Shown: piece by piece, positions 1-64,000 of the stretch
How positions within the stretch are numbered: the first letter of the stretch is position 1
How the letters are laid out: each line of letters opens with the position of its first letter
Origin: Circinella umbellata
Taxonomy: Eukaryota; Mucoromycota; Mucoromycetes; Mucorales; Lichtheimiaceae
Assembly: GCA_025093555.1 (NCBI GenBank)
Contig: JAIWNF010000075.1
Span: forward strand, 1-64,000
DNA length: 64,000 nt
Direction: 5' to 3'
Made by a program: the position numbers and the translations under genes
The notes under the pieces: generated by a model
The model's input: the letters and a program-made list of their open reading frames with translations, nothing else
Databases searched by the model: none
Told to the model about the DNA's origin: nothing

Positions 1-169
1 ACAATAGTTTTACCTTTTTAATCAAAGAAGCATCGGCTTCATGATAGTTACATACAACTTTAGCATGATCAGAAGGATTAAATTGTTTAGCTGTCGTACC
101 AGTAAAAATCTATATATAATATGATATATTTAATCATTTGAATCAACCCAAAAATTATTTTCAACGTGT

Positions 170-201
<32 letters not shown>

Positions 202-504
202 AAGTTACCTTTTCACCATTAATGACAACAGGAACTTCTAATGGAAGTTCAGCACGCATAGAATCAATAGCTTCTTTAAGTTTTTGTCTTTCAATTGAAC
301 CAGGAGCATAGTTTTTCTATTTTAGATTTTTAAAAATATACATGAACATCAAAGAGTGTCAGTAAAGAGGTAAGAGAGAGAAAGAGAGAGGGGGGGAGTG
401 GTTTTCAATATAAGTAACACTAATTAGTATCTTACCATAGGCTCATTATCAATAGCTGGCAACTTAAAGTTAGCAAGAGAGGGTGTTTGTAATGCGTTTG
501 ACAT
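1..504 (-). CDS. delta-1-pyrroline-5-carboxylate dehydrogenase, N-terminal part (partial)
   Basis: Mitochondrial enzyme of proline catabolism (yeast Put2 type) that oxidises glutamate semialdehyde/P5C to glutamate. Only the 5' end is present; the gene runs off the left edge. Exon 1 is 436-504 (MSNALQTPSLANFKLPAIDN...), exon 2 is 209-316 (NYAPGSIERQKL..., EVPVVINGEKV) and exon 3 is about 14-109 (IFTGTTAKQFNPSDHAKVV). A GT donor overlaps position 12. The block 'PVVINGEKV...TGTTAKQFNPSDH' followed by a Tyr-His-x-Ala step is characteristic of the P5CDH N-terminus rather than of other aldehyde dehydrogenases. The catalytic Cys/Glu region lies outside the window. The start was chosen because it is the only in-frame ATG before the exon 1 donor, and all three exons join in phase 0. 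No obvious mitochondrial presequence is visible in the first 20 residues. Family assignment is by memory of the motif and has not been checked by alignment. Confidence 0.85.
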
Positions 505-2980
505 GATGGAACTATTGGATTTCTTCTTTCTAAAAAAAATAAATGAAAATGAAAAAGAAAGACACCTCTTTTTTTTTTTGACTTCTTTTTATAATTTTTT
601 TTTCTGTACATATTTCTGAATGCATAGAAGATTATCCTCCCCCCCTTCTTCTCTCTTTTTTTTTTGCCACCACTTTCAAGTACACTTAACACGTCTTAGT
701 TCCAAAAAATTATATATTTCTTTCTTTCTAAACAACAAACAATATAGAACGCGTCTATATGGAAACTTTCTCACGCAGTCGTCAAGTGGAAGCGACGAAT
801 CAAATGGAAGATGACCCATACTTTATTATGCATTTCTTACCCCCTTACATCTCTCTCTTCCCCCCCCCTTAAGCTTTGTGTGGTCTTGAGTTATTTATTC
901 TTCCAATCATCCCCCCCACAAAAAAAAATCATTCTGTTTTAGGTTCGTTTAAATCAGATTTTAACCTTATGAACGACATACACAACTTGATTTGTTTATA
1001 TTTATTTATCTATATAAAAAAAAGGAATCACGTAAAAAAAAAAAAAAACTTTCCTTATTTTAGTTATGAATCGTTATATCATTATTTCAAATTTACATCA
1101 TTGATATGAATGAATAAAGTACTCGTCTATTCAAATCTATAAAGTAAACTCTAAAAAATCATTACTATTAACGAAAATTCAAGGTACACGAGAGGCGGAA
1201 AAATACAATACAAACAAAGAATATAATTTTAAATTTACACAACATGAACAGAGCTACTTTCCCTTTTTCCCTAAAATTATTACTCTTACGTTACGTATAC
1301 GTAACTTAATTATTATGTTTTCTTCTTCTTTCTTCAAGTTAATAAAGTATTAAAATGCTTGAATGGGAACTTTTATGAAACAAAGTAGAGTCAGAATTGT
1401 TTATCTTTCTTTCTCTTTAGCCCTTCCCCTGGATCATATATATAATGATCCCATCATGTGAAATAATATGATTGGAAGGGAATAAACGATATAAAATGGC
1501 TTAGTTTTTTTTCTAAATCACAAAAATAAATAAATAAATAAAAAAGAGCTAATGGGAACCCGAGGAAATTGACCCCAATAAACTTTTTGGATGCATAAAT
1601 AATACTTCAACTCCCGCTTTGTTTCTAATGCATAACAACTCATATAATCCTCTAATAATAAGAATTCACAATATAGAATTATTATTTTTTTTTCTTCTCC
1701 CCTCTTTCTTTCTTCCTTTCTTTCTGTTTCTCTCTCTCATATTCCATTGAGTTAAATGAAATATATAATTCATCTATTGAATATGTTTATACAAGATAAA
1801 TCAATATGTATAGAATTATATTATCTTGGGGAGATGTAGGTACGTATACGGTATAAAATGGGGATGGATTATTCTCCATTCTAGGTTATGATTATATATG
1901 ATGTTACTCAACAAGTACAAAATTACTCTCATCTCCAGTTTATTATATAGATTTAAATATGGTAACTGTTATTAATCTTACTAGCTAATATATTATTAAC
2001 TGTGTGTATAATGATATTTATTCTTTTTCTAATTAAAAAATACGTACAACGATCATCACTTTATTCCATTTTATTTATATAGTGTTGTATATCATAGTAT
2101 AAAAATATATATAAGTTACTTATTATAAACATGGAAAGAAAAGAATTAAAGTGGACGAGGGGGGAAGAGAATGAGTTTTCATTAGTATGTAAAAACATAG
2201 GGTATATAAAAAAAACTGTTTTGAGAAGAGCATAACGAATATCATGAATTTATATAAAAAAAAAAGTGAGTCTATTAAATGAAACTTCTGATTTGATTTG
2301 TTTGTTTTGATATTTTCATTTGATTACGTATAAGTTTCGCGTAAATAAATGTAAATATGTCATTGTCACTAGAACTAAACTTATATATGATCGGTAATTT
2401 TTTATCACACTACGTATTAAATTCATAAATGATATTACTCACATGAAAGATCCCCCTTCTTTTAATCATCTACAAAAGTTTAATGATACGTAGTCTTCTT
2501 GGGATAATAATTGATAAATCACTTTTCAAGTATTTCATAATAGTAATCTAGAGAGCACGTATTATATTATATGAAACTTGGATAATTTACCATGTGATTC
2601 ATAGATAATAATAAGTTTGAGGTAATTGCTTCGCTTTCTCCTTATTTTGTTTATTCTATGTAATGTATGAGTGTAAGACTTGGGCTATGTAAAAAAAAAA
2701 TAACAAAAAAACAAAAATCTATTCATAATAGAGAGAGGTTTATATACTTTTCTTTTTATAACAAATAAAACAATAACAAAAAAATAAAAGGATCATGAAA
2801 GGATAGATAAAATGCCTTTTTGTGATATAATTGATGCAACTCAGGAGAAACATTTAACACATGTAAATTTTTTTTGTAAAGATTACATAAAAATAACCCT
2901 TTTCTTTTTTTTCTTTTGCTTTTTCTCTCTTTCTCTCTCTCTCTTTCTGTTTTTTTTTTATCAAGAGTTATATAATACCC
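505..2980. other. intergenic, divergent promoter region
   Basis: About 2.5 kb of AT-rich DNA between the start codons of the P5CDH gene (-) and the perilipin-like gene (+), so it should hold both promoters. It contains poly-A/T runs, CT-rich tracts just upstream of 2981, and TA-rich stretches. I see no open frame with protein-like composition longer than chance and no tRNA-like structure. Confidence 0.6.
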
Positions 2981-4208
2981 ATGACTGAACGTAGCGTATT
3001 TACAGACACAAACCCTTACGATAATATTCGTAATTTAAATAACGATAATGATGAAGAAGAAATAAGAGAAGAATTTACAACGCCTCCTCCAGATAATAAC
3101 AATGCTGATGATAAAAATACGGGTGATAACAATACGGATAATAAAAATACGGATGATAACAATACGGATGATAACAATAGTGACAATCATGCTAATGATA
3201 ATGATAATGCTGAGAAACAACAACAACAAGAACAACAAGAGGATCAAGGAATAAATGAAAAAGTAAATGATATGAAAAACCAAAAAGAAGAATCATCAAC
3301 TCCATCTACTCAAAAAGAAAAAGAAGAGAATGCTACCTTCTGGTATCGACTTTCATCTATTCCACTTGTTCAAGAAAGTGTTGGAAAAGTTCAACAATAT
3401 CCACTTGGAAGATTTGCATTAAAACAAGCTGAAACCACATGGACAAAAGCATCTATTCAAGCCAACCGTTCTTTACCTTCTTATGCTCAAACTTATATTA
3501 ACAAAGTAGATGCATTAGGATGTCTTTCATTAGATGTTCTTGAAGAGCGATTCCCTGTTGTTTATCAACCTACTGAACATATTATTCACACTGTCAAACA
3601 ATCATCCAATCAAGTCTATGATACATTACTTTTACCCGTGCATCAAGCTGTTCATTTGGTGGATCGATTCTGGACTCCTAATAATAATAAAAGAAGAAGA
3701 ACTAATAATGTACAAGAAGAATTAACTCAATTATATGAAACCAAAGAAATGTTACAAGAATTATTTAATCAAATGACAAAAATGAGTGATCATTTACGTG
3801 ATTGGACTACCTGTGTGGCGAGTCAAGTAGGAAATCAAATTAAAGATAGTTATGAAACTAAACAAGCTGAATGTAATCAACGTATTTTGGAATTGACAAG
3901 TGAACTTGTTATTCACTTGGATTCTGCTTATGCAAAAACAGTTTCTATTCCACCTATTATTCAAACGAAATTGGAACCTTGGATAGCTTTTTATCATACT
4001 ATACGTAATGAAGCTGCAACAACAGGCATAGTCAATAAAGAAGAAGGAAAAAAAGAAGAGACACCCTTTCAAAAGGCATCAAGAATTGTTATTTTAACTC
4101 AACATTGTTTATTACCTGCTTTACAAAATTCTATTGATACTGTTCAGGAACAACTTTTACATTATGCAACCTTATCTAAAAGTAAAGTGATGAGTGAATT
4201 CAGTTCAC

Positions 4209-4244
<36 letters not shown>

Positions 4245-4267
4245 GTAGTAGTAGTATTCATGCTTAA
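2981..4267 (+). CDS. perilipin-like lipid-droplet protein
   Basis: Single-exon gene, 428 aa. Residues 1-118 are low-complexity and acidic, with short Asp/Asn/Thr repeats (DDNNTDDNNSDN type), Gln and Glu runs, and are probably disordered. From about residue 120 the sequence resembles a perilipin/PAT domain: YRLSSIPLVQESVGKVQQY, then near residue 175 LGCLSLDVLEERFPVV, followed by amphipathic segments (VYDTLLLPVHQAVHLVDRF). The Leu-x-x-Leu-Asp-x-Leu-Glu-Glu-(K/R)-x-P pattern is typical of the perilipin family (animal PLINs, fungal MPL1/CAP20). These proteins coat lipid droplets and control lipase access. The rest is long helix with a C-terminal Asn/Ser tract encoded by an AAT/AGT repeat. A CT-rich leader precedes the ATG, and the next in-frame Met is deep inside the domain, so this start is favoured. 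Function is inferred from family resemblance; individual repeat lengths may vary between strains. Confidence 0.75.
4210..4252 (+). repeat. AAT/AGT trinucleotide repeat inside the perilipin-like CDS
   Basis: About a dozen AAT units followed by several AGT units encode a poly-Asn then poly-Ser tail in the last residues of the perilipin-like protein. It stays in frame and is likely length-polymorphic. Confidence 0.9.
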
Positions 4268-4715
4268 AAAAAACTTCACACACAGGTAATAAACTATTTT
4301 TTAAAAGTACGATTGTGTGTGTGTGGGGGAGGGTATAACCAAAAAAAGTAATGATAGCGAATTGAGAGAAAAATAACGAATCCCAATTGTTATTGTAATC
4401 ATCCGCGGACAGGTGTACAAATGCAGCAGCATAAATATTATAAAAAATAATGTGTTTTTTTACCCGTTGACTCCCACTCCTTAACCTTTTTTGATTTCTT
4501 TTTTTTTTTTTACCTCTTCTTTTTTCTTTTTCTTTTTTTTTTTCAAAATAAGAAAAGAAATTTAATAACCGTCAAAAAACATATCTAAAACAAACTCTTT
4601 CTTTGCTTTCACCTGATCCCTTTCACTTTTGACTGAAAAAAAAAAAAAAAAGGAATATATAAGGCTCAAGAATCACCCAACACACACACACACACACACA
4701 TTAAGGAAAATTCAA

Positions 4716-6659
4716 ATGTTTTGGTGTCATGCCACTATTTACCGATCCATTGCAAAAGGAACATGGGGATCTACTATGCGTAGGACGACTCCTATGAATA
4801 AAATAATAAGAATAACACCATTGCATACGGCTACTCCCTTAAAAAGAACAGCGGCTGTCATTTCACAACAAGAAAAATTAACAACAACACGATCCAATCT
4901 TAATGTGATTGACTTTTTTGATCCTGCTTTAGCATCCCAACCTCCTTATTATACATTCAATCATGGAGCAGCTGGTTTTGCTAAAAGTGATAAAAAACCA
5001 ACTACAACACCTCAAGAAGATGCTATTTATTCAAGTGTTCAAATAGGTGATGATGCTTATTTTAAACGACATGATGCTTTAGGTGTAGCTGATGGTGTAG
5101 GTGGTTGGAGAAAACATACAGGTAAAAAAAATCAGGTGATCCCCTTTTTTTTTTTTTTTGTACATGTTTATATGCAGATAATCAGACAAACCAGACATAT
5201 TTATTATTATTATTATTTTATTATTAGGTGCTAATCCAGCTTTATATGCAAGAAAATTGATGCATTATGCTCAATTGGAATTAGATCGTATTGATAATAA
5301 TAAACGACCTTCTCATGTACAACAAGATCAATTAGATCCTGTCATGGTATTAGAAAATGCATATCATCTTACTTCATTGGATGCTCAAAATGAGGCAAGT
5401 CTATCTATCAAAAAGGAACTTTTTATATATATAAAAGATGGAAAAGGAAGAAAAAAAAAAGGAGGGTGGAGGGGAACGGAAAGGAAAGGAGGAGGAGGGG
5501 GAAACATGTATAAGGTGGAAAAAAAAGGGGGGGGGAGGATGATTTCTTTTTTGGATGAATAGGTTTTTTTTTTATTGAGGAGGGGGGGGAAGGGAACGGA
5601 AGGAAAAGAAAGACTTTATTATTAAATAATAGAATTTCATTTCAAGAGAATTTGTTTAAACTAGAAAGAAAAAGGGGGCGGGGGAGGGAGGGAAAAAAAA
5701 AAAAAAAAAAAGGGGAGAGGAAACGGGTAAATCTATGAATCTAAATGGGAAAATATCTAATCTGACACAACAATTTTTTACACACCCAATAGAACTTTGT
5801 AGGATCTACAACAGCATGTATAGTCATGTTATGCCAAGATGAACTTCGTGTTGCAAACCTTGGAGATTGTGGCGTATCTATTATTCGACGTGATGATTAT
5901 GTATTTCGTTCCGAAGAACAACAACATTCATTTAATTTTCCTTATCAATTGGGTACTGCTTCATTTGATTATCCTTCAGATGCACAGGTAAAATAATAAA
6001 AAATTGGAGGAGGAGGGAGTAGAGAGAGGGACATGTGTGTCTGTGTGTGCTAAAAGTGAATAGTATATCAAAAGGGTGGTGTCAATTTTAGGGTAAACTT
6101 ACTCATTTAACCTATAAAAAAACACATTTAGCAATTTTCAATTAAAATAGAAGAAGGAGATATTATTATTTTAGCAACGGATGGATTATTTGATAACCTC
6201 TTTGATGATGAAATATTAGAAGAAGTTCAAAATTGTATTAAAGAATATGAACAATCAGAAGATGGACAAAAAGAAAATGAAGAAAAAAAATCGGATTCTT
6301 CTTCTACTACTACTACAATGTCAACAACAACAACATCATCGACGACTGTACCTCAGCTGATATCGGATGCTCTTGCAATACGTGCTAGAATTGTCAGTGA
6401 AGATCCAGGGAATCCATCTTCACCATTTCAGTGTAGAGCAATGCATGAAGGCATGTATTATCAGGTGAGTTTTTTTATTTTTATTATTTTCTTGTAAATG
6501 AGTTTTGGGAGGGAGAGGGAGGGAACACGAACTGGGTCATTAACAAAAAAAGGTATTATATATTTTTAGGGTGGTAAAGCAGATGATATAAGTGTACTAG
6601 TTGCAATAGTAAATCGTGATGATCGACCACGCGAATATTCACCACCTCCATTACCATGA
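4716..6659 (+). CDS. Ptc7-like mitochondrial PP2C protein phosphatase
   Basis: Metal-dependent Ser/Thr phosphatase of the Ptc7/PPTC7 branch of PP2C, known in yeast to act on mitochondrial proteins including coenzyme Q factors. Five exons give 396 aa: 4716-5121, 5228-5394, 5793-5987, 6132-6464 and 6570-6659. The N-terminus is Arg/Thr-rich and acid-poor up to about residue 50, consistent with a mitochondrial presequence. Motifs are ALGVADGVGGW (metal-binding Asp126), GSTTACIVML, ANLGDCG, IILATDGLFDNL (Asp273) and GGKADDISVLV (Asp372-Asp373). The ATG at 4716 was chosen because the open frame upstream has no ATG. Exon 2 to exon 3 only stays in frame with a GC donor (GAG|GCAAGT) joined to the acceptor before AACTTTGTAGGA. 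Retention of this intron would add about 56 residues and then stop at 5562, losing most of the catalytic domain. Confidence 0.9.
5436..5735 (+). repeat. polypurine tract in intron 2 of the PP2C gene
   Basis: Within the 398-nt GC-AG intron, several long G/A-only runs occur, including uninterrupted G runs of up to about nine bases and an A run near 5695-5711. Such DNA or RNA could form G-quadruplex or triplex structures. It is low-complexity and may be unstable; no coding content is supported here. Confidence 0.8.
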
Positions 6660-7327
6660 TTTTCTTTTTCTTTTTTGAGGAACCCCTAACAAAAAAGAAA
6701 TGTAATTTTTATATATAATGGCATGCATACCCTTCATCCAAGAAACCACTTACCTACCCACCCCATTTTTTACAATCTTCATTCTTTTTGTATATAAACT
6801 ATTCGATCCTCCCCCCCTCTCTCTCTCTCTCTCTTTTTTTTTTTTATTATTATCATACATCAGCATTATTCATTCATTATTATTATTGTTATAGGATTTT
6901 AACTATTTACAACATGAATATTATTCCATCATTGTATATTCCTTTTCAAAAGACCACTTTTTATCCTTACTCCTTTCATAACAATCATCAATTTGAGATT
7001 TACTTTGACCTTTTATATATCAACGTATAAAAAGAATTTTATTTTTATTTTTTATTACGTATTAATTATCATTGATTAAAACAAATAGATTATATAATGA
7101 ATATAAATAAATAAAAAAGAAAGAGAGAGAGAGAAAGAGAGAAGAGAAAAATAAAATAATACTTAATATATAATTGTATACAACAAAGAAAAATAAAGGG
7201 GGGAGGGGAGGGAAAGTATATATAAAAAACTGTACAAATTTGATTATTGGTGCTGTTCTGTTTGTTTTTTGTTTTTTTTAAGGGTTATGATTATAGTATG
7301 TAAATATTTATAAATATATAGGAATTA
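6660..7327. other. convergent intergenic spacer
   Basis: Shared 3' region of the Ptc7-like gene (+) and the SLC1-type symporter gene (-). AT-rich, with CT, GA and TTA runs; both 3' UTRs and poly(A) sites should lie here. No gene seen. Confidence 0.6.
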
Positions 7328-9420
7328 TTATTTACGTCTTTCATCACTACTACTAGTAGAAGGACGTTCATCATTATGAGGATGAGTTGTAGTTGTAGTA
7401 TTATCAATATAAGGTTCAATAATATAATCTGACTTATTATCATGAACCATGACTTCAGTAGGAATATCATGTTGACTATTTTTTTCATCCATAGATAATT
7501 TATCATCATTGGTAGTAGGAATCACATGACCTGGATCTTGATCTTGAGCAGCTTTATGTCTACGTGCTTGTTCTTCTACTTTCCATTCGGCACCACGGAA
7601 AGAACCTTCCATACGAGCCATAACACAACAAGCAAGACAATTACCCAATACATTAATTGAAGTTCTACCCATATCCATGATAGCATCTACACCCATAATG
7701 ACAGTAACAGCACCAATAGGAAGACCATATTGAGCTACAGTACCCGCTAAAACAATAAGAGAAGCACGTGGTACAGCAGCAACACCTTTCGATGATAACA
7801 TGAGTGTACCCATAATAGAAAGTTGAGTAGCTACTGATAAATTCATACCACCTGCTTGAGCACAAAAGATACTAGCAAGAGCAAGATGAAGTGTTGTACC
7901 ATCTAAATTAAATGAATAACCACTATATATAATTTTATAACGATCATGTTAGTTTTCTTTCTTTTTATATATAAATATATGGATTCCCCTCTCTCCTTCC
8001 TAGTACGTACGTTGGAATAACAAAAGAAACTAATGAATTAGGACAACCAAATTCACGCATACGTTCCATGGCTTTAGGTAAAGCCGATTCACTGGATGAA
8101 GTACTGAAAGCAATAAGCCAAGGTTGACCAATACTTTTGAAAAATCCAATAATAGGAACACGACATAAAAGCATGACAGGGAATAAAATAACGACTAGGA
8201 AGATAACAAGAGAAGCATAAAGAGCACCAATAAGTTTACCAAGGTTACCAAGGACACCAATACCATTAGCACCTACAGTAGCAGCTAAAGAAGCACCAAT
8301 ACCAATAGGAGCATCTATATTATAATATTATATGAGTAATGTAAATGACTGATTTATATACTTGAAAAGGAAACTTACAATTCATAATAAGAGCCACCAT
8401 TTTGAAAATAACCTAAAAGAAAATAAAACCTTGTTAAAGGATTTCAATAAGGAATGGGGTCGATATATTTATTTAATTTACCTGAGAAAGGGATTCACAA
8501 ATCATAAGCATGACAGCACGGGATTTTTTATCTGCTTTTATAGCAGCACAAGCAAACATAGCAGCACAAAAGACAACACCCAAAATTTGATCTTCAACAG
8601 CAGCAGCAAAAAAGTTTTCTGGAATAATCATAAACATTTCACCATGCCATGTAATATCACTATTTTTACTTGCAAGTTCACTTGCATCTGAATTATCACT
8701 GTCACCAGGTAAAATAACACCCACACCAGGTTTAACCAAATTGGCCATAATTAAACCCACGGCTAATGCAAACGTCGTCACTACTTCGAAATACTAATAT
8801 ATAGACATTTGAATTTTAGTTTTTTTTTTTTTTTTACTTATGTACATTCTAATATACTCTCAGATCAAACTTACAATAATAGTCTTGATAGCTAATTTAC
8901 CAACGGTTGTAATATCTTCACTGTGACCTAAAAAAAGTAATTTAAGGGGGGTGGGTAAGTTCATAGAAGAAAATAATAGAAGGTTTTTTTTCCATATATA
9001 AATATAAATATACATAGAGAGAGAAAACCTAATGCATAAAATAATAATATATTTACCTGCAATACCAAGTACCAAAGTAGAGAAAATCAAAGGTACAACA
9101 ATAATCTTAATCATACGAATAAAGGCAGTACCCAAAGGTTCGATTTCTTGAGAAAATTCTGGTTGGAAATAACCAACAAGAATACCCACGAAAATACCAG
9201 CGAAAATCCAAAAGGTTAAATTGGTCCATTTATTCAAAAATCGCCAAACACGTTGAAAAGGATGCCAAAGAATTGTATTCCAAATCAATAAAGAAACTCG
9301 ACCTAATTTTTTTACCCAGGGTGGATAATCTACTTTGGCTTCATGGACTTCAAGATCAGGTTGTTTATTTGGTGATGATGATTTAAATTTATCAGTAAAA
9401 GCAGTTTTAAATTTCTCCAT
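7328..9420 (-). CDS. dicarboxylate/amino acid:cation symporter (DAACS, SLC1/DctA family)
   Basis: Membrane transporter of the glutamate/C4-dicarboxylate family, taking up dicarboxylates or acidic amino acids with H+ or Na+. Six exons give 553 aa: 9057-9420, 8875-8927, 8482-8793, 8379-8412 (34 nt), 8011-8314 and 7328-7922, all in phase. Visible family features include TM2 with PLGTAFIRMIKIIVVPLIFSTLVLGI, the HP1 serine loop FSTSSSESALPKAM, the TM7 cation/substrate motif GYSFNLDGTTLHL (NMDGT-like) and the HP2 loop MLSSKGVAAVPRASLIVLAGT. A cytosolic N-terminus of about 50 residues and a hydrophilic Asp/Thr/Ser-rich C-terminal tail of about 90 residues flank the transport core. A large hydrophilic insert (GDSDNSDASELASKNS) sits where eukaryotic members carry an extracellular loop. 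The exact substrate cannot be read from sequence. The start is the only ATG before a CT-rich leader. Confidence 0.92.
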
Positions 9421-11048
9421 GATTTTCTCTCTCTCTTTCTTTCTTTTATTATTATTTGAAAAAGTAGTTGAAAAAAAAGAAGTATTTAATAGAAAAAGAA
9501 AAAGAAAGAAAAAAAGAAGAAGAAGGTAAACTAAATGGATTAAAAAAAGTGGGTCTTTTTAAATACTTTTTATTTTTTAAAGTTTTATACGTTATATAAT
9601 TGTTGGGAAAAAAAAAAGTAGACTTATAAAATTTGGACGATAAGAAACTAAACTCTAGAGGAAGTATTTGAAAAAAAAAAAAAAAGCTGAGCCAAACCTC
9701 TTTTATTCTTTGTTTTTTTTCCCATATCAGCAAAAAGGTTGATAAAATATGAATGATAATAATTTTGTGATCGTGTAACCCTTCTCTCCCCTCTTTCTCT
9801 TTTTCTTTTGTATTACTTTGGTAATCAAAGTAGGGTTCGTTCAGTAATACTTTGTATTACAGTGATCCGTTTCTCCTTCATACAGTAACTATTTCCTAAT
9901 TTGAAAAAAGATAAGTGAATTAAAGTTTTTTTAAGTTCCTAAAGCGAACAATTTAAATTTCTATTATATAATAAAAAGTGAATTGTTTTTTAATGGGGAG
10001 TTATTGTTATACGTAGTGTGTGGCTAAAACAAAAAAACTCTTTCTTTATTATATTCTTTTAGATTTTTCTATTTGTACGTAATATTTTTTTGGCTACGCA
10101 GATCTAAATACATTAAATATTGTGCTTCGATCTCAACAACCACGTATAACTTCTCTGTATCACTTTTTATATATAATTTGTATAATAAGAGAAAAAAGAA
10201 GGTTTTCGTTGTACAATTTATCTTTTTACATGTGAGTAAAAAGTTCTTTTTTTTGTACGTATGCGTGTGAAATAAATACTATTTTTTTCGTTATAAAGAA
10301 ACTACGCTTTACCTTTTTCTTTTTGAAGTACGTAAAGTTATACAAACCGAAAACTTTTTAGATAATTATTGACAGCTACGCAAAATTTTTTTCATTCTTG
10401 ATCTGATCTCAAAGAATTCTATTATCCTTCGATTGTCGTACAAAAGATAGAATTCTCCTCTTTTTTTTTTTTTTTTGTGTGTAGATCAAAATCATTATTT
10501 ATGCATTTGAGATTTTAACTCAGCTTTAATCACAGAAATATTGTGAGAAAAAACAACTGGATATAATCCCCCCAATTCTTGAATTTCTTCTTCTACCTTT
10601 ATAATCGGAAGAATATGAAAGTTGAATCGAACTGGATTGGGGTAACCTCAAACCTTTTTTTTTTTTACCACGGGTATAAGTCTTTACGTATATAAATCCG
10701 GGCGAGAGCGAACAAAAATCTCAGCTCACTTTATAAGAAGATGAAAGAAAGGATCTTTGGCTACGCTTGATAAAGGGGGTCCCTGATTTTCTGTTATTGA
10801 AATAATGTTATCAGTGTTTAGATAAAGAAAGTTGATTATTATTCATAGTCAGCTTATTATTTTGAGGAAGAAGATCCTTCAACCAATTTTTCTTTAAACT
10901 GAACTCAACATGAATAATAATAAAAAATGGTTGTACATTCAAGATTTTATTTATATATAAAAGAGACACTATAAAAAAAAAAAGAAAGGAGGAGGAGGAG
11001 CAGTGATGGTTTTTTAGAAAAAAAAAAGAAAGGAGAGAGGATAGATTT
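9421..11048. other. intergenic region
   Basis: Lies between the 5' end of the symporter gene and the 3' end of the paladin-like gene (both -). It contains the symporter promoter and poly-T/poly-A tracts. Positions 10499-10650 hold a short stop-free minus-strand stretch with protein-like composition, discussed among the findings; I do not call it a gene. Confidence 0.5.
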
Positions 11049-14000
11049 TTAAGATAAATCAAATGATTGACGATGAATAATATTTGTAATTTCTCTACGA
11101 CCTTTAAGCCATTCTTTAAATGTAGTAATTTTACGTGCTTCATCATCTACAATCGTATCTTCTTCTTCTTCCATATGCTTGGTGACAGTAGAACAAGAAG
11201 ATAAGGTGGTTAAATGACCCATTTCTTCTAATAAATAATTAGCAAATACAATCAAATAGAAATAACGAACAAGATAATTGTGGGCTACTTGACGTGTTTC
11301 TTTGTATTTTTTAGATGTTCTATCTTCAATCGCTTCCAAACGTAATTTAAAATCATAAACTGCTGTACGTAAATTTTGCATATGATCACACATATTAATC
11401 GCTCGATCTGTTAACTTTTTAGCTCTTTTACCAAAAGTTAAAACACTGACAAGTCGTAAAATTATTTTGTATTCTCCATTTTGATAACGTTGTTGTTCTT
11501 CATAAGCTTCATCATTATATTGTACAGCACCTTCTTCTTCTTCGTCTTCTTCTATCTTGGTATCATCCTCCATAATAAGAGATGATTGGGTTATATCCTT
11601 TGGATCAAGCAAATCGGAAATCGGTCCATTTTTTAATACCATCGACATCAAACTAGCTGTTACCATGCCTGTTGTTGTACGACCTCGTCTAATATAATTA
11701 TTCACACGGGCGGTTAATAAGTTCTTCTTCTCTCTCTCTCAACATAAATCATTTTCTAACTTTACCCCATCTGGCAATTAAATAAAACATCAACCCCCGC
11801 ATTTGCATCTTGTACTCTTCGAATCAATTGATCAAAAACATCTGGAATAGGTGCTTGTTCATCCGTACTAGAAAAAAAAAGAGTATTTATTAGACATCTA
11901 ACCTCCCCATCCTTCTTTTCAAAATTATATCCAAAAAAGAAAATAACTTTACATTGGAATTCTTAAATAATCTACTTGATAACCTTGATCAATAATGGAT
12001 TGAAATACTTCACTCGGGGTTTCAATTTCTTCCTCAGTAACACTGTAAAATTTGGCCTAATAAGGATAAAAAGAAAAAAAAAATAAGAATATAAAAAATA
12101 TAGACCCTGTTTTTATATATATGAATATATCTGTCTTTCGTACCACAAGATCAATGCCACCTCTTTCATCTGTTTCGTCGTGTAACAATAATCTACCATT
12201 TTTTTCAATCAATTCTTTTCTTGCATCGGATTGCATTCGTTCTTCCATATATTCTACACGTTCTCTTGCAATACCCGTGGTTTCCAAATTCTTAATAGGT
12301 TCATTATATAATCTTAAAACATAAGGTTTATTCTTCACATAAAGAACAGGTTCTTCTCGAAGACAGGTCCATAAAATACGTCGATGACCTCCTGGACCCG
12401 CATTTAAATGTTCTAAAACAGATTTGATGGCCGTTTTACTTGGCATAGCACATCCGCAAATAAAAGGAGCCGAGGGTTTATTTTCTTCTGAACGTTGTTT
12501 ATCTGCATTTAATCCACTTTGAATAGCCACAGAAAGGAAGGATCCATCCATCACAGGTTCTTTGACAGCATGTTTCATCATTTTCACTTCCACTCTTCTA
12601 AAATTATAAGCATCACCCACTTTTTCCTTGAGACTAGCTTTTTGACATCCAGGGAAGGCATCGTGTTTTAAAATAGTATGTTTGGCTAATATTTGACCAT
12701 GCCGTTGGTTGACTGTATCCACAATTTCACTGGTTAATGCAACACCATCTCCTAAGGTTAATTCACCTACAGGTGTAATTAATGATTTATCTTCGGTCCG
12801 TCGTAATTCTTGATGAATTGTTTTAATTTCTGGATGTCGTTTCATCCATGTTTCAAAGGATTCTGTTTCAGCCATAATCGAAGGACGTGTGTCATCCAAA
12901 TAAGCTTGAAAACAAATCAAGAAAAAGTAACGTTCTAACCAAACAATCCCCCGTTTCAAAATTTTACGTCGTTCCGATTCATTTTCAGTTGTATCCATTT
13001 GAATATGGGTTTGTTCAATGACGGCACGTAAATTGGTAGGTTCTCCACATAAATCAATGGCATCATCCACAATGTTTTTATTATCTAATCCATTCTTGAT
13101 CACACGTAAAAGACTATTGATAATTTGATAATTGAGTCTTTCTTCACCTGTTTTGTGGGTATGTTTTCCAAGAGACGCTATCGAAGAAAATTTATTTTCT
13201 TTGTCTTTGTTGGAAACACCTAACCATCGTGTCAATAATGTTGCTATGACAGTACCTAATGCAGATCGACCTGAACCCACTTGACAATTCCTAAAAAGTT
13301 GTATTTCATTCCGCCCAGTTAATTTGTTTGTTTCATAGCGCTATATAGAAGGAAAAAAAAAGAAAGACTTACATAATGATAGCTGTATTGGAAAGATCAA
13401 TGCCTTCCCCGGTAATATATTTTCTTAAATCATCAAAATCATTACATTCAGGAGGTCTTTCTGCAGTAATAGGTACACGTTGATAATTCAAAAATTTATT
13501 GATATCGCCTTCTTGTTTTATTGGCATATCAGCATCCATTAACTTTTGATATACTTTTTCTTCTTCATCTCGCATGACTTCTTGTACTGTCAACACATCA
13601 GATGGATAGACTTCAATCCAACGACTTTCAATCGATCCTTTTGAATTTTCACCATGTAATAAAATTCGACCTTCATTCATTTGAATTTCACGAATAATAT
13701 CTTCTTGAAGTCTCTTTTCCAATTGTTCCAAACGCTCACTGGTAATTCCTTTATAAGTACGTAAATTACGAAGCGAGAAATGAAGATCACGTAAAACATA
13801 AGGTATGCCATCAATATAAATAATAGGTTCTTCACGTAAATTGATCCATAGAATTTTTTTGTTCTTTTTCAACAGTAAATTACGAAACACTTCATGAATA
13901 CCCACAGCTGTGGGTTGAGCGACACCATAAATATCTGTTTCACCCACACGTCTAAATTCACTGGCACCATCAATGACAAAAGTGCCATGATTGGATTGTT

Positions 14001-17000
14001 GACGATCATTGATATTAAATGGACGGGTCATGAGTGTTGAACAACCAGGTGTGCGTGGTGCCTGTTCTTCATTTTCATCCATATTTAAATGACCTTTGGG
14101 CCAAAAATCGACTTTGAGGATCGTTTGGGAAGTAAGTACTGCACCTGTTCTTGCCTATAATAAAAGAACATAGCTTTTTTTTTTAAGAAAAACCCTGATC
14201 TCTTTCTGCCCACTTCTCCCTTTATTTTTAATACTACGTTACCTGTAAAATAAACTCTTCTACTTCTCCAGCAACAATACCTGATTGTGCACCTGCACCA
14301 ATCATTTCAAACATACTTTGAGCTGTTCCTGACCAACCACGACGTAACTTGGGATGTACTGTCATCACAGAACCTCCTTTTTCAGAACCCATGTTATTAT
14401 TATTATTATTATTACCAAAAGATAATTCACGTAAATCATCCACTGGACGAAATTGATATAATTGAGGCCCTTTCCTTCTCATATGTTCCAACATTTGCCA
14501 AATCTCACTTCTTTCTTTGACCCAAGAAGAAAACCTTTTTTCAAAATTTTCTTCTCTTGGTGTCTCACTTATATAAGCAGTAAAGCACAATAAGAAGAAA
14601 TAACGTTGTAATCCAGAAAGTGCTTTGGATAAATATGTATTTTCTGAACTACTTTGACTTGTTGAATGAAGAATTCGATTTAATAATATATCATCACGTA
14701 AATTGATAATGGCATCAGCTAGAATAGTAAAGAGAAAAAAAAAAGTATTTGAGTTTATGATTGATTGATTGTTTTTTTTTGGGGGGGAGGGATGGAGGGA
14801 GGAGGAGGTATTAACTTACATCCATCAATGACTTGATCTAATAATTTTTTACAATAAATTCCATTATCTAATACAGATGTTAATGAAATAATACATCGAT
14901 AATTTCCCATAATAGCTTCCTTGAGATTTTCAACCAATCTTCCACGATTTAATATTAAATCAATAAATGATCCATGAGATGATTTTGTTTTTAAACCTAA
15001 TAAAAAGAAAATATTTAGTTTCTCTTCACTCAAAACCCTTTCACTAAAGAAATACTAACCTTTTTCTAATAAAGAAACAACACGTAATAAAGCACGATTT
15101 TGATTTGAAATATTATTTGCTTCTTCTAAATTTCTTGCAAGATCAGGTGAAAATACTCTCGATACAACATCATCTTCTTCATTCATATCCGTATTGACTA
15201 AGATTTCATATCCAGGGATAGGAAAAGGATCGCGTTGACCTAATTTAAGTACTTGAACTCTTCGAATGATTTGAGCAATAATAATACCCACCGTAGCTAT
15301 TAATAATACAAAAAAAAAAAAACGTTAAATAAGGGTAAGCATGTTATATAGGGTGTACTTGAAAAAACTTACTTCTTACAGCTCCCATGCCACAATTAAA
15401 AATCAAAGGATCTGTTGGTTTTAATGTTTTAATAACACGAACATATTCATCAAAATAATTATCTTCAGGAGATTGATCTGGTGTAATTGGAATACGATAA
15501 TAAGTAGTTCGATATTCTTTTTTACGAAATGATTCAAATACTAAAAATATATAAGCGTGTGTGTGTGTGTGTGTGTTAATATGTATACTGCCTTATCAGT
15601 TTCATATCTTTTTATGCAAAAAATTAACTCTAAACGCCGCTTTGTCCCCCATCTATTTCTACATTAAAATCCATCCACCCCACCCCACCCCCAAAAAAAA
15701 ATTCCATAATATAGATGTTATATATTTACCTTCTTTAGGTGTTTGTATTTCATCAGCTGCAATATAACAAGGTACAATAGTACCATCCGCTGATAGAAAA
15801 ATTTTAAAGTTTTTTTTTTGCATAAGTATAAGCATAAGCATATATTTTTTTTTTGCATAAAATAATGACTTACGTAATTCTTGATGGACAAGTAAAAGTC
15901 CACCCTCATGATTAATTTCATCTACAACATCTTTTTTTAATCTTTCTTCCACGTTTTCTAATCTGGTAGAATTCATTCCTCGAAATCCAATCATGTTTTG
16001 TAAAGGATCCGTATAATCACGTAATACATAAGGAAATCCATTAATATAAACTAAAAAGAAAAATTAAAAAGTTTTAGTTTTTTTGTTTGTTTATTTGAGT
16101 ATTATTATTATTAGATATATTACCAAGGGGTTCTTCCCGAGTAGAAAACCTATAAAGTATAATTAAAAAAAAAGAGAGACAGATTAGATATATATATCAT
16201 AAAAGATAATATACTTTCAAAAAAATATATATATATAAAATATACCAGGTACAAGAGGCTTTATAAGGACTTTTTGGGTGACAATTAAGTAATGCTAATA
16301 TCGTAGATAAGCCAACAACCTAAATTAAAAATTAAAAAAAAAAACCTTAAAATACTAATATAGATAATATATATTTCTTTCCCACCTTTCACTTTGAAAC
16401 TTACCGTTGGTTGTGCAACACCATACACTCCTAATTCTGCCACTCGAAAATTAGGAGCGCCTTGAAGATGAAAATCGAGTTTGGTATTTGTACCTATTTT
16501 TTTTTTTTGATAACGATTAAAAAGGCTGGAAAAAATAAATTTGGGGGGGGGGTTGGAGTTGACTTCAAAACATTTAAGGAGGGGTTGGTTCTTTTTTTTT
16601 TTTACCACTTGGAAAATGATCCATTTTTAAAATAGTATTTCTTGATAAAACACTACCACTTCTTGTTTTTATTAATTTGGTCACTTTTTCCAAATAAGAT
16701 CTTGGATCATGAGATATATTAGAATTGGATGCTATAAGATTTTGATCTTCTTGTGCATGATTGCGTAATGGTACACGGTTGCTATTTTCTATCATTGTTG
16801 GTGTTGTTGTTATAATAGAATTATTCAATAGAGTTGATTTATTCATAAATGGTGAATTTGGTAAAGTAGGTGAACTACGAGAAGAAGATGAATTTTCATG
16901 TATCTTTGTAGAAGAAATAGATGTACGACGTGAAGATGTTTCTACTTTATCACTATAACAATGTATATCAATTATATTATATTTAATTCAATTCTCCCTC

Positions 17001-17181
17001 CCTCCCTCCTTCGCACAACGTCACTTTATTAGTTAACTTACGCTATACGTTGCGGAACAAAAGACCTTGTTTTTGGTGAAGTACTAAAAATAAATTTTCG
17101 TTCATTCATTGTTGTTGGTGATGAAGCTAATGAAGAAGAAGAAGAAGGTGAAGGGACAACCTCCTTTGGTGATATAGACAT
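11049..17181 (-). CDS. paladin-like protein with three PTP/phytase-type phosphatase repeats
   Basis: Large putative phosphatase of the paladin/PTP-like phytase family (animal PALD1 and plant/fungal homologues); the substrate, if any, is unsettled in the family. Sixteen exons join in phase to 1581 aa: 17042-17181, 16606-16952, 16405-16493, 16246-16319, 16124-16149, 15874-16050, 15730-15789, 15373-15540, 15060-15296, 14820-14996, 14243-14718, 13373-14154, 12144-13290, 11953-12056, 11766-11867 and 11049-11688. A Ser/Pro-rich N-terminus (about 140 aa) precedes three repeats. Each has an 'R-x-G-x-V/I-L-x-x-x-TILK-x-D' entry, an 'REEP-x-x-Y-x-x-x-x-PYVLR' motif and a Cx5R loop: CGMGAVR (354-360), CQVGSGR (920-926) and CQMGRGR (1366-1372). 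Repeats 1 and 2 have YGVAQPT; repeat 3 has FICGCAMPS at that place. Asn precedes each loop Cys. The start at 17181 follows from the frame of exon 1; the downstream ATG at about 17109 is possible. Confidence 0.9.
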
Positions 17182-17511
17182 TTCTTTTATATATTCTGTA
17201 TTGGTTTTTTATTGTCTGTATATATTTTTTCTTCGGTTACGTCAGAAAGGAATAAAAAAAAAGGGGGAGGAGGAGGGGGACTGTATGGTTTTTTTTTTCT
17301 ACAAAAAGAAAAAAAAAGGAAAAAGAAGCAAAAAATCTCGGAGGAAGCACCTTAAAAAACCTTCTTTTTAATGCAAAGAAATAGAAATTACGTACTATAC
17401 CTATTTTATTCAGTCACAAGAGTGGGGGTGGTTTTTTTTTATCTATAACTTTATTTTTTCTTTCTCTTTTCTTCTTCATATATTATAAATAGTACTCATG
17501 GTAATTAAAAT
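17182..17511. promoter_or_regulatory. bidirectional promoter interval between paladin-like gene and STE20 kinase gene
   Basis: Only 330 bp separates the two divergent start codons, so both core promoters and 5' UTRs must fit here. It contains A/T runs, a G-rich block near 17263-17280 and a CT-rich leader directly upstream of the kinase ATG. No individual factor site is claimed. Confidence 0.6.
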
Positions 17512-20500
17512 ATGACAACTATTTCAAAGCAACCACAGCAACAACAACAACAACCTCAAGCAACATTATTATATACTAGACTAAAACGAATTGATAAAGG
17601 TGCTTATGGTTCCGTTTATAAAGGGTAAATAATAAGTTCTTTTTTTTTTCTGCAATTGAAAACTAAAACTAAAAACTATTCTTATTTTTTTTTTCTCGGA
17701 TGGAATGGGGTGACATCTTAGAATTAATAATAAAACAAAAAAGCTTGTAGCTATTAAAGTACTTAATTTGGATACAGAAGAAGACGATGTGGATGATATT
17801 CAAAATGAAATTGCTCTTTTATCTCAACTTACCCATGCTCGCTCTCAAAATATTACTCCTTATTATGGTAGCATATTAAATGATACGAAATTATGGATTA
17901 TTATGTATTATGCTGCTGGTGGAAGTATAAGAAATGTTGTAAGTTTTATTGTAAAATGGGAGGGGGGGGGTTATTTTTTCTTCAAAAAAAAAAAAAAAGA
18001 TTAAATAATAATATATTTAATAGATGAAAGCTGGTAATATTGAAGAAAGATATATTTCTGTTATTGTTCGAGAAGTATTATTAGCTTTATCTTATTTACA
18101 TAAAAATCATATTATTCATAGAGATATCAAAGGTAAAAAAAAAATATCATTTCTAGATTATATCATTATAAATGAATCTGAAAAAAAAACTAAACTTTTT
18201 TATTATATATATGAAGCTGCAAATATTTTATTGACGGCAGAAGGAAACGTACAATTATGTGATTTTGGTGTCGCAGGACAAACAACGGTTAATTCACTTA
18301 AAAGGAATACTTTTGTTGGAACACCGTAAGTGTGTTTCTTTATTTATATATACATAGGATCACATTATTATGGGGGAAGAGAAATTAAATTAAAGTTTTA
18401 AATGGATTTTTTTTAGTTATTGGATGGCACCAGAAGTCATCCGTGAAGGTTCATCCTATGATTACAAGGTAATTACATAAATGATCATAGGGTTTTACAT
18501 ATATATAAAATAGAGTAAATTAAAAAAAAAGTGTGAGAAAAATTTAGGCAGATATATGGTCATTAGGTATTACTGTTTTTGAAATGGCAGTGGGTAATCC
18601 ACCTTTATCTAATATTGATCCAATGCGTGCAATTATCATGATTCCAAAATCAAAACCTCCTCAAATACCGGATCAATTTTCTATTTTTATTCGAGAATTT
18701 GTTGACCTTTGTTTATGTGAAGAACCTAATGAGGTAACTATTTAGAATTATGTATTAACAAATAGATATCTATCTATCTATTTATATTAATGATTTCTCT
18801 TTATATCTACTTAGCGACCTAATGCAGATGAATTGATAAAAACTAAATTTATTAAGAATTCAAGTAAAATTTCAAAAGGAATTTTAAAAGACTTAATTAT
18901 ACGTTATGAACAATGGAAACAAACGAATCAAAATAATAGAAGAAATAGTATTGCATCGGATGATTTAAGTGGAAGGTAATTTATATTATAGATATTTGAG
19001 GATCTTATTTTATCAACTAATTCTTGTTATTATTATCTAGTGATAATGAAAAAGAAAATGAAGATCTTGATATGTTTGAAACAACAACCGAAGATGATGA
19101 TTTATGGGAATTTGATGTAAGAGATATATTATTATTTATTTTAAAAAAATAGTATTGTATTGATAATATACTTCTATAATAGACTATTCGATCATCAGGA
19201 CTTTTTAAAAAACCAATAGCGGATCAATCAACAATTAAACAACCAAAACCACAAAAACCAGTATCACCCTTATTAGATGAACCATTATCATCTTCTTCAC
19301 CACCACCAGGAAGACCGTTTCACAGTCGAGAAACACATCCACTTGTTCGTCTTTTTGAAAATTCATCATCACAACAACCAGGACAATCAGGAGATTCTTC
19401 TTTATTAAATACACCAGGAGGTGTGAGTACACCCTTAGTGAATTCACCTCATATTTTACCACAACCAACACATTCCCCTGTCATGATACCTACATCATCA
19501 TCTATAACAACACCTTCTCCAATGATTGATCTTGATTCAGGTGCAATCACAATTCCTTCCTCACAACCTTTATTAAGATCGAATTCTCCATCACCTGCAA
19601 CAATGTCACCTGCGGATGCTTTTTTGATTCCTTCCATGTTATCAACTACTCACAACAAAGATAATCAAACACTTATACCATCTAAATCTGATACCCTACA
19701 TACGAATAATAATAATAATATTAATAATAACAGCAAAGAAGAATTGAATAATGGTAGAACAAGTCCATTAACCATTAAACCACGTAAAAATTCAGGACCT
19801 AGTAGTTTTGGAAATGGTCATGTAATGACAACAACACCACCCACAGACCAATTAACAAGCAGTAACCGACTTGTTCCTGGACGACAATTACTTACACCTA
19901 CTTCTACACCACCTACGAATAGTCCACTTGGACATAATTCAAAACTTTCTCCTCGAATCATGGCCTCTTCATCACCTGATACAGCTTTACTTCACAGTAG
20001 TAAACCTATGGTTCGTGCACGATCTCACTCAGATCAACAATCAGCACGTGATACCTCGTCATTATCAATGACTTCTACAACACAAGGTTTACTTAAAGTA
20101 GAATCTTCTCATCATCATCTTCAAAAGAATAATAAACATTACCATCACCGACCCGCTCCTTCTGTTCCTATTGCCCATATGAGTAATAGTAGTATAACAA
20201 CAATGAATATAGGAGAAGACAGAGGATTAAAACCCAATATGAATGGATTACCCTTAGCAAGAAGAGTTCGATCAGCTACTACATTACGACAATCAGAAGA
20301 AGATCGTGTTCCATTAAAAGCACTTGTAGCAAATAAACAACAACAACTTTATCAAGCATCAAGATATAATAATATGAATCATTCGAGTGATGGAATAGAT
20401 AATAATAATAATCAAGCAAAGACAAAAAGTAAAATAACTAAATATACAACGGATCATCGACGAAGTATAAGTGCTGACAGTACACCCAATGTAAGAATTA

Positions 20501-20896
20501 CTTATTGTCATTTTAGAAATATAAATAAATATATGTATAATTCTAATCTCATTATTCATTATTCATCATTAGAACAACGTCATTAATAATAATACTACTA
20601 CTAGTAATAATAATCCAGAAGGAAAACGAAATATTCATGTACCACCTCTTACATCTTTATCCTCGGCAAAAATTCCAGATTGGCATACTTCACGACATTC
20701 ACATACGACTCATTTATCAAATAATGAAAAAGCCACCTCATCTATAGATGATGAAGAAAATGGATATCGAATGATCGCACCCCTTCAATTAGATGGTATA
20801 AAAAGTGATCAAGGATTACAACATACATTAAATCAAGCTTTGGAAGATTTGGATTATTGGTTAGGTCAAGTAGATATAAGTTTATCTTCTTTATAA
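17512..20896 (+). CDS. STE20-family protein kinase of the Nak1/Kic1 (MOR pathway) type
   Basis: Ser/Thr kinase of the GCK-like group; fungal Nak1/Kic1 act upstream of NDR kinases in polarity and cell separation. Ten exons give 884 aa: 17512-17624, 17722-17938, 18024-18132, 18217-18325, 18417-18468, 18548-18733, 18815-18975, 19041-19116, 19183-20490 and 20573-20896. The kinase domain spans about residues 23-280: [29 protein letters not shown] (Lys50), HRDIKAANILL (Asp144), CDFGVAGQ (Asp162), FVGTPYWMAPEV and ADIWSLGIT. The '[11 protein letters not shown]' block and the 'YYGS...[11 protein letters not shown]' hinge favour Nak1/Kic1 over PAK. A linker of about 500 residues is Ser/Thr/Pro/Asn-rich with many SP/TP sites. 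The extreme C-terminus ([16 protein letters not shown]) is a short helix that could serve docking. A polyglutamine stretch follows the start Met. It shares a 330-bp divergent promoter with the paladin-like gene. Confidence 0.9.
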
Positions 20897-21147
20897 ATCC
20901 TCATGAATCGATCCCCAAAGTTCTACCTCTACAAAAAAAAATTAAAATGTTTGAATTAAAACTTTAAGAAATAAGGGCTTTATTTTATATATATACAAAA
21001 TGTTGAAATTTCTTTTTTTAAAAAATAAAGGTATTATATTAAATGATAGTTAAAATTGAAATATATATATAATAAGAATTGGGTAAGTTGTTGTGAGTGA
21101 GACGGGGAGGGAAGAATGGCATAACAAAGTAAACTTGTATCTTTGAT

Positions 21148-22378
21148 TTATTCTTCCAATTGTTTCAAACCAGAATGATGACGAAATCGTTGACCATATA
21201 TTTTCAAAATAATCAACAAACCAAAAGAAATCCAAATAAGTCCAGATAAAACGACAGTAAGATATCCAGGTCCAATAGAATCCATCCATTTTACACTGAG
21301 TAAAGATAAAAGACAAGTAATTGTTTCTCGAACAAAGACAGTTCCTGCAGCAACGGAAGCCGCATGATCCGGTATGGAATCAGTTAAATAAGTAGATACA
21401 ATGGCTAATACTTGAGTTGTACCAAAACATGAGATAAAATAACCACTCATTGGAATCCAATAGTTCAATTCATTCTTAATACTCCAACCAAATAGCAATG
21501 AACCCACTGGAATAAGTATCATACAACTTGGCCATAAATTAAAAGTAAAACGATCCTCTATCTTATGTTTTCCACCAACACGTTTGGATCGAGATTTTAA
21601 TAGTAATTTGTCTGATATGATTCCATGAAGAATGGCACTGGATATGTTACCAATACCACCACTTAAATAAGCAAGACCTATACCGTACATATTGGATATA
21701 GTGTTGTTAAATTAGATAGTATGTTCTTGCTATTTCTGATATGTTTATAAATTAAAATAAATATCGTATTATGTATGGTTTTTATCTTTTTAGTTTTACC
21801 TATTTCTAAAGCATTAAAACCATATTTTTCTTGAAATAAATTGGGTAAAATAACATCTGTGTGTTTGATAATAAAGAGTATCAATATACGTAGGACGTGT
21901 GACAATTATAATGGTTCGTTTCTTCCTTTCCCCCCTGAATTTTTTTTTTTTTTTACCTGTACTAATTTGAACTCCAAAGGCAATAGCACAAGCTAAAGAA
22001 GATAATAATACATGAGGGTAACGAAGTAAAAAGAGAGGAAGCATTGGATTAAATCTTTTTTCTGCTGTGTCTTCTTTTTGTACTTGTTGAAGATAATTAT
22101 TCTTATTTTGATCTTCATTATTATTAGTAGAGTGAATACTGTTCAATCCTTTATCATTATAACATTTTTCTACTGGGGTTGTTGGTAATATTATATCAAA
22201 TTTTGAATGTTTTCGATATGTTTCAGGAATCCATAGGATGGTTAAAATAGTAAGTAAACCACCTAATCCAGCACAAAACCAAAAGGACGCTCTCCATGAA
22301 ATATCACTCATTGCTAAAAAGCCACCAATAGTAGGTGCTTAAGATATACAAATATAAATATAAATATTTTGGGAATGG

Positions 22379-22414
<36 letters not shown>

Positions 22415-23072
22415 TTTTTTAATAATCTATAAATCATCATCCTCTTATTTTGACTTACCAATAGTAGGACCCATAATTAATCCAAAAACAAATTTTCCAT
22501 AAGCTTTTCCACGTTTTTCAATAGGATAAAGATCAGAAATGATAGCAGGACCTAAAACCATGGATGAACCTGCACCAATGGCTTGAAAACAACGAAGAAG
22601 AATAAGACCCATAATACTTTTAATAAAAGCAATACCAATAGAGGATAGAGTAAAAAGAATAATAGATGGAATAATAATATAGCGACGTGTTTCATAAAAA
22701 TCGGAAAGCGCGCCCATCAATATAGGAAAAATGCCCATAAATAATAAATAAAATACAAGTGCTAGTGTTGTTTGTATTTGTGAAGCATTCAATTCAACTT
22801 CAATTTCAGGTATACCTAGTCAAAAGGGGATGTTATTATGATAATAGAATTAGAACTGTTTAGATTGATTTATGATAAACAAAATATTATTACTTACTTG
22901 GATAATAAACATCCACTGCAAAAAGGGATAATGCTGCTGAACAAGACATGATAATCAAAATAATATTTTTTAATAGTGTACTAAATCGTATTCGTGGATC
23001 TTCCATGTTTTTTTCTTGTGAATTTATATGTAACCAATGCTTTAGTGTCGTAAATAAATCAGTCTTTGTCAT
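21148..23072 (-). CDS. major facilitator superfamily transporter, DHA1 drug:H+ antiporter type
   Basis: Twelve-TM type MFS exporter, 499 aa in five exons: 22898-23072, 22459-22815, 21957-22337, 21800-21856 (57 nt) and 21148-21677. TM1 is NIILIIMSCSAALSLFAVDVYYPSIPEI, typical of DHA1/Bcr-CflA proteins. The MFS signature follows as MGALSDFYETRRYIIIPS (motif A), then LLRCFQAIGAGSSMVLGPAIISDLYP and RGKAYGKFVFGLIMGPTIAPTIGG (motif C-like Gly/Pro pattern). A cytosolic central loop near residue 240 is charged and Asn-rich. The second half has GLAYLSGGIGNISSAILHG and a second motif-A-like basic stretch. Substrates of this group are usually drugs, polyamines or organic acids and cannot be deduced. Intron 2 carries a CA repeat. 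The ATG at 23072 directly precedes a 20-residue hydrophilic cytosolic start, as expected. Confidence 0.88.
22385..22412. repeat. (CA)n microsatellite in an intron of the MFS gene
   Basis: Fourteen perfect CA units within intron 2 of the MFS transporter gene; a plain dinucleotide repeat. Confidence 0.95.
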
Positions 23073-26000
23073 TGTTTTTTTTTTTTCTCAAAAAAATATA
23101 TTTGATAAAAAGAATAAAAAGTAAACAGCGAGAGTGTAATGAACAGTGACACTTATGGTAATAAATGACAAGAGAAAAAGAAAAGTTGGTTATGCTCTCA
23201 CTCCCTATTTATTTTATTAATGTAACGAAGCTTTTTAGGCAGGCTAAATGCATTATGCATATGAACTATACGGGGTCAAAGCCTTGATCATTTCATTCCC
23301 CTCTATTTTCCATTTTTAACTTTTCCCATCTATTTTTCGTGAAATAATAATAGACAAAACGTTATCTTTTATATCTGGATTTATTGATATACAAAATTAA
23401 AGTTTGTAATATATAAGTAAAAAAAATAAAACAGTTTGTATGTACGTACTAATAATCATAGGTTATATATATATATACATAACTAATATGAAAAACAACT
23501 TATTTAGCATAAGAAGATCCCCTCCACCCACCCCTTTCAAACAACAACAACAACAAATTGTTTGCATTTTTGTTTATATTTTTACTTGATATAACAACTC
23601 AACTTTTATCATACTCCTTGCATGAATGTGGTGTAATCTTTGTTATAAATATATATTTCACAAAAGAATAGTATAGTTAATTTTTCTTTTCTTCAATCTA
23701 GTATCTTCTTGGAAGAGATGATACTAAAATAATAATAATCATTACTTGAATAGATAATGCATGATGCATGAATACATACCCATTTTTATACGCTCTACAT
23801 CATATAATAAAGTATTAAAGAAAACACTTACTATGTTTATTTCTCAATTTTATAACGGAAAACAGACATTTTTATGCAATTTGGATTACATCATTTCTTA
23901 TATCATTCATGACTATACTACAATTTTTTTTTCGTCCCGAAAACAATCACATAAATAACCAAAATAATTGTACATAGTAAAAAATCATGCTAAATTATGG
24001 GGATGGTGGACCCTATATTTTTTATTTTTATTTAATCGATACATGATGTATTCAAAAGCAATTAAAAAGTAGGCTAAATAATATAATTTTGGAATTGCCA
24101 ACACCCGTAAATAACAGAATAAACATCCTATATTATATATTCTTGCTATTGACATAGATAGCTTTCATCCATGTTTTAGAAAACATGTTAAACAGTATCT
24201 TTATTAGTCATAGATCCATCCCATAGTACACGATACGTAACCAGACTTTTTGATAAATTACCTAAAATAGCATCATTGACGTATAGTGTCATATATCATA
24301 GATCAGATCATAATCTGTTCCCCTTGCCCGGCCCAACCACCCACCATTTCTGTGATGTTCTTTTTATTCTTTTGCTTCTGTTCTTAACCATTAAGCAGCA
24401 AATCTTGAAAGAACACACGAAACTTCAACAAAGTAAGAAGGAAAATGCAAAGTGGAACTCATCACCGCCATCATGTACATCCGTAATCTTGATATAGACA
24501 CCATACGTATGTTTTAAAAAATATATAAAATAATAAAATGTTAGTAATAGATTCTACACATGATATATAATAATGATGCTTTTCCATTAATTATCTGAAT
24601 AGTAGTTATCTAAATAATATTGAAGTGCTCGAAAAAATACTGAGATATTGTGTGTAATAGTTTATGGAAAGGAATAATATTCTGTAGAAGCACCCATATT
24701 TTTCACATATTCAAGTCTGCTACTGTAGCGAGATCAGAAATTAATCCAGGTCACGCCGGTCCCAGTAATTTTCTTTACCATATTGAGGTGTGTGTCCCTA
24801 GGGCATGGATTGCCTTCGTGTTGGCTGCATGAAAATTAACTCAGCAGGAGCTTGCATAGTAACGTTGATATGGTAGTCAACCGAATATTGTTTTTCTTGG
24901 ATGATTTGCGACTGAATCATTTTTCACTTTGTGGAGACTATACTCAAACACGTGCTACCTAGGACAATAAGAGTAACTATAAAGAGTGTGCGTGTGGCGC
25001 ATGGATATGTAACAAGAAGCTGCTGCTCAAGGGTGACTGGTTGAAAGTTGTAGAATATGAACCAGTGTTTGTTTAAGTCAAAAAAGATAATGGATAAAAA
25101 TGTTATTAAAACCCTAAGAAATGGGTGTGCTAAAAGAATGCTCTTTAATGAAAATAAACGTGTTATAATTTCTGGACGGCACATTTGCATGTAAGATTAC
25201 CTACTTAACGGAACTCTTTTTACTACATTTTGAGTGTAGAAGACGGTGCGTTGGATAAGTGAATGGGCAGAAGAAGCAGAGAAACAAGTGTCTATAGTTG
25301 AATGTTCGTGGAAATCACGGTATACCAATCTATTCATGATAGAATGGATTCTCACAGATAGAGTGAGCTTGTAACTACAAGCGATAGATTGATATCTTTT
25401 GTTTCAGTTAAGCTCTTCTTATTATAAAGGCACATTTCGACTCGTCATCTTTTTTTTTGTTACACTATGTTTGTGACACGTGCCTATATGTACATTGCTT
25501 GAGATAGTCCTACTTATTTTTTTTATTTTTCTTCTTCTCTTAAAAAAACACAAAGATTATTCAAAAATAATTGAGAAGCAATAATATGGCCAACTTCAAA
25601 CAACATCATCAGTATAATAATAGAAGTCGGCTCAATTGATATCCGTTAAAAAAAAAAGTGCCAAAAGAAAACATTCAAAATATGGCTTGTTTTGATAAAG
25701 AAAGATTTTATGGGTCAATCAATCTACCCATTGAATCTAGATTAACGCATGGACAAGAACGATTGCTATTGTCGATAGAAATGAAGTACAAAATAGCGTT
25801 ACTGTATTCAGTATTCAGACAGCTACACCTGGTGATACAATCCTATTTATGGATAGCGATTGTCAAGCCTACCACTACCGACTTTTACCTGCTAGACTGG
25901 ATAAAAAATAAGTGCTCACGAGACTTTTGACTGATATACTTTTACTGACAAGGACAGTGAGGATAAATTTGTGGATGTAGAGACATGGATGAGACAGCCG

Positions 26001-27605
26001 TAGTTATGGCATTTTTTATGGATAGTCTACCAAAAACAACAACAACTTTAACGTGTGGTGAATTATAAAGATCGAGATTTAATCGAGATACTTTTCAACA
26101 ACACCTATCGACTAGACTATGTTGTTATGTTGTATCATAATTGGGAGTGCACTTGGCAGTAGATATAAACTATTTTCGTAAATAGTGGATGGACGGGGCT
26201 CGGATTGGTATTTTGGATATGTGTTCATCTGGAATAACGAGTGGATGGTATCTTGAAGTTGAAGGATGTTATATTTATACACACATACACGAATGAACAG
26301 GATAAAGCAAATATCTCTTGCTTGAAATGTAACGATGGTAGATGGGAGTCGTTGATGCTTTGGATAAGAATAGAAGTTTTGGCTGTAATCACAGAAGCTT
26401 AGATTTCGATCGTGTTATTTTTATATAAGGAGTAAGGATAAAACAAATACAAATAATTATTACAGGATCTCCCTCTCTCTTTATATCTTTTTTATTTTAG
26501 CTTCAAAAAAATATGGATCTGGATAGACTTTTGTGGTGTGTATAGGGATTTAAAACCAAATAAAAAACTGTTATAACTACACGGGCATTTTTTTAATCCT
26601 ATTATCGTACCTGAGTTTGTTATTTCTTATAATTCAGGACAAAATATGTAATTTGAAGAGTGAATCACTATTGAACATTTCCCTACTCATAATAATAGTC
26701 CAAACAAAAAAAACAATGCTTTTTATTACGTCAACCAAAAATCAGCCAAAGCCTTAAGTACATTAAATAGGCTGTAGTAATTTTTCTGTCTTTGAGACAT
26801 CTACATGATATTATCGTAAGTAGCAAAAAATAAAATACGAGGAATATGATTTGAAAATTGTTATGAATAACCTCTGATTTTCGAATACACCTTATTACAA
26901 AGATGAATAACAGCCTGATTCCCCATCCTTTTTATCTATACACTATTTTAACATCTTAAAGAATTTTATTAAGTTTCATTTTTCATGTAGTTTCATAACT
27001 TTTTTCCCCTTAACTATATCGTTATGTTTGCTCAATCAACCCCGTACGTTTGTAGCTCATATGAAATCATGGCAACCATAAAGTATCTAACTTTAATGTT
27101 ACATATAAGTGTTGCAAGAAATACCATAGATTTAGATAATTACGTTACCACATTCTATACGATTCAACAAAAAGGGGTATTTTTTTTTAATTCCCATTCT
27201 ACCATTTTCCAAAATGATCTTTTAGAAAGTTACTTGGTGATTTGTTTTAGATGGTTGGCATAACATTTATTTATTTTTCGAGTGGTACGTAAACGCGTGC
27301 AAAAAAAAAAAAGATGGGGAGTCCGATTTAAAAATAATGTTCTTTATAATGATCAGATATTCGATTAGAAAAGAAATAATTACGATTTTTTAAAAGGAAA
27401 AAAAAAGTGTAAGCCCATTAAGAATATAATTTTTTTCTGTGCGAGTACGTAACTGTCCCTTTTTTTAAAAAAAATTGCTTGAACTTATTACCATTAAAAA
27501 ACAGAACGGCTTTGGTAAGCCCATTTCAATAATAAATAATAGTAATAATCATAATAATTATAATAATAATAATAATAATAATAAGATATTATTATTAAAA
27601 AAAAA

Positions 27606-27693
27606 CCAACAGTAAAAAAAAAACCAACAGTAAAAAAAAACCAACAGTAAAAAAAAAACCAACAGTAAAAAAAAACCAACAGTAAAAAAAAAC
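27606..27693 (+). repeat. 17/18-bp minisatellite, five copies
   Basis: The unit CCAACAGTAAAAAAAAA occurs with starts at 27606, 27624, 27641, 27659 and 27676; spacing alternates 18 and 17 through loss or gain of one A. It lies directly downstream of a TAA/TTA-rich block. Confidence 0.95.
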
Positions 27694-27712
27694 GTTTTTT
27701 ATAAAAAAAAAA

Positions 27713-27751
27713 TTTGATAATACTTAATTTCCAAAAATTAGTATTATCAAA
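27713..27751. repeat. inverted repeat (hairpin)
   Basis: Perfect 12-bp arms TTTGATAATACT (27713-27724) and AGTATTATCAAA (27740-27751), with further near-complementary bases inside. Immediately follows the minisatellite. Confidence 0.9.
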
Positions 27752-27760
27752 AAAAAATTG

Positions 27761-27826
27761 TCAAAAAACTCAAGTAGTCAAAAAACTCAAGTATTCAGAG
27801 AAGTCTTACATTCAGAGAAGTCTTAC
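27761..27826 (+). repeat. two successive, unrelated 17-bp tandem duplications
   Basis: TCAAAAAACTCAAGTA begins at 27761 and again at 27778. TTCAGAGAAGTCTTAC begins at 27794 and again at 27811. Both have a 17-bp period and abut one another, although their sequences differ from each other and from the minisatellite upstream. Confidence 0.95.
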
Positions 27827-28667
27827 TGAAGAAACTCATGAAAGCAGAGAAGTGAAGAAAAAAAGAGAAAAAGAAAAAAGTTAGGAAAAAGTTCCCCCTT
27901 TTTATAACTTTTTTTTCGTGACCGTTTTCAAAAATTTGAATTCCCGTTGTTATCACGGGTTCAGGACTGTCAATTGATTTAAAATACCGAAGAAACCATA
28001 CGACATTGCTAAATAAGATAAAAGATACAAAACATAAAAGAATGAATAAAGAGGAATGATAGAAAAAGAACTGTTAAACGGTTAAAGAAGTACGTACAAA
28101 AATCGTTTCATGCCGATCAATGTTATTAGTTTTTGTTTCACAAAGCTGCTCCGATAAAGCACAGACCCCCTTGTCCCACAACTTTTAGTTTCTCGCTGGG
28201 TTTTAAATTTTTAAAAGAAAATTTTTGCGTTGGGGGACTTCTACCTTTGCTAGAATATTTATTACCAATTTGATGCATGACGAATTATAACTTTGAGCCT
28301 TGCGGTTATTTATTTCTTTAGTGACAATTATAAATTGTTTAGAAGGACATGTAGATAGAAAAGTGTACAGATAAATACATAGAGATGAAAAAAAGAGTGG
28401 GTGTCAAAATGAACAAATAACCGGAAATAAAAAAGGTTATTAGGTGTATGAAGAAATAATGGTACGTACAGAACCTACTGTATATATGGCAAGTAGTAGA
28501 TAAGCTGTCAAAAAGAGTCTATTGATTTTGAAGCCCATATAATAACTCTCCTCCGTTTTATATATCAAAAATTATTCATAATGATAAAATAAAAAGTAAA
28601 TCAATTGGTTTTATTTTTTATCGTAATAGGGTACACTACAGTTTTCCAGGCGACTGAAAATCTATGA

Positions 28668-28774
28668 GGCTGTTCACAAGCAAATATTTTTAAAGTTGTA
28701 CAACACATAAATCCTATTCCCAAAGAAGATTTATGTGTTGTACAACTTTCAAAAATATTTGCTTGTGAACAGCC
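28668..28774. repeat. fold-back element with 46/47-bp arms
   Basis: The left arm 28668-28713 (starting GGCTGTTCACAAGC) and the right arm 28728-28774 are reverse complements except for a one-base length difference, around a 14-nt loop. Outside the arms, TGAAAATCTA-like sequence also recurs in inverted orientation at both sides. Short motifs of the form AGATTTTCAG recur three times just downstream. Likely a miniature fold-back transposon or a structured RNA template; no coding content. Confidence 0.9.
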
Positions 28775-29711
28775 CAAATCTAGAATTGTGACAATTTCGT
28801 AGATTTTCAGAGACCGCAATTTAAAGAAAAAAAGAGATTTCTCAAAGATTTTCAGTAGATATTCAATAGATTTTCAGACTTTTTCTGTAGATATTCCATA
28901 GATTTATATGACTGTTTTCATTACATAAAATAGAAATAAACTAGTTCAATGTGACAAATAAGTGCCGTTATATTTTTCTAAATAATTCATTTAGTTGTAT
29001 TTATTTATAAATCTTTATTACCACATCAAATATAGCTCCCAAAACTAAACAGATCAAATATTTGTACTACTACTTTAAGATCTAACTATGCTACTTTTTT
29101 TCTTCTAGATCTCGAATCACTGGCCGCTTTTTTTAGCATTATCACTTGAATTATCGGTTTTCTTCTTTTGAGAGGAAACACGTTTCTTAGCAGACGAACT
29201 TCGTTTATATTGCTATTACCGTTTGATACACTTTTTACTACCTTTTCTCATTATCTTAGAGAGACTTACTGTATACCTGCTACCAGTCTTTTTGTCCTTC
29301 TTGTTTTGCACGTAATACTTTGATATTTTAATACTAACTAAAGCATCATCACTATCACGATTAGTTGTATAATGAAAGTATGCAGTTTTGGTTTCCAATG
29401 CCATTTCTTTTGCATTTTTTGATTTTGAACTGTGATTTTTTATAAAGTCTAAATTTACATCATATCTGTTCGTTAGAAAACATATAGATTATACATCTAC
29501 TACAGCATATGTCATATTTACTTGAACAAACATAATAATCTTCTTTTACCAAAAGTGATTTTTGCTTGATTATGTTCGTAGAGTGGTTGATGCGCGCACA
29601 TAACTGCAGTCTATATCCTAATAACAAGCTTGTATATATGGTACCCAAGAATTATACTAACTTTTAGACCAGCAGTTATTATTGATATTGTCCCAGTAGT
29701 AGACCTGAATA

Positions 29712-30502
29712 CAGTGAGTATTCGCTAAACCGGTACCCAATATACGTAGGGATTTGTACCGGTTTAGTGAATTACCGGTTTAGCGAATTGAAACGCAGCT
29801 GATACTATGTAGAATATACTGGAAAAATAACTATAAATAAATCAAGCTGTATGGACAAGATAAAAAAAATGATAGTTCATATAATGTAGCTAGCTGTTTA
29901 ATGTAGCTTTGCTATTCACTTGAGCTAATCTTTTAATGATAAAAATGACACTGGTGTACGTATACACCAAATAGTAATAATTAATTAGAGACTGGATTAA
30001 TAATGAATTTACAACAAAGTGTGTTTAATATGGACCATGGTTAGCAACTGAATAAATGAGTAAAAATAAATTGTATCAACAACATAATTACATATTCAAT
30101 GGTAATGGACAAGTACATTACAAAGTTGGAAAGAAGTACGTACCTACGCAGATAAAAAAGAAGGGAAAAGCATCTGGGTAAAGTTGACGAAAAAGAGACA
30201 CTGTTATCAACAAGAATCTTTCTCTTGACGACAAGAATGATTTGTGTATTCTTAATTGCTATGGAAACAAAGTAGCCAGCTGAAACCAAAGGGAAGAGCT
30301 GAGGTGATGTTAAAGGAAGGCTGTATTACTTATTTTACCAATAAAAAGACCATGATTATATTATATACAATAAAATAATACTATTATAAACCCGGTAAAT
30401 ATTTAAGAAAGCTCACCAGAAACCGGTTTAGCGAATTACCGGTATTTTACTAAGTATATAAAAATAATTGTGAAACACTACCGGTTTAGCGAATACTCAC
30501 TG
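29712..30502. mobile_element. non-autonomous DNA transposon (pogo/Tigger-like MITE), TA target duplication
   Basis: Perfect 24-bp terminal inverted repeats: CAGTGAGTATTCGCTAAACC followed by GGTA at 29712-29735, and its exact reverse complement at 30479-30502. The element is flanked by TA on both sides (29710-29711 and 30503-30504), the signature of Tc1/mariner-superfamily insertion. The CAGT start resembles pogo/Tigger ends, which is family knowledge rather than a search result. Sub-terminal copies of the CCGGTTTAGCGAATT motif lie at about 29758-29790 and 30421-30443 and may bind the transposase. The 791-bp interior has no transposase frame; short stop-broken fragments rich in Lys/Arg may be remnants. 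Mobilisation would need a transposase supplied elsewhere in the genome. Confidence 0.88.
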
Positions 30503-30539
30503 TAAGTGCTAGTCGAAGTTAATTCTCTGACAAATAGTA

Positions 30540-30980
30540 CTATATGTCATTCACTTTTATCCAGGTAATTTATTAGAAAAAAAATGGTAGGCATGAATTA
30601 TGTGATGGATCTATTACTAACAATGATACTATTCTTTATTTTTAAAACATCGGTGTGCTATATTCATATCAAGAACAGCATGAACGAATAGAAATGACAA
30701 GTTGATCCACTTCACTTTTTGCTTTGTTTTTTGTTCAGGAATGGTGTTTTAGCCAAATCTTTGCACAGTGGCTAAAGAGAGCATAAACAGCATTGAATAA
30801 AAAACAAACGATTTGGTTGGGTGGCAGGGCCGGGCATGGGTGAGCATTTCTTCTGTTCACGGTTTGTTTCAAGGCAAATAACATTATACGTCATTGAATA
30901 TCATCCAGGTAATTATCAAAACAAAATGACTGTCATGTATTCTCTCATGAATCTATTACTAACAATGATATTATTTCTTG
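30540..30980 (+). repeat. diverged direct duplication (two copies of about 100 bp)
   Basis: The copy at about 30540-30640 and the copy at about 30882-30980 share blocks such as ATCCAGGTAATT and CTATTACTAACAATGATA in the same order. Both can be read in one frame as Met-rich peptides ending in LLLTMILF. The second copy is inside an open frame at 30821-31033. Probably a remnant of a duplicated repeat or coding fragment. Confidence 0.7.
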
Positions 30981-33900
30981 AGTCCGTAAAACAGATGATT
31001 ACTCTTGTGAGAATCTATAAAGTACTTTTCTGATAATGAATAGAAAGATATAAAAGTATATATATAGTTTTAGTCTATTAATCGGTCCCATTCGGATCGT
31101 AGTGAATCGGGTAAAAGGGCTTAAGGAATAAAGAAAATCAAATGATTGATATAAGCTTTCGAAAAAGAGAAAAATAATCAAAGAGACTGTTTTAATTGAT
31201 TTACAAAAGTTTATTAACTAAATTAATCGGAAAGAAGTTTTATTTTAAGAAGAAAGAATGGACTAAATATTGTTAGTTGGGAAGGAAGGGAAGAAACTAT
31301 CCTGTATATTTATACCAAGTGTTTAATTACTTATTTGTTGTATCCTAACTCGTGTTTTCAAACGAATAATCGATCTGATACGTATGAAGCTAATTTCAAA
31401 TGAAGTCGTATCTGGTTACAATAATAACATACGTATGAAAATATAATCGCTATTTCTTGTTTTAAAAGACTCTTGATACTGATATATACAAAAGTGATAA
31501 ATAGAATAGGTAGCAATAATAAAGTGAGAACAAAAAATATAGACAAAAAGATGGTTAACACTCTATATCTATAGTCTATCCCTGTATCTTAACAATGCTG
31601 TTGGGCTAACTATTTTGTTCATGATATGTTTAACTCATATTATGAGTATTACTCCAGAAATTGACTCCGGGTTCAAATTGATATCTTCAAAAAAATTTTG
31701 TGATGGATATTCAACTACGTACGTATTTTAATTAAAAAACAACATGAAAAAGATTATTTATCAATAGGTAACATACTAAGAAGAAAATATTTATCCTCGT
31801 CTCCAAAATACAATGTCATAATGGATCTTTTCTTTCTTTTTTTTCGAAAAATGCTCTTGGGAACTCCCATTTAGTAGCGCTTTTTGGTTCATTTTTGTAA
31901 GTTCCACACAAATATGAATTACCTCGCATCGTCGGGCAATCTAAAAGAAAAATTTGATACATCATGCGTTAAATTTAAATCTTTTTCTTCTCCGAACCTA
32001 GTCAAAACTATAAAAGGGAAAAGACCGAAGGGGATTTTGATTTTTTAACACCCCGCGTCTGTGTCCATTTGGAAACCAAACGGAAATAATTTTATGCATT
32101 ACAAAAAAAGGTATTAAAAAGGTTAGTAAAAGTACTAACCAAACTTTTAATCTATTTATACAAAGGGTTACGTAACGATACAATTCTTTATGGTGATGGA
32201 TAAATTCACAACTTTAAAAAGAGTCAAGACGCGAGGAATGACCGTGTTTTTTTTCTTTTAGAAAATAAGATGGTGGTATTTTCTATAAACATCCCCCCTT
32301 TATCCCAAAAAATCGCTCATATAGCAATTAAACATTGTCTGTTTTCGAGGCCGCTGCCAATCTGCTGCAATATAGTATGGTTGTCGGTATTTAATAAACA
32401 CATTTTTGAGGCTCACGCCTCCATACAAAAAAAAAATTCTCCATAAGCATTACAGAATAATTATTCTTTATTCATGTATATGTATGTATCACGTAAAATT
32501 CTGAAGTGCTTATGTGAGAAAGGGAGAAATATGGTCAAAACACTTTTCCTTTAACAAATCGAGTCATATAGATAATAGACACATATTAAGTTATCTAAAA
32601 CGGATTGCTTTCTTCTTGATACCTTTTTTGTTAGTATCAATCAGCTTTCTTTTTCTTTTTTTTTTCTTGTACTCATAGAATCTATATATTATCCTTTGAT
32701 AATCATTAACAAAAAATCAAAATTACTCATAATAACAATTTTTAATTCTAGTTTAAACGATTTAATTACTTATAAATGTTATAATTAAAATGAAATGATT
32801 TTTTTCTCAGTACTGTATAAATCTAATTCCCATTTTCAGGACTGGTTTATTCTGCAAGACGCAGGTTGTTAAACACTTTTTTTTAACAAAAAAATGTCGA
32901 ATTCCATAGCAACTCTGCTCTGCTGTAATATGTCATCTTAAATTTATATAACAACGACCGACAAATTTAGAAAGAACAAAAATAAAAAGGGCACCGCTGT
33001 GTTACTACTACTACTACTACTACTACTTTTATTATGTACTCTGTTCAATTTCATTGCAATCACTCTTTGATAATAATAATTCAATTCAAACCTCTCCTTG
33101 ACCCGAGACAGACGTATGATAAACCTTTTTTACAATGTAATTTTTGAGAGAACACTGTTGAGTAAGTACGTTACGATAAATAATGAAAATCATTCACTTA
33201 AAAAGAAAGATAAAAACGCTTGCCACCCAAAAATCCATGATGAAAGGTTTCATTCAAACTTTCCTTTTTGTAGTTATCATAAAACTCACTGAATGTAATA
33301 AGTTATATTTATAATAACATTTATCCGTATTCGTTTTTTCTTTTTCTTAACTAGAAACGTAGTTAGTAATAATACATAGTAAGTTGAAAGTATATTTGAA
33401 GATGAAAAATAATGAATCATAGAAGTTGTAGCTTTATAATACTTTATCTTATAGCTTATTTTATTTTTCTAAATACTTTTATATGATTACATTCTACGTA
33501 CCTTTGATATTACAACTCAATGAAAAGAACAGAATATAGCTCATTTATCGTGAAACTTGTAAAATTTTTTAATCATGCATAAAAAAAGTCATTCTTTACA
33601 ATTTAAAAAAAACAAAACAAAACAAAGTTCATATTTATCCGGTAACTGAAAAAAAAACCTGGGGTAAAATTCATGCAATTCTATATATTATTTAACCATT
33701 CGATTTTTTTTTTTTTGATGGGGGAGAAAAGAAAAATTTATAGCAAAGAATTTGTTTGTTTGTAATACAAAGTCCCCATGAAAAATTCTGTTTATATGCA
33801 AAGTTTTTTTTTTGATTTAACACTATTTAAAAAGCCCAAGGGAAGAGCACACCCAAAAAAGAGAGGAACTGTGCGAAAATATTAAAAAATTTCTCAAGAA

Positions 33901-35884
33901 ACATGTGTTTAGCTACACATATAATTCGAGTTTAGATCAGAAATCATCATTAAAACATGATTGAATTTTGATATGGGTCAACTACTCATAATAAGAGCAA
34001 ATATCAAGCATTTGATAATGAAATGTTTATAATCACTATTTATAAAAGTAAATAATATATCACAAAGAAATAGTAGTGTGTGTGTGTATTGTCGTCTAAC
34101 ATTCCCACCCCGACCCACCTCTCCGCGGAAAAAATTTGTTCAACATGGATAACTAATTTTAGTGAATAGTCCAGGTTTTTTTTTATTCAACGTGATTTGA
34201 TGATTAAAAATACGTGATAGTGAGTAATAAGTAATAAAAATGGCATCAATTGATATATAACTCATCATTGATTCAATAATATACAATTGATACTCATAAT
34301 AATTCGCACTTGTAATTAAATAAGATAGGAGTAAAATTTATTTTCGTATCGCATAAAGATCAGCTATCAATAATAGACTTTTGTTTTTTCTAATCCTATC
34401 AAAAAAAAACTATATCAAAGAAGAAGTTCTTAAAATAGAAAAACGAAAATATTCTGCCTTTTGATAATAATAATATGTAGTTAATTATTACCGTAAAAGA
34501 AATAAAAAGATAGAAAAAACAACAACAACAACACCACTTAAAAGGCTAAAAAAGGAGATTTTTGATAGGGCAGAGTTCGTTTAATATGTAACAAAGGGGG
34601 GGAAGAAATTACTGATAAGAAGAAAAAAAAACTTTACCTACTTTGTAAGTTAAACAGATAAGAAATTTTTTACTTGACAACTGGTTATTTGTTATCAAAA
34701 CAATTATTATTTCTATTACACTATTATTAGCATATGCGTATTTCAAAAAAGGAGCAGAGAGAAAGAGGGTGTAAATGATAACAATTATATATTATATATC
34801 TTTTAAGAAATTGAATTGTTTATTATAGAAACAAAATATTATTTTTCATAAATAACAATTAATAAAAAGAATTGTCATCATCTTTAAGAGATGGAGTTAA
34901 ATCAGATGAAGTTTTTTATTCTAGTTATTTTTTCCTCAGGGGCGCACCCAAATGATTTCTTATCAGTTTCAATAAGTTTATGATAAATATAGTAATGATG
35001 AGACCATGATAAAACATTATTACTATTATTATTTTGTATATCTATCATGAAACGAAAATTGATTCTTTCCCTTTATTATTATTATTATTATTATTGATAA
35101 ACTTATGATTACTCCCTTCTTCTTAACATAATAATAAACCCGAGCTTGAACAATTAGTGTACTACCCTTTTCTTTTCTTTACAGCTAGATTCCGCGGTGA
35201 AGGTGGGGGGGGTATCCACTTGACCGAACCGCGGGATCTTTTTAAGAGATATATATATTTTTTTTTGTTTCCCAAGACAAAAAGTGGCCCAAGTTCGAAT
35301 GTTTTGTTTATATGTTTTTCATTATTATTATTTATGGGTCTCTCTCTCTCTTTTGTTTAGATTGTTTTTATCATTCATCATTTTGGGCGTTCTTTGTTTC
35401 TATTTTCAAATTGAAATTAGAAACAAAAAGTTACCCAGACTAAATTTCATGACGAAATAATTGTTCTTTATTTTTAAAACATGTATTCTCTTTCTCTTTA
35501 TAATTACTAAGTAACTTATACAATTTTTTTTTTGGGGGGGGGAGAGTGAGTAGAGAGAAAGGAAAAAGAAACTAAATGAGAAACTCCGAGGAAAAGAAGT
35601 GCTAATTTTGGGGGATGGGGTGAATAAAAAGGTTTAAACCAGCATATTGAAAAAAAAAGTCTGGGCTTTACTTAGTGAGTCATTTTTGAGCGGGTTTTTT
35701 TTTTAAGCATGTAACTAAAAAAAGCGCCCGCGGACAACGTGGGGAAAAAATTTTGTAGCTAGCCAATAAAATAAAAGTAAAATGAGAAGGTGCCTTTTTA
35801 ATTGCATCATGCGCCCGCTCCCTCCCCCCCTCTTTTTTTTTACGTGAGAAAAGGTTGTTGATCTCCCCCCCTCATTCATTTTGA

Positions 35885-35891
35885 TATAAAA
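35885..35891 (+). promoter_or_regulatory. TATA box of the small gene at 36021
   Basis: TATAAAA preceded by GA and followed by GG, 130 nt upstream of the ATG at 36021. A purine/pyrimidine-rich region and CCCCCC tract lie just before it. The spacing fits a fungal TATA promoter with a leader of about 100 nt. Confidence 0.6.
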
Positions 35892-36020
35892 GGAGCTCCC
35901 AAAAATGAATTTCTTTTAAAAAGATAACAAATCATTCTATTATCTCTAAAATACAAAGTTTTTTAAACTTTCTATCCACATTATAATAACAACAACAACC
36001 CATATAAATTAAAAACAAAA

Positions 36021-36299
36021 ATGGATCCTGGTTATAAACTTTTGCAACATATCAAGACTGTCCCTAATCTTATCAATGAGGACCCAAGTATTGTGACTCC
36101 CAAGAATTCAAGTTTTATGGATCTTCCATGGTCAGATTTCTCTAAATTATTAGCAAAACAAGATACCAAAATGACCCGTCGTGCTTCCAATGCAAGTGTA
36201 GAAACCACTTCAACGTCTTCATCTACTTCAGATAATCAAGAATTGGGTAACTGGGATGCCATGACTGGTTATCAAGATGCTGTTAATGCTCGTCAATAA
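36021..36299 (+). CDS. small uncharacterised protein (92 aa)
   Basis: Single-exon open frame with a strong translation context (AAAAATGG), a TATA box 130 nt upstream and a long AT-rich leader, so it looks like a real, well-expressed gene rather than chance. I do not recognise the family. The protein has no signal peptide or membrane segment. Visible features are a hydrophobic-aromatic stretch SFMDLPWSDFSKLLAKQ near the middle, an RRAS motif around residue 54 that matches a protein kinase A consensus (R-R-x-S), a Ser/Thr run of about 15 residues, and an acidic/aromatic C-terminal part (ELGNWDAMTGYQDAVNARQ). It lies 370 bp upstream of BUB1 on the same strand, but each gene appears to have its own leader. 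Function unknown. Confidence 0.7.
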   Translation: MDPGYKLLQHIKTVPNLINEDPSIVTPKNSSFMDLPWSDFSKLLAKQDTKMTRRASNASVETTSTSSSTSDNQELGNWDAMTGYQDAVNARQ

Positions 36300-36669
36300 A
36301 CAAATTCCCCATTTAATTCATCTTAACCATCATTCATAAAAACTATTTCCCTCCCCCTCGGCGTCATTTGTTCTCTTCATTCACCGCGTTTATCTTAGTA
36401 TTTTGGCATTTCATATTATATATATATCACTTAATCATTTGAAACTTTCTTTATTTCTTTCTTTTTTTGCATTATAAACAATTCAATAAATCAACTACCC
36501 CCTCTTCTAGCATTATTTAAATCAATTTTTATTATTATCAAGTGTGTTTAAAGAATAATTCATTCTAAATTTGGAAGGACTTGTTTAATGAGTGATCACC
36601 CACAAAAAATAAAATTCATTCTCCTCCAGGCACTCACCTTTTTCTCCCTTTTTTTAAACACAAAAAAAA
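36300..36669. other. intergenic spacer upstream of BUB1
   Basis: Holds the 3' end of the 92-aa gene and the promoter of BUB1. AT-rich with a TA run and CT/T tracts; nothing else visible. Confidence 0.5.
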
Positions 36670-38654
36670 ATGGAAGTAGATGATCCACTCAAGATTTTAG
36701 AAGAACAACTTGAACAAGAATCAAAAAAACAAGATAAACGATCTCGATTTAAATTATTACATGATATAACAATACGATTTGAAAATGATCGACGTTATCG
36801 TAATGATACTCGTTATATTCGTATTTGGTTACAATATGCTTCTTATTTTCGTCATGCTGAATGGATTTATGATTATATGTTTGAACAGGGTATTGGTGAA
36901 TATGTAGGTGCTTTTTATGAACAAGCTGCAGAATACTATACTTTATATCGAAACAGGTATATTTCTCTCTTTCTGCTTTTTTTTATAGTGTTAAACAAAT
37001 CATTGACACTTTGTTTTATTAAAGTCAATCAGGTGCAGAAGAAATAATCAAATTAGGTATACAAAAAAAAGCAGAACCACTATCACGTTTATATCAAATT
37101 TTACATTCTATTCAACAACAACAACAACAAGTAAACCGAACAGATGATATTCCATTATTACCATTAAATGAATATCATAAAGAAGTTACGGCAGTTTCAT
37201 TATCACAACAAGTGAAAAAAAACCATCATGATTTTATTATTTCATCCAATCCTACTATTGAAATAATATTAAAACAACATCAAATGAGAATGGCAACAGT
37301 ACAAGCTTGTTATCAGAATCAAGAAATTCTTTCTTTTGAAGAATTAAGAATACAACGACAACCTGAATTATTAATATTTATTATTGAAGAAGAAAAACAT
37401 AGTAGTAACGCAACAACTTTACTCCATGGCGGTGTTGAACGTCAAACAACGTCATTTTTTCATTCTCCTGTTCATGGGATCGGTTCACATTCCGAGGAAG
37501 AAAAAAAAAAGAAGACTAGTTTAAATAGGACTCCGTCTAATGATCGCACAGACCAACAACAACAACAAATACACGTGGTTTATACTATTCCACCTAGTAC
37601 AACTTTTATTCGTCGTCACACATTTACTCATCTTGCATCCAAGAATGGATTTCATGACTTTTCATCCTTATGTTCTAAACGCATTCAAATAGGTCAAATG
37701 ATTCAATTGTCACCCAATGGAATATCATTTCGTATCATTAAAAAAGTGGGTCAAGGAGGTGTGGCTCGAGTCTACCATGCTGCTACAAATAATAAAAATT
37801 ATGCTATTAAAGTGGAAAAACCAGCTAATTCTTGGGAATTTTATATATTAAATAAATTACAACATCGACTTTCTATTAATAATAATAATAATGAAAAAAA
37901 GATGATTCCACCTAGTCAATATATTATTCATGTATACGATCTTTATTTATTTAAAGATACAAGTTTTTTAATTATGGAATATAGTAATCAAGGAACATTA
38001 TTAGATTGTTTCAATCATTATCGAAATCAACAATGTCGTGCAACAATGACAGAATCGCTCGCTTTATTTTTAACTATGCGATTATTACAAGCTGTTCAAA
38101 CAATTCATGATGTTGGAATTATTCACGGAGATTTAAAAATGGATAATATAATATTTTCTTTTCCTAATAACAAGAAGAAAGAGGAGGATAATAGAATGGA
38201 TGAGGATACCATCATGCAATGGCAAAATAAACCCTATTTAATCTTAATTGATTTTGGAAGAGCCATGGATTTAACTTTATTACCGTCCAATGTTAAATTA
38301 AAAGCAGATTGGCCACCTCAAACAACCGATCCATATTTTGTTCGTCAAGGGATTGAATTTTTACCTTATTCTATTGATTATTATGGTATAGCCCATATGA
38401 TCCATTGGCTTTTATTTGGTAAAGTGATGAGAATAACAAGAATAAATAATGAAAGACAAAAGATTCAAGAAAGATGGAAACGCTATTGGCATATAGAATT
38501 ATGGGCACAATTATTTGATGTATTATTAAATCCACCTGTGAATAATACATCTGCTTTTATGACAACAATGATTTATAAAATTGATCAAATATTACAACAA
38601 GATAAACATTTAGAAACATGTCTTTCTCAATTAAAAAACCCCCTTAATTTATAA
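36670..38654 (+). CDS. bub1: BUB1-type spindle assembly checkpoint protein kinase
   Basis: Kinetochore checkpoint kinase. Two exons, 36670-36956 and 37025-38654, give 638 aa, compact compared with about 1000 aa in yeast and human. The N-terminus holds the Mad3/Bub1 TPR-type domain (NDRRYRNDTRYIRIWLQYASYF, then WIYDYMFEQGIGEYVGAFYEQAAEYY). Residues near 195-205 (EILSFEELRIQRQ) match the conserved Mad3/Bub1 homology II region that contains the Bub3-binding GLEBS motif. The kinase domain starts near residue 335: GQGGVARVYHA, YAIKVEKPANSWEFYIL, catalytic HGDLKMDN near 463 and LIDFGRAMDL near 505, all typical of Bub1 rather than of generic kinases. The linker is short and Gln/Ser-rich. I see no clear KEN box. 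It is therefore a Bub1 with kinase, not a Mad3-only protein. The start is the first ATG after a T-rich leader. Confidence 0.93.
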
Positions 38655-38831
38655 ATAAGAATATAATAATAATAATAATAATAATATTGTTTATTGTTAT
38701 GTATAAATGTATATCAAATTACTTGGCTTTCAATTAGTAAAAAGTTTAAGGGTAAAAAAGAGTAATGGGATGAATTATTTAGAAAGAAGGATGGGGAGGA
38801 GGAGGAGGAGGAGGAGAGAAATAATAATAAA

Positions 38832-40299
38832 TTAAGCAACGACAGCACGTTTTTTCTTTTCTGCATCGTGGTCTGGTTCTACTGCTTGCCAAAACTTTTC
38901 TAATTGTACAGGATCAATAGGATATGTGTGCTTTTGTTCAGGGAAAGAGCGTGATTTGACATCATTATTATATTCTTTTAATCCATCTGTTATAATCTTA
39001 TTTAAATTGGCATATTCTTTTGTAAACCTATTATAAATTTATATAGATATTAGTTTAGATGCTATTATATATTTATATAATAAAAAAAAGGAAACTTACT
39101 TTGGTACAAAACGATCAAATAATCCCATAATATCATTCATTACTAATACTTGACCTGAACAATTCACACCTGCACCAATACCAATAGTAGGTACTTTTAA
39201 TTTACTTGTAATATATCCAGCAATTTCTGCAGGCATGGCTTCTAATACCATTGCAAATACACCTGCTTCTTGTAATGCTAATGCATCGGCTAATAATCTT
39301 TGTGCTTGTTTACAAGTTTTACCTTGAACACGAAAACCACCCAAAGCAGAAGAGCGTTGAGGTGTTAATCCAATATGTCCCATAACAGGTACACCTACAC
39401 GTGTAATTGCTTTAATATGTTCTGCCATTTCTAAACCACCTTCAAGTTTGACAGCCTATAAATGAAAAGTGTATTTTGTGTTAGTTCATCTATTCATAAA
39501 TTCCCAATTTGAAGAAAAAAAGGGGGCGGACTTTATTTATTTTTTACCTCAACATTCCCTTCTTTAATAAATCGTTGTGCCACTCTCACTGCATCAATAG
39601 GAGAAGCTTCAAAACTACCAAATGGTAAATCACCCACTAAAAATGGATTTTTAGATCCTCTTGCTACTGCTCGACAATGATGAAGCATTTCCTATATAAA
39701 AAGAAAAGTTTAAATATTCTTATCCTATTAGTTGATTGATTTTGGATATCTAAAATAAAGTATATAATAATTACATCAACAGTAAGTGAAGTAGTAGACT
39801 CATATCCAAGAGAAACCATCGCTAAAGAATCGCCTACAAGACACATATCAATTCCTGAACGATCCACCAACATGCCAGAAGGATAATCTTGTGCTGTCAT
39901 GACTGAGATAGGTTCATTGTGTCGATACATACGACCAATCGTTTTAATGGTCACTTTGGAACGTTCTAAATATTTAAAACATATATTTTTAGTTCCCCCA
40001 AAACAAGGTTTTTTTTTACCACGGTTCTTTTGACAGAACCAAAAGAAAAATAAAAATTGTGGGGCATAGAGAGTTTTCTTATTTTTTAAACTCCGTATTA
40101 CCATTACACACTTACTTGTTGCGCCCTGTGAATCAATAGAAGAATTATTTTGAATGGGTGGACTTGAATAAAATCGAACAGGTGATAATATGATGGCTGG
40201 TTTAGTTAAATGAAGAGTTGGACTTAAAGAAGGTCTAATACCCTTTTTAAGACCTTGTGTGAATGAAAATTTTGTTGTTCTTCTTAATATAAATGACAT
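38832..40299 (-). CDS. panB: 3-methyl-2-oxobutanoate hydroxymethyltransferase (ketopantoate synthase)
   Basis: First committed enzyme of pantothenate/CoA synthesis (yeast ECM31): transfers a hydroxymethyl group from methylene-THF to 2-oxoisovalerate. Five exons give 356 aa: 40116-40299, 39775-39965, 39548-39691, 39100-39455 and 38832-39027. Motifs in order are [41 protein letters not shown] (Mg-binding Asp), [12 protein letters not shown] (second Asp), AVKLEGG (Glu), [20 protein letters not shown] (catalytic Glu) and [23 protein letters not shown]. These are the standard PanB signatures. The first 50 residues are Arg/Ser/Thr-rich and lack acidic residues, indicating mitochondrial import. The ATG at 40299 was chosen because it starts this presequence; the frame extends further upstream but encodes only T-rich leader translation. 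Confidence 0.95.
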
Positions 40300-41457
40300 G
40301 ATTTTTTTCTTTTGAGAGGGTGAAAATAAAAATAAAAAAAGTAAAAAGAAAACGGTTTTATTTGTTAAAGAAAAAGGGAAGAAGGTTTGTTTTGTTGTAA
40401 AACAAAAAAAAAAAAAAGAAAAATAGTTGTTTGTCATCTAAAAACTTTTTGGAAGTTTTCTTTTTCGTCTCATTTCAGTATCCGGAAAAGGATACCGACA
40501 GGTTGAGTGAGAGAGAACTCACATATTCAACTCCGAAAACAAAGAGAGATGAAGCAACTAAACTTGTCCAATTGATCTTGATAAAAGATTATATTATTTC
40601 AATGGGTAAGAAGAGAGCTTTGTAAGCAAAATAAACGACCCAATATTGTTTTGTTTTTTGACCCAATAGAGTGTACAGTTGATTATTGCTAATCAATAAT
40701 CAAAAAACCTTTTTGAGTATGTGTGTGAGAAGTTGAAAATAGTTATTCATTTTGTGGAGAAGTGGGGTACACAGGATTGAAATATAACTAAATCCCCCAA
40801 TCATTATAAAGAATATACTAAAGTGTTTCTCTCTTAAAAAAATATAAACTAACTTGGGTTTGTTATTGTTATCGTTATTGTTAGCTTCTTTTAATATTAT
40901 CAATCACTACTTTGGCTTCATACTTTTTTTAGGGGCGTGTTCACAATTAAAAAAAAGAAAAGTTTAACCGAATATTTTCTTTTGAAAACCGGCATTAAAA
41001 AAAGTCTTTTTCCCGAAATGCGAATTGCCCCCTCTCTCTCCGTTTAATATCTAGTTCATTTGGTTTTTGTTAGTCAAGTACTAGTAAAACGTGTCGGTTA
41101 TATTCTTCTTTTATATATATAGCTGAACTGTCTCTCTATATAAAAGTATAGATTGACATTTTTAGTTACTAGTATATGTATATAATTCGGATCTTATGCG
41201 TATGTAATATATATATATCACACGCTCTACTCTCTCTAGTAAATCATAGTGATATAATAGAAATAAGATGTACAGTATATATATTCTACGTTGATGGGTT
41301 ATATTGATAGTCGATCAAGTATAGATATGGTTCTTATGTTTGGTTACTAGATATTAATTAGGATTATTGCTAAGATTCAATTTTTCTAGCTAATTATAAG
41401 CCGAAAATATATATGTATAGAGATATATAATTGATTCGAGTGTTGCAATAAAAAAAC

Positions 41458-41488
<31 letters not shown>

Positions 41489-41661
41489 TTGTGAATAATA
41501 ATAATGGTCTAATGAAATATATAATAAAAGAGAATTGAGAGAAGAAGGAGTAAAAAACAAGACAATTTGTGAAAGGAATTGAAAAATCACAGTGTATCAA
41601 TGGACTTGTTTTTTCAATGATTTTGTTGCTGTTGTTAAAGCAAGAAAAAAAAAGACCGTAA

Positions 41662-41698
<37 letters not shown>

Positions 41699-42084
41699 TA
41701 TAGTGTTTCATGAAATGGAATGAATGGAAGAGAGAAAGAAAAAGAGTGTTAAGGTAAAAGAAAAATGACATACGAGGTAGAATTATATTGCTTTAGAAAA
41801 AAAAGGGGACAGTGTTGTATAAAAATGTGATTGTTATATGTGTCAAACATAAAAAATGATACCTAAACAAAAATATGTAGGTAAATGAATTGAATGGCAA
41901 AAAAAAAAGTTTTGACAGTAGAATGTGAGGGGGGATTGGAATAGATATGCTTAAATTGCTGTTGTTGTACATGTTTACAAAGACAAAAGGGAAGGGGAAA
42001 ATATGCGAAATTCAAATTTTTTTTATGAGAAATTATTCTATATAATTATTATGAAAAAAAAAATTGGGATATACAAGTTTTTTT
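40300..42084. other. intergenic region with simple repeats
   Basis: Lies between the panB start and the 3' end of the HDAC gene. Contains a TA run (about 41459-41482), a GA run (about 41668-41693) and a T/A-rich body. A plus-strand stop-free stretch at 40481-40625 has protein-like composition but no recognisable domain (see findings). No gene is called. Confidence 0.5.
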
Positions 42085-45000
42085 TTAATATCCTTGAACA
42101 GCAGTAATTTTCATTGGTTTAACCATTCTTTTGGGTCTAATAGAAATACTATCTTTTGCACGCCATTCTTGTGGTAATAAAAATCGAAATGAAGGATCTA
42201 ATAATTCATTGGAAAAATGCCAATATTTACGTTGTATTTCAATCACGGTATAAAGTGAGTCCACGGCACCCAAATTGGGTTTAATACTTCTTAAACATCC
42301 TTCATATTTTAATTGGGAATCCGGAACAAGTTTGGCAGGTAATAATTGTGCAACACAAGCAGCGGCACTATTAGCAAGTGGTTCTAATTCATAACCTCCT
42401 GTTTTGATAGAAAAGAAATAAATAATTAAATCTTCCCATTTTTTTTTGCCTTTTGGTTACATGTGTATATGTGTGTCATTCATTGTTTTTTTTTTTACCT
42501 TCAAGACTAAGGATAAGTCTACCTTGACACATTTCTTCAGCTAAATCTTTAGTTAGTTTGGTAAGTAATGCAAATCCCCGAGGAGTTACTTGATATCCAC
42601 CAATCTAAAAATAAGTCATTGTAATATTAATTAGATATTTGTGAATGTGAAATATGCACTTGATAAAAAGGTGAATATATATATATTACATTATCAGGAT
42701 GACCTTCAGCTGCATCAAAACCTGCTGAAACAAAAATCTAAAAGTAAAGAAGAAAATTGATAGTTAATAAATAATAAAGAGTTTCTTTCTTCTCCCTCCC
42801 CCCCAATAATTTTCCATTCATTACCATGTCGGGAGCAAATTGACGTGCTATAGGTAAAATGATATGATAAAACGCCGCAAGAAACTCAGTATCACCCATG
42901 GGTCCTTTGAAAAGAGATATAGATTAATATATTGTTTTGTTATATAGAATATGAGTTACCCAAATACATATATATATATAAGAAAGAAGAAATTATTTAC
43001 TTGGTTTTTCCTTAGAAGTATTAAAAGCAATATTGACATTAAAACCTTCACCACTATCTTCACCACATTGATCAGGTGCTCCTGTACGTGGATAAAAATG
43101 TCCATGTTCCCAACGATGAAGCGATATATATAAAACATTAGGATTTTTATAAAAGATCTTTTCAGTTCCATTTCCGTGACTAATTAAAAAAAATAACCAA
43201 CCCGCAATAATAAAATCAACTTGTTAAAATAGATCCATGGTAGATGGTTTTTTTTTTGTATGAAAAAAAAAGGTTTACTTACTGAATATCCCTATAGTAA
43301 TAATAGTACCAAAAATCAAAAAAAACATAGTCATTTATATATATAAGTAAAACCCTCTTACTATTCTATTCTTCTTTATTATATGTAGAAAGAAATACAT
43401 ACCAATCAATGATAAGTACTTTCTTTATCGTGTTTGGATATTTTTCAAGAGTGGAAGCTACTGCCACTGCGACATTGTTAAAAAAACAAAATCCCATGGC
43501 ACGATCATTTTCAGCGTGGTGGCCTAAGTGTCAAATTTTTTATTAGCAAAAAATCAAACTTAAGTATATATCTCCTCCCCCCAAAACAAAAGTAACAAAA
43601 AAAAAATTTAGGGGGGGGGGAGGAGGGGAGGAATTGACAGTACTGGTTTTTTGGGAAAAATGGGAGTGATAATTATGTGAATTAAATAGAAACAAAGAAT
43701 AATAAAATAATAATATACATTACCAGGAGGTCTAATAAGAGCGAATCCATTACGTAATGAACCTTCTACTACTTGATCTGTCAATTCCATTAATGAACCA
43801 GCTGCTAAACGTGCAGAAATACTTGTATAAAGTGGATGAAAAGGTGTATCTACCTCTATTATTATAATAATTAAGCCCGGGTGAGTATATGTTTTGTATG
43901 TATCCATGCCAACAAATAACAATCAACCCCCTCAAAAAAGAAAGTATAATATATATAAACCATGGTAACCAAATATTTTTTAAAAATTCTAAATATCCAT
44001 GTTCTTTTTACCTATTGCTAATTCACCACAAATCATTTCGTATACAAGTTGTGGAGGATTCACTAATGTAGCTGTACCATTTAACGCAGCGTGTGATGCA
44101 GCTGCACTAGAAAATCGACGTCGTTGTTTTCTTATTTGATTTCGATCGGCTTTTACCACTTTACCACCTTCCATACCTTGAGCTTTTCTTAAACTGATGA
44201 TATTTTTTGGTGTTGTTATCAAATCATTTGGAGATGCAGGTGTCGTCGGAGGTGGTGGTGAAGAAGAAGGTGAAGGAGTTTCTGAAGGAGATTGGTTTAA
44301 TAATTCACGAACGGAAAGAACACTATTACTATTCATCGTCGTAGTGGTGTCGGTTGCACGAAGGTTTGACTCAGTGATAAAATGATCAGTTTCATTTTCC
44401 ATTGACTCCATAGGACAATAACTTCCTACATGTAATAATCCATGTACTCGTACTAATTCTTTTATTGTAGCTTCTCTTGAACGTAAACGACTAAAATATC
44501 GTAAAAGCCTAAATATATATTTTTTGATGTTTAGTTAAAATTATTTCTTTTCCTAATATTGTGTGTGGGGGGAGAGTGAGTAAAGAAGAAATAAATAGTG
44601 GGGTTTTGTTGGGGGGTGGGGAAGGGGAAGGGGGGGAGGGGAGAGGGGTTATAAAAAAAAGAAATTGATAGATTATAATTGTGAAATATATATTCATCAC
44701 AGATATCACAAACCATCAGATAATAAGGAGAAATGGGGTTTTTTTTACCTATCGTTATATAAAGCTTTAAGAATCGCATTAATACGATCAGGACGTTCTG
44801 GATGAATATGTTCTTGAGAATGACAAGGACAATCATGCCATAACATTCGTTGATCCTGAACAAGACCTGTATGATGCTTTACCAGTGATAGACCTTCTTG
44901 TGAATAATAGAAAGTCCGATAATCTGCCCATGAAGTCTCACTTTCTTTACCTAAAGGTCCATACTTTAGTTGCCGTCTTCGTCGTCGTTGTTGTTGTTGT

Positions 45001-46323
45001 CGACGTCGTGATGATGATGATGATGACCCTTTTGATTTTTCTTCCTCGCTCTCTTCTTCTGCTTCCTCATCCATTATTTGACGTATAGATGATATTCCTA
45101 TCCAATCAGCATGATCAGCTGTCCAACCTTCATAATGTACAAAGAATACTAATTCTTCATGTTCATTTTCATTTTCATTATCTTCTTCATGTTTCATATT
45201 TCCAATTTTTTTCTTTCCATGCAAATGAGTATCATTATCATTCGTATGAATACTTCGTTTTAGTGTTGTATTCGTGGATCGTTCATTTCCGTTGGTCACG
45301 ATACGGGCGCAGTACCATTCTCGAGTATCATCATTCACCCATTTCAGTGCTTCAACTTGATCTCCCGCTCGATATGGCTTGGTTTGCTGTGTCATAGTCG
45401 TATGTTTAGATTTTGTTTGGCTTCTTCCATTCGATGCTATTTCCACCAAGAAAAAAAAATTGTCCAATCATCCAACCATTCATATAAAAAAAGTTAAAAA
45501 AAACTTGATCAATAAATACCTCCTCCCCAAATCATTTATCATTATTTATATATAATAATATTTAAATATCCAAAAATAAATAAATAATCGAGATAAAAAA
45601 ATACTAATTAAGAAAAGATTTACCATGACGATGATTTGTACGAGTCGTATTAGAAGCATTGCTGTTATTATTACGTTTCTTTTTTTGTAATACATTTGAT
45701 TCTTTTGATGAAGATATAGAAGAAGGTCCTCGTCGTCGTTTACGTGTGATTATAGACGATGATGATAACTGTTTATCATTAGTGAGAATCTTACCATTAT
45801 CTTGTTGTTCTTTTTTAATAACCGTGGATATAATTGGAGTAGGTGATGTAGTTGGGGGCGTTGTACCATTAATAGCAGCTACCACGGCAGCAGATGCAAC
45901 TGTTTTGGCAGATCTTGATAATTGTCGACGACTTCCTAATCCTAACGAAGAGGACGATGATGATGGAGAAGGTATTGCCGATTGGTTATTACCATTTGTA
46001 TGTTGATGAGAAGACGAACGACGTGGTCTTAATAATCGTGATTGATCTTGAATATGTTTAGATTCATTTGTTGATGAGGATGATTGAACCTATTCAGACA
46101 TAACATGACACAATCATCGATTGGTTTTTGTTTTTTTGCGGTTATAAAAAATAGAAAAAACAGAATAGGCAATAAGAAGATATAATTATATTTGTTAAAA
46201 GAAGGGGTTGGTAAGTTGATAGAGTTATTAATCTATATTTATAGATGGGATGGATGGAAAAAACAAAAGGGAAAATAAGAAAAGAAAAAAATAGAAAAGA
46301 AAAATATAAAATGCCCTTACCAT
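42085..46323 (-). CDS. class II histone deacetylase with N-terminal Tudor-knot-like domain
   Basis: Zinc-dependent lysine deacetylase, 880 aa in 12 exons: 46321-46323 (ATG only), 45624-46089, 44749-45436, 44012-44508, 43724-43855, 43403-43523, 43283-43291 (9 nt), 43001-43179, 42825-42904, 42690-42737, 42499-42604 and 42085-42398. Residues 1-155 are Ser/Asn-rich with basic KRRRGP-type clusters (nuclear localisation). Residues about 178-258 resemble a Tudor-knot/chromo-barrel domain ([36 protein letters not shown]). The deacetylase domain follows, split by a Ser/Pro/Thr-rich insert: [48 protein letters not shown] (zinc ligands Asp637 and His639), [13 protein letters not shown] and [10 protein letters not shown]. 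Tyr779 in the last motif indicates an active Hda1/class IIb-like enzyme rather than class IIa, which has His there. An alternative start is Met171 (45393-45395), which would keep both domains. Confidence 0.9.
43283..43291 (-). other. 9-nt microexon of the HDAC gene
   Basis: Reverse-strand sequence TAG|GGATATTCA|GTAAGT. The nine bases complete Trp636, encode Asp637 and Ile638, and give two of three bases of His639. They are needed to restore the invariant D-x-H-H-G-N-G catalytic motif between exons 43403-43523 and 43001-43179. Confidence 0.9.
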
Positions 46324-47093
46324 GAATGATAATAGAAGAATCAATATCCGATATTAAAGAAAAAAGATGATTAGAAAAGCTCAGTCCTTTTTATATATTT
46401 AAAAAAAAAAGAAAAGAAAAAAAAAGGTAAATAAGAAAAAGAGAGTTAAGAGAAAGAGAGAGAGAGAGAGACGCAATAAGGAAAGGGAGAAGAAGAGAGA
46501 AAGAACTAGGAAAACTATCCAACCCAAAAAAAAAAAATCCTCATTTTTTTTTTACAAGTCAGCAAAATAAAAAAAAATATAAACGATTTTGGATGTAGTG
46601 AAATCCAAGTAATTAACTTTCATTGAAAAAAATAGAAAAAATTATATCCCTTTTGTAATAAATTATAATTCTTTTTTCTTTTCTCCTGGTTAGAAAAAGA
46701 AGCAAGTATTTTTCTATGCTTCTTTTACTATTTTATATCTTTTCTTTCTAGATAATAGAATTAGGGTATCCATAGCAACATATATATATACTGATAACCT
46801 TTATAAAAAATAAACACATCCCCCATTGTTTGAAAGCGGAACCCTAATTAAGTTGGTATGGATGTTGCGTCATGGTAGGAACTGTTATCATGCACACACG
46901 CCCATTTTGAGTAAACCCTTTTTTTTTCCACTCTCTTCACATATATATTCTTTGCCCAAAGTATATAAAAAAAACCGCCCCAATTCTTGTTCCCATTCTT
47001 TTTTTTTCTCTCTTTCTTTTTTTTAAAAAATAAAATAAAAATAAAACCCTTTTTCGTTTATTCAAAAGAAACTGAGAAAAGAAAAAAGAAAGA
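46324..47093. promoter_or_regulatory. divergent promoter region between HDAC and ABCG genes
   Basis: About 770 bp between two divergent start codons. Contains a GA-rich block (about 46438-46500), poly-A/T runs and a CT-rich leader before 47094. The HDAC 5' UTR must extend into it from 46323. No specific motif claimed. Confidence 0.55.
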
Positions 47094-50000
47094 ATGCGAT
47101 TTCAATCGCTCGGCTTGTTTTTTCTACCAGCGTTTTTATATGCTACTGTACAAGCTCAACAACAACAACAACAGCAACAAGATAATAATACTTCATTAGG
47201 TTTTTCGCCATTAACAACAACGAGTTTATCACCTCTTTCTAGTTTAGTGGGTGACGATAAGGATTGCCCAGAATGTCCTCAATGTTTTAATTGTTTACTT
47301 CCAGGTTTTGAATGCCTTCATTTTGCAAACTGTAGTGAATATAATGGCAAATGCAACTGTCCTCCTGGTTTTGGTGGTGACGATTGTAAACAACCATGTA
47401 TGAACAAGAAACATTTTCTTTTTTTTTTGAAGGAGGAGGATAATATACTGAAATAGATATATCAAGAAAAAGAAACTAACCGACACATATGTTCTTCTTT
47501 CGTTTTTTTTATAGTATGTGGTGGATTGGCTGATGGACATAATAGAAACCCTAGAGAAAATGATCATTGTGATTGCCCAGAAGGTTGGGAGGGTATCAAT
47601 TGTAATGGTACGTGTTTTATTACTTGTTACATAGTTTTCAGATAGAGGATATGGGGGGGGGGAAGGTAGACTACTTTTTATTAAGTATAATTTTTTTATT
47701 CCTTTTTAGTATGTACAATGGATTCTGTATGTGATTCATTAGTTCCAACAGGTCAAAACGGTACATGTTATAGAGGTGGTTTGACAGTTTTTGAAAATCA
47801 TCAAATGTGCAATGTAACAAGTTAAGTCTAAAACATCCTTCTTTGCTTTCCCACCCCCCTTCTTTTTTAACAATAATAATAATAATAATATATATGTAAT
47901 GTTTTACATACATACATTCCCTCATGTGTTTCATATTTAATCCTTACTTGCTTTCCTGTCCTATATCAATCTTATTCTTTCCCTCTTTTTAACCCATCGA
48001 ATATATTATGAATAGATCGTAAAATTTTGGAACAATTAAAAGATCAAATACCTCAAGTTACCTTTTCTTGTGACCAACGTGAAGATTCATGCGATTTTCA
48101 ATGTAAGGATATATAAATTTGGGAAGAAATAAAAAAAAAAGTTGTTTAATATATTTATATTTTATTATTTTTCAGTTTGGGTTGATGAAGTTGAATCTTT
48201 TTATTGTCATTTGGATGATTGTCAATTTGATCAAGGTAGAAAAAAAAAACCTTTTAACACGTAAAATAATTATGGGGAAAAAAACTGACCATTATATACT
48301 TTTTTATATTCAGAATATGGATATGATCAAAATTTTACGAATTACAGATGTAATAATATTGATTGTCGATGTATAAAGGATGAAATGTTATGTGGTAAAG
48401 ATGGTAGTATTGGTAAGTAATATTTTTTTTTTGAAGAAAAAGAAACAGAAAAACCCCCATGGGAATAACAATCTGACCATTTGACTTCTTTCTAAAAAGA
48501 TCTTACCGACTTGCTCAAAGATGAAATTCAAGGTCCTGCTTCATTCAAATGTTCTGGTCCCGATTGTTCATTTTCAGGTAAAAAAAAAGAAAAAAGAGAA
48601 AGAAAACCTTGTTAAGAGAAAGGCTTGGGGAAAGGAGAGGAGGGAAATTCATTATTCTTTTTCATCATATGTAACTATGGGGAGTATATATTAGAACCGG
48701 CAATGGATGATCTCATATCTGCTATCTTTGGTGATGATTCAATTTTCCTTTCTTGTAATTCCGGAGAATGTTTACATTATACCATGGTTCCTGGTTTCAA
48801 GGTTTGCTATATTTTAACTTTTTTTTTTATTTATCACTATGAAAACAAAAGAGTACATAATAGTAATAATAATAATAATAATAACTTTTTCCCCAATTTT
48901 TTTTTGTTTCTATAGAGACCAGAGCGACCTATTAATTGGATAATGATTGCGAGTGGTATGGCTGGGGTTGCAGTATTTTTAATCATTGTTGCTTCCCTTG
49001 TGACCTACCTTGCCAAGAAACCCAGCAAATATAGTATTCAATTAGCGGATGATGAAGCAGGCAAATTAATGGCAGAACATACGCCTACCAGTTTGATTTT
49101 TGATAGCATCTCTTACAAAGTGGGTAAATTACCTATCTTAAAAGGAATTACGGGTATGGTACGTCCTGGAGAAGTCCTTGCCATTATGGGACCTTCAGGA
49201 TCAGGCAAAACCACTTTACTCGATATTTTAGCCAATCGAACCAAAACAGGTCAAGTGTCTGGTGATGTTTATGTGAATGGACATTCACTTTCTGGAAATG
49301 AATATAAACGTTTAATTGGTTATGTGGATCAAGAAGATACGATGATTCCTACATTGACTGTATATGAAACCATTCTTTATTCTGCTCTTTTACGATTACC
49401 TCGATCTATGAGTACGGCGGCTAAAAAATTCCGGGTGATGGAAGTGATGCAAGAATTGGGTATTGATAGTATTAAAGAATCAAAAATTGGTCAAGCCGAC
49501 GATCGATCCATTAGTGGAGGTGAACGACGACGTGTAGCTATTGCTTGTGAATTGGTGACATCGCCATCGATTTTGTTTTTGGATGAACCTACTAGTGGAC
49601 TTGATGCTTATAATGCTTATAATGTTGTGGAATCTTTGGTGACATTAGCAAGAGATTATAATCGTACTATTGTTTTTACAATTCATCAACCTCGTTCGAA
49701 TATTGTTACTTTGTTTGACCAATTGATTGTTCTTGCAAAAGGAAATACGGTTTATTCGGGTCCACAACTTCGTGTTCAATCTTACTTTAAGAGTGCTGGA
49801 TATCCTTGCCCACCTGGATTCAATATCGCAGATTATTTGATTGATCTTACTATGCAACCGGCAGAACCTCAACATCCACCTGGATCATCTGAAATAGATG
49901 AATTAGATGATATCAACCAACCCCCCTCACCTTTATTACGACAAAGTCAACCCTCACACTCTTTATTGGGTCCTAGCAATGGAGCGGGAGGAGGATATAA

Positions 50001-51579
50001 TGATGATTTGGAGAATACAAGTGAGCAATGGGCTTCTGAATTAGGTGCTCGACAAGAACGATTACGAAGAGAACGAATTCAAAAGAAACGTGAACAATTG
50101 TCTGCTCCTGATATTGTTATTGATGGTGATGGATCTGGTTCTTCTTCTTCTACAAACTCAGATACTGTAAATCCTCATTTGAAGCGTTTAGTTGAATCTT
50201 ATGATAAGAGTGTTGTTGCTGTTTCGGTTCGTGATGAGGTAGAACGTATACTTGCTGCTGCGTAAGTTATTTGTTCATTATTATTATTATTATTATTATT
50301 ATAAACTTTGTAATTTTAATCTTTGGTTTGTATATATTAGTCAAGGTACTCCGGAAGCAATAGAAGAAGGCTCAGCACCTCCTATCAAACCTGTCAATAC
50401 ACATGAACGACCTGGATGGATCTCTCAATTCCGAATATTAGCAGACAGAACATTTAAGAATTTATATCGTAATCCGATGCTTATGTTTGCCCATTATACC
50501 ATTGCCGTCGTTTTAGCATGTAAGAAGAAAAAAGTGAAAAAAGGTTGGCTAATTGTTAAGCAAACTAAACTGTGTGTTTACAAATTATATAGTAATTTGT
50601 GGCGGATTATTTTACCAAGTATCAAATACAATTGCTGGTTTCCAAAATCGTATGGGTTTATTTTTCTTTTATGAAGCATTATTAGGTTTCATGTGTCTTA
50701 CATCACTTCAAGTCTTTTCTAATGAACGAATATTATTTGTTCGTGAACGTGCTAATGGATATTATTCACCTGGAATTTACTTTTTATCAAAGGTAAAAAA
50801 AAAAATCAATAGAACTTTTTTGTTGTTGTTTATATTAATCTACGACATATATATATATCAGGTATTATTTGATATTATTCCCTTACGTGTGGTACCACCA
50901 TTAATGATGGGATTAATATCTTATTATATGGTGGGTCTTGTTGAAGGTGTACCTGAATTCTTAAAGTTTTTACTCGTTCTTGTCTTATTCAATTTGACGG
51001 CTGCTGCTCTTTGTTTAGCTATTGGTATTGTATTTAAAAACTTATCAATGGCTAATTTAATTTCTTGTATGGTGATGTTATTCTCTATGCTTTTTGCTGG
51101 TCTTTTGTTAAACAAAGGTAATATATATATATATTGGAATTGGATAAGGAACTAAAACAAAAAACAAAAAATTCTGACACATCAATTTTTTATTTATTTT
51201 TGGGGGATTGGATAAATTATATATAGATTCTATATCACCTTATTTTGGTTGGCTTAAACATTTATCATTCTTTAATTATGCACTTGAAGCATTACTTATT
51301 AATGAAATGTTATATTTACAATTGGTAGAAGAACGATTTGGTTTAAATATTGATGTAAGCTTATTATTATTATCATTACTAAGTGGAGGAGAAGGTGTGT
51401 TATTAACAATAATATTCGACTATCAAAAAAAACAGGTACCAGGAGCTACGATTCTATCTACTTTTGGTTTTAATGCAAAGAATTATTGGCCTGATGTAAT
51501 CAAAATGGGAGTCATGTTTTTAAGTTTTATTCTATTTGCTCTTCTTTGGTTAATTTTCTTTGTAAAAGAAAAGAGATAG
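47094..51579 (+). CDS. ABCG-family half transporter with cysteine-rich ectodomain (Adp1-like)
   Basis: Half-size ABC transporter resembling yeast Adp1. Fourteen exons give 1063 aa (Adp1 is about 1050): 47094-47397, 47515-47607, 47710-47820, 48016-48102, 48176-48235, 48314-48412, 48500-48577, 48695-48801, 48916-50261, 50341-50519, 50593-50792, 50862-51117, 51227-51354 and 51436-51579. A signal peptide ([16 protein letters not shown]) precedes a Cys-rich, EGF-like luminal region ([32 protein letters not shown]). A first TM segment lies near residues 320-345. The nucleotide-binding domain follows: GPSGSGKTT (Walker A, about 405), [12 protein letters not shown] (signature, about 512), [13 protein letters not shown] (Walker B) and IHQPRSNI. 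The C-terminal ABC2 membrane domain shows [10 protein letters not shown] and GYYSP. The ectodomain is split by eight short exons while the NBD is one 1346-nt exon. The transported substrate is unknown. Confidence 0.93.
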
Positions 51580-53675
51580 ATTAAAATGCATTGAATTGTT
51601 TATTATTATTATTATTATTTTTATTTTTATTCTAAATTTGTTGTTGTAGTTACGTGCCTTTTTTTATGGGTTGTTGTTGTTGTTGATTAAATGGGATTTC
51701 ACAATATATATTATGGTTTTGTATTTTTGTATATTCAAATATATATACTACTATTCTCTCTCTTTGTGTGTGTGTGTGTGTAATAATAAAAAAAATGTAC
51801 GTGCACCCATAGAATAGTACTTTTTTCTTTTTTTTAACCAATGGTTTGGGAAATCTAATTTGAGGGCAAAAGGGTGCAATTCTATTTAAAGTAAAAAATC
51901 CTCACGACCTCATAGGTAAAATGATAGGTTTTTTTTTCTTACCATAAATATGTACGTATGCGAATAGAGTTGTACCCTATTGATCACATGAAACACTGTT
52001 TTTATTTATTTTGGATCGTGTGAAGAAAAGATATATATTTTTTTTGGCTGTCGTCGTCGTTGTAATCGTACGGGTATTATTATTATTATCTAACATTAAA
52101 AATTCGTGTAACTTAATTACACTTATGTAAGAGGTGAAAAAAAAAGGTTATATATGAATTGTTTAAAATATTACGAGTGGGCTGGTTGAAATAACTACGA
52201 TGTATATATACATACATACAATTCTCACTGTGCTTTGTTCTATCTTTAGAAAACAATTCATTATATATAGATAAAAGTGAAGTTCTGACTTGAACCCTAT
52301 CATGTAAGGTTCGTTTGTTAAAGACAGAAAAGACAAAAAGTAATTCTTTCATGTTGTTTGTTACTTTTTGTATAAATACAATTTTGCAGCACATTTTAGA
52401 TATAAACAAAATAATTTTATAATAGGTAAATAAGATTGGATCAGCATACAAATAAATAAATAAATATGTTTGATGAGTTTTGTTTGAAATTCCTTTATTA
52501 TGAATTAGTAGTACGTAATATGCAAAACAAACAAACAAACAAACAATACGTAAATAATGCCTTCCAGAACCTAAAATAGATTATTTCATTATTAGAGAAT
52601 GCTTATTAATTCGTCGTATAGATATATATTGCTATGGAAACAAATTACAAAAAGAAAATGAGTTTATCTTCTCTTATTCTTTTTTGATAGAAACCCATTT
52701 TTGGGACTCTGTTTTCAAAACATGATAAAAATATAAATAAAAAAGATGTACCAATGGCGAACGATTATTATTTTTATGTAACAACATGAATTATTTGTTA
52801 CTAATGATTTCGTTATAATTTATAAAGCCAATAGGTAGTAGATTCTTTCTTATTCGTTGTACAATGCTTGGTACAAAGAATTATTATATTTTGAAGTGGG
52901 TTTCACAATTAAAGAAAAAACAGTTGAAAAAAGACATGCTGGATCTCTTGTTTTAGGAATTCACTCTAACTTAATGTGACCCAATTTTTTTGTTAATCAA
53001 AATGATTCTCTGTTATGTACAACAGCAAAAAAAAATCATAGTTGTCTCAACAAATTATAGCTTGAATAGATATATACAGTGTATTGTTATTGTTATTATT
53101 TGTTACAATTAAAATAATGGGGTGATTGTACATTTTACAGGGAGACTTAAAAAAAAGGTTATTTTCGTTTGCAGCGATAAAATGTATTGGATGGTTAATG
53201 AGAGAAAGAGATAGAAGGAATATCAGCGGAGAGGGGGGCTGGTAAAAAAAAACCATTCTTTTTCCGTTCTTGCTTATGGTATGATATATGCTTATATATA
53301 CATATATAATTCTAAGAAACAGACAATGCTTTTTGTTTGGAAACAATAGTATAGTATTTACAATTAATAATATATATTATGCGGGAAACTCAAGTAAGAA
53401 TTTTTGCGCCATTTTTTTTTTTACACAAGGTTAAAAAAAAGAATCCAAAAATAAAAGATGAAGGCCCAAGTTTACTTGTTTTGGGTTAAAAAGGGGCAAA
53501 AATAGTAAGGATTACAGCTTAACCAAAGGCAAATAAAATCTTCCTTTTTGGGAGAAATATTTGAGAGTCCAAAGGGCAAGCAGCTTTTTTTTTTTTTACT
53601 GCTTTGCTTTTAAATCAAACTCTTTTTTTCTTTCTTTTGAACCTTTTTTCTCTTTTTTTTTCCCTTTCTTTTTTT

Positions 53676-53711
<36 letters not shown>

Positions 53712-53809
53712 TTAAATTAATATTAATAACATCCATTTGTTCAATTGGCAACAAAATTAGAATTATAAATCATCATAATCCCTGATAATAATCATAATAG
53801 CTTAAAAAG
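51580..53809. other. intergenic region upstream of the chitin deacetylase gene
   Basis: About 2.2 kb of AT-rich DNA between two plus-strand genes, with (TG)n near 51765-51781 and a CT/CA run at about 53678-53710 just before the next gene. Open frames present are short and repetitive. No gene, tRNA or element boundary recognised. Confidence 0.5.
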
Positions 53810-54098
53810 ATGAAAATTAGTACAGCTATCCTCAGTACTTTGGCAGTCCTTGCAATTGCCCCATCGTCCATGGTACTTGGTCAAGATGGTACACCTAATA
53901 TTCCATCCACCAGTACACCTACATCATACGCGTGTGATTCCAATACCTGTAAGCTTCCAACGTGTCAATGTGCATCTCAATCTCCTCCTGGTGGATTGAA
54001 GCCTGAAGAAGTACCTCAGGTATAAACGTTATAAAAGAAAGCATTCACCTCCAATCTTAAAACCTTCTTAGTAATAAGAATTAACAAAAAGCATAATA

Positions 54099-54137
<39 letters not shown>

Positions 54138-56859
54138 TGTTACCATTACATTTGATGATTCTATTCAAGCAAAACTTGTAGAAACCGCTCATGCTCTTTT
54201 GAATGTTCAGTAAGTAAAAAGAGTTTTAATATTTATTTTATTTTTATTTTTTTACGAATATGATGCAATGTGAATTAATCGACTCCATTATCTGTACTCC
54301 TTTTTTCTCTCACAACTTTGTCCTCCTTAACTCTTTTTATTATTATGATGACAGCAACCCCAATGGTTGTTCTGCAAAGGCAAGTGCTACCAAACGGGAA
54401 TCATCAATTAATGTTGATTCTTTTTGGTGACACCTTTTTTGTGCTACATGAGATAATAGCATTATTTAAATGAGTTCTTCTAGTTTTGTGTTTTGTTTAA
54501 TGGTCTCAATTAAACTAATATAAACTCTTTTTTTTTTTCCTTCAAAAAAAAATATGTATATATAAATAATAGGGATCATGGTATGTTTCAATGGAATATA
54601 CAGACTTTTCATTAGTTCAACAATGGTATGCCAATGGTCATGAAGTTGCCGAGTAAGTTATACAATTTATTATCTTTATTGACATATGATAAATAATAAA
54701 CTTTTTTTTTTGAGCGGACTTGATTAAAATTCATTTTTTTTTTTTCGGTTTCTATAGTCACACGTTCTCTCATGTTGGCATGTATCGTCATAGAAACCTA
54801 TTATTTCCATTGCCTTTGAAAATATTTTTGTGTTGATCTATTTTACTAACAATCTGCATACACTTTCTTTTCTTTTTTTTTTATGACGATTTTTTCTTAC
54901 CTCTAATAGGTACTCCATCTGCTCAGTAAGTAAAAATAAAAAAAATAATTAGATAGATAGTCTTTTTATATATATATAGTTTAGTGTGATAGACTCTTAT
55001 TGGGGTAAATTTATTCAAACCTGTTTGTCTTTTTTTTTTTTTTAATTAAAGGGAAATTCAAGCCGCTCGCGCAATGCTGCACGAATACGCCGGTGTTCCA
55101 CTTGGAAAAATTCAAGGTTTTCGTGCTCCATTCTGTAAGTGAATTTTTTTTAATAAACGTGGGCTTTTTTTTATTTTACTAACCATCAACTATGATTTTT
55201 TTTAATTATACATAGTGAACTATACCGCTGACACACTTACTGAAGTTTCAAAACAAGGATTTCTTTATGATTCTTCAACAACTGGTGTTACCGATGATGC
55301 TTACTGGTAAATAATAATAATAATCATTTCAATTTTCTTTTTAATTATGTTTCCAATACTAGTAAACTCATCCATGGCGATCTTTCGTGTTTATATATGG
55401 ACCTATTAGGCCATATACTTTAGACAACGGTATTGCAAATGATTGTTGGACTGGTATCTGTTCAGCTGGTCTCAAACTTCCAGGTTAGTAAGATAATATA
55501 TAGTGTTGTGTGTATAGTATTGAGATAGGTTCCATATTTAAATTGAGCAAGGAAAAGGGCTTATATGTATATGCTAAACTGACCTTTATTTTATTTTTTT
55601 GTTCTAGGTCTCTGGGAAATTCCAATGTATGCTGTCCTTGATACTGCCAACACACCCCAATTGATGGATGTTTATCTTGCTGGATCAAGTCAAGATGTTA
55701 CCACTTGGACCAGCACTAACTTTGATAAACATTATAATGGAAACCGCCAACCTTTTGGTATTTACGTTCATCCAAGTATGTATTTTTGCTTTTCTTTTTG
55801 TTTGTTTGTGTTTGATTTTCTCCTTTCCTTCACCTGGAATAAACTCATCCTTCCCTTCTCCCACCCCCTAACAATTTCTCTTCCCCCCTTACATTTGAGT
55901 TATACGCTAATGTAACTTCCTTTGCTTTTCTTTTATCTCCACCTTATAATATCGATGCTGTCTATTTTTCTCTCTCTCTCTATCGAATATACTGGGACTA
56001 ATAATAATCTTTTTTTTTGTTTCATACAGCTCATCTTACCAAATTCCCTGGTGTACCCCTTACTCCTGGTGCTGAAGATCCTGACGTGATGCGAAATAAT
56101 CTTGTGGAAGTGATTCAAACTATTTCTAAAAAAGAAAATGTTTGGTTTGTTTCTAACGCTCAATTATTAGAATGGGTAAAGTATATTTAAGAATATTTCA
56201 TTTATGGATAGTTAAACAAAATAAGAAATCTACATGACTAACAAATATACATTATTGTTGCTATCATGGATCCCCTTATCTGATATAGATGAAAAACCCT
56301 GTTCCTGTCAGCCAGCTTGCTAATCAAAGCTATATGAAATGTGATCTTCCTAATACTGGCAAAGAAATTTGTAATGGTCTTCAAAATATCACTGTAGCCG
56401 GAGATACGGGTATTGTCTCTTCTGCTTTAACCAATAACTGTAACTTTGGTACATCCAATTGGGGTACATGTTATAATTGCCCAAGTGGTGCACCTACTGT
56501 TGATAATCCTACTCCACAAGGAGCATCTTCAGATCGTCATCCTGTTCCCGATAATTGTGATAGTATTTGGTGGGATCCTGGTAAATAATAGGAAACTCAT
56601 TCTGAATTAAAAGTTTACGCAAGAGAGTCACCCACAAAAATTACTGACAATCTCTTAATTATATTTAGTTGCCGGTCAATGTTTATGTACTCAAGAAAGC
56701 TGTGCTTACAAGGATACGTCGGTACCTGTCAATGGTGGCAAAGACGGTAGCAATGGAGAAAAAACCGATGATAAAAGTGCTGCAATGACCATTTCTCCTA
56801 CTGTATCAATAGCAGTGATGGGTACTGTAGCTGCAGGTGTTCTTTCTCTTCTTTTTTAG
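53810..56859 (+). CDS. chitin deacetylase, secreted and probably GPI-anchored
   Basis: Carbohydrate esterase family 4 enzyme converting chitin to chitosan in the cell wall. Thirteen exons give 489 aa: 53810-54019, 54136-54209, 54355-54379, 54573-54652, 54758-54777 (20 nt), 54910-54925 (16 nt), 55052-55134, 55216-55306, 55410-55483, 55608-55775, 56030-56175, 56289-56580 and 56669-56859. A signal peptide ends near residue 24 (SSMVLG). NodB motifs are VTITFDDS (Asp77-Asp78), DHTFSHVGTPSAQ (His131 and His135), GFRAPF (166-169), YWPYTLDNGIANDC and YVHPTH (His279). A Cys-rich C-terminal part ends in a hydrophobic tail (SIAVMGTVAAGVLSLLF) that fits GPI attachment. Two introns appear to have GC donors (AAG|GCAAGT at 54380 and GTTG|GCATGT at 54778). 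The two microexons together encode DHTFSHVGTPSAQ, so mis-splicing would remove a zinc-binding motif. Confidence 0.92.
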
Positions 56860-57516
56860 ATTTTTCCATAATTCCCTTCCCTTCCCTTTTTTTTTATCGT
56901 TTTATTTCATATATATATATATATAAGTAGTGTGTAAAGTAAACTGTCAGCAAATTATCAATTAGTAGTAGTAGTATTTAACCAAGCAAAACAAAAACGC
57001 AGGATTATTTTTATTTATTTATTTCAACAAACCCCTCCCCCATCCAATGCTGTTCAGTTTCCCCCTCCCCTTTTTTTTAATCTATTTCCTTTTTTTTAAC
57101 GTTTTATATTAAACTCTACAATTGTTTTTTTTTTAAAAAAAAAGAAAAAAAAACATATTATAATTATAATTATAATTAACTAAAGGTATATATAATATTA
57201 TGCCAACTTCTTTCCCCCCCCCATAATAACAATAATAAAAACCAAATTACCAATTACTTTTCAAAGGTAAAAAAAAAACTATGTGAGAAAAAAAAATGTG
57301 CTTGCTTTATGTGATAAATATGCGGCATTCGGTAAATTAAAAGGAAAAGTGGGGGGGAAAAGTTGGATGTTGTTGTTGCTTGTCGTTGTTGTGATTTGTC
57401 GTATATGTCGTTTAAAAATGAGGGTGTATGTGTTTAGAAAAAAAAAGAAGTATAGATGTAATGTACAATTAATAAAAAAAAACGGATAGAGATAGAGAGC
57501 GTGTATGTGTTTGAGT
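56860..57516. other. convergent intergenic spacer
   Basis: 3' regions of the chitin deacetylase gene (+) and RPA43 (-). Contains TA and TAAT repeats and C-rich patches; no gene seen. Confidence 0.55.
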
Positions 57517-58615
57517 TTATAATGATCCAGTAACGGTAAGAATATCATTTGCTTCAACAATACTAAATGAATAATAGTTATATATATATAATATTTAGTT
57601 ATATCTCTTTATTACATCTATACATTTTTTATCCATATATAAAATATATAAATTTTAACTTACTCTACGACATTGAATTCCACAGTACCATCTTCACCGC
57701 CAATGGCTTCACCCGTTGTCTTATTAACCCATTCACCATATTGACTAGGACTTCGCTCTTCAAACTTAGTTGATGATGCTTGTCCTTCCTCGTCTTCATC
57801 ATCCTCATTACTTTCGTCATCATCATTATTATTATCAGTTGCAACAGGTTCAGATTCTGTTTCGGATGCACGCCATTCAAATGTATCGGATGGTATACTT
57901 TTGCTGGGAATTGATGCATTAAATGTACCATAAATCAATAAACCGATATGATCCTGTGATTGTAAATTAATACGTCCAACTATATATAAATAATATTTAA
58001 CGTTAGATTATTTTATCTCCAACGCAAATTATATTATGCTGCTATGGAAATGATTTTTTCTTCTTATATATTACCAAGTTTTGTGCCCTTTTGTGGTTTC
58101 CAAACCAAGAATTTAACACGAACGAAAAAATGACAAAATGGTGAATCGTATAAAATCTTTCCTTTATCTGTTAAAAGCTCGAGATTTGAATGTGCAAGAA
58201 CGATTCCGTCAAATTGTGGAACAAATCTACGTAAAAAAAAAACATTACAGTTAATTCTTTTCTTTTAATGATATCTTTGGTTCTATTCTCTCCTGTTATA
58301 TTATCAAAAGTATATATATATTGAATAAATTGTATCCATTTACTTCATGAGAAATGCATTAAGTTGTTCAATAACACCTTCTGTCGCATTTTCGGCCCAC
58401 ATGGGAGCCAAATGGAGGTATATTTGAGTAACAATTTCCGAGAATGAACTATAAGTGGTTGTGGTGGTTTGTTGGGTGATAACAGGACTTGAAGATGAAT
58501 CTACTTTTTTATCATGTTGTTTATGACTATGTTTACTACTAGTCTTTTGTTTTTTCTTTTCTTTTTTATCCTTGTCTTGGGATTTGCTTTTACGTTTCTT
58601 TTCCTCTTTAGCCAT
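57517..58615 (-). CDS. RNA polymerase I subunit RPA43-like protein
   Basis: Subunit of the Pol I stalk that pairs with RPA14-type partners and contacts Rrn3; counterpart of Rpb7 in Pol II. Four exons give 261 aa: 58344-58615, 58075-58226, 57664-57979 and 57517-57562. The first 40 residues are almost purely Lys/Asp/Ser, typical of a nucleolar protein. Then follow FSEIVTQIYLHLAPMWAENATEGVIEQLNAFLMKF (SHS2/tip-like part), FDGIVLAHSNLELL, and CHFFVRVKFLVWKPQKGTKLVGRINLQSQDHIGLLIYGTFNASIP (OB fold), which is the RPA43 signature. A highly acidic Asp/Glu/Asn linker comes before a short conserved-looking C-terminal strand (GEWVNKTTGEAIGGEDGTVEFNV). Length is shorter than yeast Rpa43 (326 aa). The start Met opens the Lys-rich segment; no upstream in-frame ATG competes. 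Confidence 0.85.
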
Positions 58616-61600
58616 TTTTTCTTAATAAATAATATATTTTATGTCAAAAAAAAAAAAAGTGTTGGGTCAGAAATTGTAAAAAAATCGAATAAGGTAATTC
58701 TAATAAAAAATAGGACTTGTTTTTTTTTTGATCATGAGCTCGTGGCTTGGGGGAGGAAGTAATGATTTTTTGACAAGGGAATTGCTACAGACACCCCGTA
58801 TTTTGGCCTGACTATCACCCCCACAAATAAAAAAAAGTTATCAAACAAGTTTTTTAAACTATACAAACTGTAGTAACAGTATGATCGATGCCAATATCTC
58901 TTATTTGGCCGTTCAAGAAATGTAACATTAGAAGCATACACTTCTTATTTGACATGTGTTCATAATATGGAATACAGCTCTACTACTTGCGTATATAATG
59001 ATAGAGTGAAATATATACGAATTCTTGACTGTTATTCATAAAAAATCTAATTGCTAATATATAAAGTTTCATAAACGTTTTCAAGTTATATAATGATAAT
59101 CATTGTGTAGATGGTAGGATACGGCGTTATTGTGTCGAATTCTTGAAAAAAGCGCAAAGGTAGAGTTTTCCATAAGAGTTGGCAAGCTACTTAATATAGT
59201 ATGTTCTTGGGTTGACCTTATAGCAATTCCCTTTTGACAAAAAAAAAGTAGCAAATTAGCTATTATTATGTATTAGCCTCTCTCTTTCCAAAATTTAGAG
59301 TCTTATTATATGATAAACATTTAGATTTAGTGTATAAGGGTTTAAATACTGGTGGAGCTTTTGTTGATAATGACACGCCATATAACCTATTTTTTGTGTT
59401 ACGATAATGTAATGATATCCTTTGAGAAAGTCCTTTGATCTCACTTTATTATTTCTAATATCAAAAACATTAATTCTTTCATTTACTTACATATTTTTTT
59501 GTTATGGAAATAAAATAGCAAATTTGATTGCTGGACTACATATCTCAATTTTTGCCGCATTGGGTACGTTATATTTGCATGTAATAAGGATATTGATGAT
59601 GTCCAATGCGTGATATTATACGTAACCGACTAAAAATTAGATTTAACATTACAGTTATTTAATGGTTTTTGTCGTTTTGAACCAGACGAAAAGAATAATT
59701 CTTGATTTCTTTTTTTTTCGGCTTTGTGGCCATAAAACGTGAAACGAAAGGGTCTGGCGTTTTTGACAACAAGTGGATATACCAAGTAAATATTTTTTTT
59801 TTATTCGGAATGATATCCGTTGTCAATAATCGTACGGTGTTTTTTTTATATAAGTAAATATATAATGATATAAAGGGTAATTAATAAACTTGGCTGGAAC
59901 ACACACATATATATAATATATTGTTATTATTATTATTATAAAAAATATGGTCTAGAACGACGGTAACAAGAAAAAAAAAAGTCATTAAATATACAAAAGA
60001 AAATTCTATCAATCTTTATGTTTTTTTTAATATAGAAAAATGATAATGGCCCCCGGGGAAAACGGAAGTAACAGTATTATTTCAGTTTAACATATAAATT
60101 GAACTAATAAGAATATTGTGTAATTCACGAACACTTTTTTCTTTGCATGTGCGTTCTGTCAAAACATGTATAAATGTAAATTAAAAAGTATATATATATC
60201 AAGACAAAGAAACGTGTTCAAGAATATTTAATGTAACAAGTGCTCTTGTTGATATAAATTCTATTTGAAAGTCAATAAATATGTTTTTCTTTAAAGAAAT
60301 GAAAGAGCAACTCAAACCGTTTCTTGTTATAATGTGCTGTTTAGATATATTAAAGAAATTGTGAATGAATTCTTCATAAAGTCTCTCTAAAACAATCAAT
60401 GATAGCAGTACATAACAATTAGTTTACATAAATTTAATAGTATAATGAGACTTTCATAAATAAATAAAAAAGGTGGAATTATATACAAGTAATATATAAA
60501 ATTACACGATTCACTCTCATTTATCACTGCTACAACCTACATAGTTGTATAGTTTTTTTAAAAAAAAGAAAAAGGAGAATTTTACTCACTTGAGTTATAA
60601 AAGAACTTGGCTTAATGTTGTTTAAAATCATTTCCACACCCCCCTTTTTTTTCTCCCCTTCTTTTATGCAGACAGTATAATAAATTATTCATAGAAAAAA
60701 AAGTGTGGGTTGGGCATACTTCTAACCTAATGTAATCTATTAGGAATAGGACAAAATGAATGTTAGGCGGTAAGTTGTTTTATGGGTTATCCAAAAATTA
60801 CTAAAAAGCATGGGTAACACAAGCTTACTTACCTTTTGCACGTTCATATGATAACACACGATATATTACTTTATATATTAGTTTTTTTAATACGCTCCAG
60901 CCAATATATCAATTATCTTAAACAACATAATAATATTTATATCAATATAGTTTTATTTAATTATACATGAGCTTCATAATATACTAGCTAGACCACTGTT
61001 TTACTTGGATCATAATGTATCATAGAAACAGAAAATTAAAATGTAATATGAAATATTTATTTTTGGTGATTTACATTTAAGAAAAAAAACAATCAAGTTA
61101 TTAATCAAGGAACTATTATCGATCAAAATAATAAACAGATAATAAACTTATTAGTTTCTCCTTAGATTTTAAAACAAAGAAAAGTTCATTTAGAGACATT
61201 TTATTAATTATAAGTTATAAGAAAGTCAGACGAATGTATGACAATAAATATATGCCACACATATTCTTGCATTTGCATTAAGAAAAAAAAAGATGTTTCA
61301 AATAACTATGTAACATTATAATAAAAAAAAAATAGCCAAGGACTTACTCCGAAAAGAAAAAATTGGGTTATGAACTTTGTCAAAGAGAAATAAATAGCAT
61401 ATATGATAAAAATAGTATATTTCTTGTGTTCCTGAACATGTAAATGATTCTTCTGAATTTTTTAATAACGTAAAACTCGGAGATCGACATTCAATGTAAA
61501 ACCCTCGTTCTAACCCGTGCTTCAAATGCTTCTGTCCGAGTGGACTAGCGCTGTTTGGAACTACAAAAAAGAAATAGCCAAAAAGTTTTAGGCCGCAAAA

Positions 61601-62981
61601 AGAAAAGCGCATAATTCCGCCCAATTATTCTCTAAAACAAGTAGTAAAAACAGAAACTCAAGAAAATTGAAAAAAAAATGCATTAATATTTTCTACAAAA
61701 CAAGTCAAAAAAACGATAGTTATTTTCGAAACAAAAGAAAACCATGATCATCCTTTCCACACTTGGTTAAAATATTTTAAGCTCTCCCTAACAACAACTC
61801 TGTTTATCTTTTTCTACAAAACTCTTTATCAATCATTTGATAATGATATTCTTAGGGCTTTTGGATCCAATCTCCAAACTCCCACTCTCACGCAAAGATT
61901 TTTGAAAAACAGACTATATTTCCAGAAAAAGGATGCCTCCCCGTTTTCATGTTTAAAAAAAGAAACACATATTTCATATAAAAAATTGTATACATTGTAT
62001 CACAAAAGAAAAAAAAAAGATATGTGAAATGTATCTTTTTTTTTTAGTTTCAATAATCGTTCCAACCATCCATAAAGAAAAATAAAAACACTTGTAGGAC
62101 GAGCGCGCCCTTTTTTTTTTCTGTCGGATTTTTTTTTTTACTGTCATAAAGGGGCAATTAAATAAGGTGGCACGAAAAGGTAAATAGTATATGCACGAGG
62201 TTGTATATCTCAAAGAGGAATAATTTGCGGAAGCGGGGGGAAAAAAGCACTAAAACGGATTCACCTGTGAAGTCGTGCAACCTTGGAGGAAAAATGCTTG
62301 TAAAGTTACTAGATGTAACGTTGCGATACGTTGATATGAAATTTACATCGGATAACAATTCTTATATGAATTAGAGGTAGTTAAAGAAAGTATATGTACT
62401 GTTTATTGGAAAAATACAATTGCTAATGAATAGCTTTCTATTAGTATATATAAAAAATACATATAAAATTTTAATATATTATATTTTGTATGTTAATATA
62501 CAACCTTGTCAATTTAAATAAACATATAGATTTTTTATTTTGTACACAAAAAAAATTAAAAAAGCTGTATCCCAAAATCAATTTTCTCTTTATTTAGAAG
62601 AGCTTGTTTGAAGGGCGGATCTTATATATGCGATATTTTTGTTTTTTTTAAGCCTGGTGCGTGCGAATGATTTCGTGCCATTACGTCCAATATATTGAAC
62701 ATCATGTTTAATTACCTAAAAGGAAATCCACATCTAAACCTTGTTTGAGGGAAAAAAAACGAGTAAAAGTTCACTAAGTATATACTATGAGCAATAATAA
62801 AGAAAAAAAAAACAGGGGAACGAGCGGGTCGAATTTTTTTTTTTCATGGAATATATAAAAGGCCATGTTTGTTCGTCTCAAAAAAAAAGTTCACTACTCA
62901 TCCTTTTCTTCAACAAACCAATTCTACCCCACAGTCCACTCATTCTTTTAAGAAACCCCATTCCTTTCCCTATATAACACA
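58616..62981. other. 4.4 kb gene-poor region
   Basis: AT-rich DNA between RPA43 (-) and the LysM gene (+); both promoters lie at its ends. A minus-strand open frame at 61316-61624 has somewhat protein-like composition in its middle, but no recognisable domain. No RNA gene or bounded mobile element was found. Confidence 0.5.
62854..62860 (+). promoter_or_regulatory. TATA box of the LysM gene
   Basis: TATAAAA inside ATATATAAAAGG, 122 nt upstream of the ATG at 62982, followed by a C/A-rich leader without ATG. A clear TATA with a short leader agrees with strong expression suggested by the codon use. Confidence 0.65.
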
Positions 62982-63735
62982 ATGAAGTTCACTCTCATCT
63001 CTGCTGCTACCCTTGCCATTGCTGGCTTCGCCTCCGCTGCTTTCGTTCCTTGCGAAACCACTGCCAGTAAGTACTATGTCTATTATTTCAGAAATTTGAA
63101 TTATTCCAACTTATTGAATTAAAAAAGAAAATATCCCCTCACTCTATATGAATTGATTTGCTAACTTTTTATATTTTCTTAATAACCAAATAGCCGTTGA
63201 CAAGTCTCTCTCTTGCGCTGCTACCGCTGAAGCCAACGGTCTCGACCTCACTCAATTCGCTCACATCAACAAGCTTCCCACCGAAGCCAATGCTTGTGAT
63301 ATTGCTCTCAAGGTCCTTGACTCTGTCTGCGTTGACCAAACCCACGCTCACTCCAAGCGCTGCCTCGCTGAAAAGAAGGCCGCTGAAGAAAAGGCTGCTG
63401 CTGAAAAGAAGGCTGCTGAAGAAAAGGCTGCTCAAGAACAACCCGAAGAACAAGAAGAACAACAACCCGCTTCTCAACCCTCTGGTTCCGGCCCCTCTCC
63501 TCAAGCCATTCCCGCCGCCGAAGCTGGTAACTTGAGAATTGTCAACAAGGCTGCTGCTGACTGTACTTGGTACTACGTTATCACCGCTGCTGATAGCGGT
63601 TGTGTCGATGTTGCCGAAAAGAACGGTATCACCGCTCAACAACTCTACTCCTACAACAAGAACCTCCACAGCAAGGGTGTTCACGAATGTGACAACCTTG
63701 ACGATGGCAAGGCCTACTGTGTTTCCGTTAACTAA
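62982..63735 (+). CDS. secreted LysM-domain protein
   Basis: Small extracellular protein, 208 aa in two exons (62982-63066 and 63194-63735). The signal peptide is MKFTLISAATLAIAGFASA. A short Cys-containing segment (FVPCETT, SLSCAATAEANGLDLTQFAHIN, ANACDIALKVLDSVC) looks like a first, diverged LysM or a Cys-stabilised domain. It is followed by a helical Ala/Lys/Glu repeat (KKAAEEKAAAEKKAAEEKAA) and a Gln/Glu/Pro/Ser linker. The C-terminal 60 residues form a LysM: CTWYYVITAADSGCVDVAEKNGIT, then LYSYNKNLHSKG and C-terminal CDNL...YCVSV. LysM domains bind chitin or peptidoglycan, so a cell-wall or chitin-masking role is inferred. Codons are strongly biased to GCC/GCT, CTC, AAG and AAC, unlike every other gene in the window, pointing to very high expression. 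TATA box 122 nt upstream. Confidence 0.88.
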
Positions 63736-64000
63736 GTATTAGTGACATGCATACACCTTATCTAATGTACTTTTACATCTATAATTCGTGCTCACTTCTC
63801 GAATAAAAATGTATTACATAATAAGCAATAATAGTATTTTTTTGAAATTCTTTGCATACCCCCCCTTTTTTCAATTCAACTCTATATAAAAAAAGATAAT
63901 TGAATATAGAAATTAACAAACAATTTTGTGTATTTATAATTGATTGATGATAATTGAGGAATAGTGAAATATGGTAACAAAGAGTTATTATTTAATTATG
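63736..64000. other. 3' flank of the LysM gene to window end
   Basis: AT-rich 3' UTR and downstream DNA with AATAAA-like sequence near 63801; nothing else seen. Confidence 0.5.

Follow-up and report, generated by a model that had tools for sequence, protein, structure and literature searches.

A 9-nt microexon predicted to supply zinc-ligand codons of a Mucorales histone deacetylase and probably missed by a dozen public gene models

The deacetylase gene and its 9-nt exon

The minus strand of the 64,000-nt stretch of Circinella umbellata DNA analysed here (the window) carries a gene, locus C184, that we modelled manually with 12 coding exons and 880 residues (Table 1). Sequence comparison and structure prediction indicate that its product is a class II (HDAC4/7-like) histone deacetylase (HDAC) with a chromo-barrel-like N-terminus. 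The protein matches the Pfam family PF00850 (Hist_deacetyl) with 279.7 bits, and the product of its paralog at locus C130 with 287.2 bits, against a curated cut-off of 27.9, which places both in the family. Judged by motif, all residues of a zinc-dependent class II HDAC are present: D637, H639 and D733, the pair H597/H598, and Y779. D637 and most of the H639 codon come from the microexon, so this set is complete only when the microexon is included. In HDAC6, zinc is held by D612, H614 and D705, and the HH pair and Tyr have likewise assigned roles (PMC10367051); motif alignment to HDAC6 chains places D637/H639 at D612/H614. The introns of the gene other than introns 6 and 7 are 85-240 nt long, a range that takes in these two as well. 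A first exon reduced to the start codon is also found at C130:126172-126170. At their N-termini, the Circinella minor protein P0046 begins like the C130 model, and Fennellomyces P0003 begins MVQS...HIQDQ, like the window gene.

Table 1. Coding exons of the deacetylase gene and the introns that flank its microexon (slashes mark exon-intron boundaries)
Feature	Position in window	Strand	Remarks
exon 1	46321..46323	-	coding part is the start codon alone, ATG/gtaagg; likewise in paralog C130
exon 2	45624..46089	-	low-complexity basic N-terminus
exon 3	44749..45436	-	predicted chromo-barrel-like domain and beginning of HDAC region (CPC...HPERP)
exon 4	44012..44508	-	
exon 5	43724..43855	-	132 nt, equal length in paralog
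exon 6	43403..43523	-	begins in PPGHHAE (H597/H598); ends with D635 and TG of the W636 codon
intron 6	43292..43402	-	111 nt, gtatgt...ctatag; in-frame stop if retained
exon 7 (microexon)	43283..43291	-	9 nt, GGATATTCA; phase 2 in, phase 2 out
intron 7	43180..43282	-	103 nt, gtaagt...aattag; if retained, CAG TAA stop from the donor itself
exon 8	43001..43179	-	begins with last base of the H639 codon, then H640-G-N-G
exon 9	42825..42904	-	80 nt; region absent or altered in 8/13 skip-type public models
exon 10	42690..42737	-	third zinc ligand D733 (SAGFD)
exon 11	42499..42604	-	
exon 12	42085..42398	-	catalytic Tyr Y779 (GGYELEP) and stop codon

Exon 7 is bounded by a TAG acceptor and a perfect GTAAGT donor (...ttactatag/GGATATTCA/gtaagt). 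Taking a microexon as an internal exon of at most 15 nt with canonical splice sites, it qualifies with 9 nt between TAG and GTAAGT. It holds the last base of the W636 codon, the codons of D637 and I638, and the first two bases of the H639 codon. Exon 6 (43523-43403) ends in GATTG/gtatgt and exon 8 (43179-43001) starts with /TCACGGAAATGG, and the joined exons 6-7-8 read GAT TGG GAT ATT CAT CAC GGA AAT GG, that is, D635 W D637 I H639 H G N G. This splice model was made manually from the DNA sequence alone; the junction sequence spanning the microexon in the spliced message would be GATTGGGATATTCATCACGG. The original prediction for this DNA had placed a 9-nt exon with these two splice sites at 43283..43291, and we reproduce its coordinates, sites and frame. 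Its numbering (Asp637 and two thirds of the His639 codon, exons 6-8) is recovered if exon 1 consists of ATG only, and its view that the exon encodes one zinc ligand, the Asp, and two thirds of the codon of another, the His, agrees with the motif equivalence to HDAC6 D612/H614.

We enumerated the isoforms from the start of exon 6 to the end of exon 8 (523 nt), using GT/GC donors (28 in all), AG acceptors (23), introns of at least 40 nt and zero or one internal exon of at most 60 nt, the first donor lying 60 nt or more inside exon 6 and the last acceptor within the first 460 of the 523 nt. D[ILVM]HHGNG is present in one of the 106 open, in-frame isoforms, and this is the isoform with the microexon, as expected from the claim that only this insertion rebuilds DWDIHHGNG; no alternative junction within these enumeration limits gives the motif without it. 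The microexon isoform also has the top score (145.6 bits) against a profile built from 45 proteins taken as non-fungal, followed by an isoform with 124.4 bits, while the plain skip scores 122.0. When the 223 nt separating exons 6 and 8 were shuffled 20,000 times with dinucleotides preserved, not one shuffle produced an AG-N9-GT that completes the motif; the whole window contains one. When up to two mismatches are allowed, there is one match in the window versus a mean of 0.07 in shuffles. Across the 50.8-Mb genome assembly (210 contigs), the 17-nt signature AGGGATATNCAGTAAGT is found at two places, both in HDAC genes, and the control pattern (the signature read backwards) at none. On these matches and the isoform and shuffle counts, we reject a chance origin of the microexon.

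Class, domains and paralogs of the enzyme

A fold search of the PDB with the predicted model of P0046 (mean pLDDT 69.5, pTM 0.72) returned HDAC4/7 at ranks 1-27. By sequence, single domains of HDAC4/7 score 283-286 bits, Clr3 235 and Hda1 225; two-domain HDAC6 chains reach 433-434 bits in total, with about 203-231 bits per domain in the two alignments listed. Judged by sequence scores and the modelled fold, the enzyme resembles HDAC4/7 more than it does Hda1/Clr3. The latter proteins were the comparison put forward in the original prediction; in this genome, the gene with relatives named Hda1 or Clr3 lies at a different locus, C168. The fungal enzyme has its closest fold and sequence in class IIa (HDAC4/5/7/9), and has the catalytic fold and DWD[IV]HHGNG in common with HDAC4/7. 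Vertebrate class IIa HDACs such as HDAC4 carry a His in place of the catalytic Tyr; among the fold matches, the title of PDB entry 2vqw names a His332Tyr gain-of-function. In contrast to HDAC4, the fungal enzyme retains the catalytic Tyr (Y779, in GGYELEP) and has a chromo-barrel-like N-terminus. Because the Tyr is kept, we describe the enzyme as class IIa-like and do not file it as a class IIa member. An H-C-P-C...H cluster N-terminal of the catalytic domain is invariant in the aligned Mucoromycota proteins, and we take it to recall the structural zinc site of class IIa HDACs.

Residues about 178-275 (44749-45436, minus strand) are predicted to form a chromo-barrel-like fold. The first PDB fold matches of the N-terminus are RBBP1, MSL3, MRG15/MRG701 and Eaf3, with E values from 0.0036 upward (none at or below 0.001) and TM-scores to the target of 0.48-0.74 for the first seven. 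Pfam gives Agenet/chromo/MSL3-like hits for this region, all of them sub-threshold. The chromo-barrel-like N-terminus and the HDAC domain are common to the aligned Mucoromycota proteins (34 with the query). The predicted architecture is a reader and an eraser in one chain, a chromo-barrel-like domain followed by a class IIa-like HDAC, which recalls the pairing of reader and eraser in Rpd3S (Eaf3 and Rpd3).

PF00850 has matches at nine loci of the genome, that of the window included. In the paralog C130, a microexon (GGATATACA) is flanked by AG and GTAAGT, and its position and phases match those of the one in the window gene. Exons 5-10 have equal lengths in both genes (132/121/9/179/80/48) and equal phases, the catalytic regions of both proteins share 208 of 326 residues (64%), and 40 of the 63 fourfold sites shared by both paralogs in these exons differ. 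DNA identity is 62-81% in the other exons, while 8 of 9 nt are identical in the microexon, where the sole difference is a synonymous third base in the Ile codon. Purifying selection on a coding exon is a simple explanation for this near-identity. Intron similarity between the paralogs is weak (3/200 and 2/200 shuffles are as high), and we do not use it as evidence.

The zinc motif is read through without an intron at C90 and C1, and C135, C167 and C170 have one intron, in its second His codon. The Hda1/Clr3-like locus C168 has the upstream intron in common with the window gene (Trp codon, phase 2). At the site matching the microexon lies an exon of 14 nt (GGATATACACTTTG, C168:217397-217410), in agreement with the public protein P0168. 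Reading through the 87 nt that follow this exon likewise stays open. The C168 protein model is 100% identical over 376 residues to Circinella umbellata BDC45DRAFT_449100. Overall, the downstream introns of C184, C130, C168, C135, C167 and C170 occupy three positions in a 5-nt part of the zinc motif, namely in the codons of the first His, the second His and the Gly. Introns may have been gained here independently, or may have slid. The second His of DWD.HHGNG in the Hda1/Clr3-like family is Phe in 20 of 120 listed proteins (P0168-P0287), with 97 His and 3 other; going by genus, 19 of the 20 with Phe are presumably Mucorales. P0179 (Phycomyces blakesleeanus) reads DWEIGNG at the zinc motif, probably from a faulty model. 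The Arb2 domain (PF09757) has zero matches in this genome, and zero in the control genomes too, so the count is no evidence that the domain is absent.

Related proteins with and without the full motif

Two protein searches (best 120 of 4,458 and best 120 of 4,893 matches) yielded 167 proteins, 78 of them taken as fungal (50 Mucorales, two of which have the source 'lgn' and were placed by similarity, and 28 other fungal) and 89 as non-fungal. All 89 listed non-fungal proteins read D[WF]D[ILV]HHG[NQ]G, and the full motif is found in 28/28 listed proteins from Mortierellomycotina, Umbelopsis and Bifiguratus. The 78 listed fungal proteins comprise 64 with DWD[ILV]HHGNG, 12 with DCHGNG, one with DWHGNG (P0042 from Parasitella, differing from DCHGNG) and one with DWDIQ and then a jump into the middle of exon 8 (P0033 from Rhizopus arrhizus), and all 14 exceptions to the full motif fall within the 50 listed Mucorales proteins. 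Thus, among the matches listed, DCHGNG occurs in 12/50 Mucorales, 0/28 other fungal and 0/89 non-fungal proteins; the 12 models come from 9 genera (Phascolomyces, Zychaea, Fennellomyces, Choanephora, Cokeromyces, Mucor with M. saturninus, Spinellus, Pilaira and Parasitella).

If exon 6 is spliced directly to exon 8, leaving out the microexon, exactly DCHGNG results. Its Cys arises because skipping in TG/G...CA/Y leaves TG/Y, a Cys codon, and the letters therefore imply that the genes concerned have phase-2 introns at these two sites, separated by 9 nt. This suggests that the microexon is present in the DNA of other species, although full-motif proteins elsewhere may come from genes without these introns and the DCHGNG proteins could in part be real transcripts. 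The original prediction had proposed looking for the same microexon in related Mucoromycota; as far as protein letters go, its omission leaves a fingerprint in 12 Mucorales proteins. A search for relatives' DNA in viral contigs gave 9 pattern matches, of which zero were confirmed.

A midpoint-rooted tree, in which several deep forks are open, was built from 57 of the 78 fungal proteins together with C184 and C130 and served for placement alone; counts of label changes on it are uninformative for the skip label. DCHGNG proteins fall in the C184 clade, in the C130 clade and in other families, and their presence in both clades suggests that the microexon is probably older than the C184/C130 duplication. 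In several cases, tree neighbours differ in being skip or full (Choanephora/Blakeslea, Pilaira/Helicostylum and Spinellus/Phycomyces), which fits annotation better than evolution. P0046 from Circinella minor, annotated with DWDIHHGNG, is 97% identical to the C130 product (639/658 columns). It is the ortholog of C130 and the sole Circinella protein among the best 120 matches listed for the window gene, and these 120 include no Circinella ortholog of the window gene itself. The two proteins with source 'lgn', P0031 and P0044 (on contigs of 2,488 and 4,141 bases, placed among Mucorales), both read DWDIHHGNG and match genome-annotated proteins over their full length or almost all of it; they are probably transcripts.

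Of the 13 skip-type models (the 12 with DCHGNG and P0042), 8 lack the region of exon 9 or have it changed, versus 1 of 38 tested among the 64 full-motif models. The eight are P0001, P0002, P0003, P0039, P0040, P0047, P0121 and P0152, and we have no account of exon 9 faults alongside the microexon skip beyond poor models. The 12 public Mucorales HDACs look zinc-free probably because the 9-nt exon was missed: a dozen published gene models probably omit it and hence lack the zinc site. HDAC repertoires read from these annotations run the risk of wrong pseudo-enzyme calls.

Splicing of the microexon and comparison with known systems

Based on these data, we propose that exon 7 is, with high probability, an old coding microexon, included as a rule and frequently overlooked in annotation. 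We infer constitutive inclusion and the following splicing mechanism. Two phase-2 introns of a Mucorales class II HDAC would interrupt the Trp codon and the first His codon of DWDIHHGNG, and the exon between them would measure 9 nt because the introns sit in these two codons. Introns 6 and 7 (111 and 103 nt) would each be recognised by their own ends, that is by intron definition, and be removed one after the other, with the perfect GTAAGT donor aiding the tiny exon. Apart from the intron after the microexon, none of the 11 introns of the window gene starts with a perfect GTAAGT; in C130, two of 10 do, one of them again after the microexon. An active enzyme would depend on inclusion, since two of the three zinc ligands are encoded by the exon, D637 in full and H639 for most of its codon. 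Gene-finding and alignment programs would tend to join exon 6 to exon 8, an error that would escape notice because the frame is kept and would thereby put DCHGNG proteins into databases. Conservation of microexon length is expected of any coding exon between two phase-2 introns and is therefore no argument for regulation. Nothing observed here requires regulated inclusion.

An additional layer of control, which we consider unlikely, is that incomplete removal of intron 6 or 7 stops translation at the active site, slow splicing around the microexon thereby tuning HDAC dose. Retention of intron 7 gives an immediate stop because CA/GTAAGT reads CAG TAA, and with intron 6 retained, the twelfth codon past that of the Trp is a stop; moreover, the CAGTAAGT stretch is identical in C130, and introns flanking plant microexons are often detained (PMC8831610). 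However, any GTAAGT donor that follows a phase-2 exon ending in CA yields an in-frame stop. Doubtful as it is, such control would be compatible with normal inclusion, the exon being included whenever splicing completes.

The original prediction had also raised skipping as an in-frame off switch, and part of this holds: skipping keeps the frame and turns DWDIHHGNG into DCHGNG, with the loss of both D637 and H639. It is nevertheless very improbable that conditional skipping serves to make a full-length zinc-free HDAC that acts as a scaffold or dominant-negative, and there is equally little reason to expect that the 12 public DCHGNG proteins are real isoforms. The exact exon 6-8 junction does recur in these 12 models from 9 genera, but close relatives are annotated differently, as fits annotation error, and the models count for little as evidence of a switch since 8/13 of the skip-type set are also faulty at exon 9, versus 1/38 of the full-motif set. 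In addition, both probable Mucorales transcripts (P0031 and P0044) carry the full motif, the GTAAGT donor of the microexon is strong, and length conservation is uninformative, so the switch is not supported. What weight the idea keeps comes from the existence of a clean in-frame skip and from the condition-dependent, switch-like microexon reported for Trichoderma Xlr2 (PMC11121469). Were it true, the zinc-free form would combine the chromo-barrel-like domain with a dead catalytic domain, and a 9-nt cassette would toggle a class II HDAC across Mucorales between two states, a deacetylase that binds zinc and a zinc-free scaffold of full length that binds chromatin, with DCHGNG as real isoforms, a scheme that we regard as highly unlikely. 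Finally, it is barely conceivable that there is no microexon, with the motif formed by another splice pattern or the HDAC lacking it and the 9 nt a chance match, given the single motif-restoring isoform in 106, the 20,000 shuffles with none, the same exon in C130 and the signature at these two genome places only.

Coding microexons have precedents in other systems. In plants, constitutive microexons of at most 15 nt are described as conserved, essential, coding and left out by annotation (PMC8831610); the omission by annotation is shared with the HDAC microexon, while the kingdom differs, and the word 'deacetylase' is absent from the main text of that paper. The Trichoderma Xlr2 microexon is absent from JGI models and required for a functional domain (PMC11121469). 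It is fungal and missed by annotation, as here; its inclusion is reported to depend on glucose, whereas for the HDAC exon we propose constitutive inclusion. A search of the open-licence literature by titles and abstract beginnings found no paper describing a microexon for Mucorales or for the catalytic site of an HDAC. Close parallels are fungal P450s: Fusarium CYP621A has an exon of 1 nt, and Phanerochaete CYP5141A1 one of 8 nt that lies in its I-helix AGHETT motif (PMC12940212). These are likewise tiny coding exons inside a highly conserved enzyme motif, and orthologs of CYP621A keep its exon, which public gene models overlook, as here. The P450s belong to another enzyme family and phylum and have reported RNA support, whereas the HDAC exon is modelled from DNA. 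A further difference is that the HDAC microexon, at 9 nt, is in frame: leaving it out shifts no frame and gives a protein of full length that lacks the metal ligands. The gene has a conserved paralog and a readily assayed in-frame skip product, and offers a testable example of a fungal spliceosome including an exon too small for both splice-site complexes at once. Microexons within catalytic motifs of fungal enzymes are thus known already, and the present case stands out as a microexon that supplies metal ligands and whose omission leaves an intact-looking product.
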